42,270 nt of DNA from Desulforamulus putei DSM 12395 (GTDB lineage: Bacteria; Bacillota; Desulfotomaculia; Desulfotomaculales; Desulfotomaculaceae), in NCBI RefSeq assembly GCF_900129195.1, contig NZ_FQUY01000024.1:1-42270 (forward strand), given 5' to 3'. Below the pieces are notes generated by a model. The model did no database searches, was not told the origin of the DNA, and saw nothing but the letters and a program-made list of their open reading frames with translations. Shown piece after piece: positions 1-42,270 of the stretch (the stretch's first letter is position 1; each line of letters starts with the position of its first letter). A program made the translations under genes and the position numbers.

Positions 1-105
1 ACCAACATTGCCTGTAGATTAGAGTTGGATAGTGAATGGTATGTTATTATGCAAGATGTACGATTAAATTTAAAAATTCAGGAAACATACCGGGTGATAA
101 TTTAA
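1..105 (+). CDS. 3' end of an unidentified gene (partial)
   Basis: An open frame runs from the window edge to a TAA at 103-105 and gives 34 residues ending in YRVII. The alternating charged and hydrophobic pattern (for example EWYVIMQDVRLNLKI) suggests a beta-rich domain end. A strong hairpin follows directly, as expected after a real gene. The family cannot be named from so short a piece. I see no second frame that competes. Confidence 0.5.
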   Translation, partial: TNIACRLELDSEWYVIMQDVRLNLKIQETYRVII

Positions 106-112
106 GTTAGAA

Positions 113-151
113 AAAGGGGGGGAGTGGTTGTTCTTGCCACTTCCTCCCTTT
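113..151 (+). terminator. hairpin after the left-edge gene
   Basis: A 15-bp stem (with a few G-T pairs) closes a 9-base loop: the A/G-rich arm ending GGAGTGG pairs with CCACTTCCTCCCTTT. It starts 8 bases after the stop of the partial gene. The following T tract is weak, so termination is likely but not certain. Confidence 0.5.
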
Positions 152-330
152 CTAAAATATCGGTCATTATATCCGTCAACTTTGGGTCATCATGCAACAT
201 CAATCTTAGGACATTATGCAGCGTTAATAACAATATAGCAATACTTCTAACAGAAATAAAGGGTAGACTGTCAGAATTAAAAAAAGATAACATATAGCCT
301 GGCTCTGAAATTGCGCCACATAATAATAAC

Positions 331-350
331 GCCCCGGGAACTCCCGGGGC
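331..350 (-). terminator. perfect 8-bp GC hairpin
   Basis: GCCCCGGG and CCCGGGGC flank the loop AACT. On the minus strand it follows the stop of the HicB-like remnant by 10 bases and leads into a T/A-rich stretch. It is probably that gene's old terminator. The bases between 152 and 330 hold nothing I can support as a gene. Confidence 0.5.
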
Positions 351-359
351 AAACTTATT

Positions 360-452
360 CTAAAGAGATTTTTTCCCAATACCCATGCTGATCAGGTGAG
401 ATAAGAATTGGTTAGCGCTGACACCCTCTTTTTTGGCTGTTTCGATAACCAT
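360..452 (-). pseudogene. HicB-like ribbon-helix-helix antitoxin, C-terminal remnant
   Basis: From the ATG at 452 the minus strand encodes 30 residues. They include KKEGVSANQFLSHLI, which matches the DNA-binding end of HicB-type and related ribbon-helix-helix antitoxins (pattern A.reGvSlNqf...L). The reading frame stays open a few codons upstream (ACTR) and then runs into the tRNA operon terminator, where no antitoxin sequence remains. Full HicB proteins also carry an N-terminal partial RNase H-like domain, which is absent, and no hicA partner is nearby. A hairpin at 331-350 follows the stop. I see no ribosome binding site in front of the ATG. I read it as the tail of a lost toxin-antitoxin locus; a tiny functional regulator is less likely. 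Confidence 0.5.
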
Positions 453-472
453 CCGTGTGCAGGCTTTTTGAA

Positions 473-511
473 ATAAAAACCCTCCGCAGGATTAAATAAG
501 TCCTCGGAGGG
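473..511 (-). terminator. terminator of the tRNA operon
   Basis: On the minus strand CCCTCCG pairs with CGGAGGG, with an inner AGGA/TCCT stem, followed by TTTTTATTT. It lies 12 bases after the CCA end of tRNA-Gly, the last gene of the cluster. Confidence 0.85.
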
Positions 512-522
512 CTTGATTTTAC

Positions 523-597
523 TGGAGCGGGTGACGGGGATCGAACCCGCAACCCTCAGCTTGGGAAGCTGATGCTCTACCATTGAGCTACACCCGC
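523..597 (-). tRNA. tRNA-Gly (anticodon CCC)
   Basis: The cloverleaf reads GCGGGTG...CACCCGC with a T discriminator and encoded CCA. The anticodon loop TTCCCAA is flanked by TCAGC/GCTGA and gives anticodon CCC, reading GGG. It is the last gene of a four-tRNA operon. TCC was considered, but the five-base-pair stem fixes CCC. Confidence 0.9.
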
Positions 598-657
598 ATC
601 TTATTAATAATTATATCCACCTGTTTAAAAAAATCAAACATCTATGAAATAAAATTT

Positions 658-733
658 TGGTGACCCATCCGCGACTCGAACGCGGGACACCCTGATTAAA
701 AGTCAGGTGCTCTACCAACTGAGCTAATGGGTC
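658..733 (-). tRNA. tRNA-Lys (anticodon TTT), second copy
   Basis: The acceptor stem is GACCCAT/ATGGGTC with an A discriminator and encoded CCA; the anticodon loop CTTTTAA gives TTT. It is almost identical to the copy at 854-929, differing in a compensatory base pair of the acceptor stem. This points to a tandem duplication around the Glu gene. Confidence 0.93.
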
Positions 734-763
734 ATGTAAAATAAGAGACAAAAAAACAAAAAT

Positions 764-839
764 TGGTGACCCCTACGGGATTCGAACCCGTGTTACCGCC
801 GTGAAAGGGCGGTGTCTTAGGCCGCTTGACCAAGGGGCC
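764..839 (-). tRNA. tRNA-Glu (anticodon TTC)
   Basis: The gene begins GGCCCCT and ends AGGGGTC followed by A and encoded CCA. The anticodon arm CCGCC-CTTTCAC-GGCGG gives TTC. It sits between the two lysine tRNAs in the same transcription unit. Confidence 0.93.
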
Positions 840-853
840 ACAAATTTTTGTGG

Positions 854-929
854 TGGTGATCCATCCGCGACTCGAACGCGGGACACCCTGATTAAAAGTC
901 AGGTGCTCTACCAACTGAGCTAATGGATC
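854..929 (-). tRNA. tRNA-Lys (anticodon TTT), first copy
   Basis: The acceptor stem is GATCCAT/ATGGATC with an A discriminator and encoded CCA; the anticodon is TTT. It is promoter-proximal in the Lys-Glu-Lys-Gly operon. Outside the acceptor stem it matches the other lysine copy. Confidence 0.93.
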
Positions 930-967
930 AGATATTGAATTAGAGGTCACGCAACCTCACATGTGAT

Positions 968-996
968 ATATTACAGCATCGCAAGAGAAGTGTCAA
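968..996 (-). promoter_or_regulatory. sigma-A promoter of the tRNA operon
   Basis: On the minus strand a perfect -35 TTGACA (991-996) and a -10 TAATAT (968-973) are separated by 17 bases. The -10 is about 40 bases before the first tRNA. Confidence 0.85.
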
Positions 997-1065
997 CAAG
1001 TTTGTCCTAAAAATATTCCTTTAACTTTTTAACAAAACTGTAATATAATGCACCAAATTTTAAAC

Positions 1066-1088
1066 AAAAAGGGGGGCCTTACGGCCCC
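1066..1088 (-). terminator. terminator after purA
   Basis: On the minus strand GGGGCC-GTAA-GGCCCC is followed by CC and TTTTT. It lies 10 bases after the purA stop. Confidence 0.85.
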
Positions 1089-1097
1089 ATTGGTTTG

Positions 1098-2677
<1,580 letters not shown>

Positions 2678-2683
2678 AGGAAT

Positions 2684-2712
2684 ATACTAACCCAGTTTCT
2701 TGTTATTGTCAA
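2684..2712 (-). promoter_or_regulatory. sigma-A promoter for purA
   Basis: On the minus strand TTGACA (2707-2712) and TAGTAT (2684-2689) are 17 bases apart. This is the only good promoter between dnaB and purA. Confidence 0.7.
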
Positions 2713-2782
2713 CCGGAATAAAGAAACGAAAAAGGGCAAACCAGCTGCATGGGCTTTGTTCTTTCTTGCACAATGTTATTTT

Positions 2783-4105
2783 CTATTCACGGCGGGCTAA
2801 ATTGACGAATTTTACAAATTCTTTAAAAAATCCCAGTTCAATGGTGCCAACAGAACCGTTCCTTTGCTTGGCTACGATAATTTCCGCGATGCCCTTTTTT
2901 TCTGAATCCGGATTGTAGTATTCGTCCCGGTAGATAAACATGATGAGGTCGGCATCCTGTTCGATGCTGCCGCTCTCCCGCAAATCGGACATCATGGGGT
3001 GTTTATCGGTGCGGCTTTCCACCGCCCGGCTTAACTGGGACAAGGCCAGCACCGGTACATTCAGTTCCTTGGCCAGGGCCTTCAGATTGCGGGAAATCTC
3101 GGCAATTTCCTGCTGGCGGTTTTCAATGCGTTTGCCGCCGGACATCAGCTGCAGGTAATCAATAATAATGAGACCTAGGCCCTTTTCGGCCTTCAGCCGC
3201 CTGGCCTTGGAACGAATCTCCCTTACCGTGGCGGCGCCGGTATCGTCCAGGTAAATGGGCGCCCGGGAAAGGTAGCGGGCAGCTTCATGGAGTTTGGCCC
3301 AGTCTTCGTCGGTAAGATCTCCTGTCCGCACCTTGTGGGCGTCTATCATGGCCTCGGAGCACAACATACGCTGCACCAGCTGCTCCTTGGACATTTCCAA
3401 ACTGAAGATACCCACCGGCACCTGATGCTTTAGGGCCGCATACTGGCCGATCAAAATGGCAAAGGCGGTTTTACCCATACTGGGACGGGCCGCCAGGATA
3501 ATTAAGTCCCCTTTTTGCAGGCCGTTGGTCATACGGTCTAAATCGTGGAACCCTGTGGGGACACCGGATATTTTGCCCCGGTTGCTATAGACATGTTCGA
3601 TTTCTTCAAAGGTCTTGACCAAAATTTCTTTAATAGGTGTAAAGGTATCGCCGCTGCGGCGCCGGCCCAGTTCCAGAATGGAGCGTTCGGCCTCGTCCAA
3701 CAGCTCTTCGGGATTTTCGCTTCCCTCGTAGCCCCGGGCGGAGATCCTGGTGGTGACAGAAATGAGGGCCCGGGTGAGGGCCTTTTCCTCCACGATGCGG
3801 GCGTAATATTCGGCATTGGCGGCTGTGGGCACCAGATTGGCTAGGGTGGCCACATAGGTGACGCCGCCCACCTTCTCCAGATCGCCCCTGGCCCGCAGAA
3901 GGTCGGTGACGGTAATGAGGTCCACCGGTCGGCCAGCTTCGGCCAATTCCAGGATCACTTCGTAAATAATACGGTGGCTGTCGCGGTAAAAGTCCTCCGG
4001 TTTCAGGAACTCCATCACTCTGAAGATGGCCTCCCGCTCCAGCAGCATGGCCCCCAGCACCGACTGTTCCGCTTCTATATTTTGTGGTGGTACACGGTCC
4101 AACAT
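2783..4105 (-). CDS. dnaB: replicative DNA helicase DnaB
   Basis: This is the hexameric 5'-3' helicase that unwinds DNA at the fork. The N-terminal primase-interacting domain occupies about residues 1-105. It is followed by a RecA-like motor with Walker A ARPSMGKT, Walker B LIIIDYLQLM, the SQLSRAVE segment and the C-terminal DADLIMFIYR motif. I place the start at ATG 4105, giving MLDRVPPQN and 440 residues. GAAGGGTG precedes it, whereas the in-frame ATG 21 bases upstream has no ribosome site. It follows lonC by 37 bases on the same strand, so the rplI-lonC-dnaB cluster is probably cotranscribed. No intein is seen. Confidence 0.98.
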   Translation of the reverse strand: MLDRVPPQNIEAEQSVLGAMLLEREAIFRVMEFLKPEDFYRDSHRIIYEVILELAEAGRPVDLITVTDLLRARGDLEKVGGVTYVATLANLVPTAANAEYYARIVEEKALTRALISVTTRISARGYEGSENPEELLDEAERSILELGRRRSGDTFTPIKEILVKTFEEIEHVYSNRGKISGVPTGFHDLDRMTNGLQKGDLIILAARPSMGKTAFAILIGQYAALKHQVPVGIFSLEMSKEQLVQRMLCSEAMIDAHKVRTGDLTDEDWAKLHEAARYLSRAPIYLDDTGAATVREIRSKARRLKAEKGLGLIIIDYLQLMSGGKRIENRQQEIAEISRNLKALAKELNVPVLALSQLSRAVESRTDKHPMMSDLRESGSIEQDADLIMFIYRDEYYNPDSEKKGIAEIIVAKQRNGSVGTIELGFFKEFVKFVNLARRE

Positions 4106-4142
4106 GGGTATCACCCTTCGGGTCATTCTGTATGTCCGTTAA

Positions 4143-6086
4143 CTAACCGGCCAAACTGCCGGCCTGATCGTCCGGCAAAATGTGCTGTAAGATTTCTTCT
4201 ACCCTTTGAACAGGAACCACTTCAATGCCTTTCAGGTCCACCGGTACGTCCTGCATGTTTTCTTTGGGAATAAACACCTTTTTGATACCGGCCTGTTTGG
4301 CGCCATAGATTTTCTCAAACACCCCGCCCACGGCCCGTACCTTTCCTTGAATGGAAATCTCCCCGGTTACCGCAATGTCCTGGGGGATGGGCTGTTCCTG
4401 AACAGCGCTCAGCATGGCCAGCATAATGGCCACGCCGGCGGAGGGTCCATCGATGCGGCCGCCGCCCACCACATTGATATGGATGTCGTAATTGCTGATA
4501 TCTTTGCCGGTGAGTTTGCGGATGACGGAGGCGGCGTTGAATACCGAATCCCTGGCCATACTGCCGGCGGTATCGTTAAAACGGATGTTTCCCTGTCCCG
4601 GGTTGCGGGTAGGAAAAGCGACGGCTTCAATTTCCAAAACCGAACCGAGGTAGCCGGCTACCCCTAGGCCAAAGATCTTACCCACTTCCGGTTCATCGGA
4701 TGCTTTGGTTAACACATAGGGGGTCAAACGGCTTACCTGAACCACTTCATAGATATCCTGAACCGTAATATAAACGGGGGTGCCGGGGCTTTCCTGCCGG
4801 CGGAAGCAGGCCAGACCGTAGGCGTCCGCTAAAATGTTAATGGCTTTTCTGCCCTCAATGGTGTACTCGGAGATAATTTCCGGCACTTGAGCATCAATTT
4901 TTACCGCCAGCTTCGCTGCCGCCTGTTTAATAATATCCTGAATGGCTGCCGGGGTGAGGGGTTCAAAAAACACCTCGGCACAGCGGGAACGCACGGCCGG
5001 ATTAATATCCTCCGGGTCCCGGGTGGTGGCGCCGATGAGAACGAAGTCCGCCGGCGCTCCTTCTTCAAATATTTTTTTAATGTACCGGGGTACATTGGGA
5101 TCATTGGGGTCGTAATAGGCCGAGTCAAAAAAGACCCGCTTGTCCTCCAGCACTTTGAGGAGCTTGTTTTGCAGAGCCGGGTCCAGTTCGCCAATTTCAT
5201 CAATAAACAAAACGCCGCCGTGGGCATCGGTGACCAGGCCCAGTTTCGGCTCCGGAACACCTGTTTCCGCCAAGTCCCGGCGGGCACCCTGGTAAATGGG
5301 GTCATGGACAGAGCCCAGCAGAGGGTTGGTCACTTCCCTGGGGTCCCAGCGGAGGGTGGTGCCATCCACTTCCACAAAGGGAGCGTCCTTGGCAAAGGGG
5401 GCTCCTTTCATGCCCTTGGCCGCTTCCAGGGCCAGCCGGGCAGCGGTGGTTTTACCAACCCCCGGGGGGCCGTAAAGGATGATGTGCTGGGGAAAGGGAG
5501 AGGCCAGCTTGGCCAGCAGGGCCTTAACAGCCCGCTCCTGGCCAATGACTTCGTCAAAACTTTCCGGACGCAGGATTTCCATGGCGGAAGAAGCCAGTTT
5601 CTTGGATTCTAACTTCTCCAGAACGGCCAGCCTTTTTAAGGTCTGGGCGTTTTCCGGGCCGCTGCTTTCCTTAATGACCTGCAGCTTGATTTCACGAATA
5701 TAGTCTTCGTGACGCTGGTTCATCTTTTCGCCGATTTTCTTTTCCAGTTCCTCTTCCACTGTGCGCCGGGCAACGGTATCGGCAATTTCGTCCTGTAGGG
5801 TTTCTAAAATAGCCGGGATCTCTTCGATGGAAGGCAAATCTTCGTAGGTTGGATCTTCAAATACCAGCTTTTGTAAAGCCAGTACCCTTTCCTCAATCTT
5901 GTCGGAACGCATCAATTGCAAGGCTTCCAATTTTCCTGCCCGCAGTACCAGCTTGTCCGAGCCATAAATATTGCTTAACAGCCCGTACATGGCTGTAACC
6001 TGCCGCTGCAGTTGGTCCAGTTTGGAAAATTGACCGGAATCCTGTTCTTTGGCGCCGCTCATGAACCTTTCGAGGAAAACTTTCAT
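4143..6086 (-). CDS. lonC: spore-former type Lon protease (LonC)
   Basis: This ATP-dependent cytoplasmic serine protease belongs to the Lon subfamily restricted to endospore formers. The 647 residues lack the long N-terminal substrate domain of LonA. In its place is a predicted coiled-coil, charged stretch (about 90-175). The AAA+ module begins near residue 180 with Walker A GPPGVGKT and Walker B GGVLFIDEIGEL. The C-terminal protease domain carries the catalytic serine in DGPSAG and a lysine in the following KQAGIKKVFIP region. The start ATG has AAAGGAG 8-10 bases upstream. It lies between rplI and dnaB. The family link to sporulation is known; the substrate is not. Confidence 0.9.
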   Translation of the reverse strand: MKVFLERFMSGAKEQDSGQFSKLDQLQRQVTAMYGLLSNIYGSDKLVLRAGKLEALQLMRSDKIEERVLALQKLVFEDPTYEDLPSIEEIPAILETLQDEIADTVARRTVEEELEKKIGEKMNQRHEDYIREIKLQVIKESSGPENAQTLKRLAVLEKLESKKLASSAMEILRPESFDEVIGQERAVKALLAKLASPFPQHIILYGPPGVGKTTAARLALEAAKGMKGAPFAKDAPFVEVDGTTLRWDPREVTNPLLGSVHDPIYQGARRDLAETGVPEPKLGLVTDAHGGVLFIDEIGELDPALQNKLLKVLEDKRVFFDSAYYDPNDPNVPRYIKKIFEEGAPADFVLIGATTRDPEDINPAVRSRCAEVFFEPLTPAAIQDIIKQAAAKLAVKIDAQVPEIISEYTIEGRKAINILADAYGLACFRRQESPGTPVYITVQDIYEVVQVSRLTPYVLTKASDEPEVGKIFGLGVAGYLGSVLEIEAVAFPTRNPGQGNIRFNDTAGSMARDSVFNAASVIRKLTGKDISNYDIHINVVGGGRIDGPSAGVAIMLAMLSAVQEQPIPQDIAVTGEISIQGKVRAVGGVFEKIYGAKQAGIKKVFIPKENMQDVPVDLKGIEVVPVQRVEEILQHILPDDQAGSLAG

Positions 6087-6134
6087 TTATGCTGCTCCTT
6101 TCAATGCCTGATCCTGTCCCGGTTCCTGTGGATT

Positions 6135-6584
6135 TTACTCTACGGCAACAACGTTCACATTTATTTCAGCCTGGGCCACCGGATGGATTTTAACGGTGAT
6201 TTTGTGGTTCCCCAGTGTTTTGATGGGCTCCTTCAGTACAATTTTTTTCTTGTCGATGTCATAACCATGCTGGGCCTTGAGGCCGTCTGCAATGTCCTTG
6301 TTGCTGATGGCGCCGAACAAGCGGCCGGCGTCGCCCACCTTGGCCTTCAACACCACCGTTAAATCATTGATTTTGGCTGCCAGTTCTCTGGCCTGTTCCT
6401 CTTCCTTTTGCTTCTTGGCAGCCTGGGTTTGTTTCTGGTTCTGAATTTCCTTCAGCTTACCCTGGGAAGCCGGGGAGGCCAGGTTCCGCGGGAACAAAAA
6501 GTTTCTTGCGTACCCCTCGGTAACGTTAACGATATCTCCTTTTTTGCCCAGTTTGGCAACGTCCTGTAAAAGCACAACCTGCAT
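6135..6584 (-). CDS. rplI: 50S ribosomal protein bL9
   Basis: The protein binds 23S rRNA at the base of the L1 stalk. Its 149 residues show the bL9 layout: an N-terminal RNA-binding domain with VAKLGKKGDIVNVTEGYARNFL, a lysine/glutamate/glutamine-rich connecting helix (about 48-80), and a C-terminal domain with KVGDAGRLFGAISNKDI. GAAGGAGG precedes the ATG. It sits 31 bases after yybS and 48 before lonC. Confidence 0.98.
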   Translation of the reverse strand: MQVVLLQDVAKLGKKGDIVNVTEGYARNFLFPRNLASPASQGKLKEIQNQKQTQAAKKQKEEEQARELAAKINDLTVVLKAKVGDAGRLFGAISNKDIADGLKAQHGYDIDKKKIVLKEPIKTLGNHKITVKIHPVAQAEINVNVVAVE

Positions 6585-6615
6585 GGCAATCCTCCTTCTA
6601 TAATGAAAGTAATCC

Positions 6616-7575
6616 TTAGTTTTCTCTTTTCGCTAACGGCCGGCGAAGGTTGAAAATAGTGTCCAGTACCCCCAGTACCACAATGGCGGGGTACATCAAT
6701 GTAATGTAAAGGATTAAAATCACTGTCAAAACCATTTTAAAGGGCTTGGAAAAAGGAATCTTTTTAAAAAAATGCACCACCACCGACAGGCCGATGATAA
6801 AGAAGATAAAGAGAAAGACGGTCAGGATATTCTGCCCTATCACTTTGACGGTGTTCAACGCAAATTGGTTGCCTCCCAGGTAAAAAATGAGGCCCAGGAT
6901 GATCCCCCAGATGGCGTACCAGGGCAACCTCCATTGACTGAAAGGAGGCAGGGCATTCACTTGATAATCCAGTTTTCTTAGCACCCGGTTCCCCACCATA
7001 TAGGACAGGCCTGCGGATAACATCCCGTGCAGGACAAAATATGCCGGTAATAACAGGAGGGAGGCCCTTACTGTTTGCCTGAACAATTCCTGCTGCTCTG
7101 CCGGTACCGGGTTGCCTGCTTCTTCATACATGGAAAACACCGCGTTGAGTGATTCATTGATGGCAGCGTGTATCATCTCAATATTGATTCCCGACACAAA
7201 AACCGTTAAAGCAATGACGGTCAGGTAGGCAATGACGGAAACCACAGAGGCTGCCACCAGGGCATGGCCCGGTGATACGTAATTTTTATAGAGCAGACCC
7301 AGAACCAGTCCCAGGGGGCCAAAGAGGATAAACAGCAGCAGAACCTTCAAGGGGCTGGGATAGAGGACCATCAATAAAAATCCTGTTACCAAAAGGGACA
7401 GGACCGCCGTATATAAGCCCCTGCGTCTTACCAAAACAGCCAGAGGAATTGGCATGAGGATGCTGATTAAAAATAAAAACGGGGGAATGAACATCCCCAG
7501 CAAACCCAGCACCGCCGTAAGCCCGGCCGTAAAGGCCCCGTCCACCAGCGCCCGGGTATCTCTAAAGGAAGCCAA
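6616..7575 (-). CDS. yybS: YybS family membrane protein (DUF2232)
   Basis: This is a 319-residue polytopic membrane protein with about eight hydrophobic segments. It is the usual neighbour of rplI in Bacilli and Clostridia. DUF2232 proteins resemble the membrane subunits of ECF-type transporters, but no substrate is established. The start is TTG at 7575, preceded by AAGAGGTGATC; the protein begins MASFRDTRALVDGAF. The C-terminus is basic (RRPLAKREN). It follows the MazG-like remnant and probably heads the yybS-rplI-lonC-dnaB transcription unit. Confidence 0.85.
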   Translation of the reverse strand: MASFRDTRALVDGAFTAGLTAVLGLLGMFIPPFLFLISILMPIPLAVLVRRRGLYTAVLSLLVTGFLLMVLYPSPLKVLLLFILFGPLGLVLGLLYKNYVSPGHALVAASVVSVIAYLTVIALTVFVSGINIEMIHAAINESLNAVFSMYEEAGNPVPAEQQELFRQTVRASLLLLPAYFVLHGMLSAGLSYMVGNRVLRKLDYQVNALPPFSQWRLPWYAIWGIILGLIFYLGGNQFALNTVKVIGQNILTVFLFIFFIIGLSVVVHFFKKIPFSKPFKMVLTVILILYITLMYPAIVVLGVLDTIFNLRRPLAKREN

Positions 7576-7653
7576 ACAAAGATCACCTCTTCTTATCCGT
7601 CATATATGTTTGAAGGGAGTCCGACATTATTTCTTCTTCCATTTTATCTTCCC

Positions 7654-7746
7654 TTACAAGGACAGGGATGACAGAACATCAGCCTTGAGCCATTCAATCA
7701 GTTTAATGTTGCTGTCTATAGCATTTTCCTGCCGAGAGGGGAGCAT
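7654..7746 (-). pseudogene. MazG-like protein, truncated N-terminal remnant
   Basis: From ATG 7746 the minus strand encodes 30 residues containing SNIKLIEWLKADVLSSL. This matches my recollection of the start of the roughly 100-residue MazG-like proteins found upstream of yybS in Peptococcaceae (pattern N.k.IEWLK.eLL). The frame stops at TAA 7654-7656, and the rest of the expected helical protein is not found before yybS. AAGGTGATAAG lies upstream of the ATG. A 19-codon frame with AAGGGAAG in front (ending just before yybS) follows, but shows no homology I recognise. I infer an internal deletion. The remaining upstream bases 7747-7901 show no gene. Confidence 0.45.
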
Positions 7747-7901
7747 GCAGAAGACTCTTATCACCTTAAAACAACTAAAGATTCGCTGGCACCGGCGGCA
7801 TTTCCTGCAACAGGTCTGTGTTATTTGTTCCCGCCACTGGTTAAATCAGCATAAATCAGCACATTCCAGTGGGCTCTGACCATTTCCTCCGGCACAAAAG
7901 T

Positions 7902-7937
7902 AAAAGCTGTTGATCCCTGCCGGGGTTAACAGCTTTT
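7902..7937. terminator. terminator after the MarR gene
   Basis: The 10-bp arms AAAAGCTGTT and AACAGCTTTT enclose a 16-base loop. The A/T ends allow it to work on either strand; on the minus strand it follows the marR-type gene. Confidence 0.75.
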
Positions 7938-7954
7938 AGCAAGAAAATCTTGTA

Positions 7955-8365
7955 TTACAGGGAGGATTCCAGCTTGCTAAGGAGTTTAATTAATGTTTCC
8001 AGTTCCTCTTCCGTAAAATGACCTTTAATTTTATCCTGAATGTATTCTTCAAAACCGGGGAATTGCTCTTTTAAATTTTTGGCCTTTTCTGTCAAAAAGA
8101 TTCGCACCACCCGCCGGTCTTCCTGATTCCTTTCCCGGCGCACCAGCCCGTCTCGCTCCATGCGGTCCACCAGAGAAGTAATGGTGCTGGCCTTTAAAAA
8201 CAGTTTGTCCCCCAATTCGGTAACGGTGAGGCCGTCCTGCCGCCATAATTTCAGTAAGGCGGACAAGGGGGCGGGGTCCAAACCCATTTGTTCAGCCAGA
8301 TTGCCGAATTGAATTTGCATTTTTTTGAAAGCCATGTAAAGACTGAAGGCCAATTTACTCTCCAT
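7955..8365 (-). CDS. MarR family transcriptional regulator
   Basis: The 136 residues show the MarR winged helix: LTVTELGDKLFLKASTITSLVDRMERDGLV forms the helix-turn-helix in two parts, and RRERNQEDRRVVRIFLTEKA gives the wing with its conserved D-R-R. Such dimers repress efflux or stress genes and often their own gene. GGAG lies 10 bases before the ATG. The upstream region has a TATAAT (about 8411-8416) without a good -35, and no obvious palindrome. No target gene is adjacent: the flanks are ribosomal and replication operons. Confidence 0.92.
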   Translation of the reverse strand: MESKLAFSLYMAFKKMQIQFGNLAEQMGLDPAPLSALLKLWRQDGLTVTELGDKLFLKASTITSLVDRMERDGLVRRERNQEDRRVVRIFLTEKAKNLKEQFPGFEEYIQDKIKGHFTEEELETLIKLLSKLESSL

Positions 8366-8482
8366 GGGAAATGCTCCGGTTCACAAGATTATGCCATTAT
8401 TATACGGCTTATTCATATTAAAGTCCATAAAGGTGGTTCTGTTTCGTGATATTTGTATTGGAAATGTTTTTAAACAAAAGTA

Positions 8483-8510
8483 AAAGGATGGGGGATATCC
8501 CTCATCCTTT
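8483..8510 (-). terminator. terminator after rpsR
   Basis: On the minus strand AAAGGATG/CATCCTTT arms with an inner GGGATATCCC core lead into TTTTACTTTTG. It begins 9 bases after the rpsR stop. Confidence 0.8.
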
Positions 8511-8518
8511 CGGAGATC

Positions 8519-8752
8519 TTAGGATTCTGCAGTAAAGGGCAGCAGGGCAATATTACGAGCCCGCTTAATGGCAGTTGTCAGCATCCGCTGGTGATGCGCA
8601 CAGTTGCCGGAAATACGGCGGGGTAAAATTTTACCGCGCTCGGTAATATATTTCTTTAACTTGGAAACTTCTTTATAGTCAATGGTTGTTGCTTTATCTA
8701 CACAGAAGCTGCAGACACGCTTTTTGCCTCTGCGTCCACGCTCACGTTTCAC
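8519..8752 (-). CDS. rpsR: 30S ribosomal protein bS18
   Basis: Seventy-seven residues with the bS18 core [24 protein letters not shown] and the tail [10 protein letters not shown]. It keeps the zinc-type cysteines (CSFC, and C-AHH after the RRISGN segment). It is the last gene of rpsF-ssb-rpsR. With bS6 it binds the rpsF leader and the 30S platform. Confidence 0.98.
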
Positions 8753-8794
8753 AGTTTTCCCTCCTTGCTCGGGTACCGGCTTTTAGTCTAACCC

Positions 8795-9202
8795 CTAGAA
8801 CGGTATGTCATCTCCGCTAAAGCTGATCTCGCTTCCAAAACCGCCGCCACCAAAGGAACTGCTGCCTTGATTGTCCCGATCTTTCGGCCAATCAAGGAAC
8901 TTGATGGTATCTGCCACCACTTCAGCGGCTTTGCGGCGAATTCCCTGGTTGTCATCATAGGAACGGATTTGCAGGCGGCCTTCCACAGCGATCAGGCGAC
9001 CCTTGCCCAGGTTGTTGGCGCAGGTCTCGGCTTGTTTCTGCCACACTACAATATCGATAAAGTCCGTTTCTTTTTCTTTTTCTTTATTAAACTGAGGGCG
9101 ATCCACCGCCAGTGTCATTTTTGCCACAGCAATGCCGTTGGTGGTATAACGAAGTTCTGGATCCCGGGTCAGACGCCCAATTAAAATAACCTTATTGAGC
9201 AT
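8795..9202 (-). CDS. ssb: single-stranded DNA-binding protein
   Basis: A 135-residue OB-fold protein starting MLNKVILIGRLTRDPELRY and ending in the acidic tip GDDIPF that docks replication and repair partners. The linker is short and glycine-rich. I choose ATG 9202 because AAGGCGGTG stands 7 bases upstream; an extension 11 codons upstream would read through the end of rpsF spacing without a ribosome site. It lies between rpsF and rpsR, the standard arrangement. Confidence 0.97.
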   Translation of the reverse strand: MLNKVILIGRLTRDPELRYTTNGIAVAKMTLAVDRPQFNKEKEKETDFIDIVVWQKQAETCANNLGKGRLIAVEGRLQIRSYDDNQGIRRKAAEVVADTIKFLDWPKDRDNQGSSSFGGGGFGSEISFSGDDIPF

Positions 9203-9238
9203 TGTTAACACCGCCTTGGGTTGTTCTATCAACAAAAC

Positions 9239-9526
9239 CTACTCATCTTCGCGTGTGATCATGTGGCGAATGATGTCATCATTAATCTTCATAACCCGGT
9301 CCAACTCAGCGGCTGCAGCGGCTTCTGCTTTGAACTGCATTACTACGTAGATGCCCTCTTTCATGTGGTTAATTTCATAAGCCAGGCGACGCTTACCCCA
9401 CTTGTCCAGTTTGGTAACCTCGGCGCCTCTTTCTTCCACCAGGGCTTTAAATTTTTCTACCAATGCAGTTACTTTTTCTTCTTCAACCTCGGGTTTGATG
9501 ATATACATCACTTCATAATTGCGCAC
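9239..9526 (-). CDS. rpsF: 30S ribosomal protein bS6
   Basis: Ninety-five residues starting with the motif MRNYEVMYIIKPE and including KWGKRRLAYEI, typical of bS6. GGAGGAGGTG precedes the start. The start codon is TTG or GTG-like in the context AACTGTTG. It forms the bS6:bS18 heterodimer and is preceded by a leader that can bind that dimer. Confidence 0.97.
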   Translation of the reverse strand: MRNYEVMYIIKPEVEEEKVTALVEKFKALVEERGAEVTKLDKWGKRRLAYEINHMKEGIYVVMQFKAEAAAAAELDRVMKINDDIIRHMITREDE

Positions 9527-9541
9527 AACAGTTCACCTCCT

Positions 9542-9586
9542 CCCCACGGACTAACGGCTCTGCCCCTGAGGCAGAGCAGGGTGGAA
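9542..9586 (-). promoter_or_regulatory. bS6:bS18 autoregulatory leader
   Basis: Reading the minus strand, CCAC...GTGG closes an outer stem. Inside it CTCTGCC pairs with GGCAGAG, and the 3' side of the junction carries CCGTTA, the CCGNNNA bulge known to be bound by bS6:bS18. It ends at the rpsF ribosome binding site, so binding would block translation of the operon. Structure and motif are seen; function is inferred from the known rpsF leader class. Confidence 0.7.
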
Positions 9587-9611
9587 ACATGCCATATTAA
9601 AGCACTGTAAA

Positions 9612-9640
9612 ATTATATCATCAATATATATAAAGGGCAA
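9612..9640 (-). promoter_or_regulatory. sigma-A promoter for rpsF-ssb-rpsR
   Basis: On the minus strand TTGCCC (9635-9640), 17 bases, TATAAT (9612-9617). It sits just upstream of the bS6:bS18 leader. Confidence 0.8.
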
Positions 9641-9667
9641 GAGCTTGCCAGAGAAATTTTTTCCCTT

Positions 9668-9920
9668 GACTCAGGGGGACGGTTCCCTTGATTCTGACCT
9701 TCCCGACTCAAGGAAACGGTTCTCTTAAGTGAATAGAAGCCAATTGACTCATTCATGGGTTTTGAGCAGGAATGTATCGAGGGAGACTGTCATTTATGAT
9801 GAAAGACTCAAGAGAACTGTCCCCTTGATTCTTCCCAAAGACTCAAGAGAACCGTCCCCTTGATTCTGATGAAGAGAAACGTCCCCTTGATTCGCTTCAA
9901 GAGAACCGTCCCCTTGATTC
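9668..9920. repeat. cluster of six REP-like imperfect palindromes
   Basis: Units lie at about 9668-9694, 9705-9726, 9805-9831, 9840-9866, 9871-9893 and 9896-9920. Each is a variant of an imperfect palindrome with arms CAAGAGAAC and GTCCCCTTG, usually ended by GATTC. The first two are in the variant form with GGGGGACGG or GGAAACGG. Spacing is irregular, so it is not a CRISPR array. The last unit overlaps the end of the DUF951 gene. Between 9727 and 9804 there is unrelated, AT-rich sequence. Confidence 0.8.
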
Positions 9921-10109
9921 GCTTCCAGGGCTGCTGATCACTGCCTTGACACTTTTCTCAAATTTGGGTCTTGGCAACATGAGAACCCGACCGCATTTTT
10001 GGCATTTGATGCGGAAATCGACACCTGTGCGCATCACTTCCCAGGTATCATTGCCGCACGGGTGGGGTTTACGGGTTTTTACCACATCTCCTACCTGGTA
10101 TTTATGCAC
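9897..10109 (-). CDS. DUF951 zinc-ribbon-like protein with a repeat-derived tail
   Basis: A 70-residue protein with HPCGNDTWEVMRTG and IKCQKCGRVLMLPR, the signature of DUF951, often annotated as a small DNA-binding protein next to mscS. I start at GTG 10109 (MHKYQVGDVV): GGGAGG lies 8 bases upstream, and the GTG overlaps the mscS stop by 8 bases, implying translational coupling. The normal family ends near FEKSVK. Here about a dozen extra residues follow, and the last ones (ESRGRFS) and the stop are encoded by a REP-like unit. The core looks intact, so it is probably functional. Confidence 0.85.
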   Translation of the reverse strand: MHKYQVGDVVKTRKPHPCGNDTWEVMRTGVDFRIKCQKCGRVLMLPRPKFEKSVKAVISSPGSESRGRFS

Positions 10110-10971
10110 CCGGCGCACCTCCCATTGTCGTAATTAACACCCTGCGGGGGTAAGGAATTTCAATTCCTTCTTTATCAAACACCTCTTTAATGGCCTTTCT
10201 TAACTGACGTTCAATCTCCCACTGGCGCATGGGTTTGGTTTTAGCAGTGACCCGGATCACCACATCGGATTCACCAAACCTTACAACCCCCAGCACATCC
10301 GGCCCTTCGATCAAGTCTTCCGCCCAGGTTTGGGCAAAGTCCCGGCTCATTTGTTTGAGGACTTCGATGGCCCGGTCAATATTCTCTTCGTAGGAAATGC
10401 CAATTTCAACCATGGCTTGCATGCCCCCGCGGTTGAAATTGGTCACCATGGTAATGATGCCGTTGGGAATGATATGCAGCTGACCGCCAAATTCCCGGAC
10501 CTTTGTCACCCGCAGCCCGATTTCTTCAACTGTGCCGGTGACACCTGCCACCGTGACATATTCACCCACCGCATACTGGTCCTCGAACAGGATAAAGAAA
10601 CCGGTAATAATATCCCGCACCAGGTTTTGGGCCCCAAAGCCCACCGCCAAGCCCAGGATGCCGGCCCCTGCCAGTACGGTCTTGGCAGCATTGGGGATAA
10701 ATATTTCTATGATGGACATGGTTGCCACAAAATAGACCCCATAGCGGAGGACGCTCTTTAACAAACCGGTGAGGGTCTGGGCCCTGCTGTCGCTGATGAA
10801 TTTGCCGGGTTTCGTAAAAAAGATTTTTTCCACCAGTTTACTGCCGAAATGGATCAGCAATTTGGCCAAAACCAGGGTGGCCATAATTCTTAACGTAGTA
10901 GCCAATGCCCGCTGAATATCTGCCGGCGTATACAGGCCGAAAAGCCATTCTTTCAATGATGCTAAATCCAT
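10102..10971 (-). CDS. mscS: MscS-type small-conductance mechanosensitive channel
   Basis: A 289-residue inner-membrane channel that releases solutes on osmotic downshock. Membrane segments lie at about 17-38, 60-80 and the pore helix 88-110, with the glycine/alanine-rich AGAGILGLAVGFGAQNLV followed by GFFILFEDQYAVGEYV at the start of the cytosolic beta domain. The C-terminal alpha/beta region ends EGIEIPYPRR. I choose ATG 10971 because GGGGAGGGG stands just upstream; a longer frame begins in unlikely sequence containing an inverted repeat. It overlaps the DUF951 start. Confidence 0.95.
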   Translation of the reverse strand: MDLASLKEWLFGLYTPADIQRALATTLRIMATLVLAKLLIHFGSKLVEKIFFTKPGKFISDSRAQTLTGLLKSVLRYGVYFVATMSIIEIFIPNAAKTVLAGAGILGLAVGFGAQNLVRDIITGFFILFEDQYAVGEYVTVAGVTGTVEEIGLRVTKVREFGGQLHIIPNGIITMVTNFNRGGMQAMVEIGISYEENIDRAIEVLKQMSRDFAQTWAEDLIEGPDVLGVVRFGESDVVIRVTAKTKPMRQWEIERQLRKAIKEVFDKEGIEIPYPRRVLITTMGGAPGA

Positions 10972-11007
10972 AATCCCCTCCCCTTTAGCCTTACGGGCAT
11001 TCCTTAA

Positions 11008-11087
11008 GGGTCCTGTTGCTGGACTTAAAGGCATGCTTGCGGGTCCCGGACCCACAAGAAATATCTGACAGGTTGACAACAGGACCC
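11008..11087. repeat. nested inverted repeat between the M18 peptidase and mscS
   Basis: An 11-bp perfect outer stem (GGGTCCTGTTG at 11008-11018 and its complement at 11077-11087) encloses an inner hairpin GGGTCC-C-GGACCC (11041-11053). No T tract follows on either strand. It could be a structured 5' leader of mscS or a mobile palindromic element. Both outer and inner arms carry the same GGGTCC core. Confidence 0.65.
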
Positions 11088-11114
11088 GTAATCACTACCC
11101 TAAAGGCCAACTGC

Positions 11115-12509
11115 TTACGCTCCAAAGAAAGCCTTATAGGCTCTGTAACATTCAAAAATATCCGCCTTGCTGGCAATTTCCAGGGGTGCGTGCATGGAAA
11201 GCAGCGGCACCCCGCAGTCGATGACTTCAAACCCCAGTTCCGCAATCATATGGGCAATGGTGCCGCCGCCCCCCTGATCCACTTTACCCAGTTCCCCGGT
11301 TTGCCAGGTGATTTGATTTTGATTCAGCAGGTTTCTTAAAAAGGCCACATATTCTGCGTTGGCATCGTTGGTATGATATTTACCCTTGGCCCCGGTATAT
11401 TTGGTGACAACCACACCGCCGCCCAGTCTGGCCGCATTCAGTTTTTCCAGCACTCCTTCAAAATTGGGATCCACTGCCGCCGTCACGTCTGCGGAAAGGG
11501 CAATGGATTTGGCAAAAACCCGGTAGATGGCCAGTTCATTAAACCGGGGGTCCATGCGGGATCCTATTTCCGCCACGGCATTTTGCAGGAATCTTCCCTG
11601 CATGCCGGTATTGCCGGTACTGCCGATTTCCTCTTTGTCGACAAACAGCGCCACCGCTGTGCGGGCGGGAGCGGTTGTTTCCAGAATGGCCCGTAAGGAG
11701 GTATAGACACAAACCCTGTCGTCCTGACCATAGGCCCCCACCATGCTGCGGTCCAGCCCAACATCACAGGCGGGTCCTGCCGGTACCGCCTCCAGCTCGG
11801 CGCTGATAAAATCCTCCTCCGTAATGCCGTAATTCTCATGCAGTAGAGTAAGCATGTTCATTTTAACAGCGTTATCCTTGTCGCCGCCCTGCAGGGGCAA
11901 TCCGCCGATCAACAGGTTTAGCTGTTCGCCTTCCACCGCTTCGGTCAGTTTCTTTACCATTTGGTCTTTGGCCAGGTGGGGCAGCAGATCTGTGATGGTG
12001 AACACCGGGTCTCCGGGACGGTCCCCGATAGAAATTTCCACTGTTTGCCCGTCGGCTCGGCAGACAATGCCATGCAGGGCCAGGGGAATGGTCAACCACT
12101 GGTATTTTTTAATACCTCCGTAATAGTGAGTTTTAAAAAAGGCCAGCCCTTCCTCCTGATACAGCGGGTGGGGCTTCAGGTCCAGCCTCGGCACATCGGT
12201 GTGCGACCCAATTAAACAGATCCCCTTCTCCAAACCCTGCTGCCCGATCACGGCCAGCGCTACAATCTTTCCCTTACCGGTGATGCAGACCCTGTCCCCG
12301 GGTCGCAGGTTTTGGCACTGTTCGATGGGTATGAATCCGCTGGCCAGGGCCATGTTGACAATTTGCCGGACACAAGAGCGTTCTGTCTTGGCACAGGTGA
12401 TAAAGGTTTTATAGTCTTCGGCAAAGGCCATAATTTCCTGCATGGTTCCTTCACCGGCGTTTTCCCAAACATTTTTCCGGCTGTACTTGAGCCGGTCCGC
12501 TTTTACCAT
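11115..12509 (-). CDS. M18 family zinc aminopeptidase
   Basis: A cytosolic metallo-aminopeptidase of 464 residues that removes N-terminal residues from peptides. Metal and catalytic motifs are seen: GSHTDVPRLDLKP near residue 100, DKEEIGSTGNTGM, LSADVTAAVDPN, and GGGGTIAHMIAELG near the C-terminus. I start at ATG 12509 (MVKADRLKYS) because AAGGGGGAAAAG precedes it. It is monocistronic as far as seen, with cvpA upstream and mscS downstream. The substrate preference (often acidic residues in M18) cannot be read from sequence alone. Confidence 0.93.
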   Translation of the reverse strand: MVKADRLKYSRKNVWENAGEGTMQEIMAFAEDYKTFITCAKTERSCVRQIVNMALASGFIPIEQCQNLRPGDRVCITGKGKIVALAVIGQQGLEKGICLIGSHTDVPRLDLKPHPLYQEEGLAFFKTHYYGGIKKYQWLTIPLALHGIVCRADGQTVEISIGDRPGDPVFTITDLLPHLAKDQMVKKLTEAVEGEQLNLLIGGLPLQGGDKDNAVKMNMLTLLHENYGITEEDFISAELEAVPAGPACDVGLDRSMVGAYGQDDRVCVYTSLRAILETTAPARTAVALFVDKEEIGSTGNTGMQGRFLQNAVAEIGSRMDPRFNELAIYRVFAKSIALSADVTAAVDPNFEGVLEKLNAARLGGGVVVTKYTGAKGKYHTNDANAEYVAFLRNLLNQNQITWQTGELGKVDQGGGGTIAHMIAELGFEVIDCGVPLLSMHAPLEIASKADIFECYRAYKAFFGA

Positions 12510-12597
12510 GAACTTTTCCCCCTTTATTTGGTTTTGGCAATGCTTATCAAGACCCACTTATTATGCCCCACCCGGAGGTAGGTAATTTGAACCGCCG

Positions 12598-13368
12598 CTA
12601 TATTTTTGTGCCCGGACCGCCGGGGATATGTTTAAACAAAAATTGGCTGCTGAACTCCGGTATCAGGGGCGGCAGGATGTCTAAATGTTGCAACGGCGGG
12701 CCGAAATGTGCCATGAAGAAGGAAGTGCTGATCCCCTTTGCCAGGGCTGCCGACAATCCCTGAACACCCAGCAGAGCCAAGGGAACCTGCAGGGGTACCA
12801 GAACCGTGATCATCACCAGAATAATCACCACCCCGGTGAAAAAACCAAGGACAAGCCCCGCCAACTTGTCCACCGGACCCAGCGGGCTGAATCTAAAAAT
12901 GACGGCGAAGATGGAAACAATCCATTCAACAGCTGTCTTTACCACCAGAAAAATGCCCAGAAAGGCCAGTATTTTCAACAGACCATGGGCCAGCAGCAGA
13001 TTGAGGGCTTGACCAACCGTGTGGTGCGGCCCCAACAGGCTCAGGTGGGCAATAATATCCTGCCAGGGAGTCGGCAAAGGGAGTTGGGCGCTGATCTTTT
13101 GCAGCAGCCCAACGGGAAGTTTCAATATTTCCGGACTGTTAAAGGGTTCCGGGAGTTTGATCAGAGGTTTTAGAAATTGGGCGATGCTGTCCGCCCAACC
13201 CCACCGGTCGGCCAGCCATTGGGCAAGCTTAAGGTGATAATGAACCGCGGCGCCAAAGGACAACAGCAAGCCGGCCAACCGGAGTACGCCTGCCAGCAAC
13301 CCGTGGCAGTACCCCCTAAAACTTGTCAGTATCAATATAAGCAGAAAAAAATAGTCTAACCAGTTAAT
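12598..13368 (-). CDS. cvpA: CvpA family membrane protein, probable ATT start
   Basis: CvpA/colicin V production-like proteins are inner-membrane proteins of uncertain role. This one has hydrophobic segments near residues 5-36, 100-150 and 170-215, with about 256 residues in total. The family begins (M)NWLDYxxLLxxxxxxxRGYxxGL, and that sequence is here only if translation starts at ATT 13368. GGGGGTG stands 6 bases upstream, a TAG two codons upstream closes the frame, and the first conventional codon in frame is TTG 13335, which would remove the conserved NWLDY segment and has no ribosome site. The C-terminus (from about residue 215) is proline-rich. Confidence 0.8.
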   Translation of the reverse strand: MNWLDYFFLLILILTSFRGYCHGLLAGVLRLAGLLLSFGAAVHYHLKLAQWLADRWGWADSIAQFLKPLIKLPEPFNSPEILKLPVGLLQKISAQLPLPTPWQDIIAHLSLLGPHHTVGQALNLLLAHGLLKILAFLGIFLVVKTAVEWIVSIFAVIFRFSPLGPVDKLAGLVLGFFTGVVIILVMITVLVPLQVPLALLGVQGLSAALAKGISTSFFMAHFGPPLQHLDILPPLIPEFSSQFLFKHIPGGPGTKI

Positions 13369-13480
13369 TTTCTACACCCCCGCTTTACTAAACTCCCCGG
13401 GATGCAGCACATTCCATTTCCGTTCATTTTTGTGTTCGCTGTTATTTTGCCATAATCCTTCCTCCGGAAACCCGTTGCTG

Positions 13481-14536
13481 TCACCGCTTGCAAAACTTCC
13501 ACAGCGGTACAAGCAGCAGGGAGAAAAAAAGCGCCATCCCTGCATAGCCAAACACAGGATACAGCAGCCTGACCAAAAAAGAAAAATCCAGCAAGGTCAG
13601 GGGCAGTACAGCCAGGCAGACCGCAAATCCGAAAAACCGGTAACGCTTGCCCCCTGCGGGCGCCAACCGGCTGGCAAAACCATGGGCATTGGCAATGGCG
13701 GTGGTAAGGATGGCCACCCAGATTAACAGAGCAAAGACAGGCCGCAGGGAGGCGCTGACACCGGAAGCCATATATAGCATGGGCACTTCATAATTGGTGA
13801 CATGGGGGTAAAAGGCCAATCCGGCAATGGTTACCATTGCCACAGCGAACCCCAGACCCAGTCCTCCCAGGATGCCCGCATAAATGCCTGTTCTTTTGTC
13901 GATGGAACGCCCCATGGAGGACAACACCGCCACCGGAACAACCATATTAAATGAAACATACAACAGGCTGGACCAAAGCCAGTGGCCCCCTACCCCATGC
14001 TGGTTGATAAAGGGCAATTCAGCGGGTAAACCACGGGCTGCCAGGGCCAGGCCGGCGATCAGGCAGACCGCCGCCAGTTTTACCGGTACTAATATTACAT
14101 TCACGTTTAATAATCCTGTTAACCCGTGCATGATCACAAAAAAAACAGCCAGCAAGGCTACGCCGACCCCCACCCACTGCGGCAGACCCAGATATTCCTG
14201 CACCACCGCACCGCTGCCGGAAAGCATTACCCCCAGACCTCCCACCAGCATGAAAAGACTCAGAATGTCCATAAATTTTCCGGCCCATGGCCCCATTAAA
14301 TAGGAAAGCAGTTCCTGGTAGCTGCCGGCACGTAATTTTACACCCAGATACAACGCCATGGCGCCCAGATAGGCAAATAGTACCGCCGACACCAGCGCAC
14401 CCAGCAGCCCTTTATAACCATATAAAATAAAGAATTGCAAAATCTCCTGCCCCGACGCGAACCCGGCCCCGATCACCGCCCCCACATAGGTTGCCGCCAA
14501 CCTTATTACCAGCCCCGTTCCCGTCTGCTTGATCAT
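13481..14536 (-). CDS. YkvI-type membrane transporter
   Basis: A 351-residue protein with about ten membrane helices, starting in the pattern VGAVIGAGFASGQEILQFF, typical of the YkvI/LeuT-fold group of uncharacterised transporters. ATG is preceded by AGGGGTGG. It diverges from yyaC with 170 bases between starts. Substrate unknown. The short interval to cvpA (13369-13480) contains no supported gene. Confidence 0.88.
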   Translation of the reverse strand: MIKQTGTGLVIRLAATYVGAVIGAGFASGQEILQFFILYGYKGLLGALVSAVLFAYLGAMALYLGVKLRAGSYQELLSYLMGPWAGKFMDILSLFMLVGGLGVMLSGSGAVVQEYLGLPQWVGVGVALLAVFFVIMHGLTGLLNVNVILVPVKLAAVCLIAGLALAARGLPAELPFINQHGVGGHWLWSSLLYVSFNMVVPVAVLSSMGRSIDKRTGIYAGILGGLGLGFAVAMVTIAGLAFYPHVTNYEVPMLYMASGVSASLRPVFALLIWVAILTTAIANAHGFASRLAPAGGKRYRFFGFAVCLAVLPLTLLDFSFLVRLLYPVFGYAGMALFFSLLLVPLWKFCKR

Positions 14537-14708
14537 TGAGCCACCCCTAACCTTTTCTTTCTCCCTAGATACTATGCCGAAAAAGCGTCAGGCTGAACAA
14601 GAAATGAAAATGGCCCCAATTTATTTTGATAAATCCATGTATTTTGGAATAAAGGGAGAATAAGCGGGGAATAAATATAGTATGTTTGCTTTGAGAGGAA
14701 GTGATGGG

Positions 14709-15314
14709 ATGTCCGTTCATATGGATACCTTGCACCGGCAAGCAGTTTTGCCCCCGAAAACAAAAATCAGTGTCGAGGATCCCCTCGCTGTAGATAGCTT
14801 TGCCATGGATCTGGTCACCCGGTTACAGGGTTACGGCATAAAGAGTGATGATGAAGTGGTCATCGTCTGTATCGGCACCGACCGTTCCACCGGAGATTGC
14901 CTGGGGCCCCTGGTGGGAAGCAAAATAGCAGCCGATGCCGGCCATCGTTTTAAGGTTTACGGTACACTGGATGAACCGGTACATGCCAGCAATATGAATG
15001 AAAAACTGGCGGAGATCCGGTCCAGGCACCCCGAAGCGCTGGTCATCGCGGTGGATGCCTGCCTGGGACACCTGGAAAACGTGGGCTGTGTAAATATCGG
15101 CGACGGCCCCCTGTTGCCCGGCGCCGGGGTCAATAAGTCCCTGCCCGCCGTTGGACAGCTGTACATCACCGGTGTGGTAAACGTAGGTGGCTTCCTGGAG
15201 TACCTGGTGCTGCAGAACACCCGGTTGAACCTGGTGATGAGACTGGCCAACCTGATCGCAGAGGGCCTGCTGAAAACCGCCCAAATCATACAAAATCAAT
15301 CCCGAAGTGGTTAA
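14709..15314 (+). CDS. yyaC: YyaC family spore protein (GPR-like fold)
   Basis: A 201-residue homologue of B. subtilis YyaC, a protein made in the forespore and related to the germination protease GPR. Hallmarks include VIVCIGTDRSTGDCLGPLVG, GTLDEPVHASN and IAVDACLGH, then PGAGVNKSLPAVG. I start at ATG 14709 (MSVHMD) because GAGAGGAAGTG lies 6-14 bases upstream; an in-frame ATG 27 bases earlier has no such site. I see no convincing sigma-F or sigma-G promoter. It is one of the few rightward genes left of oriC and ends in a terminator overlapping its stop codon. Confidence 0.9.
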   Translation: MSVHMDTLHRQAVLPPKTKISVEDPLAVDSFAMDLVTRLQGYGIKSDDEVVIVCIGTDRSTGDCLGPLVGSKIAADAGHRFKVYGTLDEPVHASNMNEKLAEIRSRHPEALVIAVDACLGHLENVGCVNIGDGPLLPGAGVNKSLPAVGQLYITGVVNVGGFLEYLVLQNTRLNLVMRLANLIAEGLLKTAQIIQNQSRSG

Positions 15315-15333
15315 CTTCGGGATTAACTTTTTT
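15298..15333 (+). terminator. terminator of yyaC, shared with the facing gene
   Basis: Perfect 10-bp arms AATCCCGAAG and CTTCGGGATT with TTTTTT at 15328-15333. The stem begins inside the last codons of yyaC. The convergent phosphoribosyltransferase stops at 15332. Confidence 0.88.
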
Positions 15334-15970
15334 ATAAACAGTATTGATAACCTTTAAGAATGGATATGACTTCATCGTCACTGATTTGACTGAAGTCCCG
15401 GTAAAACTGCCCCACTGCATAAAAGGGCTCCTCGGATACCAGGCAGACCAAATGGTCCACTTCTTTTTCCAACCGCTCCACCGTGTCCGGGGGAGCCACA
15501 GGGATGGCCAGTGTGACGGCCTGACACCCGGCATTTTTGATGGACCGCAGGGCCGCCATAATGGTAAACCCTGTGGCAATACCGTCGTCTACCAGTATCA
15601 CATGCTTGCCCGAGAAATCCGGCGATTTGCTGCTCCCCCGGTAGGCCGTCATTCTCCGTTTAATTTCACTGATAATCTTTTGGACGGCCGGCGCCAGGTC
15701 TTTTTCCGATAATCCCAGGCGGTTGAGCAAATTTTGATTATAGATCACCGTACCGTCTTCGGTGACGGCGCCCACAGCCACCTCAGGGTTTTGGGGTGCC
15801 CCCACTTTCTTGGGAATGATAATGTCAAGGGGGATATCCAGCGCCTGGGCTACCTGGGCCCCCACCACCACGCCGCCCCGGGGAACGGCAATGACGATTC
15901 CTTCTTGAATGTTTATTTTTTTCAGGGACTCGGCCAGCCTTTGTCCTGCGTCAATGCGATTTTTAAACAA
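15332..15970 (-). CDS. phosphoribosyltransferase-domain protein
   Basis: A 212-residue type I phosphoribosyltransferase fold. The PRPP loop is VILVDDGIATGFT, and the N-terminal PRGGVVVGAQVA forms the first loop. This group (often annotated as predicted phosphoribosyltransferase, related to ComF/hypoxanthine-type enzymes) has no agreed substrate. The start is TTG 15970 with GGGAGGG 7 bases upstream, and that ribosome site lies in a hairpin that could hide it. It is downstream of the DUF4446 gene on the same strand. Confidence 0.88.
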   Translation of the reverse strand: MFKNRIDAGQRLAESLKKINIQEGIVIAVPRGGVVVGAQVAQALDIPLDIIIPKKVGAPQNPEVAVGAVTEDGTVIYNQNLLNRLGLSEKDLAPAVQKIISEIKRRMTAYRGSSKSPDFSGKHVILVDDGIATGFTIMAALRSIKNAGCQAVTLAIPVAPPDTVERLEKEVDHLVCLVSEEPFYAVGQFYRDFSQISDDEVISILKGYQYCL

Positions 15971-15973
15971 AAG

Positions 15974-16013
15974 AAACCCTCCCGTATCAATAAGGTGGGC
16001 CGGTGAGGGGTTT
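15974..16013 (-). promoter_or_regulatory. hairpin covering a ribosome binding site
   Basis: On the minus strand AAACCC(C)TC pairs with GA(G)GGGTTT or the adjacent GGGAGGGTTT. The 3' arm contains the phosphoribosyltransferase ribosome site and is followed by TTTCTTTTGTTT. It may terminate DUF4446 transcripts or lower translation of the next gene. The stem has a bulge, so this is tentative. Confidence 0.45.
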
Positions 16014-16014
16014 C

Positions 16015-16518
16015 TTATTCATATTTTTCAAGGGTTCTCTGGACGGCCTTCACTTCCTCTTCAGTCAGACTGTAATCCGAAGTACCTTTACGGATGGGTT
16101 TGGCATAAATCCTGGTTTCATCCCTTCCATAAAGGCCGGTTAAAACCACCCCGTCACCTCTGCGGTCCAACAACGCCATGGAAAAACTGAGGTCACTGCC
16201 CATGTTATCGAAGGCGTTAAACCGGATCAAACCAGGGTTATGGACACATTGGGCCAGCTGTTCCTTTAAAATGTCCTGCTCCCGTCTCATTTCCTGTCCC
16301 AAAACCTCCAATTTCTGCACATCACTGGCATAGCGCTGTAATATTTCTTCTAAATCAGCGCCGGAGGGGCCCCGCGTCAACAGGCGGTACCGCCTGTTGA
16401 CGTCCCTGAAACGGCGGTACAGGATCACTTGACTGATGAAAAGCAAAACAATAACAACGGCAAGGGCCAAAATAATCATCGCTGAATTTATTTCAATGAT
16501 TTGCCATAAATGATTCAC
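16015..16518 (-). CDS. DUF4446 membrane-anchored protein
   Basis: A 167-residue protein with one N-terminal membrane helix (about 13-34), a basic and coiled-coil segment, then a globular part with NPGLIRFNAFDNMGSDLSFS and ALLDRRGDGVVLTGLYGR, the DUF4446 signature. It is widespread in Firmicutes near the parAB/origin region, with no known function. It diverges from the larC-like gene with 163 bases between starts; I do not see a strong promoter in that gap. Confidence 0.88.
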   Translation of the reverse strand: MNHLWQIIEINSAMIILALAVVIVLLFISQVILYRRFRDVNRRYRLLTRGPSGADLEEILQRYASDVQKLEVLGQEMRREQDILKEQLAQCVHNPGLIRFNAFDNMGSDLSFSMALLDRRGDGVVLTGLYGRDETRIYAKPIRKGTSDYSLTEEEVKAVQRTLEKYE

Positions 16519-16681
16519 GTCTTTACCACCCTTTTAATTTTTACGTTATACTACTGGTAGAACATCATTAGTATGGCTTGTCCGCCATATCATGATGATA
16601 ATTACTAAATGGCATCCGAGGAACATTATACCAGAGATTGCTAAACTGTAGTAGATAAAATAGTTAACAGGGGTGTATTTT

Positions 16682-17860
16682 TTGAAAATTCTGTTTATTG
16701 ATTGCTTTAGCGGCCTGTCTTTGGACATGCTTTTAGGGGCGCTGCTGCAGCTGGGCGTTGCAGAAAACCTTTTGCGGTCACAGTTGGCCAAGATCAATAC
16801 CGGCAGTTACCGGATAAATATTTATGATGAAAAGGACTTTTCGGTGGCGGCAAAACGCATTGAAATCATCACCGGCGACTCGCCCCCTGATTATGATACC
16901 CGGCAGATCGTTGACTTGCTGGAAAACAGTGATCTCAGTTCTTTTGTAAAAAAAATCTGCGCGGAAACTTTTCTCCGTTTGGCCATGACCCGGGCCAAGG
17001 TGACGGGGCTGCCATTGGAACCGATTGTTATAGAAAATTCCCTGGGTTCTTTGGTGCTGCTTGTTGGGATTGCCGTCTGTATTGAACAATTGGCCCCCGA
17101 TAAAATTATGATGCAGTCCCTCCCCCTGGGTTCCGGTCTGGTTAAAGTCAATGACACCTGGCTGCCGGTCCCTGTGCCTGTCACTGCTGAACTGGTGAAG
17201 GGGCTGCCGGTTCAGTTGGGCCCGGTGGAGGGCGAACTTGTCCGGCCCCTGGAGGCCTCTTTGGTCAATGTGCTGGTGGATGAATTTGCTCCACCGCCGG
17301 TGATGGCGCCCTTTGCTATCGGTTACGGAAAGGGCAGCCTGCAACTGCCCATCCCCCACCTGCTCCGGGTCATGCTGGGCAGTGCGGAAACCCCTTGCGG
17401 TTACCTGGAGGAAATTGCCACCCTGGAAACCAACATTGATGATATGAATCCGGAATTTTATCCTTATATTATGGAATTATTTTTAAAAAAGGGAGCCCTG
17501 GATGTTTTTCTTACCCCCGTTATCATGAAAAAGGGGCGACCTGGTACCAAATTATCGGTCCTTTGCAAGACCGGTGATGTAAAGTATCTTGCAAATCTTA
17601 TTCTTAAAGAAACTTCCACCCTGGGGGTCCGTATTGGCTATCAAAACAGAACAACCGCATTGAGGGAAATGATGAAAGTAAATACCCGCTATGGCCCCGT
17701 CGGTGTAAAAGTGGCGCGTTTGCATCCCGGGGAACCGGTCCTTCGGATTACCCCCGAATATGAAGATTGTAAAGCGGCGGCACAGGCATATGGCGTGCCC
17801 ATCAGCCAGGTTTACCAGGAAACGTTGAAGGAAGCGGATGCTTTAAAGGAAAACTTATAG
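16682..17860 (+). CDS. divergent LarC-like protein (nickel-pincer cofactor family)
   Basis: LarC inserts nickel into the pincer cofactor of lactate racemase using CTP. The 392 residues align with LarC from MKILFIDCFSG to the C-terminal segment (ETNIDDMNPEFYPYIMELFLKKGALDVFLTPVIMKKGRPG in parts). Several hallmarks are altered: the usual SGISGDM reads SGLSLDM, and the usual HFHEVGAxDSIxDI region reads IENSLGSLVLLV, without its histidine and acidic residues. The EGELVTPTGAALL region reads EGELVRPLEASLV. Start TTG 16682 has AGGGGTG 6 bases upstream. No larA, larB or larE is present. I infer a changed role or early loss of function. Confidence 0.8.
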   Translation: MKILFIDCFSGLSLDMLLGALLQLGVAENLLRSQLAKINTGSYRINIYDEKDFSVAAKRIEIITGDSPPDYDTRQIVDLLENSDLSSFVKKICAETFLRLAMTRAKVTGLPLEPIVIENSLGSLVLLVGIAVCIEQLAPDKIMMQSLPLGSGLVKVNDTWLPVPVPVTAELVKGLPVQLGPVEGELVRPLEASLVNVLVDEFAPPPVMAPFAIGYGKGSLQLPIPHLLRVMLGSAETPCGYLEEIATLETNIDDMNPEFYPYIMELFLKKGALDVFLTPVIMKKGRPGTKLSVLCKTGDVKYLANLILKETSTLGVRIGYQNRTTALREMMKVNTRYGPVGVKVARLHPGEPVLRITPEYEDCKAAAQAYGVPISQVYQETLKEADALKENL

Positions 17861-17877
17861 GCGTTTTTGCACATATA

Positions 17878-17910
17878 AAAGGGAGTCTGAAAATCCTTCA
17901 GACTCCCTTT
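17878..17910. terminator. bidirectional terminator
   Basis: A 14-bp perfect stem (AAAGGGAGTCTGAA and its complement) with a 5-base loop. It separates the convergent larC-like gene and degV remnant and has A/T-rich ends on both sides. Confidence 0.88.
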
Positions 17911-17918
17911 ATGCTTGA

Positions 17919-18362
17919 TTAAACCTTACAGATACAAAACCCGATCAACCCCGGTCCGGTATGCACGCCGATAACCGGCCCCACTTGCCCGAAATAGGAT
18001 TTCTTAACATTGGGCAGAGCTTTTATTTTACTGAACAGTTCCCAAGACTCCTCTGCCGCCCCACCGTGCATTACAGCCACAGTGCTATTTTTCTCACTCA
18101 GTCTTTTGCTGGCGATTTCAAACAGGCGCAGGATGGATTTTTTTCTTCCCCGCACCTTATCATAGGTATAATGTTTACCCTCTTCGTTAATGGAAATGAT
18201 AGGTTTAATTTGCATAATTTCTCCAATGGTACCGGCCACATAACCGATTCTGCCGCCTTTTTTTAAGTAGTCCAGGGTTGCCACCACAAAATAAATATCC
18301 ATGTTGCCAATAATATCTCTGGCCCTTTCCAGAGCAGACTGAAAACTAAGGGTATCCCGCAT
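17919..18362 (-). pseudogene. DegV family protein, N-terminal half missing
   Basis: DegV proteins bind fatty acids and are about 280 residues long; FakB is one branch. Here only 147 residues remain, matching the C-terminal half: VVATLDYLKKGGRIG, the IKPIISI strand, RGRKKS, and the closing GPVIGVHTGPGLIGF. The N-terminal domain with its TDS motif is absent; the 40 bases upstream lead straight into the DUF554 terminator. An ATG at 18362 with AGGG nearby could still be translated. I infer a deletion that removed the first half. Confidence 0.8.
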
Positions 18363-18397
18363 TGTAACCCTATATTATACCGGGCAATTCATATAAT

Positions 18398-18424
18398 AAA
18401 AAAATGCCGGACTGGGTGTCCGGC
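18398..18424 (-). terminator. terminator after DUF554
   Basis: On the minus strand GCCGGAC-ACCCA-GTCCGGC is followed by A and TTTTTTT. It is directly next to the gene's stop codon. Confidence 0.88.
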
Positions 18425-19120
18425 CTAGATGCCAATGTTTAACTTTTGCCATAACCAGGAAAGAAAGACTGCCATAAAGATCGCCGGCAGCAAATTGCCA
18501 ACTTTGATTTTTTTAATTCCCAAAACGTTACTGGCGATTCCTACAATTAACAAACCCCCGGTGGCGGTCATTTCATTGATCATGGCGGGTGTCAGGAAAG
18601 ACTTAAGTTCGCTGGCTGCCAGTGTGATGGCTCCCTGGTAGATAAACACAGGGATTGATGAAAATGCCACTCCAAAACCCATGGTTGAGGTAAAAATAAC
18701 TGCGGACGTACCGTCTAACAGGGATTTGGCATAAAGGGTTGAGGCGTTGCCGGTCAGTCCGTCCTCCAGGGCTCCCATGATGGCCATGGCTCCCACACAA
18801 TAAATCAAACTGGTGGTCACAAAGGCCCTGGCCACTTCACCTTCTCCGCCACCGACCCTGGATTCCAGATAGGCGCCTGCCCGTCCCAACCATCCTTCAA
18901 TATTTAAAATTTCTCCGATGACCCCTCCCAATACCAGGCTCAGAATAACAATCAATTCATTCTCGGTTTTAAGGGCCATTTTAAAACCAATCAGGGCCAC
19001 TGCCAGTCCGATACCGCTCATCACGGTGTTGTTGGTGGACTCGCTGATCCCTTTGCGAAATAATAAACCTATTGCAGTCCCGGCAACAATGGCCGCTGCA
19101 TTGACGATTGTTCCTGTCAT
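18425..19120 (-). CDS. DUF554 membrane protein
   Basis: A 231-residue protein with about seven membrane segments and several GIG/GG motifs, of the YdfK/DUF554 family, function unknown (a role in transport is guessed in the literature). I start at ATG 19120 (MTGTIVNAAAIVAGT), with CGGAGGAGAAG directly upstream. The longer in-frame start at 19159 would translate the parS site. It lies next to parS1 and the IS605-type unit. Confidence 0.88.
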   Translation of the reverse strand: MTGTIVNAAAIVAGTAIGLLFRKGISESTNNTVMSGIGLAVALIGFKMALKTENELIVILSLVLGGVIGEILNIEGWLGRAGAYLESRVGGGEGEVARAFVTTSLIYCVGAMAIMGALEDGLTGNASTLYAKSLLDGTSAVIFTSTMGFGVAFSSIPVFIYQGAITLAASELKSFLTPAMINEMTATGGLLIVGIASNVLGIKKIKVGNLLPAIFMAVFLSWLWQKLNIGI

Positions 19121-19142
19121 TTTCTTCTCCTCCGTGCTGCCA

Positions 19143-19158
19143 TGTTTCACGTGAAACA
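19143..19158. promoter_or_regulatory. parS site 1
   Basis: The 16-bp palindrome TGTTTCACGTGAAACA is identical to the ParB-loading consensus of Bacilli and Clostridia. It lies just upstream of DUF554 and within 6 kb of parA-parB. Confidence 0.95.
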
Positions 19159-19247
19159 TTTATTGTAATAAACCAGGTTTTTTCCGGTACGATAATATTT
19201 AATTACTAACAGAGAGGTCGGCTTATGAACCATGACATTATACTTCA

Positions 19248-19292
19248 GCCGCCAAGAAAACCTCGGACCGCAGTCCGGGGATGAAAGGCGGC
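19248..19292 (+). other. left-end hairpin resembling an IS605 right end
   Basis: GCCGCC (19248-19253) pairs with GGCGGC (19287-19292) around an inner CGGAC-CGCA-GTCCG hairpin, flanked by AACCTC and GGGGATG. This CCTC-stem-GGGGA layout repeats the 3' hairpin of the same element in the same orientation. Confidence 0.45.
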
Positions 19293-19342
19293 TTGGTTTT
19301 TAAGTATTGAGTATTTTCTTTTGAGTATGGTAAATTTTAGAT

Positions 19343-19498
19343 ATGGATAAGGTTAAATCAACAAGACATTCACGATACCATATTAACTATCACATAGTAT
19401 GGATACCCAAGTACCGGCGCAAGGTATTAGTCGGGCATGTGGCATCCAGGGCAGAAGAAATTCTTCGGCAGATAGCAAAGGCAATCCAGGAACACTGA
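19343..19498 (+). pseudogene. tnpA: TnpA (Y1 transposase) N-terminal remnant
   Basis: TnpA is the single-strand transposase of IS200/IS605, normally about 130-140 residues. Here 51 residues remain, starting MDKVKSTRHSRYHINYHIVW and containing IPKYRRKVLV, then AEEILRQIAKA, followed by IQEH and a stop. The HUH motif and the catalytic tyrosine, both encoded later, are absent. The stop falls 9 bases before tnpB, whose ribosome site GAGGTG is intact, so an internal deletion removed about two thirds of tnpA. Confidence 0.88.
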
Positions 19499-19507
19499 GG
19501 TGTTACT

Positions 19508-20584
19508 ATGTTGAAAGCATATAAATACCGACTATATCCAACTAAAGAACAATCCCGAAAAATGCACGAAACCTGCTTCCTGTGCAGTCTGGTGTATAAC
19601 CAGTTCTTGGAGGAACGCCGGGAAGCCTGGGAAATATTCGGGGTTAGCCTTAGCTGCTATGAGCAAATAAAAGCTTTGCCTATCAAGAAAGAAGATGACC
19701 CACGGCTTAAACAAGTCTTTTCCCAGGTACTCCAGGATGTTGCCCGGCAGGTGGATAAGACCTACCAGGCTTTCTTCCGCAGGGTGAAAGCTGGGGAGAC
19801 CCCGGGCTATCCCAGGTTTAAGGCAGCTCGAAGATATGACAGTTTTACTTACCCGCAGTCTGGGTTTTCTTTGAAAGATAACCGTCTGGTACTCTCAAAG
19901 ATAGGCCCGGTGAAAATAAAACTGCACCGTCCCATGGATGGTAAGGTTAAGACACTAACCATCCGGCGGCAGAACGGTAAATGGTACGCTTGCTTTTCGG
20001 TGGAGATAGATGCAGTACCACTACCGCCTACCGGTGAATCCTGCGGAATAGACGTTGGGTTAGAAAAGTTCGTCACCACCTCAGACGGAGAAATGTTTGA
20101 TAATCCCCGGCAATTACGCCAGGCAGAAAAGAAACTAAAGCAGCACCAACGCCGGGTATCCCGCAGGAAAAAAGGTTCTAACCGCCGGAAGAAGGCTGTC
20201 CGGGAACTGGCCCGGTGCCACGAAAAGGTGGCTAACCAGCGCCGGGATCTGCACCATAAGGTTGCCCGTTCCCTGGTAAACCGGTACGATGTGATAGCCA
20301 TTGAAGATTTGCAGGTTAAGAATATGACCCAGAATCACCACCTGGCTAAGAGTATTGCTGATGCCGGCTGGGGGAACTTCAGACTAATCCTAACGAGCAA
20401 GGCTGAGAGTGCCGGCCGTAAGGTAGTTGAAGTTGACCCCAAGCAAACATCACAATTATGCTCCCGGTGCGGTGCGGAAGTTAAGAAAAAACTTTCTCAA
20501 AGGTGGCATCATTGCCCGGTTTGCGGTCTGTCTATAGACCGGGATATAAATGCTGCCATTAACATTTTAAAACGAGCAGTATAA
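19508..20584 (+). CDS. tnpB: TnpB, RNA-guided nuclease of IS605-type elements
   Basis: A 358-residue protein, full length for this family. N-terminal helices (MLKAYKYRLYPTKEQ) lead to a RuvC-like nuclease with acidic residues in GIDVGLEKFVTTSDG, AIEDLQVKNM and the final DRDINAA. A zinc ribbon with CSRCG and CPVCG lies between the last two. Known TnpBs cut DNA guided by an RNA from the element's 3' end and are the ancestors of Cas12. All catalytic positions look intact. The start is ATG 19508 with GAGGTG 7 bases upstream. Orientation is opposite to the neighbouring par genes. Confidence 0.95.
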   Translation: MLKAYKYRLYPTKEQSRKMHETCFLCSLVYNQFLEERREAWEIFGVSLSCYEQIKALPIKKEDDPRLKQVFSQVLQDVARQVDKTYQAFFRRVKAGETPGYPRFKAARRYDSFTYPQSGFSLKDNRLVLSKIGPVKIKLHRPMDGKVKTLTIRRQNGKWYACFSVEIDAVPLPPTGESCGIDVGLEKFVTTSDGEMFDNPRQLRQAEKKLKQHQRRVSRRKKGSNRRKKAVRELARCHEKVANQRRDLHHKVARSLVNRYDVIAIEDLQVKNMTQNHHLAKSIADAGWGNFRLILTSKAESAGRKVVEVDPKQTSQLCSRCGAEVKKKLSQRWHHCPVCGLSIDRDINAAINILKRAV

Positions 20585-20690
20585 CTACCGTAAAAATTAG
20601 GGCCCGGACGGGGCCTTTGGGGACGGCCGGCGGTAGCAGCCCGGATGAACCGAGAAGCCTCACGTTTCAACGTGGGGAGTCGTCACGGCG
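20585..20690 (+). ncRNA. candidate omega RNA of TnpB
   Basis: The 100 bases after tnpB are GC-rich and fold: GGCCC/GGGGCC near 20600-20617, then CCTCACGT-TTCA-ACGTGGGG at 20658-20677. This is where TnpB guide RNAs originate, with the guide taken from bases past the element end (about 20690 onward). Boundary and transcription are inferred, not seen. Confidence 0.5.
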
Positions 20691-20717
20691 AAGGCTATTC
20701 CTAATTGAATGGCTTAA

Positions 20718-20733
20718 TGTTTCACGTGAAACA
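20718..20733. promoter_or_regulatory. parS site 2, in a 30-bp palindrome
   Basis: A perfect TGTTTCACGTGAAACA. The symmetry continues outward so that 20711-20740 is a perfect palindrome with GGCTTAA ends. The parB stop codon lies in its right arm. Confidence 0.95.
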
Positions 20734-21609
20734 TTAAGCCATCAACCTGTCTTCAGGGAGCAGTAATTCCAGCAGCCTGTTTAAATCGTTATCGTCATAA
20801 TAATCAATCTCTATCTTACCGCCGCGCCGGTTGGTTTTGATCTGAACTTTGGTCCCCAGACAACTTCTTAACCGGTCCTCTAATTCCATGATCTCGGGGT
20901 TCCGGGGTTTTTCCTTTCTGGTCTTTTCTTTCTCCTGCTCCCCGTTAAGGATGTTCTTAACCAGTTCTTCAGCCTGGCGCACAGACAACTGCTTCTTAGT
21001 GATCAATTCGCACACTTCAAGCTGTTTGTGCCGGGATTCCAGCGCTAGCAGAGCCCTGGCATGTCCTACGGATATTTCCCCGCTGCTGAGCTTTACTTTT
21101 ATCTCATTGGGCAGGGACAGCAGGCGAATCATATTGGCGATCTGGGGCCTGCTTTTTCCGACCCGCTGGGAAACCTGGTCCTGAGTAAGTTGAAATTCAT
21201 CCATCAGCCTGCGGTAAGCTGTCGCTTCCTCCAGGGGGTTGAGGTTCTCCCGCTGTAAATTTTCGATCAGGGCAATGGCGGCAGACTGCAGCTCGCCATA
21301 TTCTCTGACCACAGCCGGGATGTATTCCAGACCCAGTTGCTGACAGGCACGCCACCTGCGTTCACCGGCAATAAGCTCATAACCGCCGCCGGGTTGTGCC
21401 CTTACCACCACCGGTTGAACAACCCCATATTCCCTGATAGATTCCACCAGTTCCATTAATTTTTCCTGGTCAATCCTTAATCGGGGCTGTTTTGGGTTTG
21501 GCTTAATATCAGACACCTTAATCTCTTTCAAAATCCCTTGACCGGGGGCATCACTTGCCACAGGCATCAGGGCTTGCAGACCCTTTCCCAACCCTCTTTT
21601 TTTATTCAA
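20734..21609 (-). CDS. parB: chromosome partitioning protein ParB (Spo0J)
   Basis: A 291-residue CTP-dependent clamp that loads at parS and recruits SMC. The N-terminal ParB/Srx domain has the CTP motif GERRWRACQQLG and the preceding VVQPVVVR. The central helix-turn-helix region includes TQDQVSQRVGKSRPQIANMIRLL in parts, followed by LSSGEISVGHARALL. The C-terminal dimer domain ends in LLPEDRLMA. The start is TTG 21609, overlapping the parA stop by 8 bases, with AAGGAAGTG upstream. Four parS sites surround it. Confidence 0.97.
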   Translation of the reverse strand: MNKKRGLGKGLQALMPVASDAPGQGILKEIKVSDIKPNPKQPRLRIDQEKLMELVESIREYGVVQPVVVRAQPGGGYELIAGERRWRACQQLGLEYIPAVVREYGELQSAAIALIENLQRENLNPLEEATAYRRLMDEFQLTQDQVSQRVGKSRPQIANMIRLLSLPNEIKVKLSSGEISVGHARALLALESRHKQLEVCELITKKQLSVRQAEELVKNILNGEQEKEKTRKEKPRNPEIMELEDRLRSCLGTKVQIKTNRRGGKIEIDYYDDNDLNRLLELLLPEDRLMA

Positions 21610-22363
21610 TACCCATCACTTCCTTGGCTAGTTCTCGGTATGCTTCCGAACCCCTGGATTTAGGATCATAGATGACGACCGGTATACCGTGACTGGGGGC
21701 TTCACTTAAACGAACATTCCTCGGAATAATGTTTTTGTACACCTTGTTCCCGAAAACCTTTTTAACTTCATCCACCACTTGTATAGACAGGTTCAGCCTG
21801 GCGTCAAACATGGTTAATAATACCCCTTCAATTTTTAAGTTGGGATTAAGGTGTTTTTGTACCAACTGAATGGTATTCATTAACTGACCAACGCCTTCCA
21901 GGGCATAAAATTCACATTGTATGGGTATCAGTACGGAATCGGCAGCTGCCAGAGCATTCAGTGTCAACAACCCCAGTGAAGGGGGACAATCGATAATAAT
22001 ATATTGATACCTTTCCTTCAAAGGTGCCAGCGCCCGTTTCAGAATCTGTTCCCGGGCCATTAAAGAGACCATCTCAACTTCGGCGCCGGCCAGCTGTATG
22101 GTAGACGGAAGCAAATCCAGGTTTCGAATCTCGGTGGAAATAAGTACTTTCTCCGCCGGAACATCATTAATTAAAACATCATAGATGCAGCGTTCCAGTT
22201 TCGTCTTGTCTATGCCTAAACCACTGCTGGCATTACCCTGGGGGTCAATGTCAACCAGCAGTACCGGTTGTCCCATCAGGGCGAGGCTGGCCCCTACATT
22301 AACGGCAGTGGTGGTCTTGGCCACTCCTCCTTTTTGATTGGCAATGCATATTATTTTCCCCAA
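21602..22363 (-). CDS. parA: chromosome partitioning ATPase ParA (Soj)
   Basis: A 253-residue ParA/MinD ATPase, the same length as B. subtilis Soj, that positions origins with ParB and modulates DnaA. Motifs present: deviant P-loop KGGVAKTTT, DIDPQGNASSGLG, and IIDCPPSLG. The residue before the P-loop lysine is alanine where most ParA proteins have glycine. I start at TTG 22363 (MGKIICIANQ) because GGGGGGTG stands 5 bases upstream; the longer frame has no ribosome site. No noc gene is present upstream. Confidence 0.96.
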   Translation of the reverse strand: MGKIICIANQKGGVAKTTTAVNVGASLALMGQPVLLVDIDPQGNASSGLGIDKTKLERCIYDVLINDVPAEKVLISTEIRNLDLLPSTIQLAGAEVEMVSLMAREQILKRALAPLKERYQYIIIDCPPSLGLLTLNALAAADSVLIPIQCEFYALEGVGQLMNTIQLVQKHLNPNLKIEGVLLTMFDARLNLSIQVVDEVKKVFGNKVYKNIIPRNVRLSEAPSHGIPVVIYDPKSRGSEAYRELAKEVMGIE

Positions 22364-22462
22364 TTGAGCACCCCCCAAGTTTTTCTCATATCCCTATTCA
22401 ACAGAGCAATGATTTCTTCCTTCTTTAAAAAGTACAGATATAGGTTTCCGTGAAAGGAAAAA

Positions 22463-22478
22463 TGTTTCACGTGAAACA
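22463..22478. promoter_or_regulatory. parS site 3
   Basis: A perfect TGTTTCACGTGAAACA about 100 bases upstream of parA. The rest of the gap (22364-22640) is AT-rich and holds no supported gene. Confidence 0.95.
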
Positions 22479-22640
22479 TTAGGGCTGCAGACAAACCTCA
22501 AATTAAATACCTAAATCCGTGATTTACCCAACAGGCAGTCCCTCGGATTGATGTTAGTGATAAAATTTGTATTTTGCCGATGCTATTGACAATAATCTGG
22601 TAATCCTCTACAGGAGTACCCTAAAATTGACAACAGCAAT

Positions 22641-22679
22641 CTAAGCACATCTTTTGTGCTTAGGTTTTATATTTTTTTG
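22641..22679 (+). terminator. hairpin with T tract
   Basis: CTAAGCACA pairs with TGTGCTTAG (22655-22663), followed by GTTTTATATTTTTTT. It would stop rightward transcripts, but no rightward gene is upstream. It may mark the end of the neighbouring transposase remnant. Confidence 0.55.
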
Positions 22680-22688
22680 TAGATAACT

Positions 22689-23021
22689 TTATCTTGCTAA
22701 ACACACAGAATAGGCTTGCTTAAATGTTTCAAACCAAGGACTATGCCTGCCAAACTGTAGTTTCTTCTTCCTAGCGTGCGATATTAACCGGGATGCCAAT
22801 GTAATTAGGTTCTGTATTACTGTCCCTATCCTGCGGCGCTCTGCTTGCTTATGTAAAGGCACATGCTTCATCTGGGTTGTTGATTGACCAATGATCCTTA
22901 ATAGGTTATAGGCCACTACCCCAAAATGTAACACTAGGTTGTTGGTGTCAAATTTGCCAGAGGGCAGTCTTTCTAAATCCAGGTCTGTCTTGAGCTCACT
23001 GTATCTGGCTATGGAAGCAAT
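22689..23021 (-). pseudogene. IS1380-like transposase, C-terminal remnant
   Basis: One frame of 110 codons has no proper start. It runs from just inside parS4 to TAA 22689 and reads YSELKTDLDLERLPSGKF, then VVAYNLLRIIGQ, then ERRRIGTVIQNLI and RKKKLQFGRHSPWF. This matches the C-terminal end of IS1380-family DDE transposases as I remember it, past the last acidic residue. The N-terminal three quarters and the catalytic core are missing, and an in-frame stop closes it upstream. Confidence 0.75.
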
Positions 23022-23035
23022 TTAATACTCTGCAA

Positions 23036-23051
23036 TGTTTCACGTGAAACA
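23036..23051. promoter_or_regulatory. parS site 4
   Basis: A perfect TGTTTCACGTGAAACA between the IS1380-like remnant and the chemoreceptor terminator. Confidence 0.95.
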
Positions 23052-23062
23052 TTGGTATTTAT

Positions 23063-23095
23063 AAAAAAGACCTATACCGATTAATCGGCACAGGT
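23063..23095 (-). terminator. terminator after the chemoreceptor
   Basis: On the minus strand GACCT...CCGAT-TA-ATCGG...AGGTC with two small mismatches, followed by TTTTTT. It lies 18 bases after the stop. Confidence 0.85.
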
Positions 23096-23112
23096 CGCTA
23101 TTACTATGTTAA

Positions 23113-25020
23113 CTATTGTTTTGTCTGCCAGCGAGCTATCAACTCTTCCAAACCTTCGGATAAACTGTGCAGTTCATAGGTAGTGGAAGTTACTTCTTCC
23201 ATAGCAGCGGTTTGCTGTTGGGTAGCAGCAGCGGCGTTTTGTACAGCGGCAGAAATTTCTTCAGCTGCCCGGGCTACCTCTTTTACCCGGCTATGCAGTT
23301 TTTCTATAATTTCAATAATACCAGCAAACACCCTACCCGAATCAGCCACCTGCTGGACGCCGCCGGAAATTTGGCTGACGTTTTCTTCCATACTATGCAG
23401 TGCCTGATCTACACTTTTGTTAATAGACTTGGTATGCTCCATAATTTGACGGGCCGCCTGGGCCGAACGTTCCGCCAACACACGGACCTCATCTGCTACC
23501 ACCGCAAACCCCCGTCCGTGTTCTCCGGCCCGGGCTGCTTCAATGGCAGCGTTAAGGGCCAGTAAATTAGTTTGTTCAGCAATTCCTGTAATCATCTCTA
23601 CCATCTCACCGATGGTTTGTGTTACGCCGTTTAACTGGCGCAGTGCAGCGGCAGCACTATCCGCCGCCTGGCTTATTTGATCCATTTGCCCTTCCACTTT
23701 AGCCAGCTGCTGACGCCCCTGTTCGGCGGCAGCAGCAGCGCTGGCGGCATCAGAAGCCACCGCCCGTGTATTTTCCGCCACCTGTTCAGCATGCGAAGCC
23801 ACCTGAGTCATGTTGGTAGCAGTGGCGGTGGCTGCCGCAGTAGTCTGCTGGGAGTTATTACTCAAGTCTTCAGCCACATTGGCCACTTTTTCCGCCGCCG
23901 CACCCAACTGACCTAGCACCTGACGGAAGCTGGCAGCCAGCTCGTTAAGGGAATAGGCAATTTGGCCTATTTCATCCTGACTTTTTACATCCAACTGTAC
24001 ATCCAGATTGCCGGCAGCCAGCTGCCGGTGGGCATCCGCCACCTGAATAATCGGTCGGGTTAGGCGTCCGGCATACCACAAGGCCAGCAAAGCAGCCAAT
24101 AAACCTGCCAGCACAGTATTTAGTATGAGACCACTGTGCATCTTAACAGATGACTGTTGCAAAGTGGCCGCATCAACTGCCACCGCCACCATACCACGAA
24201 TCTGACCGTCAAGGTCAGACAAGGGAGCAAAAGCAACAAAATGATCCAGTCCGTGAACTTTTAAACGTTTATGAATAATGTGATCGCCCTTATCCTTATT
24301 TTTTACCAGTTGACTGATTAACTGGGTGTCAGTTAACTCAAGTTGATCACCTTGTTTTTTAAATATATCCCCTTCGGGCAGGGCAGTATGTCCCCTGAGT
24401 AAATAGCGGCCGCCAATATTATAAAAGAAAAACACATCGCTGTTGGTGGTTTTACCCAAAAATTCAGCTAACTGATTATTTATATACAAACCGGCTTTAA
24501 CTGTTCCCACCAACTGGTTATCTAACATAACCGGCGCCACAGCATCCAGAGCAGCCTCGCCGGTACTCTGGCTAATGGTCAACCCTTTAACGAACTGACC
24601 GCTTAAAGCCTTGCTAATCTGTTCGTGGTCCTTTTTATTATCACCAAATTTATCTGGATTGTGACCCCGCATTAAAACAATGCCCTGGGCATCTGTTACT
24701 TCCAAAGTATTGATGGGAAAACTTTTTTGTGCTATTTGAAAAGCAGGTTGCAGTAATTGCTGCAGTGCCGCCCGGTCGCCCTTTTGTAAAGCCTGGGCTA
24801 ATAACTGGTTTTGACTAAGCATTTCAGCCAGCATGGATATTTCGTTTTGGCTGCGCTTCAGCGCCCGACGGCTTACATTAGAAGCATCAGTCATCCGTTC
24901 CTCTGCTGCCTGCTTAGCCATCTGATTGCTTGCATTGTATGCCAAAAAAACTGATACTGCCAGGGGCAGTAGTGTTAATAACAGCACAAATAAGGTTATT
25001 TGCCAGCGAATACTTTTCAC
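23113..25020 (-). CDS. methyl-accepting chemotaxis protein with Cache sensor
   Basis: A 635-residue transmembrane chemoreceptor that signals through CheA/CheW. Membrane helices lie at about 7-28 and 296-317. The outside part between them looks like a Cache-type ligand domain ([16 protein letters not shown], and the repeat of DAVAPVM / GTVKAGLYI strands). A HAMP domain (about 318-370) and a long alanine-rich signalling coiled coil follow. The conserved tip is at about 480-520: [21 protein letters not shown]. Start GTG 25020 with AAGAGGTG upstream. No che genes are nearby, so it works with distant ones. It ends without a pentapeptide tether. Confidence 0.93.
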
Positions 25021-25058
25021 ATAATCACCTCTTATATAATTTAATGTAATTATTGTAT

Positions 25059-25087
25059 ATTTTATCCTTTGAATTTGTAGGCGACAA
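25059..25087 (-). promoter_or_regulatory. candidate promoter of the chemoreceptor
   Basis: On the minus strand TTGTCG (25082-25087), 17 bases, TAAAAT (25059-25064), about 40 bases before the start. A sigma-D type promoter, common for such genes, was not found. Confidence 0.5.
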
Positions 25088-25138
25088 GTATCGTAAGGTT
25101 TTTGTTATATATTAATTGCATGCACTATAAATAAAAAT

Positions 25139-25167
25139 AGCCCCTGGAAGGATTACTCACAGGGGCT
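25139..25167 (-). terminator. terminator of the SASP-like gene
   Basis: AGCCCCTG and CAGGGGCT arms, followed on the minus strand by ATTTTTATTT. It lies 36 bases after the stop of the small gene at 25203. Confidence 0.75.
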
Positions 25168-25202
25168 GTGCGTATGTCCAGCCACAGGAACCGTCCCGGC
25201 GG

Positions 25203-25349
25203 CTATTTTTTCTTGTTTTTCTTATTTTTTACTTTTGATACTTTTGCTTGTTCAGTAAGCCCGAGTTCTGTACTTACCTCTTCCTTAAAATCGCCAACTG
25301 CATTATAGGCAGCTGGGAACAACCCTCTGTTTTTCTGTGAGCTTGGCAT
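25203..25349 (-). CDS. short SASP-like spore protein
   Basis: A 48-residue frame with ATG 25349 and GGGATGG 5-6 bases upstream, closed by its own terminator. Residues AAYNAVGDFKEEVSTELGL match the first helix of alpha/beta small acid-soluble spore proteins (pattern A...L..fKyEvAsElG), which includes the site cut by the germination protease GPR. The second, DNA-binding half of ordinary alpha/beta SASPs is replaced by a lysine/asparagine-rich tail (about 37-48). It may be a short variant or a gene whose second half was lost. Spore-specific promoter elements are not clear by eye. Confidence 0.6.
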   Translation of the reverse strand: MPSSQKNRGLFPAAYNAVGDFKEEVSTELGLTEQAKVSKVKNKKNKKK

Positions 25350-25539
25350 AATTATCCATCCCTAATCATTTTGGGTCATTAATAATTTGCCATGTCCAGG
25401 TAAGAAATATGAGGGTAATTATCAAATGTTTTTGTTTTTTGAGTGGATCATAGACCACCCATGGCAATTCATGACCTTTGTCGACAGTCTGAAATTAACT
25501 TTTTAATAGTTTAGGGAGGTTATGGACAAATCCAGCAAA
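25350..25539. other. gap between the SASP-like gene and hsp20
   Basis: AT-rich, without a supported gene. It should contain the SASP-like promoter; a CATATT...AATTATTA pair about 20 bases apart on the minus strand is only a weak match to sigma-G sites. Confidence 0.4.
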
Positions 25540-25983
25540 TTAATGAAACTCAATGTCAATTCTTTTTCTGGTATCTACTTGCAACTTGGGCATGCGTATT
25601 TCAAGCACACCGTTTTTATAGGTTGCTTTAACTCCTTCTGCCGCTACATGAGCAGGCAGGCTGACGGATCTCTGAAACCGACCAAAAAAACGTTCTTGCC
25701 GGTGCATGTGTTCTTCTTTTATTTCATTCACCTTGTTAATGGCGCCGCTAATGGTAAGCAGGTTGTTATCAATATAAATATTGACATCTTCCTTTTTTTC
25801 CAGCCCCGGTATATCGCATGCGGCTATTACTTCATTTTCAGTTTCATAAATATCAATCCTCGGGTTACCAAATCCCAGACCAATATTGTTTCTTATGGCA
25901 GGGATCTCTTGACTAAAGAATCGGTCAAATTCACGACGGATGTTTTCCAGATGACGGAAAGGCTCGTAAGGAATTAATGACAT
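25540..25983 (-). CDS. Hsp20/alpha-crystallin small heat shock protein
   Basis: A 147-residue ATP-independent holdase. The alpha-crystallin domain starts near PRIDIYETENEVIAACDIPG and ends with the conserved KNGVLEIRMPK. A short tail has an I-x-I motif (IDI) used for oligomer contacts. The N-terminal SLIPYEPFRHLENIRREFDRFF is typical. AAGGAGGG precedes the ATG. No CIRCE element is seen upstream. Upstream lies the folded element at 26052-26297. Confidence 0.95.
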   Translation of the reverse strand: MSLIPYEPFRHLENIRREFDRFFSQEIPAIRNNIGLGFGNPRIDIYETENEVIAACDIPGLEKKEDVNIYIDNNLLTISGAINKVNEIKEEHMHRQERFFGRFQRSVSLPAHVAAEGVKATYKNGVLEIRMPKLQVDTRKRIDIEFH

Positions 25984-26051
25984 ACTATAACCCTCCTTTA
26001 TTTTATTACACTTTTTTAATGCCCAATAAAATTAAATTGTATTCATAAAAC

Positions 26052-26297
26052 GGGCTGTGGTATAGCAGAAATCTTAGCGCCGCTTTCTGCTTATGGTACC
26101 GACAACAGCCCTTGGCGAAGCGCAGGAGCAAAATCCGGGGGCGCAACCAGGACGGTTGCGCCAGCCCGAACTGAACCAGGAAGGTGAATTGAGGGCGACC
26201 GGATTTTGCCCGGAGCGAGCCTTAGGGTACCCACGGGCACAAGACTGTCGGTGCGGCAACCGGAGTGAACGGGATAACGGAACTTCCCCTGTTATCC
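26052..26297. other. GC-rich, heavily folded non-coding element
   Basis: About 250 bases, much richer in GC than the flanks, made of nested hairpins. Hairpin 1 pairs 26052-26062 with 26097-26111 and has an inner GCAGAAA/TTTCTGC stem. Hairpin 2 is an 11-bp stem GCAAAATCCGG (26128-26138) with its complement (26199-26209), enclosing GCGCAACC/GGTTGCGC (26141-26161) and GCCC/GGGC. Hairpin 3 has GCAC/GTGC and CGG/CCG near 26237-26262. Hairpin 4 is GGATAAC/GTTATCC (26272-26297). Frames on both strands are proline/serine/arginine-rich without start signals, so I do not call a protein. It may be a structured RNA or a dispersed repeat. Confidence 0.6.
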
Positions 26298-26300
26298 ACA
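26292..26300 (+). promoter_or_regulatory. isolated perfect DnaA box
   Basis: TTATCCACA, the exact consensus, partly inside the last hairpin of the folded element and followed by an AT-rich stretch. It is about 6.4 kb from the main box cluster. Confidence 0.55.
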
Positions 26301-26337
26301 GTTTATTTTATATAGAAACATAATTTCCTAAACAATA

Positions 26338-26363
26338 CAAAATCCAGGCAAGCCTGGATTTTG
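26338..26363. terminator. bidirectional terminator after rsmG
   Basis: Perfect 11-bp arms CAAAATCCAGG and CCTGGATTTTG around CAAG. On the minus strand it follows rsmG by 10 bases. Confidence 0.82.
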
Positions 26364-26373
26364 TATCTGTATA

Positions 26374-27096
26374 TTACAAAATAGGTTTTTTGGCGGGTGT
26401 ACCGGCTTTTCGGGGATAAGTCTTTGGGGTGGACTGTATCTTTTTTATAATTACCAGGCTCCGCCCGTCCTGAATAAGAGGTAATTTCATTTTTTTTACC
26501 TCTGCCAATTGACCGCCCAGGGTCATGATGGCTTTACCGGCTTCCTGAACTTCCTCTTCAATTTCCGGACCCTTTTGGGAAATGAAATAACCGTTGATTT
26601 TAACACAGGGCATGCAGTATTCGGCCAGGACCGCCAGCCGGGCCACCGCCCGGGAGACAACAAAATCATAGGTTTCCCGGTGCTCTGCTCTCCGGCCAAA
26701 ATCTTCCGCCCTGTCATGGATAGCGCGAATGCCCGTCAGTCCTAAAGAAGCAAGGGTTTCATTTAAAAAAATAATCCGTTTTTTTAATGAATCCATGAGG
26801 GTGACATCCAAATCAGGGCGGTAAATTTTTAAAGGCAAACCGGGAAACCCTGCACCGGTGCCCACATCCAGCACCCTGGCACCTGCGGGAAAGTTTACTG
26901 CCGCTAAACAGGTAAGAGAATCAATAAAATGTTTAACAGCCACTTCCAATGGTTCCGTAATGGCGGTAAGATTAAACTTTTGATTTCCTTGCAAAACACA
27001 ATCATAATATTGTTGAAACAACTGCAGTTGACGATCAGATAAATGAAAACCCATCTCCTGCGAGGCCTTTGTTAAGGATGTGATGAGTTCTTCCAT
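26374..27096 (-). CDS. rsmG: 16S rRNA (guanine-527-N7) methyltransferase
   Basis: A 240-residue SAM-dependent enzyme that modifies G527 of 16S rRNA. The SAM loop VLDVGTGAGFPGLPL is intact, as are NLTAITEP, the acidic LMDSLKKRIIFL and FVVSRAVARL. ATG with GGAGG 8 bases upstream. It starts 1 base after the mnmG stop, giving the mnmE-mnmG-rsmG operon. The C-terminus is basic (PRKAGTPAKKPIL). Confidence 0.97.
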   Translation of the reverse strand: MEELITSLTKASQEMGFHLSDRQLQLFQQYYDCVLQGNQKFNLTAITEPLEVAVKHFIDSLTCLAAVNFPAGARVLDVGTGAGFPGLPLKIYRPDLDVTLMDSLKKRIIFLNETLASLGLTGIRAIHDRAEDFGRRAEHRETYDFVVSRAVARLAVLAEYCMPCVKINGYFISQKGPEIEEEVQEAGKAIMTLGGQLAEVKKMKLPLIQDGRSLVIIKKIQSTPKTYPRKAGTPAKKPIL

Positions 27097-27097
27097 G

Positions 27098-28987
27098 CTA
27101 ATTACCTCCGGCGGCCTTGCGTCGCTCCTGTTCCAGCCATACCAGCAGCACCGAGATATCTGCCGGGCTGACGCCGGAAATACGGGAGGCCTGTCCGATG
27201 GAGGAGGGTTTGCATTGAGCCAGCTTTTGCCTGGCCTCTACGGAAAGGCCTTTTATGGCATAATAATCAATGTCTTCCCTTAATTTACGCCCTTCCATTT
27301 TTTCAAACCGTTCCACCTGAGCCATCTGCTTTTTAATATAACCTTCATATTTAACTTCAATGTCTACTTCTTCAATGACCTCATCCGGCAGGGGCGGAAA
27401 TTCAGCGGATAATTTCATTAAAGATTTATAACTGATCTCCGGCCGTCTTAACAAATTGATGGCCGGGGTGGATTGGGTAATCTCACTGGAGTTTAATTCC
27501 CTTAATAAAGCATTGGTCTCCTCGCTGGCGGGAATTGTTATATTCTTCAATCGCTCGATTTCATCGTTAATGGCTTGCCATTTTTTCATGTAATGATGAT
27601 ACCTGGCCTCACTGACCAGTCCGATATCGTAACCCTTTTGGGTTAAACGGTGGTCCGCATTGTCCTGCCGTAACAACAGGCGATATTCCGCCCGGGCTGT
27701 CATTAAACGATAGGGTTCATTGGTGCCCTTGGTCACCAGGTCGTCAATTAAAACCCCGATATAGGCTTCCGCCCGGGAGAGGGTAAAGGGTTCTTTCTCT
27801 TTCACCTGTAAAGCGGCGTTAATGCCGGCCATGATTCCCTGGGCGGCCGCTTCTTCATAGCCGGATGTCCCGTTGATCTGCCCGGCTGTATAAAGGCCGG
27901 CAATTATTTTTGTTTCCAAAGTAGCCTTTAATTGGGTGGGAACCACATAATCGTACTCAATGGCGTAACCCGGCCGCATCATTTCTACCTGTTCCAGGCC
28001 GGGTACCGATCGCAGCATTGCCAGTTGCACATCCGGCGGCAAACTGGTGGACATGCCCTGTACATACATTTCATAAGTGTTTAACCCCTCTGGCTCGATA
28101 AAAATCTGATGCTGGGGTTTATCGGCAAACCGGACGACCTTGTCTTCAATGGAAGGGCAGTAACGGGGCCCCACCCCTTCAATAATACCGGAATACAGGG
28201 GCGATCGGTGCAAATTGTCCCGGATGATCTGGTGGGTCTTTTCTGAGGTGTAGGTCAGCCAGCAAGGTACCTGCTCCCTGTGCGTCACCGGGGAAATAAA
28301 GGAAAAGTTATGTAGTTCTTCATCCCCGGGTTGAATGGTCATTTTAGAAAAATCCACCGTCCGGCGGTCCACTCTGGCCGGTGTGCCGGTTTTAAACCGG
28401 CCCAATTGCAAGCCCAAATTTCTTAAATTATCACTGAGGTTGACCGAGGGAAACTGGCCGTTGGGTCCGCCTAGAAAGTGCACGTTGCCGATGATAATCC
28501 TGCCCTTAAGATAGGTTCCGGTTGTCACCACAACCGCTTTGGCGGAAAATTCCGCGCCGATATGGGTGACAACGCCGGTGACCCGGCCGTTTTTAACAAG
28601 AATTTCTTCCACCAGCAGTTGCTTAACGTCCAGGTTTTCCTGGGACTCCAGCGTTTTTTTCATTAACAATTGGTATTTGTTCTTATCCGCCTGAGCCCGC
28701 AGAGCGTGAACCGCAGGGCCTTTTCCGGTGTTCAGCATTCTCATTTGAATGGCCGCTAAATCGGTATTTAATCCCATCTGCCCTCCCAAGGCATCAATTT
28801 CCTTAACCAAATGGGATTTGGCAGGACCGCCCACGGCAGGGTTGCAGGGCATCAGGGCAACATTGTCCAGGTTCAGGGTCAATACCAATGTCTTACATCC
28901 CATCCTGGCAGCAGCCAAAGCAGCCTCGCAGCCGGCATGCCCGGCTCCCACCACAATAACGTCATAATCTCCCGCATGGTAACGCAA
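27098..28987 (-). CDS. mnmG: tRNA uridine-34 5-carboxymethylaminomethyl enzyme MnmG
   Basis: This FAD enzyme, with MnmE, modifies the wobble uridine of several tRNAs. Features include the FAD motif [21 protein letters not shown] (in parts), [23 protein letters not shown] and [13 protein letters not shown] favour TTG 28987 as start because TGAGGTGG lies 5-8 bases upstream; the in-frame GTG at 28996 would sit inside that ribosome site. It begins 10 bases after the mnmE stop. Length from here is 629 residues, normal for the family. Confidence 0.96.
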
Positions 28988-28997
28988 TTTTTCCACC

Positions 28998-30383
28998 TCA
29001 TTTACCTATACAAAAATCCGCAAAAATCCTGTCAATTAAATCCTCGGTGACATGGTTGCCGGTAATTTCCCCCAGAATTTCCCAGGCTGATTTTAGATCA
29101 ATGGAAACCAGGTCCGCAGGAACCGCTTCCGCAAGACCCCGGCGGGCCTCCGTCAGATGATGTTTTGCCCTCTCCAGGGCATGCTTGTGACGGGAATTGG
29201 AGACCAGAATGTTGTCGGCGGCAGTGACTTTGCCTTCCAACACCAAATTTAAAATAGATTGTTCCAAACGTTCCAGCCCTATTTTCTTTTGAGCTGAAAT
29301 TTCCAGGATGTCGCTGTAACCGATGAGCTGTTTTAATTGCTCATAATCAATGGCATGATCGGCAATATCGATTTTATTAATGATGACCAGTACTTTTTTA
29401 TCCTTAATTAAACTAACAACCTTCAGGTCATCTTCCGTAAAACCGGTAGAGGCATCCAAAACCAGTAAAACCAAGTCTGCCTGATGCAATAACTGCCGTG
29501 ATCTTTCCACACCCAGTTTCTCCACCAGGTCCCGGGTTTCCCGCATCCCTGCTGTATCAATGATTTTTAAAGGAACACCTTTGATATTGATAACCTCTTC
29601 AATGACATCCCGGGTGGTTCCGGGTATGTCCGTAACAATGGCCCTTTGTTCCCTGAGCAGGGCATTTAGTAAAGAGGACTTACCAACATTAGGTTTTCCC
29701 ACGATGACCGTTCTAAGTCCTTCCCGATAAATCTTGCCGGTATCCGCATGGTCCAAAAGCTGTTCAATGACCTTTAACAACCCACTGCACCGGTCTGCCA
29801 TTTCCTCCAGGTTTTCTGCCGGAATATCGTCTTCCGGGAAGTCGATGATGGCTTCAATTCTGGCCAGCAGCCCCAGCAGTTCCTGTTGTAATTCATTCAC
29901 CTGTTCCGAGAGCTTGCCCCCCAGTTGAGCCATGGCAATCTTTGCCCCGGCATCGGTCTTGGCCCGGATGATATCGATGATGGACTCCGCCTGGGCTAAA
30001 TCCAAGCGGCCATTGAGAAAGGCTCGCTTGCTGAATTCCCCCGGCTCCGCCAGGCGGGCGCCCTGGCGCAGCACAACTTCCAGGACCCTGCGCAGGGGCA
30101 CAATTCCCCCGTGACAGCTGATTTCCACCACATCTTCAGCGGTAAAACTGCGCGGTCCCCGCATCACCGAAAGCAGCACTTCATCAATGATTTCCCGGGA
30201 ATCCGGATCAACCACATGGCCATAAACCAGTTTATAATTATCTTTGATATACCAGTCCCGGTTCACCTTGGGCTGAAAAACCCGCCGTCCTACCGCAATG
30301 GCTTCCGGGCCGCTGATACGGATCACGCCGATACTTCCTTCCCCGAGAGGAGTGGCAATGGCAACAATGGTGTCGTCTAACAC
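28998..30383 (-). CDS. mnmE: tRNA modification GTPase MnmE
   Basis: The 461 residues contain an N-terminal formyl-THF-binding domain ([21 protein letters not shown] in parts, then [15 protein letters not shown]), a helical region, and an inserted G domain with [27 protein letters not shown] and INKID. The C-terminal CIGK carries the reactive cysteine. I choose GTG 30383 because GCGGAGG lies 8 bases upstream; a longer frame has an unlikely N-terminus. It partners MnmG. Confidence 0.96.
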
Positions 30384-30431
30384 GTTTTCAACCTCCGCAT
30401 GGCATTGGTTAAATAACCAGAATGATTTGGA

Positions 30432-30462
30432 AAAACCCAGCAACCGGACGTTGCTGGGTTTT
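30432..30462 (-). terminator. terminator after jag
   Basis: Perfect 13-bp arms AAAACCCAGCAAC and its complement around CGGAC, with T residues on the minus strand side. It separates rpmH-jag from mnmE. Confidence 0.87.
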
Positions 30463-30470
30463 CCATCATG

Positions 30471-31091
30471 TTATTTCTTTGGGGAAATAATGATTTTTCT
30501 AAAGGGCTCCTCACCTTCACTGAAGGTGTAAATATCATCCCGACCCTGCAGGGCCGTGTGGATAATACGTCTTTCCTGAGAATTCATGGGCTCCAGCACA
30601 ACGCTGCGGCCCCGCTGCTTTGCTTTATCTGCCAACCGCATGGCCAGTTTTTGCAAAGTTTCTACCCTGCGCTGGCGATAACCTTCCACATCAAGGATGA
30701 CTTTCCGTTTTTGTTCCTGGTTTTTATTAATGGCTAAATTAACCAGATATTGCAGGGCGTCCAGGGTTTCTCCCCTGCGTCCTATCAGAACGCCCAAATC
30801 CGGGCCTTGTAAACTAACCTGCAGAACTTGATCTTTTTCTTGAATCTCCATGTCCACAGGAATTTCCATGGCCTGAAAAATACTCTTTAATAAATTGTCA
30901 GTTCTCCTGACAGGATTGTCCTTCAAGGTTAATTTTACTCTGGCAGGACGGGAGCCGATCAAACCAAACAAACCCTTGGAGGGCTCTTCCAGGACTTCAA
31001 TCATAACCTCATCCCGCAACACTCCGAATTCTTGCAGGCCAAGTTCAATGGCTTCATCGATGGTCTTACCGACCTTTTCTACTACCTTCAA
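30471..31091 (-). CDS. jag: RNA-binding protein Jag (KhpB)
   Basis: A 206-residue protein with a Jag-N domain (about 1-50, KGLFGLIGSRPARV), a KH domain with VLIGRRGETLDALQYL, and an R3H domain with the ERRIIH motif. It binds RNA with KhpA and affects division or sporulation in relatives. Start TTG 31091, within the last codons of yidC (26-base overlap), with GAGGGGG upstream. Confidence 0.95.
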   Translation of the reverse strand: MKVVEKVGKTIDEAIELGLQEFGVLRDEVMIEVLEEPSKGLFGLIGSRPARVKLTLKDNPVRRTDNLLKSIFQAMEIPVDMEIQEKDQVLQVSLQGPDLGVLIGRRGETLDALQYLVNLAINKNQEQKRKVILDVEGYRQRRVETLQKLAMRLADKAKQRGRSVVLEPMNSQERRIIHTALQGRDDIYTFSEGEEPFRKIIISPKK

Positions 31092-31758
31092 CTCCGGTTA
31101 CCCCCTCTTTAAGGTGCAGGGTCTCTTTGTTAATAAACCACTGTTGAATTGTTCCTACGATATTGAATACAACCCAATATAATGCCAAACCGGCCGGTAC
31201 GGTGCTGGCAATCCAACCGATTAACAAAGGCATCATATATAACATCGTTCTCTGGGTTTGGTCCTGGGTATTGGTGGTTAGTTTCGACTGCATATAAGTG
31301 GTGGCTGCGGCCAGCAGAGGCAAGATAAAATAGGGATCTTTATGACTTAAAGATGGAACCCAGAAAAAGTGCGCATGATCCGGGTTTTTAAAAGGAAAAG
31401 CGTACAGGGCCCGGTAAAGAGCAATCAGGATCGGCATCTGGATCAATAGGGGCAGACACCCGGCCATGGGGTTTACATTGTGCTCTTTGTACAGCTCCAT
31501 AATCTTTTGCTGCATCATCTGAGGGTCTTTGTTCTTATACTTATCCTGAATGGCCTTAATTTCCGGCGCCAGTTTCTGCATCATGACCATAGAATGCATC
31601 TGCTTTTTGGAAAGGGGATATAATACCACTTTGATGAACACGGTCAACAATATAATGGCAAGGGCATAGCTTGGCACACCTATATTGACAGTGAACCCAT
31701 ACAGCCAGTTCATTAACGCAGTCATTCCGTTTACAATGGCATCAAACCATCCAAACAA
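31066..31758 (-). CDS. yidC: membrane protein insertase YidC (SpoIIIJ type)
   Basis: A 230-residue insertase for membrane proteins, the short Gram-positive form. Five hydrophobic segments are seen, with the conserved arginine-free groove helices and motifs NPMAGCLPLLIQMPILIALYRAL (in parts) and TVPAGLALYWVV. No lipobox cysteine is visible near the N-terminus, unlike SpoIIIJ of Bacillus. Start TTG 31758 with AAGGAGG 9 bases upstream. Confidence 0.95.
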   Translation of the reverse strand: MFGWFDAIVNGMTALMNWLYGFTVNIGVPSYALAIILLTVFIKVVLYPLSKKQMHSMVMMQKLAPEIKAIQDKYKNKDPQMMQQKIMELYKEHNVNPMAGCLPLLIQMPILIALYRALYAFPFKNPDHAHFFWVPSLSHKDPYFILPLLAAATTYMQSKLTTNTQDQTQRTMLYMMPLLIGWIASTVPAGLALYWVVFNIVGTIQQWFINKETLHLKEGVTGVEGSRKGR

Positions 31759-31789
31759 TAGTCGTTACCTCCTTAAAGCCCAACAACAT

Positions 31790-31996
31790 TTAAACTGGGT
31801 CATATCCGCCCGGGTGGAAGGGATGGCATTTGGCCAGTCTCTTCACTGTCATCCACAGTCCCTTTACCACACCGTATTTTTTTACAGCTTGTATCGAATA
31901 TTCAGAACATGTAGGGTAAAACCGGCAAGTAGGCGGCTTTAAAGGAGAAATAAACCTTTGATAAAACATGAGGCCAAGCAAAACAACCTGCCGCAT
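31790..31996 (-). CDS. yidD: membrane protein insertion efficiency factor YidD
   Basis: A 68-residue amphipathic membrane-associated protein with [20 protein letters not shown] and the terminal [11 protein letters not shown], diagnostic of YidD. The ATG follows the rnpA stop without a gap. It assists YidC-dependent insertion. Confidence 0.96.
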
Positions 31997-32338
31997 TCAT
32001 TCCCTCTCCTGTTGATTCAGTTTACCCAGAACATGCCACACGTGTTTTTCCATTTGATGATAATCCTGATCAAAGGAAGCCTGACGAACAATAAACACAA
32101 AATCGTGTGCTGCCGGAAAACGCTCCAAATTAAGCCTACAGATTTCCTTTAATATACGCCGCAGACGGTTACGGCAGACAGCTTTACCAACCTTTTTACT
32201 GATGGAAAAACCAAACCTGCGACCCAAACCCTTATTAGGAAATTGATACAGCACCAGATAACGGTTTGCCGCTGACACTCCATGACGGTAAACACTTTGA
32301 AACTCAGAATTCTTCTTTAAAGAAATAAATTTTTCCAT
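31997..32338 (-). CDS. rnpA: ribonuclease P protein component
   Basis: The 113-residue protein subunit of RNase P, which trims tRNA 5' ends. It has the motif VGKAVCRNRLRRILKEICR and FGFSISKKVG. GGAAGA precedes the ATG weakly. It lies between rpmH and yidD in the standard order. Confidence 0.96.
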   Translation of the reverse strand: MEKFISLKKNSEFQSVYRHGVSAANRYLVLYQFPNKGLGRRFGFSISKKVGKAVCRNRLRRILKEICRLNLERFPAAHDFVFIVRQASFDQDYHQMEKHVWHVLGKLNQQERE

Positions 32339-32408
32339 AGGGTCTTCCTAATAAAGGTTTTTTATGGATATCTTAACCAAAGGGGTAAAAGGTTATACAA
32401 ATTAGGAA

Positions 32409-32429
32409 AAGGCCACCCAAAGCGGCCTT
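32409..32429 (-). terminator. hairpin after rpmH
   Basis: On the minus strand AAGGCC, 9 bases, GGCCTT followed by TTCC. The stem overlaps the rpmH stop. It is weak, and may allow partial read-through into rnpA. Confidence 0.55.
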
Positions 32430-32562
32430 ATGCGGTCAAACGTTTTCTACCTTTTAAGCGTCTTCTCTTTAGTACGTTTCGGCCCGATTTAGTAGACATT
32501 CTCTTCATAAAACCATGAACTTTCTTGTGCCGGCGGTTCTTTGGCTGGAATGTGCGCTTCAA
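32428..32562 (-). CDS. rpmH: 50S ribosomal protein bL34
   Basis: The 44-residue basic protein starts [18 protein letters not shown], almost invariant in bacteria. The start is TTG 32562 with AAAGGAGGTG 8 bases upstream. It is the first leftward gene from oriC. Confidence 0.98.
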
Positions 32563-32630
32563 ACTATGTACACCTCCTTTAATGAGATAAGTATATAAAA
32601 AAAGATGGAAATACCAGACAGTCACTGAAA

Positions 32631-32659
32631 ATTATATTAAAATTACCGCCTTTAGTCAA
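32631..32659 (-). promoter_or_regulatory. sigma-A promoter for rpmH
   Basis: On the minus strand TTGACT (32654-32659), 17 bases, TATAAT (32631-32636). Confidence 0.85.
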
Positions 32660-32725
32660 GATATATGGTTTTTTGAAATTTTTTAGTTTCCTAGATATCC
32701 ATACCATATGTGAATATCATTTATT

Positions 32726-32812
32726 TGTTGATAACTCCTGGAAGTTTTGGTATTATTGATTTACACTTGTGGATAATTTTGATTATCCAGTTTTTACACA
32801 GGCTGTGGATAA
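32726..32812. other. oriC, upstream DnaA-box cluster
   Basis: Two perfect boxes TGTGGATAA at 32768-32776 and 32804-32812 (complement of TTATCCACA), plus near matches TGTTGATAA (32726-32734) and TTATCCAGT on the other strand (32783-32791). The region between rpmH and dnaA (32563-32941) is AT-rich and contains no gene. Confidence 0.9.
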
Positions 32813-32941
32813 AATTGTGAACAACTTTGTTGATTGTTAAAAATTTTACCCTACATCATCACATTTGCTCTCCACGCTCCCTTATTCAACTTAAGGGATT
32901 TTTTTAGGAATTAACGAAGTTCAGGGGGTTTTTTAAAGAAC

Positions 32942-34267
32942 ATGCAAAATGATATTCTGGCCAGGTGGGAGCAGGTTTTAATCCGTTTAGAAAAACAGGT
33001 GAATAAACATTCCTTTGAAACTTGGCTCGCCAAATGCAAACCGGTGGCTTTCTACGATAATACCATTATTATAGAAGTTCCCGACCATTTTTCCAAAGGT
33101 TGGCTGGCCGACCGTTATGCACCCCTTATAAAACAAGCCTACGAATCCATTATGCACCGGGAAATTTCCCTCCAATTTATTTTGGCAGGGCAGGAAGTGG
33201 ACCAGCCCAAACCAAGGGAAAGATCCCAGGAAGAAACCTACATTAATATCCTCAATCCCAGGTACACCTTTGATACCTTCGTCATCGGCAACAGCAACCG
33301 TTTTGCCCATGCTGCTTCCCTGGCCGTGGCGGAATCCCCCGCCAAGGCTTATAACCCTTTATTTATTTACGGCGGCGTTGGTTTGGGAAAGACTCACCTG
33401 ATGCATGCCATCGGGCATTATATACTGGAAAATAACCCCAATTTAAAGGTGGCCTACGTTACCTCAGAAAAGTTTACCAATGAACTGATTAACTCCATTC
33501 GAGATGATCAGACGGTGGAATTTCGCAATAAATACCGCAGTATGGATATTCTCCTGATTGACGACATTCAATTCCTGGAGAAAAAGGAACGGACCCAGGA
33601 GGAGTTTTTCCATACTTTCAATACCTTATATGAAGCCAACAAGCAGATTATCATCTCCAGCGACCGTCCGCCCAAGGAAATTGCCACCCTGGAGGACAGG
33701 CTGCGCTCCCGTTTCGAGTGGGGGCTGATCACCGACATCCAGCCGCCGGATTACGAAACAAGGGTGGCTATTTTAAGGAAAAAAGCTCAACTGGAAGGTA
33801 TTACCAATATCCCGGACGACACCATTGCTTATATCGCGGATAAAATCCAATCCAACATCCGGGAGCTGGAAGGGGCCCTCATCCGGGTCAGCGCTTTTTC
33901 TTCCTTAGAAAAAAGAGAAGCCACTCCCCAGCTGGCGGCAGAGGTTTTAAAGGATGTCATTTCACCCAGCAAACCAAAGGTTATTACCGTTTCTTTAATT
34001 ATGCAATGCGTGGCGGATTTTTACGGCCTGCGCATAGAAGACCTGAAGGCTAAAAAAAGAACTAGGTCGGTGGCTTTTCCCAGGCAGGTGGCCATGTATC
34101 TCACCCGGGAATTAACGGACCTGTCCCTGCCCAAGATCGGCGATGAGTTCGGCGGCCGGGACCATACCACCGTTCTGCACGCCTGCGAAAAAATTGTGGC
34201 CGATCTGCCCGGCGATCCGGTGCTGCAAGAAACCATCAAGGAATTAAAAAAACGCATCAGTGAATAA
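32942..34267 (+). CDS. dnaA: chromosomal replication initiator DnaA
   Basis: The 441-residue AAA+ initiator that binds DnaA boxes and opens the origin. Domain I lies at about 1-80 and a short domain II linker around 85-105. Domain III has Walker [11 protein letters not shown] and Walker B LLIDDIQF; domain IV has the box-binding signature [15 protein letters not shown]. The ATG follows AAAGAAC, a weak ribosome site, with GGGGG further upstream. It is flanked by box clusters on both sides. Confidence 0.98.
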
Positions 34268-34490
34268 TGTGAATAGCTGGTGGACAAGTTTGTTAACAAT
34301 GTGGATGAACAAAACAACCCGGCTTTTAGAGGTTTTACCCTGTGAACAATATCAGGGACTTTTCTCCACAGGTTTCCTACAGCCTTAACACCAAGCTGGA
34401 CAAGGATTAAAGACCGTTACACACAAACCAACAGGTATTATTACTACTACTAACCTATCATAATTTATTTAATTAAAAATAAAAAATAAC
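34268..34490. other. oriC, unwinding part between dnaA and dnaN
   Basis: Near-consensus boxes TGTGGATGA (34300-34308) and TTCTCCACA (34362-34370) precede TTACACACA (34418-34426). Then five contiguous triplets TTA-TTA-CTA-CTA-CTA (34438-34452) have complements that read as DnaA-trio motifs (3'-[A/G]AT). An almost pure A/T stretch (34456-34490) follows. This is the layout of the B. subtilis duplex-unwinding element. Confidence 0.8.
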
Positions 34491-34501
34491 GGGGGAGGAC
34501 T

Positions 34502-35599
34502 ATGAAAATAATCTGTACCCGTCAGAACCTGGTCCAAGGGGTCTCCACTGCCCAGAGGGCTGTTTCTGCGAAAAATCCTTTGCCTATACTCTCCGGCATA
34601 TTACTAACCGCCCGGGATCACCGCCTGGAACTGCAGGCCACCGATCTGGAGATGGGAATCCAGTGTATAATCCCCTGCACTGTGCAGGAAGAGGGTTCCA
34701 TTGTACTGCCGGCCAAATATCTGGGCGAGATTGTCAGAAGACTACCGGATGCGCCCATACAAATTGAAACCAGCCAGGGCACCAATGTCGTCATTCGGTA
34801 CGGCCAATCGGAAATTACCATCAACGGCTTTCACGCCGAGGAGTTTCCTACATTTCCCAACCCACAGGGAAAAAATTCTTTGTCCATACCGGAAGAGGAA
34901 TTAAAGGAGTACCTGCGTCAAATTCTTTTTGCCACTTCCCCGGATGAAAACCGGCCTGTCTTTACCGGTGTACTGATGGAACTTTACGACGGCAATTTGC
35001 GGTTTGTGGCCACCGACACACACCGTTTGGCTCTGCGGGATGTAAAAATAAATACAGAGGTTTCTGATATAAGTGTGATTATCCCTGGAAAAACTTTAAA
35101 TGAACTGTCCAGGGTTATTGGCGCTGCCGATAAAGAAGTAACCATTTCCCTGGGTGATAACCAGGTGATCTTCGGCATGGAAGATACCCTGCTGGTTTCC
35201 AGGCTCATTGAAGGACAGTTTCCCAACTACCGGCAGGTCATTCCACAGGGATATAAAACCAGGATCCGGGTTAAGACCAGGGATCTCCTGGAAGCCGTGG
35301 AAAGGGCTTCCCTGCTGGCCAGAGTGGGTACACAAATCATTCGTTTGAACATCGAGGAAGAAAAAATTGTCATCACTGCCAACACTGAAGTGGGCAGGAT
35401 CCATGAGGAAGTCCCCGTATACCTTCAGGGAGAACCCATGCAAATCGCCTTTAACGCCATGTATCTGATAGATGCGTTACGGGCCGGCGGCAGCGAAAAT
35501 ATTTACCTGGATATGTCCGGCCCTTTAAGCCCGGGTATTTTACGCCCTGTGGAAGGAGACGACTACCTCTCGCTGGTATTGCCGGTTCGCACCATCTAA
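34502..35599 (+). CDS. dnaN: DNA polymerase III sliding clamp, beta subunit
   Basis: A 365-residue ring subunit with three repeated clamp domains. Motifs include ILSGILLTA, LQATDLEMGI, FVATDTHRLALRD and the terminal LVLPVRTI. ATG with GGGGGAGG 4 bases upstream. It follows the origin and precedes yaaA. Confidence 0.98.
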   Translation: MKIICTRQNLVQGVSTAQRAVSAKNPLPILSGILLTARDHRLELQATDLEMGIQCIIPCTVQEEGSIVLPAKYLGEIVRRLPDAPIQIETSQGTNVVIRYGQSEITINGFHAEEFPTFPNPQGKNSLSIPEEELKEYLRQILFATSPDENRPVFTGVLMELYDGNLRFVATDTHRLALRDVKINTEVSDISVIIPGKTLNELSRVIGAADKEVTISLGDNQVIFGMEDTLLVSRLIEGQFPNYRQVIPQGYKTRIRVKTRDLLEAVERASLLARVGTQIIRLNIEEEKIVITANTEVGRIHEEVPVYLQGEPMQIAFNAMYLIDALRAGGSENIYLDMSGPLSPGILRPVEGDDYLSLVLPVRTI

Positions 35600-35611
35600 G
35601 GAGAGATACCC

Positions 35612-35824
35612 TTGACCCAAAAAATTAAAGTAAATAGTGAGATACGGCTGGACCAATTTTTAAAATGGGCCAATGTTACCGGTTCCGGGGGACAAAGTAA
35701 GATGCTGATCCAATCGGGACTGGTGAAGGTGAACGGGATCACGGAAACCAGGCGTGGCAAAAAACTGAAGGCCAATGACAGGGTGGAAGTGGATGGCGCC
35801 GGTAGTTTCCTGGTTGTGATGTGA
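35612..35824 (+). CDS. yaaA: S4-domain protein YaaA (RlbA)
   Basis: A 70-residue RNA-binding S4 domain with RLDQFLKWANVTGSGG and VKVNGITETRRGKKL. Family members sit between dnaN and recF and may act in ribosome assembly. Start TTG 35612 with AAGGAGAG upstream. Confidence 0.93.
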   Translation: MTQKIKVNSEIRLDQFLKWANVTGSGGQSKMLIQSGLVKVNGITETRRGKKLKANDRVEVDGAGSFLVVM

Positions 35825-35834
35825 AGGTGAAATT

Positions 35835-36950
35835 TTGCGGGTATCCAGTGTAACGCTAAGAAATTTCCGCAACTACAAAGAAGAGTCTTTTCAACCCCAT
35901 CCGGCCGTCAATATTATTACCGGCCCCAATGCCCAGGGAAAAACAAACCTGCTGGAAGCTATTTTTTACAGCCTGCGGGGCCGCTCCTTTCGGGCCGAAA
36001 GAGATAAGGACATTATACGCTGGCAAAGTGAACAAACGATCCTGCAGACCGAGGCGGAATTAAACTCCCGGACATTTCTCCTTCACTGGAAAATCCAGGA
36101 AGGTAACAAAAAATTACTGGTCAACGGGGCAGAGACACCCCGTTCCGAGCTGGATTACCTTGGTGTGGTTTTGTTTTGTCCGGAGGATTTGTATTTAATC
36201 AAGGGCTCACCCCAAGAGAGAAGGCGTTTTCTGGATTATGACGTGGGACCGTTAAACCCCGCCTATAGCCGCACCTGGCGGCAGTATGCCAGGGTTTTGA
36301 CCCAGAGAAACACCCTGTTGAAGGAAATCAGAGACAGGCGCGCAACCAGGGAAATATTGGAAATCTGGGACGAACAGCTGTACCGGCACGGCGCCAAGGT
36401 GATTTTTCTTCGCCTGCAGGTATTAAAAAAATTAATTCCCATCGCCCGGCGAATACATTATGAACTGACCCGGGGAGATGAGGAACTGCAGGCAAAATAC
36501 CTTTCATCTTTGGTGTTGGAGCCGGGCTTGAATGAAGAGCAGATTTATCAGATCTTTGCTGCGGCTTCCCAAAAGGTTCGTAACATGGAAATCCAAAGAT
36601 GCCAGACTCTGCTGGGTCCCCATCGAGATGACCTGTCTCTCTTGATCAACGGCATTGAAGCTAAAACCTTTGGTTCCCAGGGACAGCAGCGAACGGTGAC
36701 CCTGTCTTTAAAATTATCACAACTGGAACTGTGGTTTAAAGAATATGGCGATTACCCGCTTTTACTGTTGGACGATGTATTGTTTGAGCTGGACCGCAAC
36801 CGGCAGTCCATGCTTTTGGATAGAGTTCTTAACAGGGTGCAAACCTTTATTACTGCCAGTTTTACGGGCGGTATAGAAGAAACCATCCGGGGCGCCGGGG
36901 CCCTTTGGCAGGTGAATGCCGGCTGCCTCACGAAAAAGGAGGAGTTTTAG
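35835..36950 (+). CDS. recF: DNA repair protein RecF
   Basis: A 371-residue SMC-like ATPase that helps load RecA at gaps. Walker A GPNAQGKTNLLEA, signature GSQGQQRTV and Walker B LLLLDDVLFELD are intact. Start TTG 35835, with GAAGGTG upstream. The stop overlaps the remB start by one base. Confidence 0.97.
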   Translation: MRVSSVTLRNFRNYKEESFQPHPAVNIITGPNAQGKTNLLEAIFYSLRGRSFRAERDKDIIRWQSEQTILQTEAELNSRTFLLHWKIQEGNKKLLVNGAETPRSELDYLGVVLFCPEDLYLIKGSPQERRRFLDYDVGPLNPAYSRTWRQYARVLTQRNTLLKEIRDRRATREILEIWDEQLYRHGAKVIFLRLQVLKKLIPIARRIHYELTRGDEELQAKYLSSLVLEPGLNEEQIYQIFAAASQKVRNMEIQRCQTLLGPHRDDLSLLINGIEAKTFGSQGQQRTVTLSLKLSQLELWFKEYGDYPLLLLDDVLFELDRNRQSMLLDRVLNRVQTFITASFTGGIEETIRGAGALWQVNAGCLTKKEEF

Positions 36951-37213
36951 TGTTTTTGCACTTGGGCGGGGACGTGGTGGTCCTTAAAAAAGATATCATT
37001 GCCATTCTGGATGCCCGGACCAAAAATTCAGCCATTACAAGGGAATTTATTGAGATCGCCAGGGATGAGGGGTTTATCCAGCCCATCTCTAACCAGGAAA
37101 AGGAGAAGTCCTTTGTGATCACCAGCAAGGAGATTTACGTTTCTCCTATATCCTGCACCACATTGAAAAAGAGATCGGATAACATGATGGAAAATTCAGA
37201 GGATGAGTCCTGA
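36950..37213 (+). CDS. remB: extracellular matrix regulator RemB (DUF370)
   Basis: An 87-residue protein beginning MFLHLGGDVVVLKKDIIAILD, matching RemB (YaaB), which follows recF in B. subtilis and affects matrix gene expression. I start at GTG 36950 because AAGGAGGAG lies just upstream. The acidic C-terminal tail (ENSEDES) is slightly longer than usual. Confidence 0.9.
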   Translation: MFLHLGGDVVVLKKDIIAILDARTKNSAITREFIEIARDEGFIQPISNQEKEKSFVITSKEIYVSPISCTTLKKRSDNMMENSEDES

Positions 37214-37216
37214 GGT

Positions 37217-37239
37217 AAAACCGTGCTGCACGGTTTTTT
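37217..37239 (+). terminator. terminator after remB
   Basis: AAAACCGTG-CTG-CACGGTTTT followed by TT and C, then TTTT. It closes the dnaA-remB group before the gyrB promoter. Confidence 0.88.
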
Positions 37240-37330
37240 CTTTTCATAAAAAAATTTTTATAAGGCATGGTAAATATTCGACAAAATACATCAAGAAAAC
37301 CAGACTTCCTGTAAATGTTAATGACCTTTC

Positions 37331-37360
37331 TTGAACAGGGAATACTTATTATGGTATAAT
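37331..37360 (+). promoter_or_regulatory. sigma-A promoter for gyrB-gyrA
   Basis: TTGAAC (37331-37336), 18 bases, TATAAT (37355-37360). Confidence 0.8.
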
Positions 37361-37375
37361 ATGGAGTCAATGTAA

Positions 37376-39310
<1,935 letters not shown>

Positions 39311-39340
39311 ATAGTTTAAAACTTTTCGGAGGTATTGAAA

Positions 39341-41782
39341 ATGGCTCCCCAAACTGGTAAGGTCATCCCTTTGGACATTAACAGCGAAATGAAAAATTCC
39401 TACTTGGATTACGCCATGAGTGTAATCATAGGTAGGGCTTTACCGGATGTGCGGGATGGCCTCAAGCCTGTTCACAGACGAATTCTTTACTCCCTCCATG
39501 AATTGGGGTTGACGCCGGACAAGCCCTATCGGAAAAGCGCCGGTATCGTAGGTAAAGTCATGCAGGATTTTCACCCCCATGGCGATATGGCCATTTATGA
39601 TGCCATGGTCAGGTTGGCCCAGGACTTTGCCAGCCGGTACCCCTTAATTCAGGGGCACGGTAACTTTGGTTCCATTGACGGGGATCCGCCGGCGGCCATG
39701 CGTTATACCGAGGCCCGCATGGCCAAGATTACCCTGGAAATGCTGGCGGATATTGATAAAGAAACGGTGGACTTCGTTCCCAACTACGATAACCGTACCG
39801 AAGAACCTACCATCCTGCCGTCCAAAATCCCCAACCTTTTGATTAACGGGTCTTCAGGTATTGCTGTAGGCATGGCCACCAACATTCCTCCCCATAACCT
39901 GGGAGAGGTCATTGACGGCATTTTAATGATGATTGAAGACCCCAATGTCACCCCGGACCAATTGATGAAGGTTATTAAAGGACCGGACTTCCCCACCGGG
40001 GCCAAAATCATGGGCAGGGAAGGCATCCGCCAGGCTTACCGCACCGGCAGGGGCAGCGTCAAAATCCGGGCCCAGGCCACCATTGAACAAAAGGCCAACG
40101 GCAGGCCGGTGATTGTTGTCCATGAAATCCCCTACCAGGTCAATAAAGCCAAACTGATTGAAAAGATTGCCGAACTGGTCAGGGATAAAAAAATTGAGGG
40201 GATTTCTGACCTGCGTGACGAGTCCGACCGCCGGGGCATGAGAATTGTTATTGAGTTGAAGAAAGACACCAACCCCAATGTGATCTTAAACCTTTTATAC
40301 AAGCATACTCAGATGCAGGAAACCTTTGGCATCATTATGCTTGCACTGGTTAACAACGAACCTAAAATACTAAATCTGTCCCAGATGATCTTTCATTATC
40401 TGGAACACCAAAAGGATGTTATCACCCGCAGAACCAGGTATGAACTAAAGAAAGCAGAGGCCCGGGCTCATATTGTGGAAGGCCTGCGTATCGCGCTGGC
40501 CAACCTGGATGAGGTTATTAAAACCATTCGGGAATCCAAAAACACCGAAGAAGCCAAGAAGGGTTTGGTTGAAAAGTTTAATTTAACCCAGGTACAGGCG
40601 GAAGCCATTGTGGAAATGCGCCTGCGCAGCCTTACCGCCCTGGAAGTAGAAAAGTTAGAGACGGAATATAAAGAGCTGTTGCAAAAAATTGATTACTTGC
40701 GTTCGGTACTGGCTGATGAGAAAAAAGTACTGGGAATTATTCGGGATGAGCTGATACAGGTCAAGGAAAAATTTGCCGATCCCCGCCGAACTGTCATCAC
40801 CAACGAAACTGCCGGTGATTTTGACATCGAAGATCTCATTGAAGAGGAAGATATGGTGGTCACCCTGACCAACCATGGTTACATCAAGCGGATCTCCTTA
40901 GATACCTACCGCAGCCAAAGAAGAGGCGGCAAAGGCATAACGGCCATGGGCACCAAGGAAGAAGATTTTGTGAGGCATCTGTTTGTGGCCTCCACCCACC
41001 ACTTCCTGTTATTCTTTACAAATAAAGGAAAGGTCTATCGCTTAAAGGTGCATGAAGTACCGGAAGCGTCCAGGACCGCTAAGGGTACACCCATTGTTAA
41101 TTTATTAAACTTTGACAATGACGAATATGTAACGACTGTCATACCCATTAAGGAATTTGAAGAAGAAACTTTCTTGTTTATGGCCACCAAAAACGGCATT
41201 GTTAAAAAGACACCTCTTACGGAATACGATTCATCCCGTCGCGACGGTCTCATCGCCATCAATCTGGATCAAAACGACAAACTGGTGGCGGTTGAGCTTA
41301 CCCACGGCAAAGAAGAAATTATACTGGGAACCCAGGAAGGGATTGCCATTCGTTTTTCAGAAGAGGACGTAAGACCCATGGGCCGGGCAGCCAGGGGTGT
41401 CAAAGGTATCACCCTGGCAAAAAATGATTATGTCGTTAATATGGATGTGGCAAGAGACGGCGCCGATTTGCTCACAGTAACCGCCAATGGCTACGGCAAG
41501 CGAACTCCTCTCACAGAATACCGTTCCCAGACCAGAGGCGGCAAAGGAATTATTAACATAAAAACAACCAAGAGAAACGGGCCTGTGGTAGGGGTTCAGG
41601 TGGTAAAAGAAGAAGATGAAATTATGATGATCAGTGCAGAGGGAATCATTATCAGGTTGTCTGCCAGGGACGTCTCATCTATGAGCCGTAATACCCAGGG
41701 TGTTACTCTCATGAGGACCGCAGAAAATGACCGCATTGTGGCCATTGCCAGGGTTGTTAATGAAGAAAACGAAGAGGAGTAA
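39341..41782 (+). CDS. gyrA: DNA gyrase subunit A
   Basis: The 813-residue breakage-rejoining subunit. The catalytic tyrosine is Tyr122 (AAMRYTEARM). The C-terminal beta-pinwheel carries the GyrA box QRRGGKG, marking it as gyrase rather than ParC. I start at ATG 39341 (MAPQTGKVIP) with CGGAGG 8 bases upstream, two codons inside the longest frame. It is 30 bases after gyrB. Confidence 0.98.
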   Translation: MAPQTGKVIPLDINSEMKNSYLDYAMSVIIGRALPDVRDGLKPVHRRILYSLHELGLTPDKPYRKSAGIVGKVMQDFHPHGDMAIYDAMVRLAQDFASRYPLIQGHGNFGSIDGDPPAAMRYTEARMAKITLEMLADIDKETVDFVPNYDNRTEEPTILPSKIPNLLINGSSGIAVGMATNIPPHNLGEVIDGILMMIEDPNVTPDQLMKVIKGPDFPTGAKIMGREGIRQAYRTGRGSVKIRAQATIEQKANGRPVIVVHEIPYQVNKAKLIEKIAELVRDKKIEGISDLRDESDRRGMRIVIELKKDTNPNVILNLLYKHTQMQETFGIIMLALVNNEPKILNLSQMIFHYLEHQKDVITRRTRYELKKAEARAHIVEGLRIALANLDEVIKTIRESKNTEEAKKGLVEKFNLTQVQAEAIVEMRLRSLTALEVEKLETEYKELLQKIDYLRSVLADEKKVLGIIRDELIQVKEKFADPRRTVITNETAGDFDIEDLIEEEDMVVTLTNHGYIKRISLDTYRSQRRGGKGITAMGTKEEDFVRHLFVASTHHFLLFFTNKGKVYRLKVHEVPEASRTAKGTPIVNLLNFDNDEYVTTVIPIKEFEEETFLFMATKNGIVKKTPLTEYDSSRRDGLIAINLDQNDKLVAVELTHGKEEIILGTQEGIAIRFSEEDVRPMGRAARGVKGITLAKNDYVVNMDVARDGADLLTVTANGYGKRTPLTEYRSQTRGGKGIINIKTTKRNGPVVGVQVVKEEDEIMMISAEGIIIRLSARDVSSMSRNTQGVTLMRTAENDRIVAIARVVNEENEEE

Positions 41783-41785
41783 ACA

Positions 41786-41825
41786 AAACAAAACTACCTC
41801 CCAGCAAAGGGAGGTAGTTTTGTTT
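41786..41825 (+). terminator. terminator after gyrA
   Basis: A 17-bp perfect stem (AAACAAAACTACCTCCC and its complement) around a 6-base loop with a T-rich end. Confidence 0.92.
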
Positions 41826-41835
41826 TAAAATCACA

Positions 41836-41865
41836 TTGACACACTACATTTTGTTATGATATATT
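41836..41865 (+). promoter_or_regulatory. rRNA operon promoter P1
   Basis: TTGACA (41836-41841), 18 bases, TATATT (41860-41865). Upstream-most of two in tandem. Confidence 0.6.
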
Positions 41866-41965
41866 AATCTACGCCGATAAGGCATTTGTTTATATTTTTT
41901 TGGGAAGTTGCATATCTTTTGTTAAAAAAGTTGTCTAATCATAATACAAGATATTAAAAAAAGAA

Positions 41966-41994
41966 TTGACCTAGGAATAAAACAATGCTATGAT
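41966..41994 (+). promoter_or_regulatory. rRNA operon promoter P2
   Basis: TTGACC (41966-41971), 17 bases, TATGAT (41989-41994), followed by the leader. Confidence 0.8.
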
Positions 41995-42270
41995 AAAAGA
42001 TGTCGCCGTGAGGTGGCGGTTAAAAATTACCGCTTGCAATAAGCCAATGAAAGTGGTAAGATAAAATTCCTGCCGCGAGATCGGCACTGACAATTGGTCT
42101 TTGAAAACTAAACAGTGGATGATGGATGTACAACAGGTCAAGTCAAAAGTCATCGATACAAGATGAAACTGTGACAGACCACATCCTCGTCAAGCGTGAA
42201 CAAAGACGCTAGCGAGTAATTCACGGATAACAAAGAGCCAAAACTCTTTAAAAATATTGAAGATATTTTT
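41995..42270 (+). other. leader of an rRNA operon (16S just beyond the window)
   Basis: The segment 42095-42115 reads TGGTCTTTGAAAACTAAACAG, the boxA-like signature found before 16S genes in Firmicutes. The 3' end is AT-rich and stops just short of where a 16S start (GAGTTTGATC) would be expected. No part of the mature 16S is seen in the window. Confidence 0.8.

Follow-up and report, generated by a model that had tools for sequence, protein, structure and literature searches.

The locus between rsmG and hsp20

The window, a stretch of 42,270 nucleotides from Desulforamulus putei DSM 12395, contains a GC-rich, strongly folded element between two genes that we take to be hsp20 and rsmG (these names, like that of dnaA, come from the first-pass annotation or from recognition by eye). 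The GC content is 0.57–0.63 across positions 26050–26299 and 0.28–0.41 in the neighbouring sequence (100-base windows). Folded as + strand RNA, positions 26040–26310 reach −116.4 kcal/mol (z = −5.37), and none of 200 shuffles was as good; folded as the − strand, the same stretch gives z = −3.52. Two perfect 11-bp arms lie 60 nt apart (Table 1), and additional arms pair 26140–26148 with 26154–26162, 26064–26071 with 26084–26091 and 26052–26061 with 26102–26111. The only open reading frames (ORFs) of at least 60 amino acids over the folded stretch, of 61 and 76 amino acids, overlap each other on opposite strands. These results bear out the first-pass annotation in its description of a GC-rich folded stretch between hsp20 and rsmG, of the 11-bp arms and several more stems, and of the absence of a supported protein; the perfect DnaA box that it placed at the 3′ edge (TTATCCACA, starting at 26292) is also there. 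The hairpin at the right edge is probably a degenerate outer arm of the element. Promoter-like sites occur near the element and were given no weight. Elsewhere in the window, an ORF at 19508–20584 resembles, by eye, TnpB/OrfB of the IS200/IS605 group.

Table 1 Positions of the element, its parts and neighbouring features in the window
Feature	Position	Strand	Basis
Whole element, edges uncertain	26045–26311	+	Outermost imperfect arms 26045–26060 and 26296–26311, 75% complementary
TwoAYGGAY unit: middle stem, inner stem and two GGA hairpins	26091–26259	+	Model R1, built without the window; 104.2 bits, E = 2.6e-24
Match to Rfam RF01731 (TwoAYGGAY)	26113–26223	+	39.1 bits; gathering score 43
Inner stem, 5′ arm GCAAAATCCGG, partner 26199–26209	26128–26138	+	Inverted repeat and fold
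Inner stem, 3′ arm CCGGATTTTGC	26199–26209	+	Inverted repeat and fold
Hairpin 1, loop motif CAGGACG at 26148–26154	26140–26162	+	Inverted repeat, model and motif scan
Hairpin 2, loop motif CAGGAAG at 26177–26183	26164–26196	+	Fold, model and motif scan
Right-edge hairpin GGATAAC...GTTATCC, overlapping the DnaA box	26272–26297	+	By-eye comparison with copies in G002, G005 and G009
Perfect DnaA box	26292–26300	+	Absent from the related copies tested
Terminator-like hairpin 3′ of rsmG	26335–26366		No second copy across the element (by eye)
Remnant end of IS1182 type (subgroup A) 3′ of hsp20, CAGACTGTCGACAAA at 25477–25491 (−)	25442–25491		Alignment

A worn copy of the TwoAYGGAY family

At the curated threshold, an Rfam scan of the window returned tRNAs only. 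At a relaxed threshold, the element was matched by RF01731, or TwoAYGGAY, which was put forward in 2010 as a candidate RNA (PMC2864571); the score falls just under the gathering score. When eight loci were scored with RF01731, six were above the cut-off; the window's locus and another, at 38.3 bits, were below it. We then scored the window with a covariance model of relatives (R1; 38 aligned copies from 36 genomes, mostly the best match of each genome, with the window excluded), which found the unit in Table 1 as its single match in 42 kb (E-values are rough). The relatives' model scores the window copy at 104.2 bits, so the shortfall seems to reflect a limited fit of the Rfam model to this lineage. 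The copy has two terminal hairpins with AYGGAY-type loops within enclosing stems, as the family requires. We take its membership in TwoAYGGAY as settled: the stretch, in which the first-pass annotation saw no likeness to a riboswitch, CRISPR or IS end, does resemble a known family. The copy looks worn, since its middle stem has three broken pairs and additional sequence along the 3′ side; it is a TwoAYGGAY copy that has diverged and in part decayed.

Compensatory changes in the stems, which the first-pass annotation had named as a check, were sought in the 38 aligned copies. The 26 pairs of the model are paired in 88.5% of cells, as against 59.6% in shuffles and 29.6–39.3% when partners are slid by one to three columns, and the covariation score is 0.708 (shuffles, 0.209; slid partners, at most 0.131); the pairing structure was derived from the same alignment that scores it, which favours the structure. 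Pairs with changes on both sides number 24 of 26, a count that does not exceed that of shuffles, since 59 of 500 attain it. By strand, 36 of the 38 copies fold better as sense. Dinucleotide shuffles reproduce −5.6 of the −8.1 kcal/mol sense advantage, with 30 of the 38 copies beyond their own shuffle mean, and this strand asymmetry is a weak signal that is mostly composition. Counts of G-U and A-C pairs on the sense fold are 38 and 28.

A dispersed element

Copies were counted in D. putei and its relatives, another check named at first pass. With model R1, the D. putei genome gives five matches: one on contig 37 (114.3 bits), the window copy, a partial match (43.8 bits) and two weak ones (29.9 and 25.7 bits). 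With the Rfam model (E ≤ 0.001), 18 of 60 relatives match, D. putei included, 14 of them over the cut-off, and two genomes of the same genus hold at least 38 and at least 34 copies, with up to 38 candidates scored in each genome. A nucleotide search alone found 8 of the 60, again with D. putei included, and would have implied a narrow element. Across the phylum, at least 50 of 398 sampled genomes carry TwoAYGGAY and at least 34 exceed the cut-off, in a scan that scored six candidates per genome under strict filters and missed some carriers. In this order, TwoAYGGAY is a dispersed element, and it occurs across many Clostridia. The first-pass annotation had offered a structured RNA or a dispersed palindromic element as alternatives; with covarying stems and dispersal, both hold at once. 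Its suggestion that the element is specific to this lineage does not survive the phylum-wide count. Separately, a pattern scan of named genomes returned 18 stretches, several in unrelated phyla, which are probably chance.

Subgroup A has IS1182-type ends and flanking hairpin duplications

To characterize the flanks, we used the same-genus genome G003, from which all 38 scored copies were fetched, each from a different place; for 36 of them the two ends could be located (L083 and L092 were dropped). At 33 of these 36 copies, the 45 bases on each side share sequence above the 99th percentile of 1,260 mismatched pairs (L062, L064 and L070 fail). The shared sequence is 12–29 bases long and, at 30 of the 33, forms a hairpin of −3.6 kcal/mol or lower in both of its copies (L059, L063 and L084 are the exceptions), often with T's directly after it in the fashion of a terminator, as judged by eye. 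The element between the flanks is mostly 262–266 bp; it starts with CAGACTGTAGACAAA and finishes with a near inverse of that sequence.

The same ends recur five times in G008 at a distance of 1,607 bp, and at two contig starts in D. putei at 1,604 bp, with a long ORF between them. The D. putei ORF encodes a transposase of the IS1182 family (NF033551, 456 bits; cut-off 270), and the five G008 ORFs share 76% identity with it. Perfect direct repeats, each of them a hairpin, stand on either side of every one of the five G008 copies (21, 26, 27, 24 and 22 bp), and in D. putei an identical, perfect 27-bp hairpin stands at the two contig ends, which are most simply the two sides of one IS1182 insertion. 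The repeat length is not fixed and follows the hairpin, which points to recognition of the stem–loop itself. The contig-37 TwoAYGGAY copy of D. putei likewise has IS1182-type ends and a nearly duplicated hairpin (by eye), and among eight subgroup-A copies fetched from G016, ends were placed in seven and the hairpin is duplicated in six of these. A different picture is given by G007, where only 2 of the 22 copies compared, out of at least 34 in that genome, have a matching hairpin on both sides and some left hairpins of these loci (L094–L115) match the right hairpins of other copies, the best mismatched score being 31; this points to recombination between copies or misassembly in a genome that is 72% complete.

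No transposase like that of D. putei was found at E ≤ 1e-20 in G002, G003, G005, G007 or G016. Nor is IS1182 (called at E ≤ 1e-60, with three candidates scored per genome) commoner in TwoAYGGAY genomes of the phylum sample: it occurs in 9 of 50 with the element and 72 of 348 without it (p = 0.85). Given this lack of co-occurrence and the transposase-free carrier genomes, IS1182 explains some subgroups only, and partly in the past. It probably moves, or moved, these subgroups, and other carriers would have to exist for the rest. IS1202-type elements, considered as a candidate for their long target duplications, were dropped, as the transposase is of the IS1182 family.

Some further repeats were noticed in these genomes. 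In G046 and G038 (L116, L117 and L129), TwoAYGGAY units lie within another terminal repeat, AACTCAACTTTCGCAC, by eye, which suggests a second carrier transposon. G003 also holds inverted pairs of CAGACTG-type ends about 111 bp apart (for example, C8:234072–234182 and C3:205933–206043), too small for TwoAYGGAY and probably miniature elements of lesser size that share these ends. Inside TwoAYGGAY copies of G016 and G051 (L007, L018, L021, L022 and L023), a short palindromic repeat (GGGGACATACCTCC...GGAGGTGTGTCCCC) was seen by eye.

The window copy and its insertion place

The window copy belongs to a subgroup B that is also present in G002, G005 and G009 and has, by eye, outer arms around GTTATCC and no CAGACTG ends. 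Terminal inverted repeats matching the IS1182 element were not found at the window copy. By eye, there is no duplicate of the hairpin at 26335–26366 to the left of the copy, and none was seen around the subgroup B copies. The same-genus genome with the most similar rsmG, G003 (78%), has by eye no B copy between rsmG and hsp20; in that interval it has an A copy (L059) with a complete hairpin on one side and a degenerate version of that hairpin on the other. Most likely, an insertion between the rsmG terminator and hsp20 brought the window copy here, and erosion of the copy is under way.

Copies 3′ of rsmG occur in three of eight other genomes of the genus, in varying orientation; they include a partly deleted copy in G005 (42.3 bits) and an A copy in G007 that is cut by the contig end (22.1 bits), and the model finds none in the other five, of which G001 has only an rsmG fragment. 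The interval between rsmG and hsp20 looks like a repeated insertion target, in a place that was examined because the finding led there. On the far side of hsp20, directly 3′ of the gene, the stretch 25442–25491 aligns with an A-type end, which could be either of the two, at scores of 22.5–23.0 (shuffles, at most 21.0); with this IS1182-type remnant, element remains lie on both sides of hsp20. The conserved strand of the window copy is + and rsmG and hsp20 are both −; being opposite to both neighbours, the copy may be silent.

Paired GGA loops and co-occurrence with csrA

The 38-copy alignment has six invariant columns, all of them within the two loops, which also hold six of nine nearly invariant columns. 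The motif CA(n)GGA(n)G is present in both loops of 34 of these copies and missing from one loop in the other four, and the window copy likewise has it in both loops; among the 38 it occurs 83 times on the sense strand and once on the antisense strand, and the two loop motifs are 17–24 nt apart. Because the search model itself expects the loops, this conservation is partly built in, which applies less to the csrA association below. Binding of CsrA by TwoAYGGAY was proposed in 2014, in the passage that names the motif (PMC4333381). According to the relevant passages of PMC7652899, the SELEX consensus for CsrA is RUACARGGAUGU with the GGA in a hairpin loop, and one CsrA dimer can bridge two sites 10–63 nt apart, best above 18 nt. 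The window copy has GGA hairpin loops close to this consensus.

We next asked whether element and protein occur together, a co-occurrence test of the TwoAYGGAY–CsrA link that is new here. The D. putei genome has a csrA gene. In the phylum sample, csrA occurs in 48 of 50 genomes that carry TwoAYGGAY and in 244 of 348 that do not (p = 2.3e-5, uncorrected for phylogeny or motility), the csrA-less carriers being G220 and G412 of one family. Among the 60 relatives, a sample that partly overlaps the first, the figures are 17 of 18 with the element and 21 of 42 without it (p = 0.001), the exception being G009, which is 70% complete. As a control, csrA occurs in 61 of 81 IS1182 carriers and 231 of 317 other genomes (p = 0.78). 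Overlaps were counted by hand.

By a crude ORF call, a gene points at the 38 G003 copies from the sense side in 15 cases, from the antisense side in 10, from both in 9 and from neither in 4. Transcription of the conserved strand could therefore be possible at many copies without being a rule of insertion; as there is no clear sense bias, the counts do not support a cis role for the RNA.

Discussion

The window stretch itself has an ordinary explanation, as a worn copy of a known family. For the whole, we favour, with a probability of about 0.6, a reading in which this family is dispersed, its subgroup A is a passenger with IS1182-type ends, its subgroup B lacks those ends, and its fold is a putative CsrA decoy. 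TwoAYGGAY would most likely be a transposon passenger that carries a putative CsrA-binding RNA fold, and the mobility of related copies is suggested by their flanks and shared ends. Subgroup A would be a non-autonomous passenger that inserts at the base of terminator-like hairpins with duplication of the whole hairpin, so that the host gene keeps its terminator. Subgroup B, the window copy included, has no IS1182-type ends and may rely on another mobiliser. The feature under selection would be an RNA fold in which two CA(n)GGA(n)G loops stand about 21 nt from each other and would most likely serve a single CsrA dimer as a bivalent site; transcribed copies may act as CsrA decoys.

One other account has a real though minority chance of being right. 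It takes TwoAYGGAY as a purely selfish DNA element whose fold acts as DNA, as a cruciform or single strand, during transposition, whose loops are transposase contacts and whose RNA does nothing in the cell. Insertion in both orientations relative to genes fits this account, as do the hairpin targets with their duplication, and the outer arms of six B copies in G016 vary while staying 14–16/16 complementary within a copy, against a mean of 13.9 across copies, a small difference. Against it, the fold and loops persist across subgroups whose ends are quite different, the loop motifs lie nearly all on one strand, the element is associated with csrA, and G003 has end pairs separated by 111–134 bp, which leaves no room for the unit and suggests that ends can move by themselves.

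Local roles at the window locus are far less probable. That the RNA regulates hsp20 or rsmG in cis would agree with its Rfam type, 'Cis-reg', and with the position of the unit, which begins about 108 bases before hsp20 starts. Yet its conserved strand is opposite to both genes, every G003 copy lies in a different place, and the genome with the closest rsmG lacks a copy of the window's subgroup there, by eye, which makes such regulation very improbable. Titration of DnaA near the origin, which the first-pass annotation had raised, is favoured by the perfect box that starts at 26292 and has dnaA about 6.6 kb away, and by a site within one mismatch in 8 of 18 related copies. The box is not part of the element: it lies outside the modelled unit, and a perfect box is found in none of the 18 related copies (150 bases on each side included) and none of the 38 G003 stretches. 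It is also a single box and no cluster, and the element copies are scattered all over their genomes. The window has three other perfect boxes, two of them near dnaA. We regard a titrating site as scarcely credible.

Returning to the passenger with a putative CsrA-binding fold, a bolder version can be put forward tentatively, and we doubt it more than we believe it. TwoAYGGAY would be a transposable regulatory RNA: insertions would add bivalent CsrA-binding folds at the 3′ ends of many transcription units and rebuild the terminators they split, copy number would set the level of free CsrA, and the element would spread only where csrA exists.

In a search of mainly open-access literature, the passages that name TwoAYGGAY treat it as an RNA motif only; we found in them no tested function and no claim that it is dispersed or mobile. 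The same search yielded no paper linking CsrA to a transposon or sponge in Clostridia and none on miniature elements with target-site duplication at terminator hairpins. Within these sources, we found no earlier description of a structured element that bears CsrA-type loops and is carried, in some copies, by ends of IS1182 type into terminator-like hairpins that become duplicated. Dispersal on such ends and concentration in csrA genomes turn 'function unknown' into two testable questions, namely CsrA binding and mobilisation by an IS1182 transposase.

Comparison with known systems

RNAs of the CsrB, CsrC and RsmZ type each carry many CsrA sites. TwoAYGGAY resembles them in presenting GGA in hairpin loops of a structured RNA, with sites spaced for one dimer. 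It differs in having two putative sites, in existing as many dispersed copies rather than one gene, and in that no dedicated promoter was identified for it.

Within TwoAYGGAY (RF01731), the window copy agrees with the family in strand, in its two terminal hairpins with AYGGAY-like loops and in its enclosing stems, whereas its loops CAGGACG and CAGGAAG are one base shorter, as in many of the 38 copies, and its inner stem is short.

The closest likeness of subgroup A is to the IS1182 family and its non-autonomous derivatives (IS1272 and TnSha1 of staphylococci). According to the passages on target choice, IS1272 uses a stem–loop, often a terminator, without primary sequence preference and deletes or replaces the hairpin on insertion (PMC4923244, PMC5678879). 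Subgroup A shares the stem–loop target and has the terminal repeats of the D. putei IS1182 element; the window's own copy differs in having no such ends. In contrast to IS1272, the whole hairpin is duplicated here, as pathway b of the model in PMC5678879 would predict. The insertions described here thereby add cases of whole stem–loop duplication of the IS1182 type, an outcome drawn as possible in that IS1272 model.
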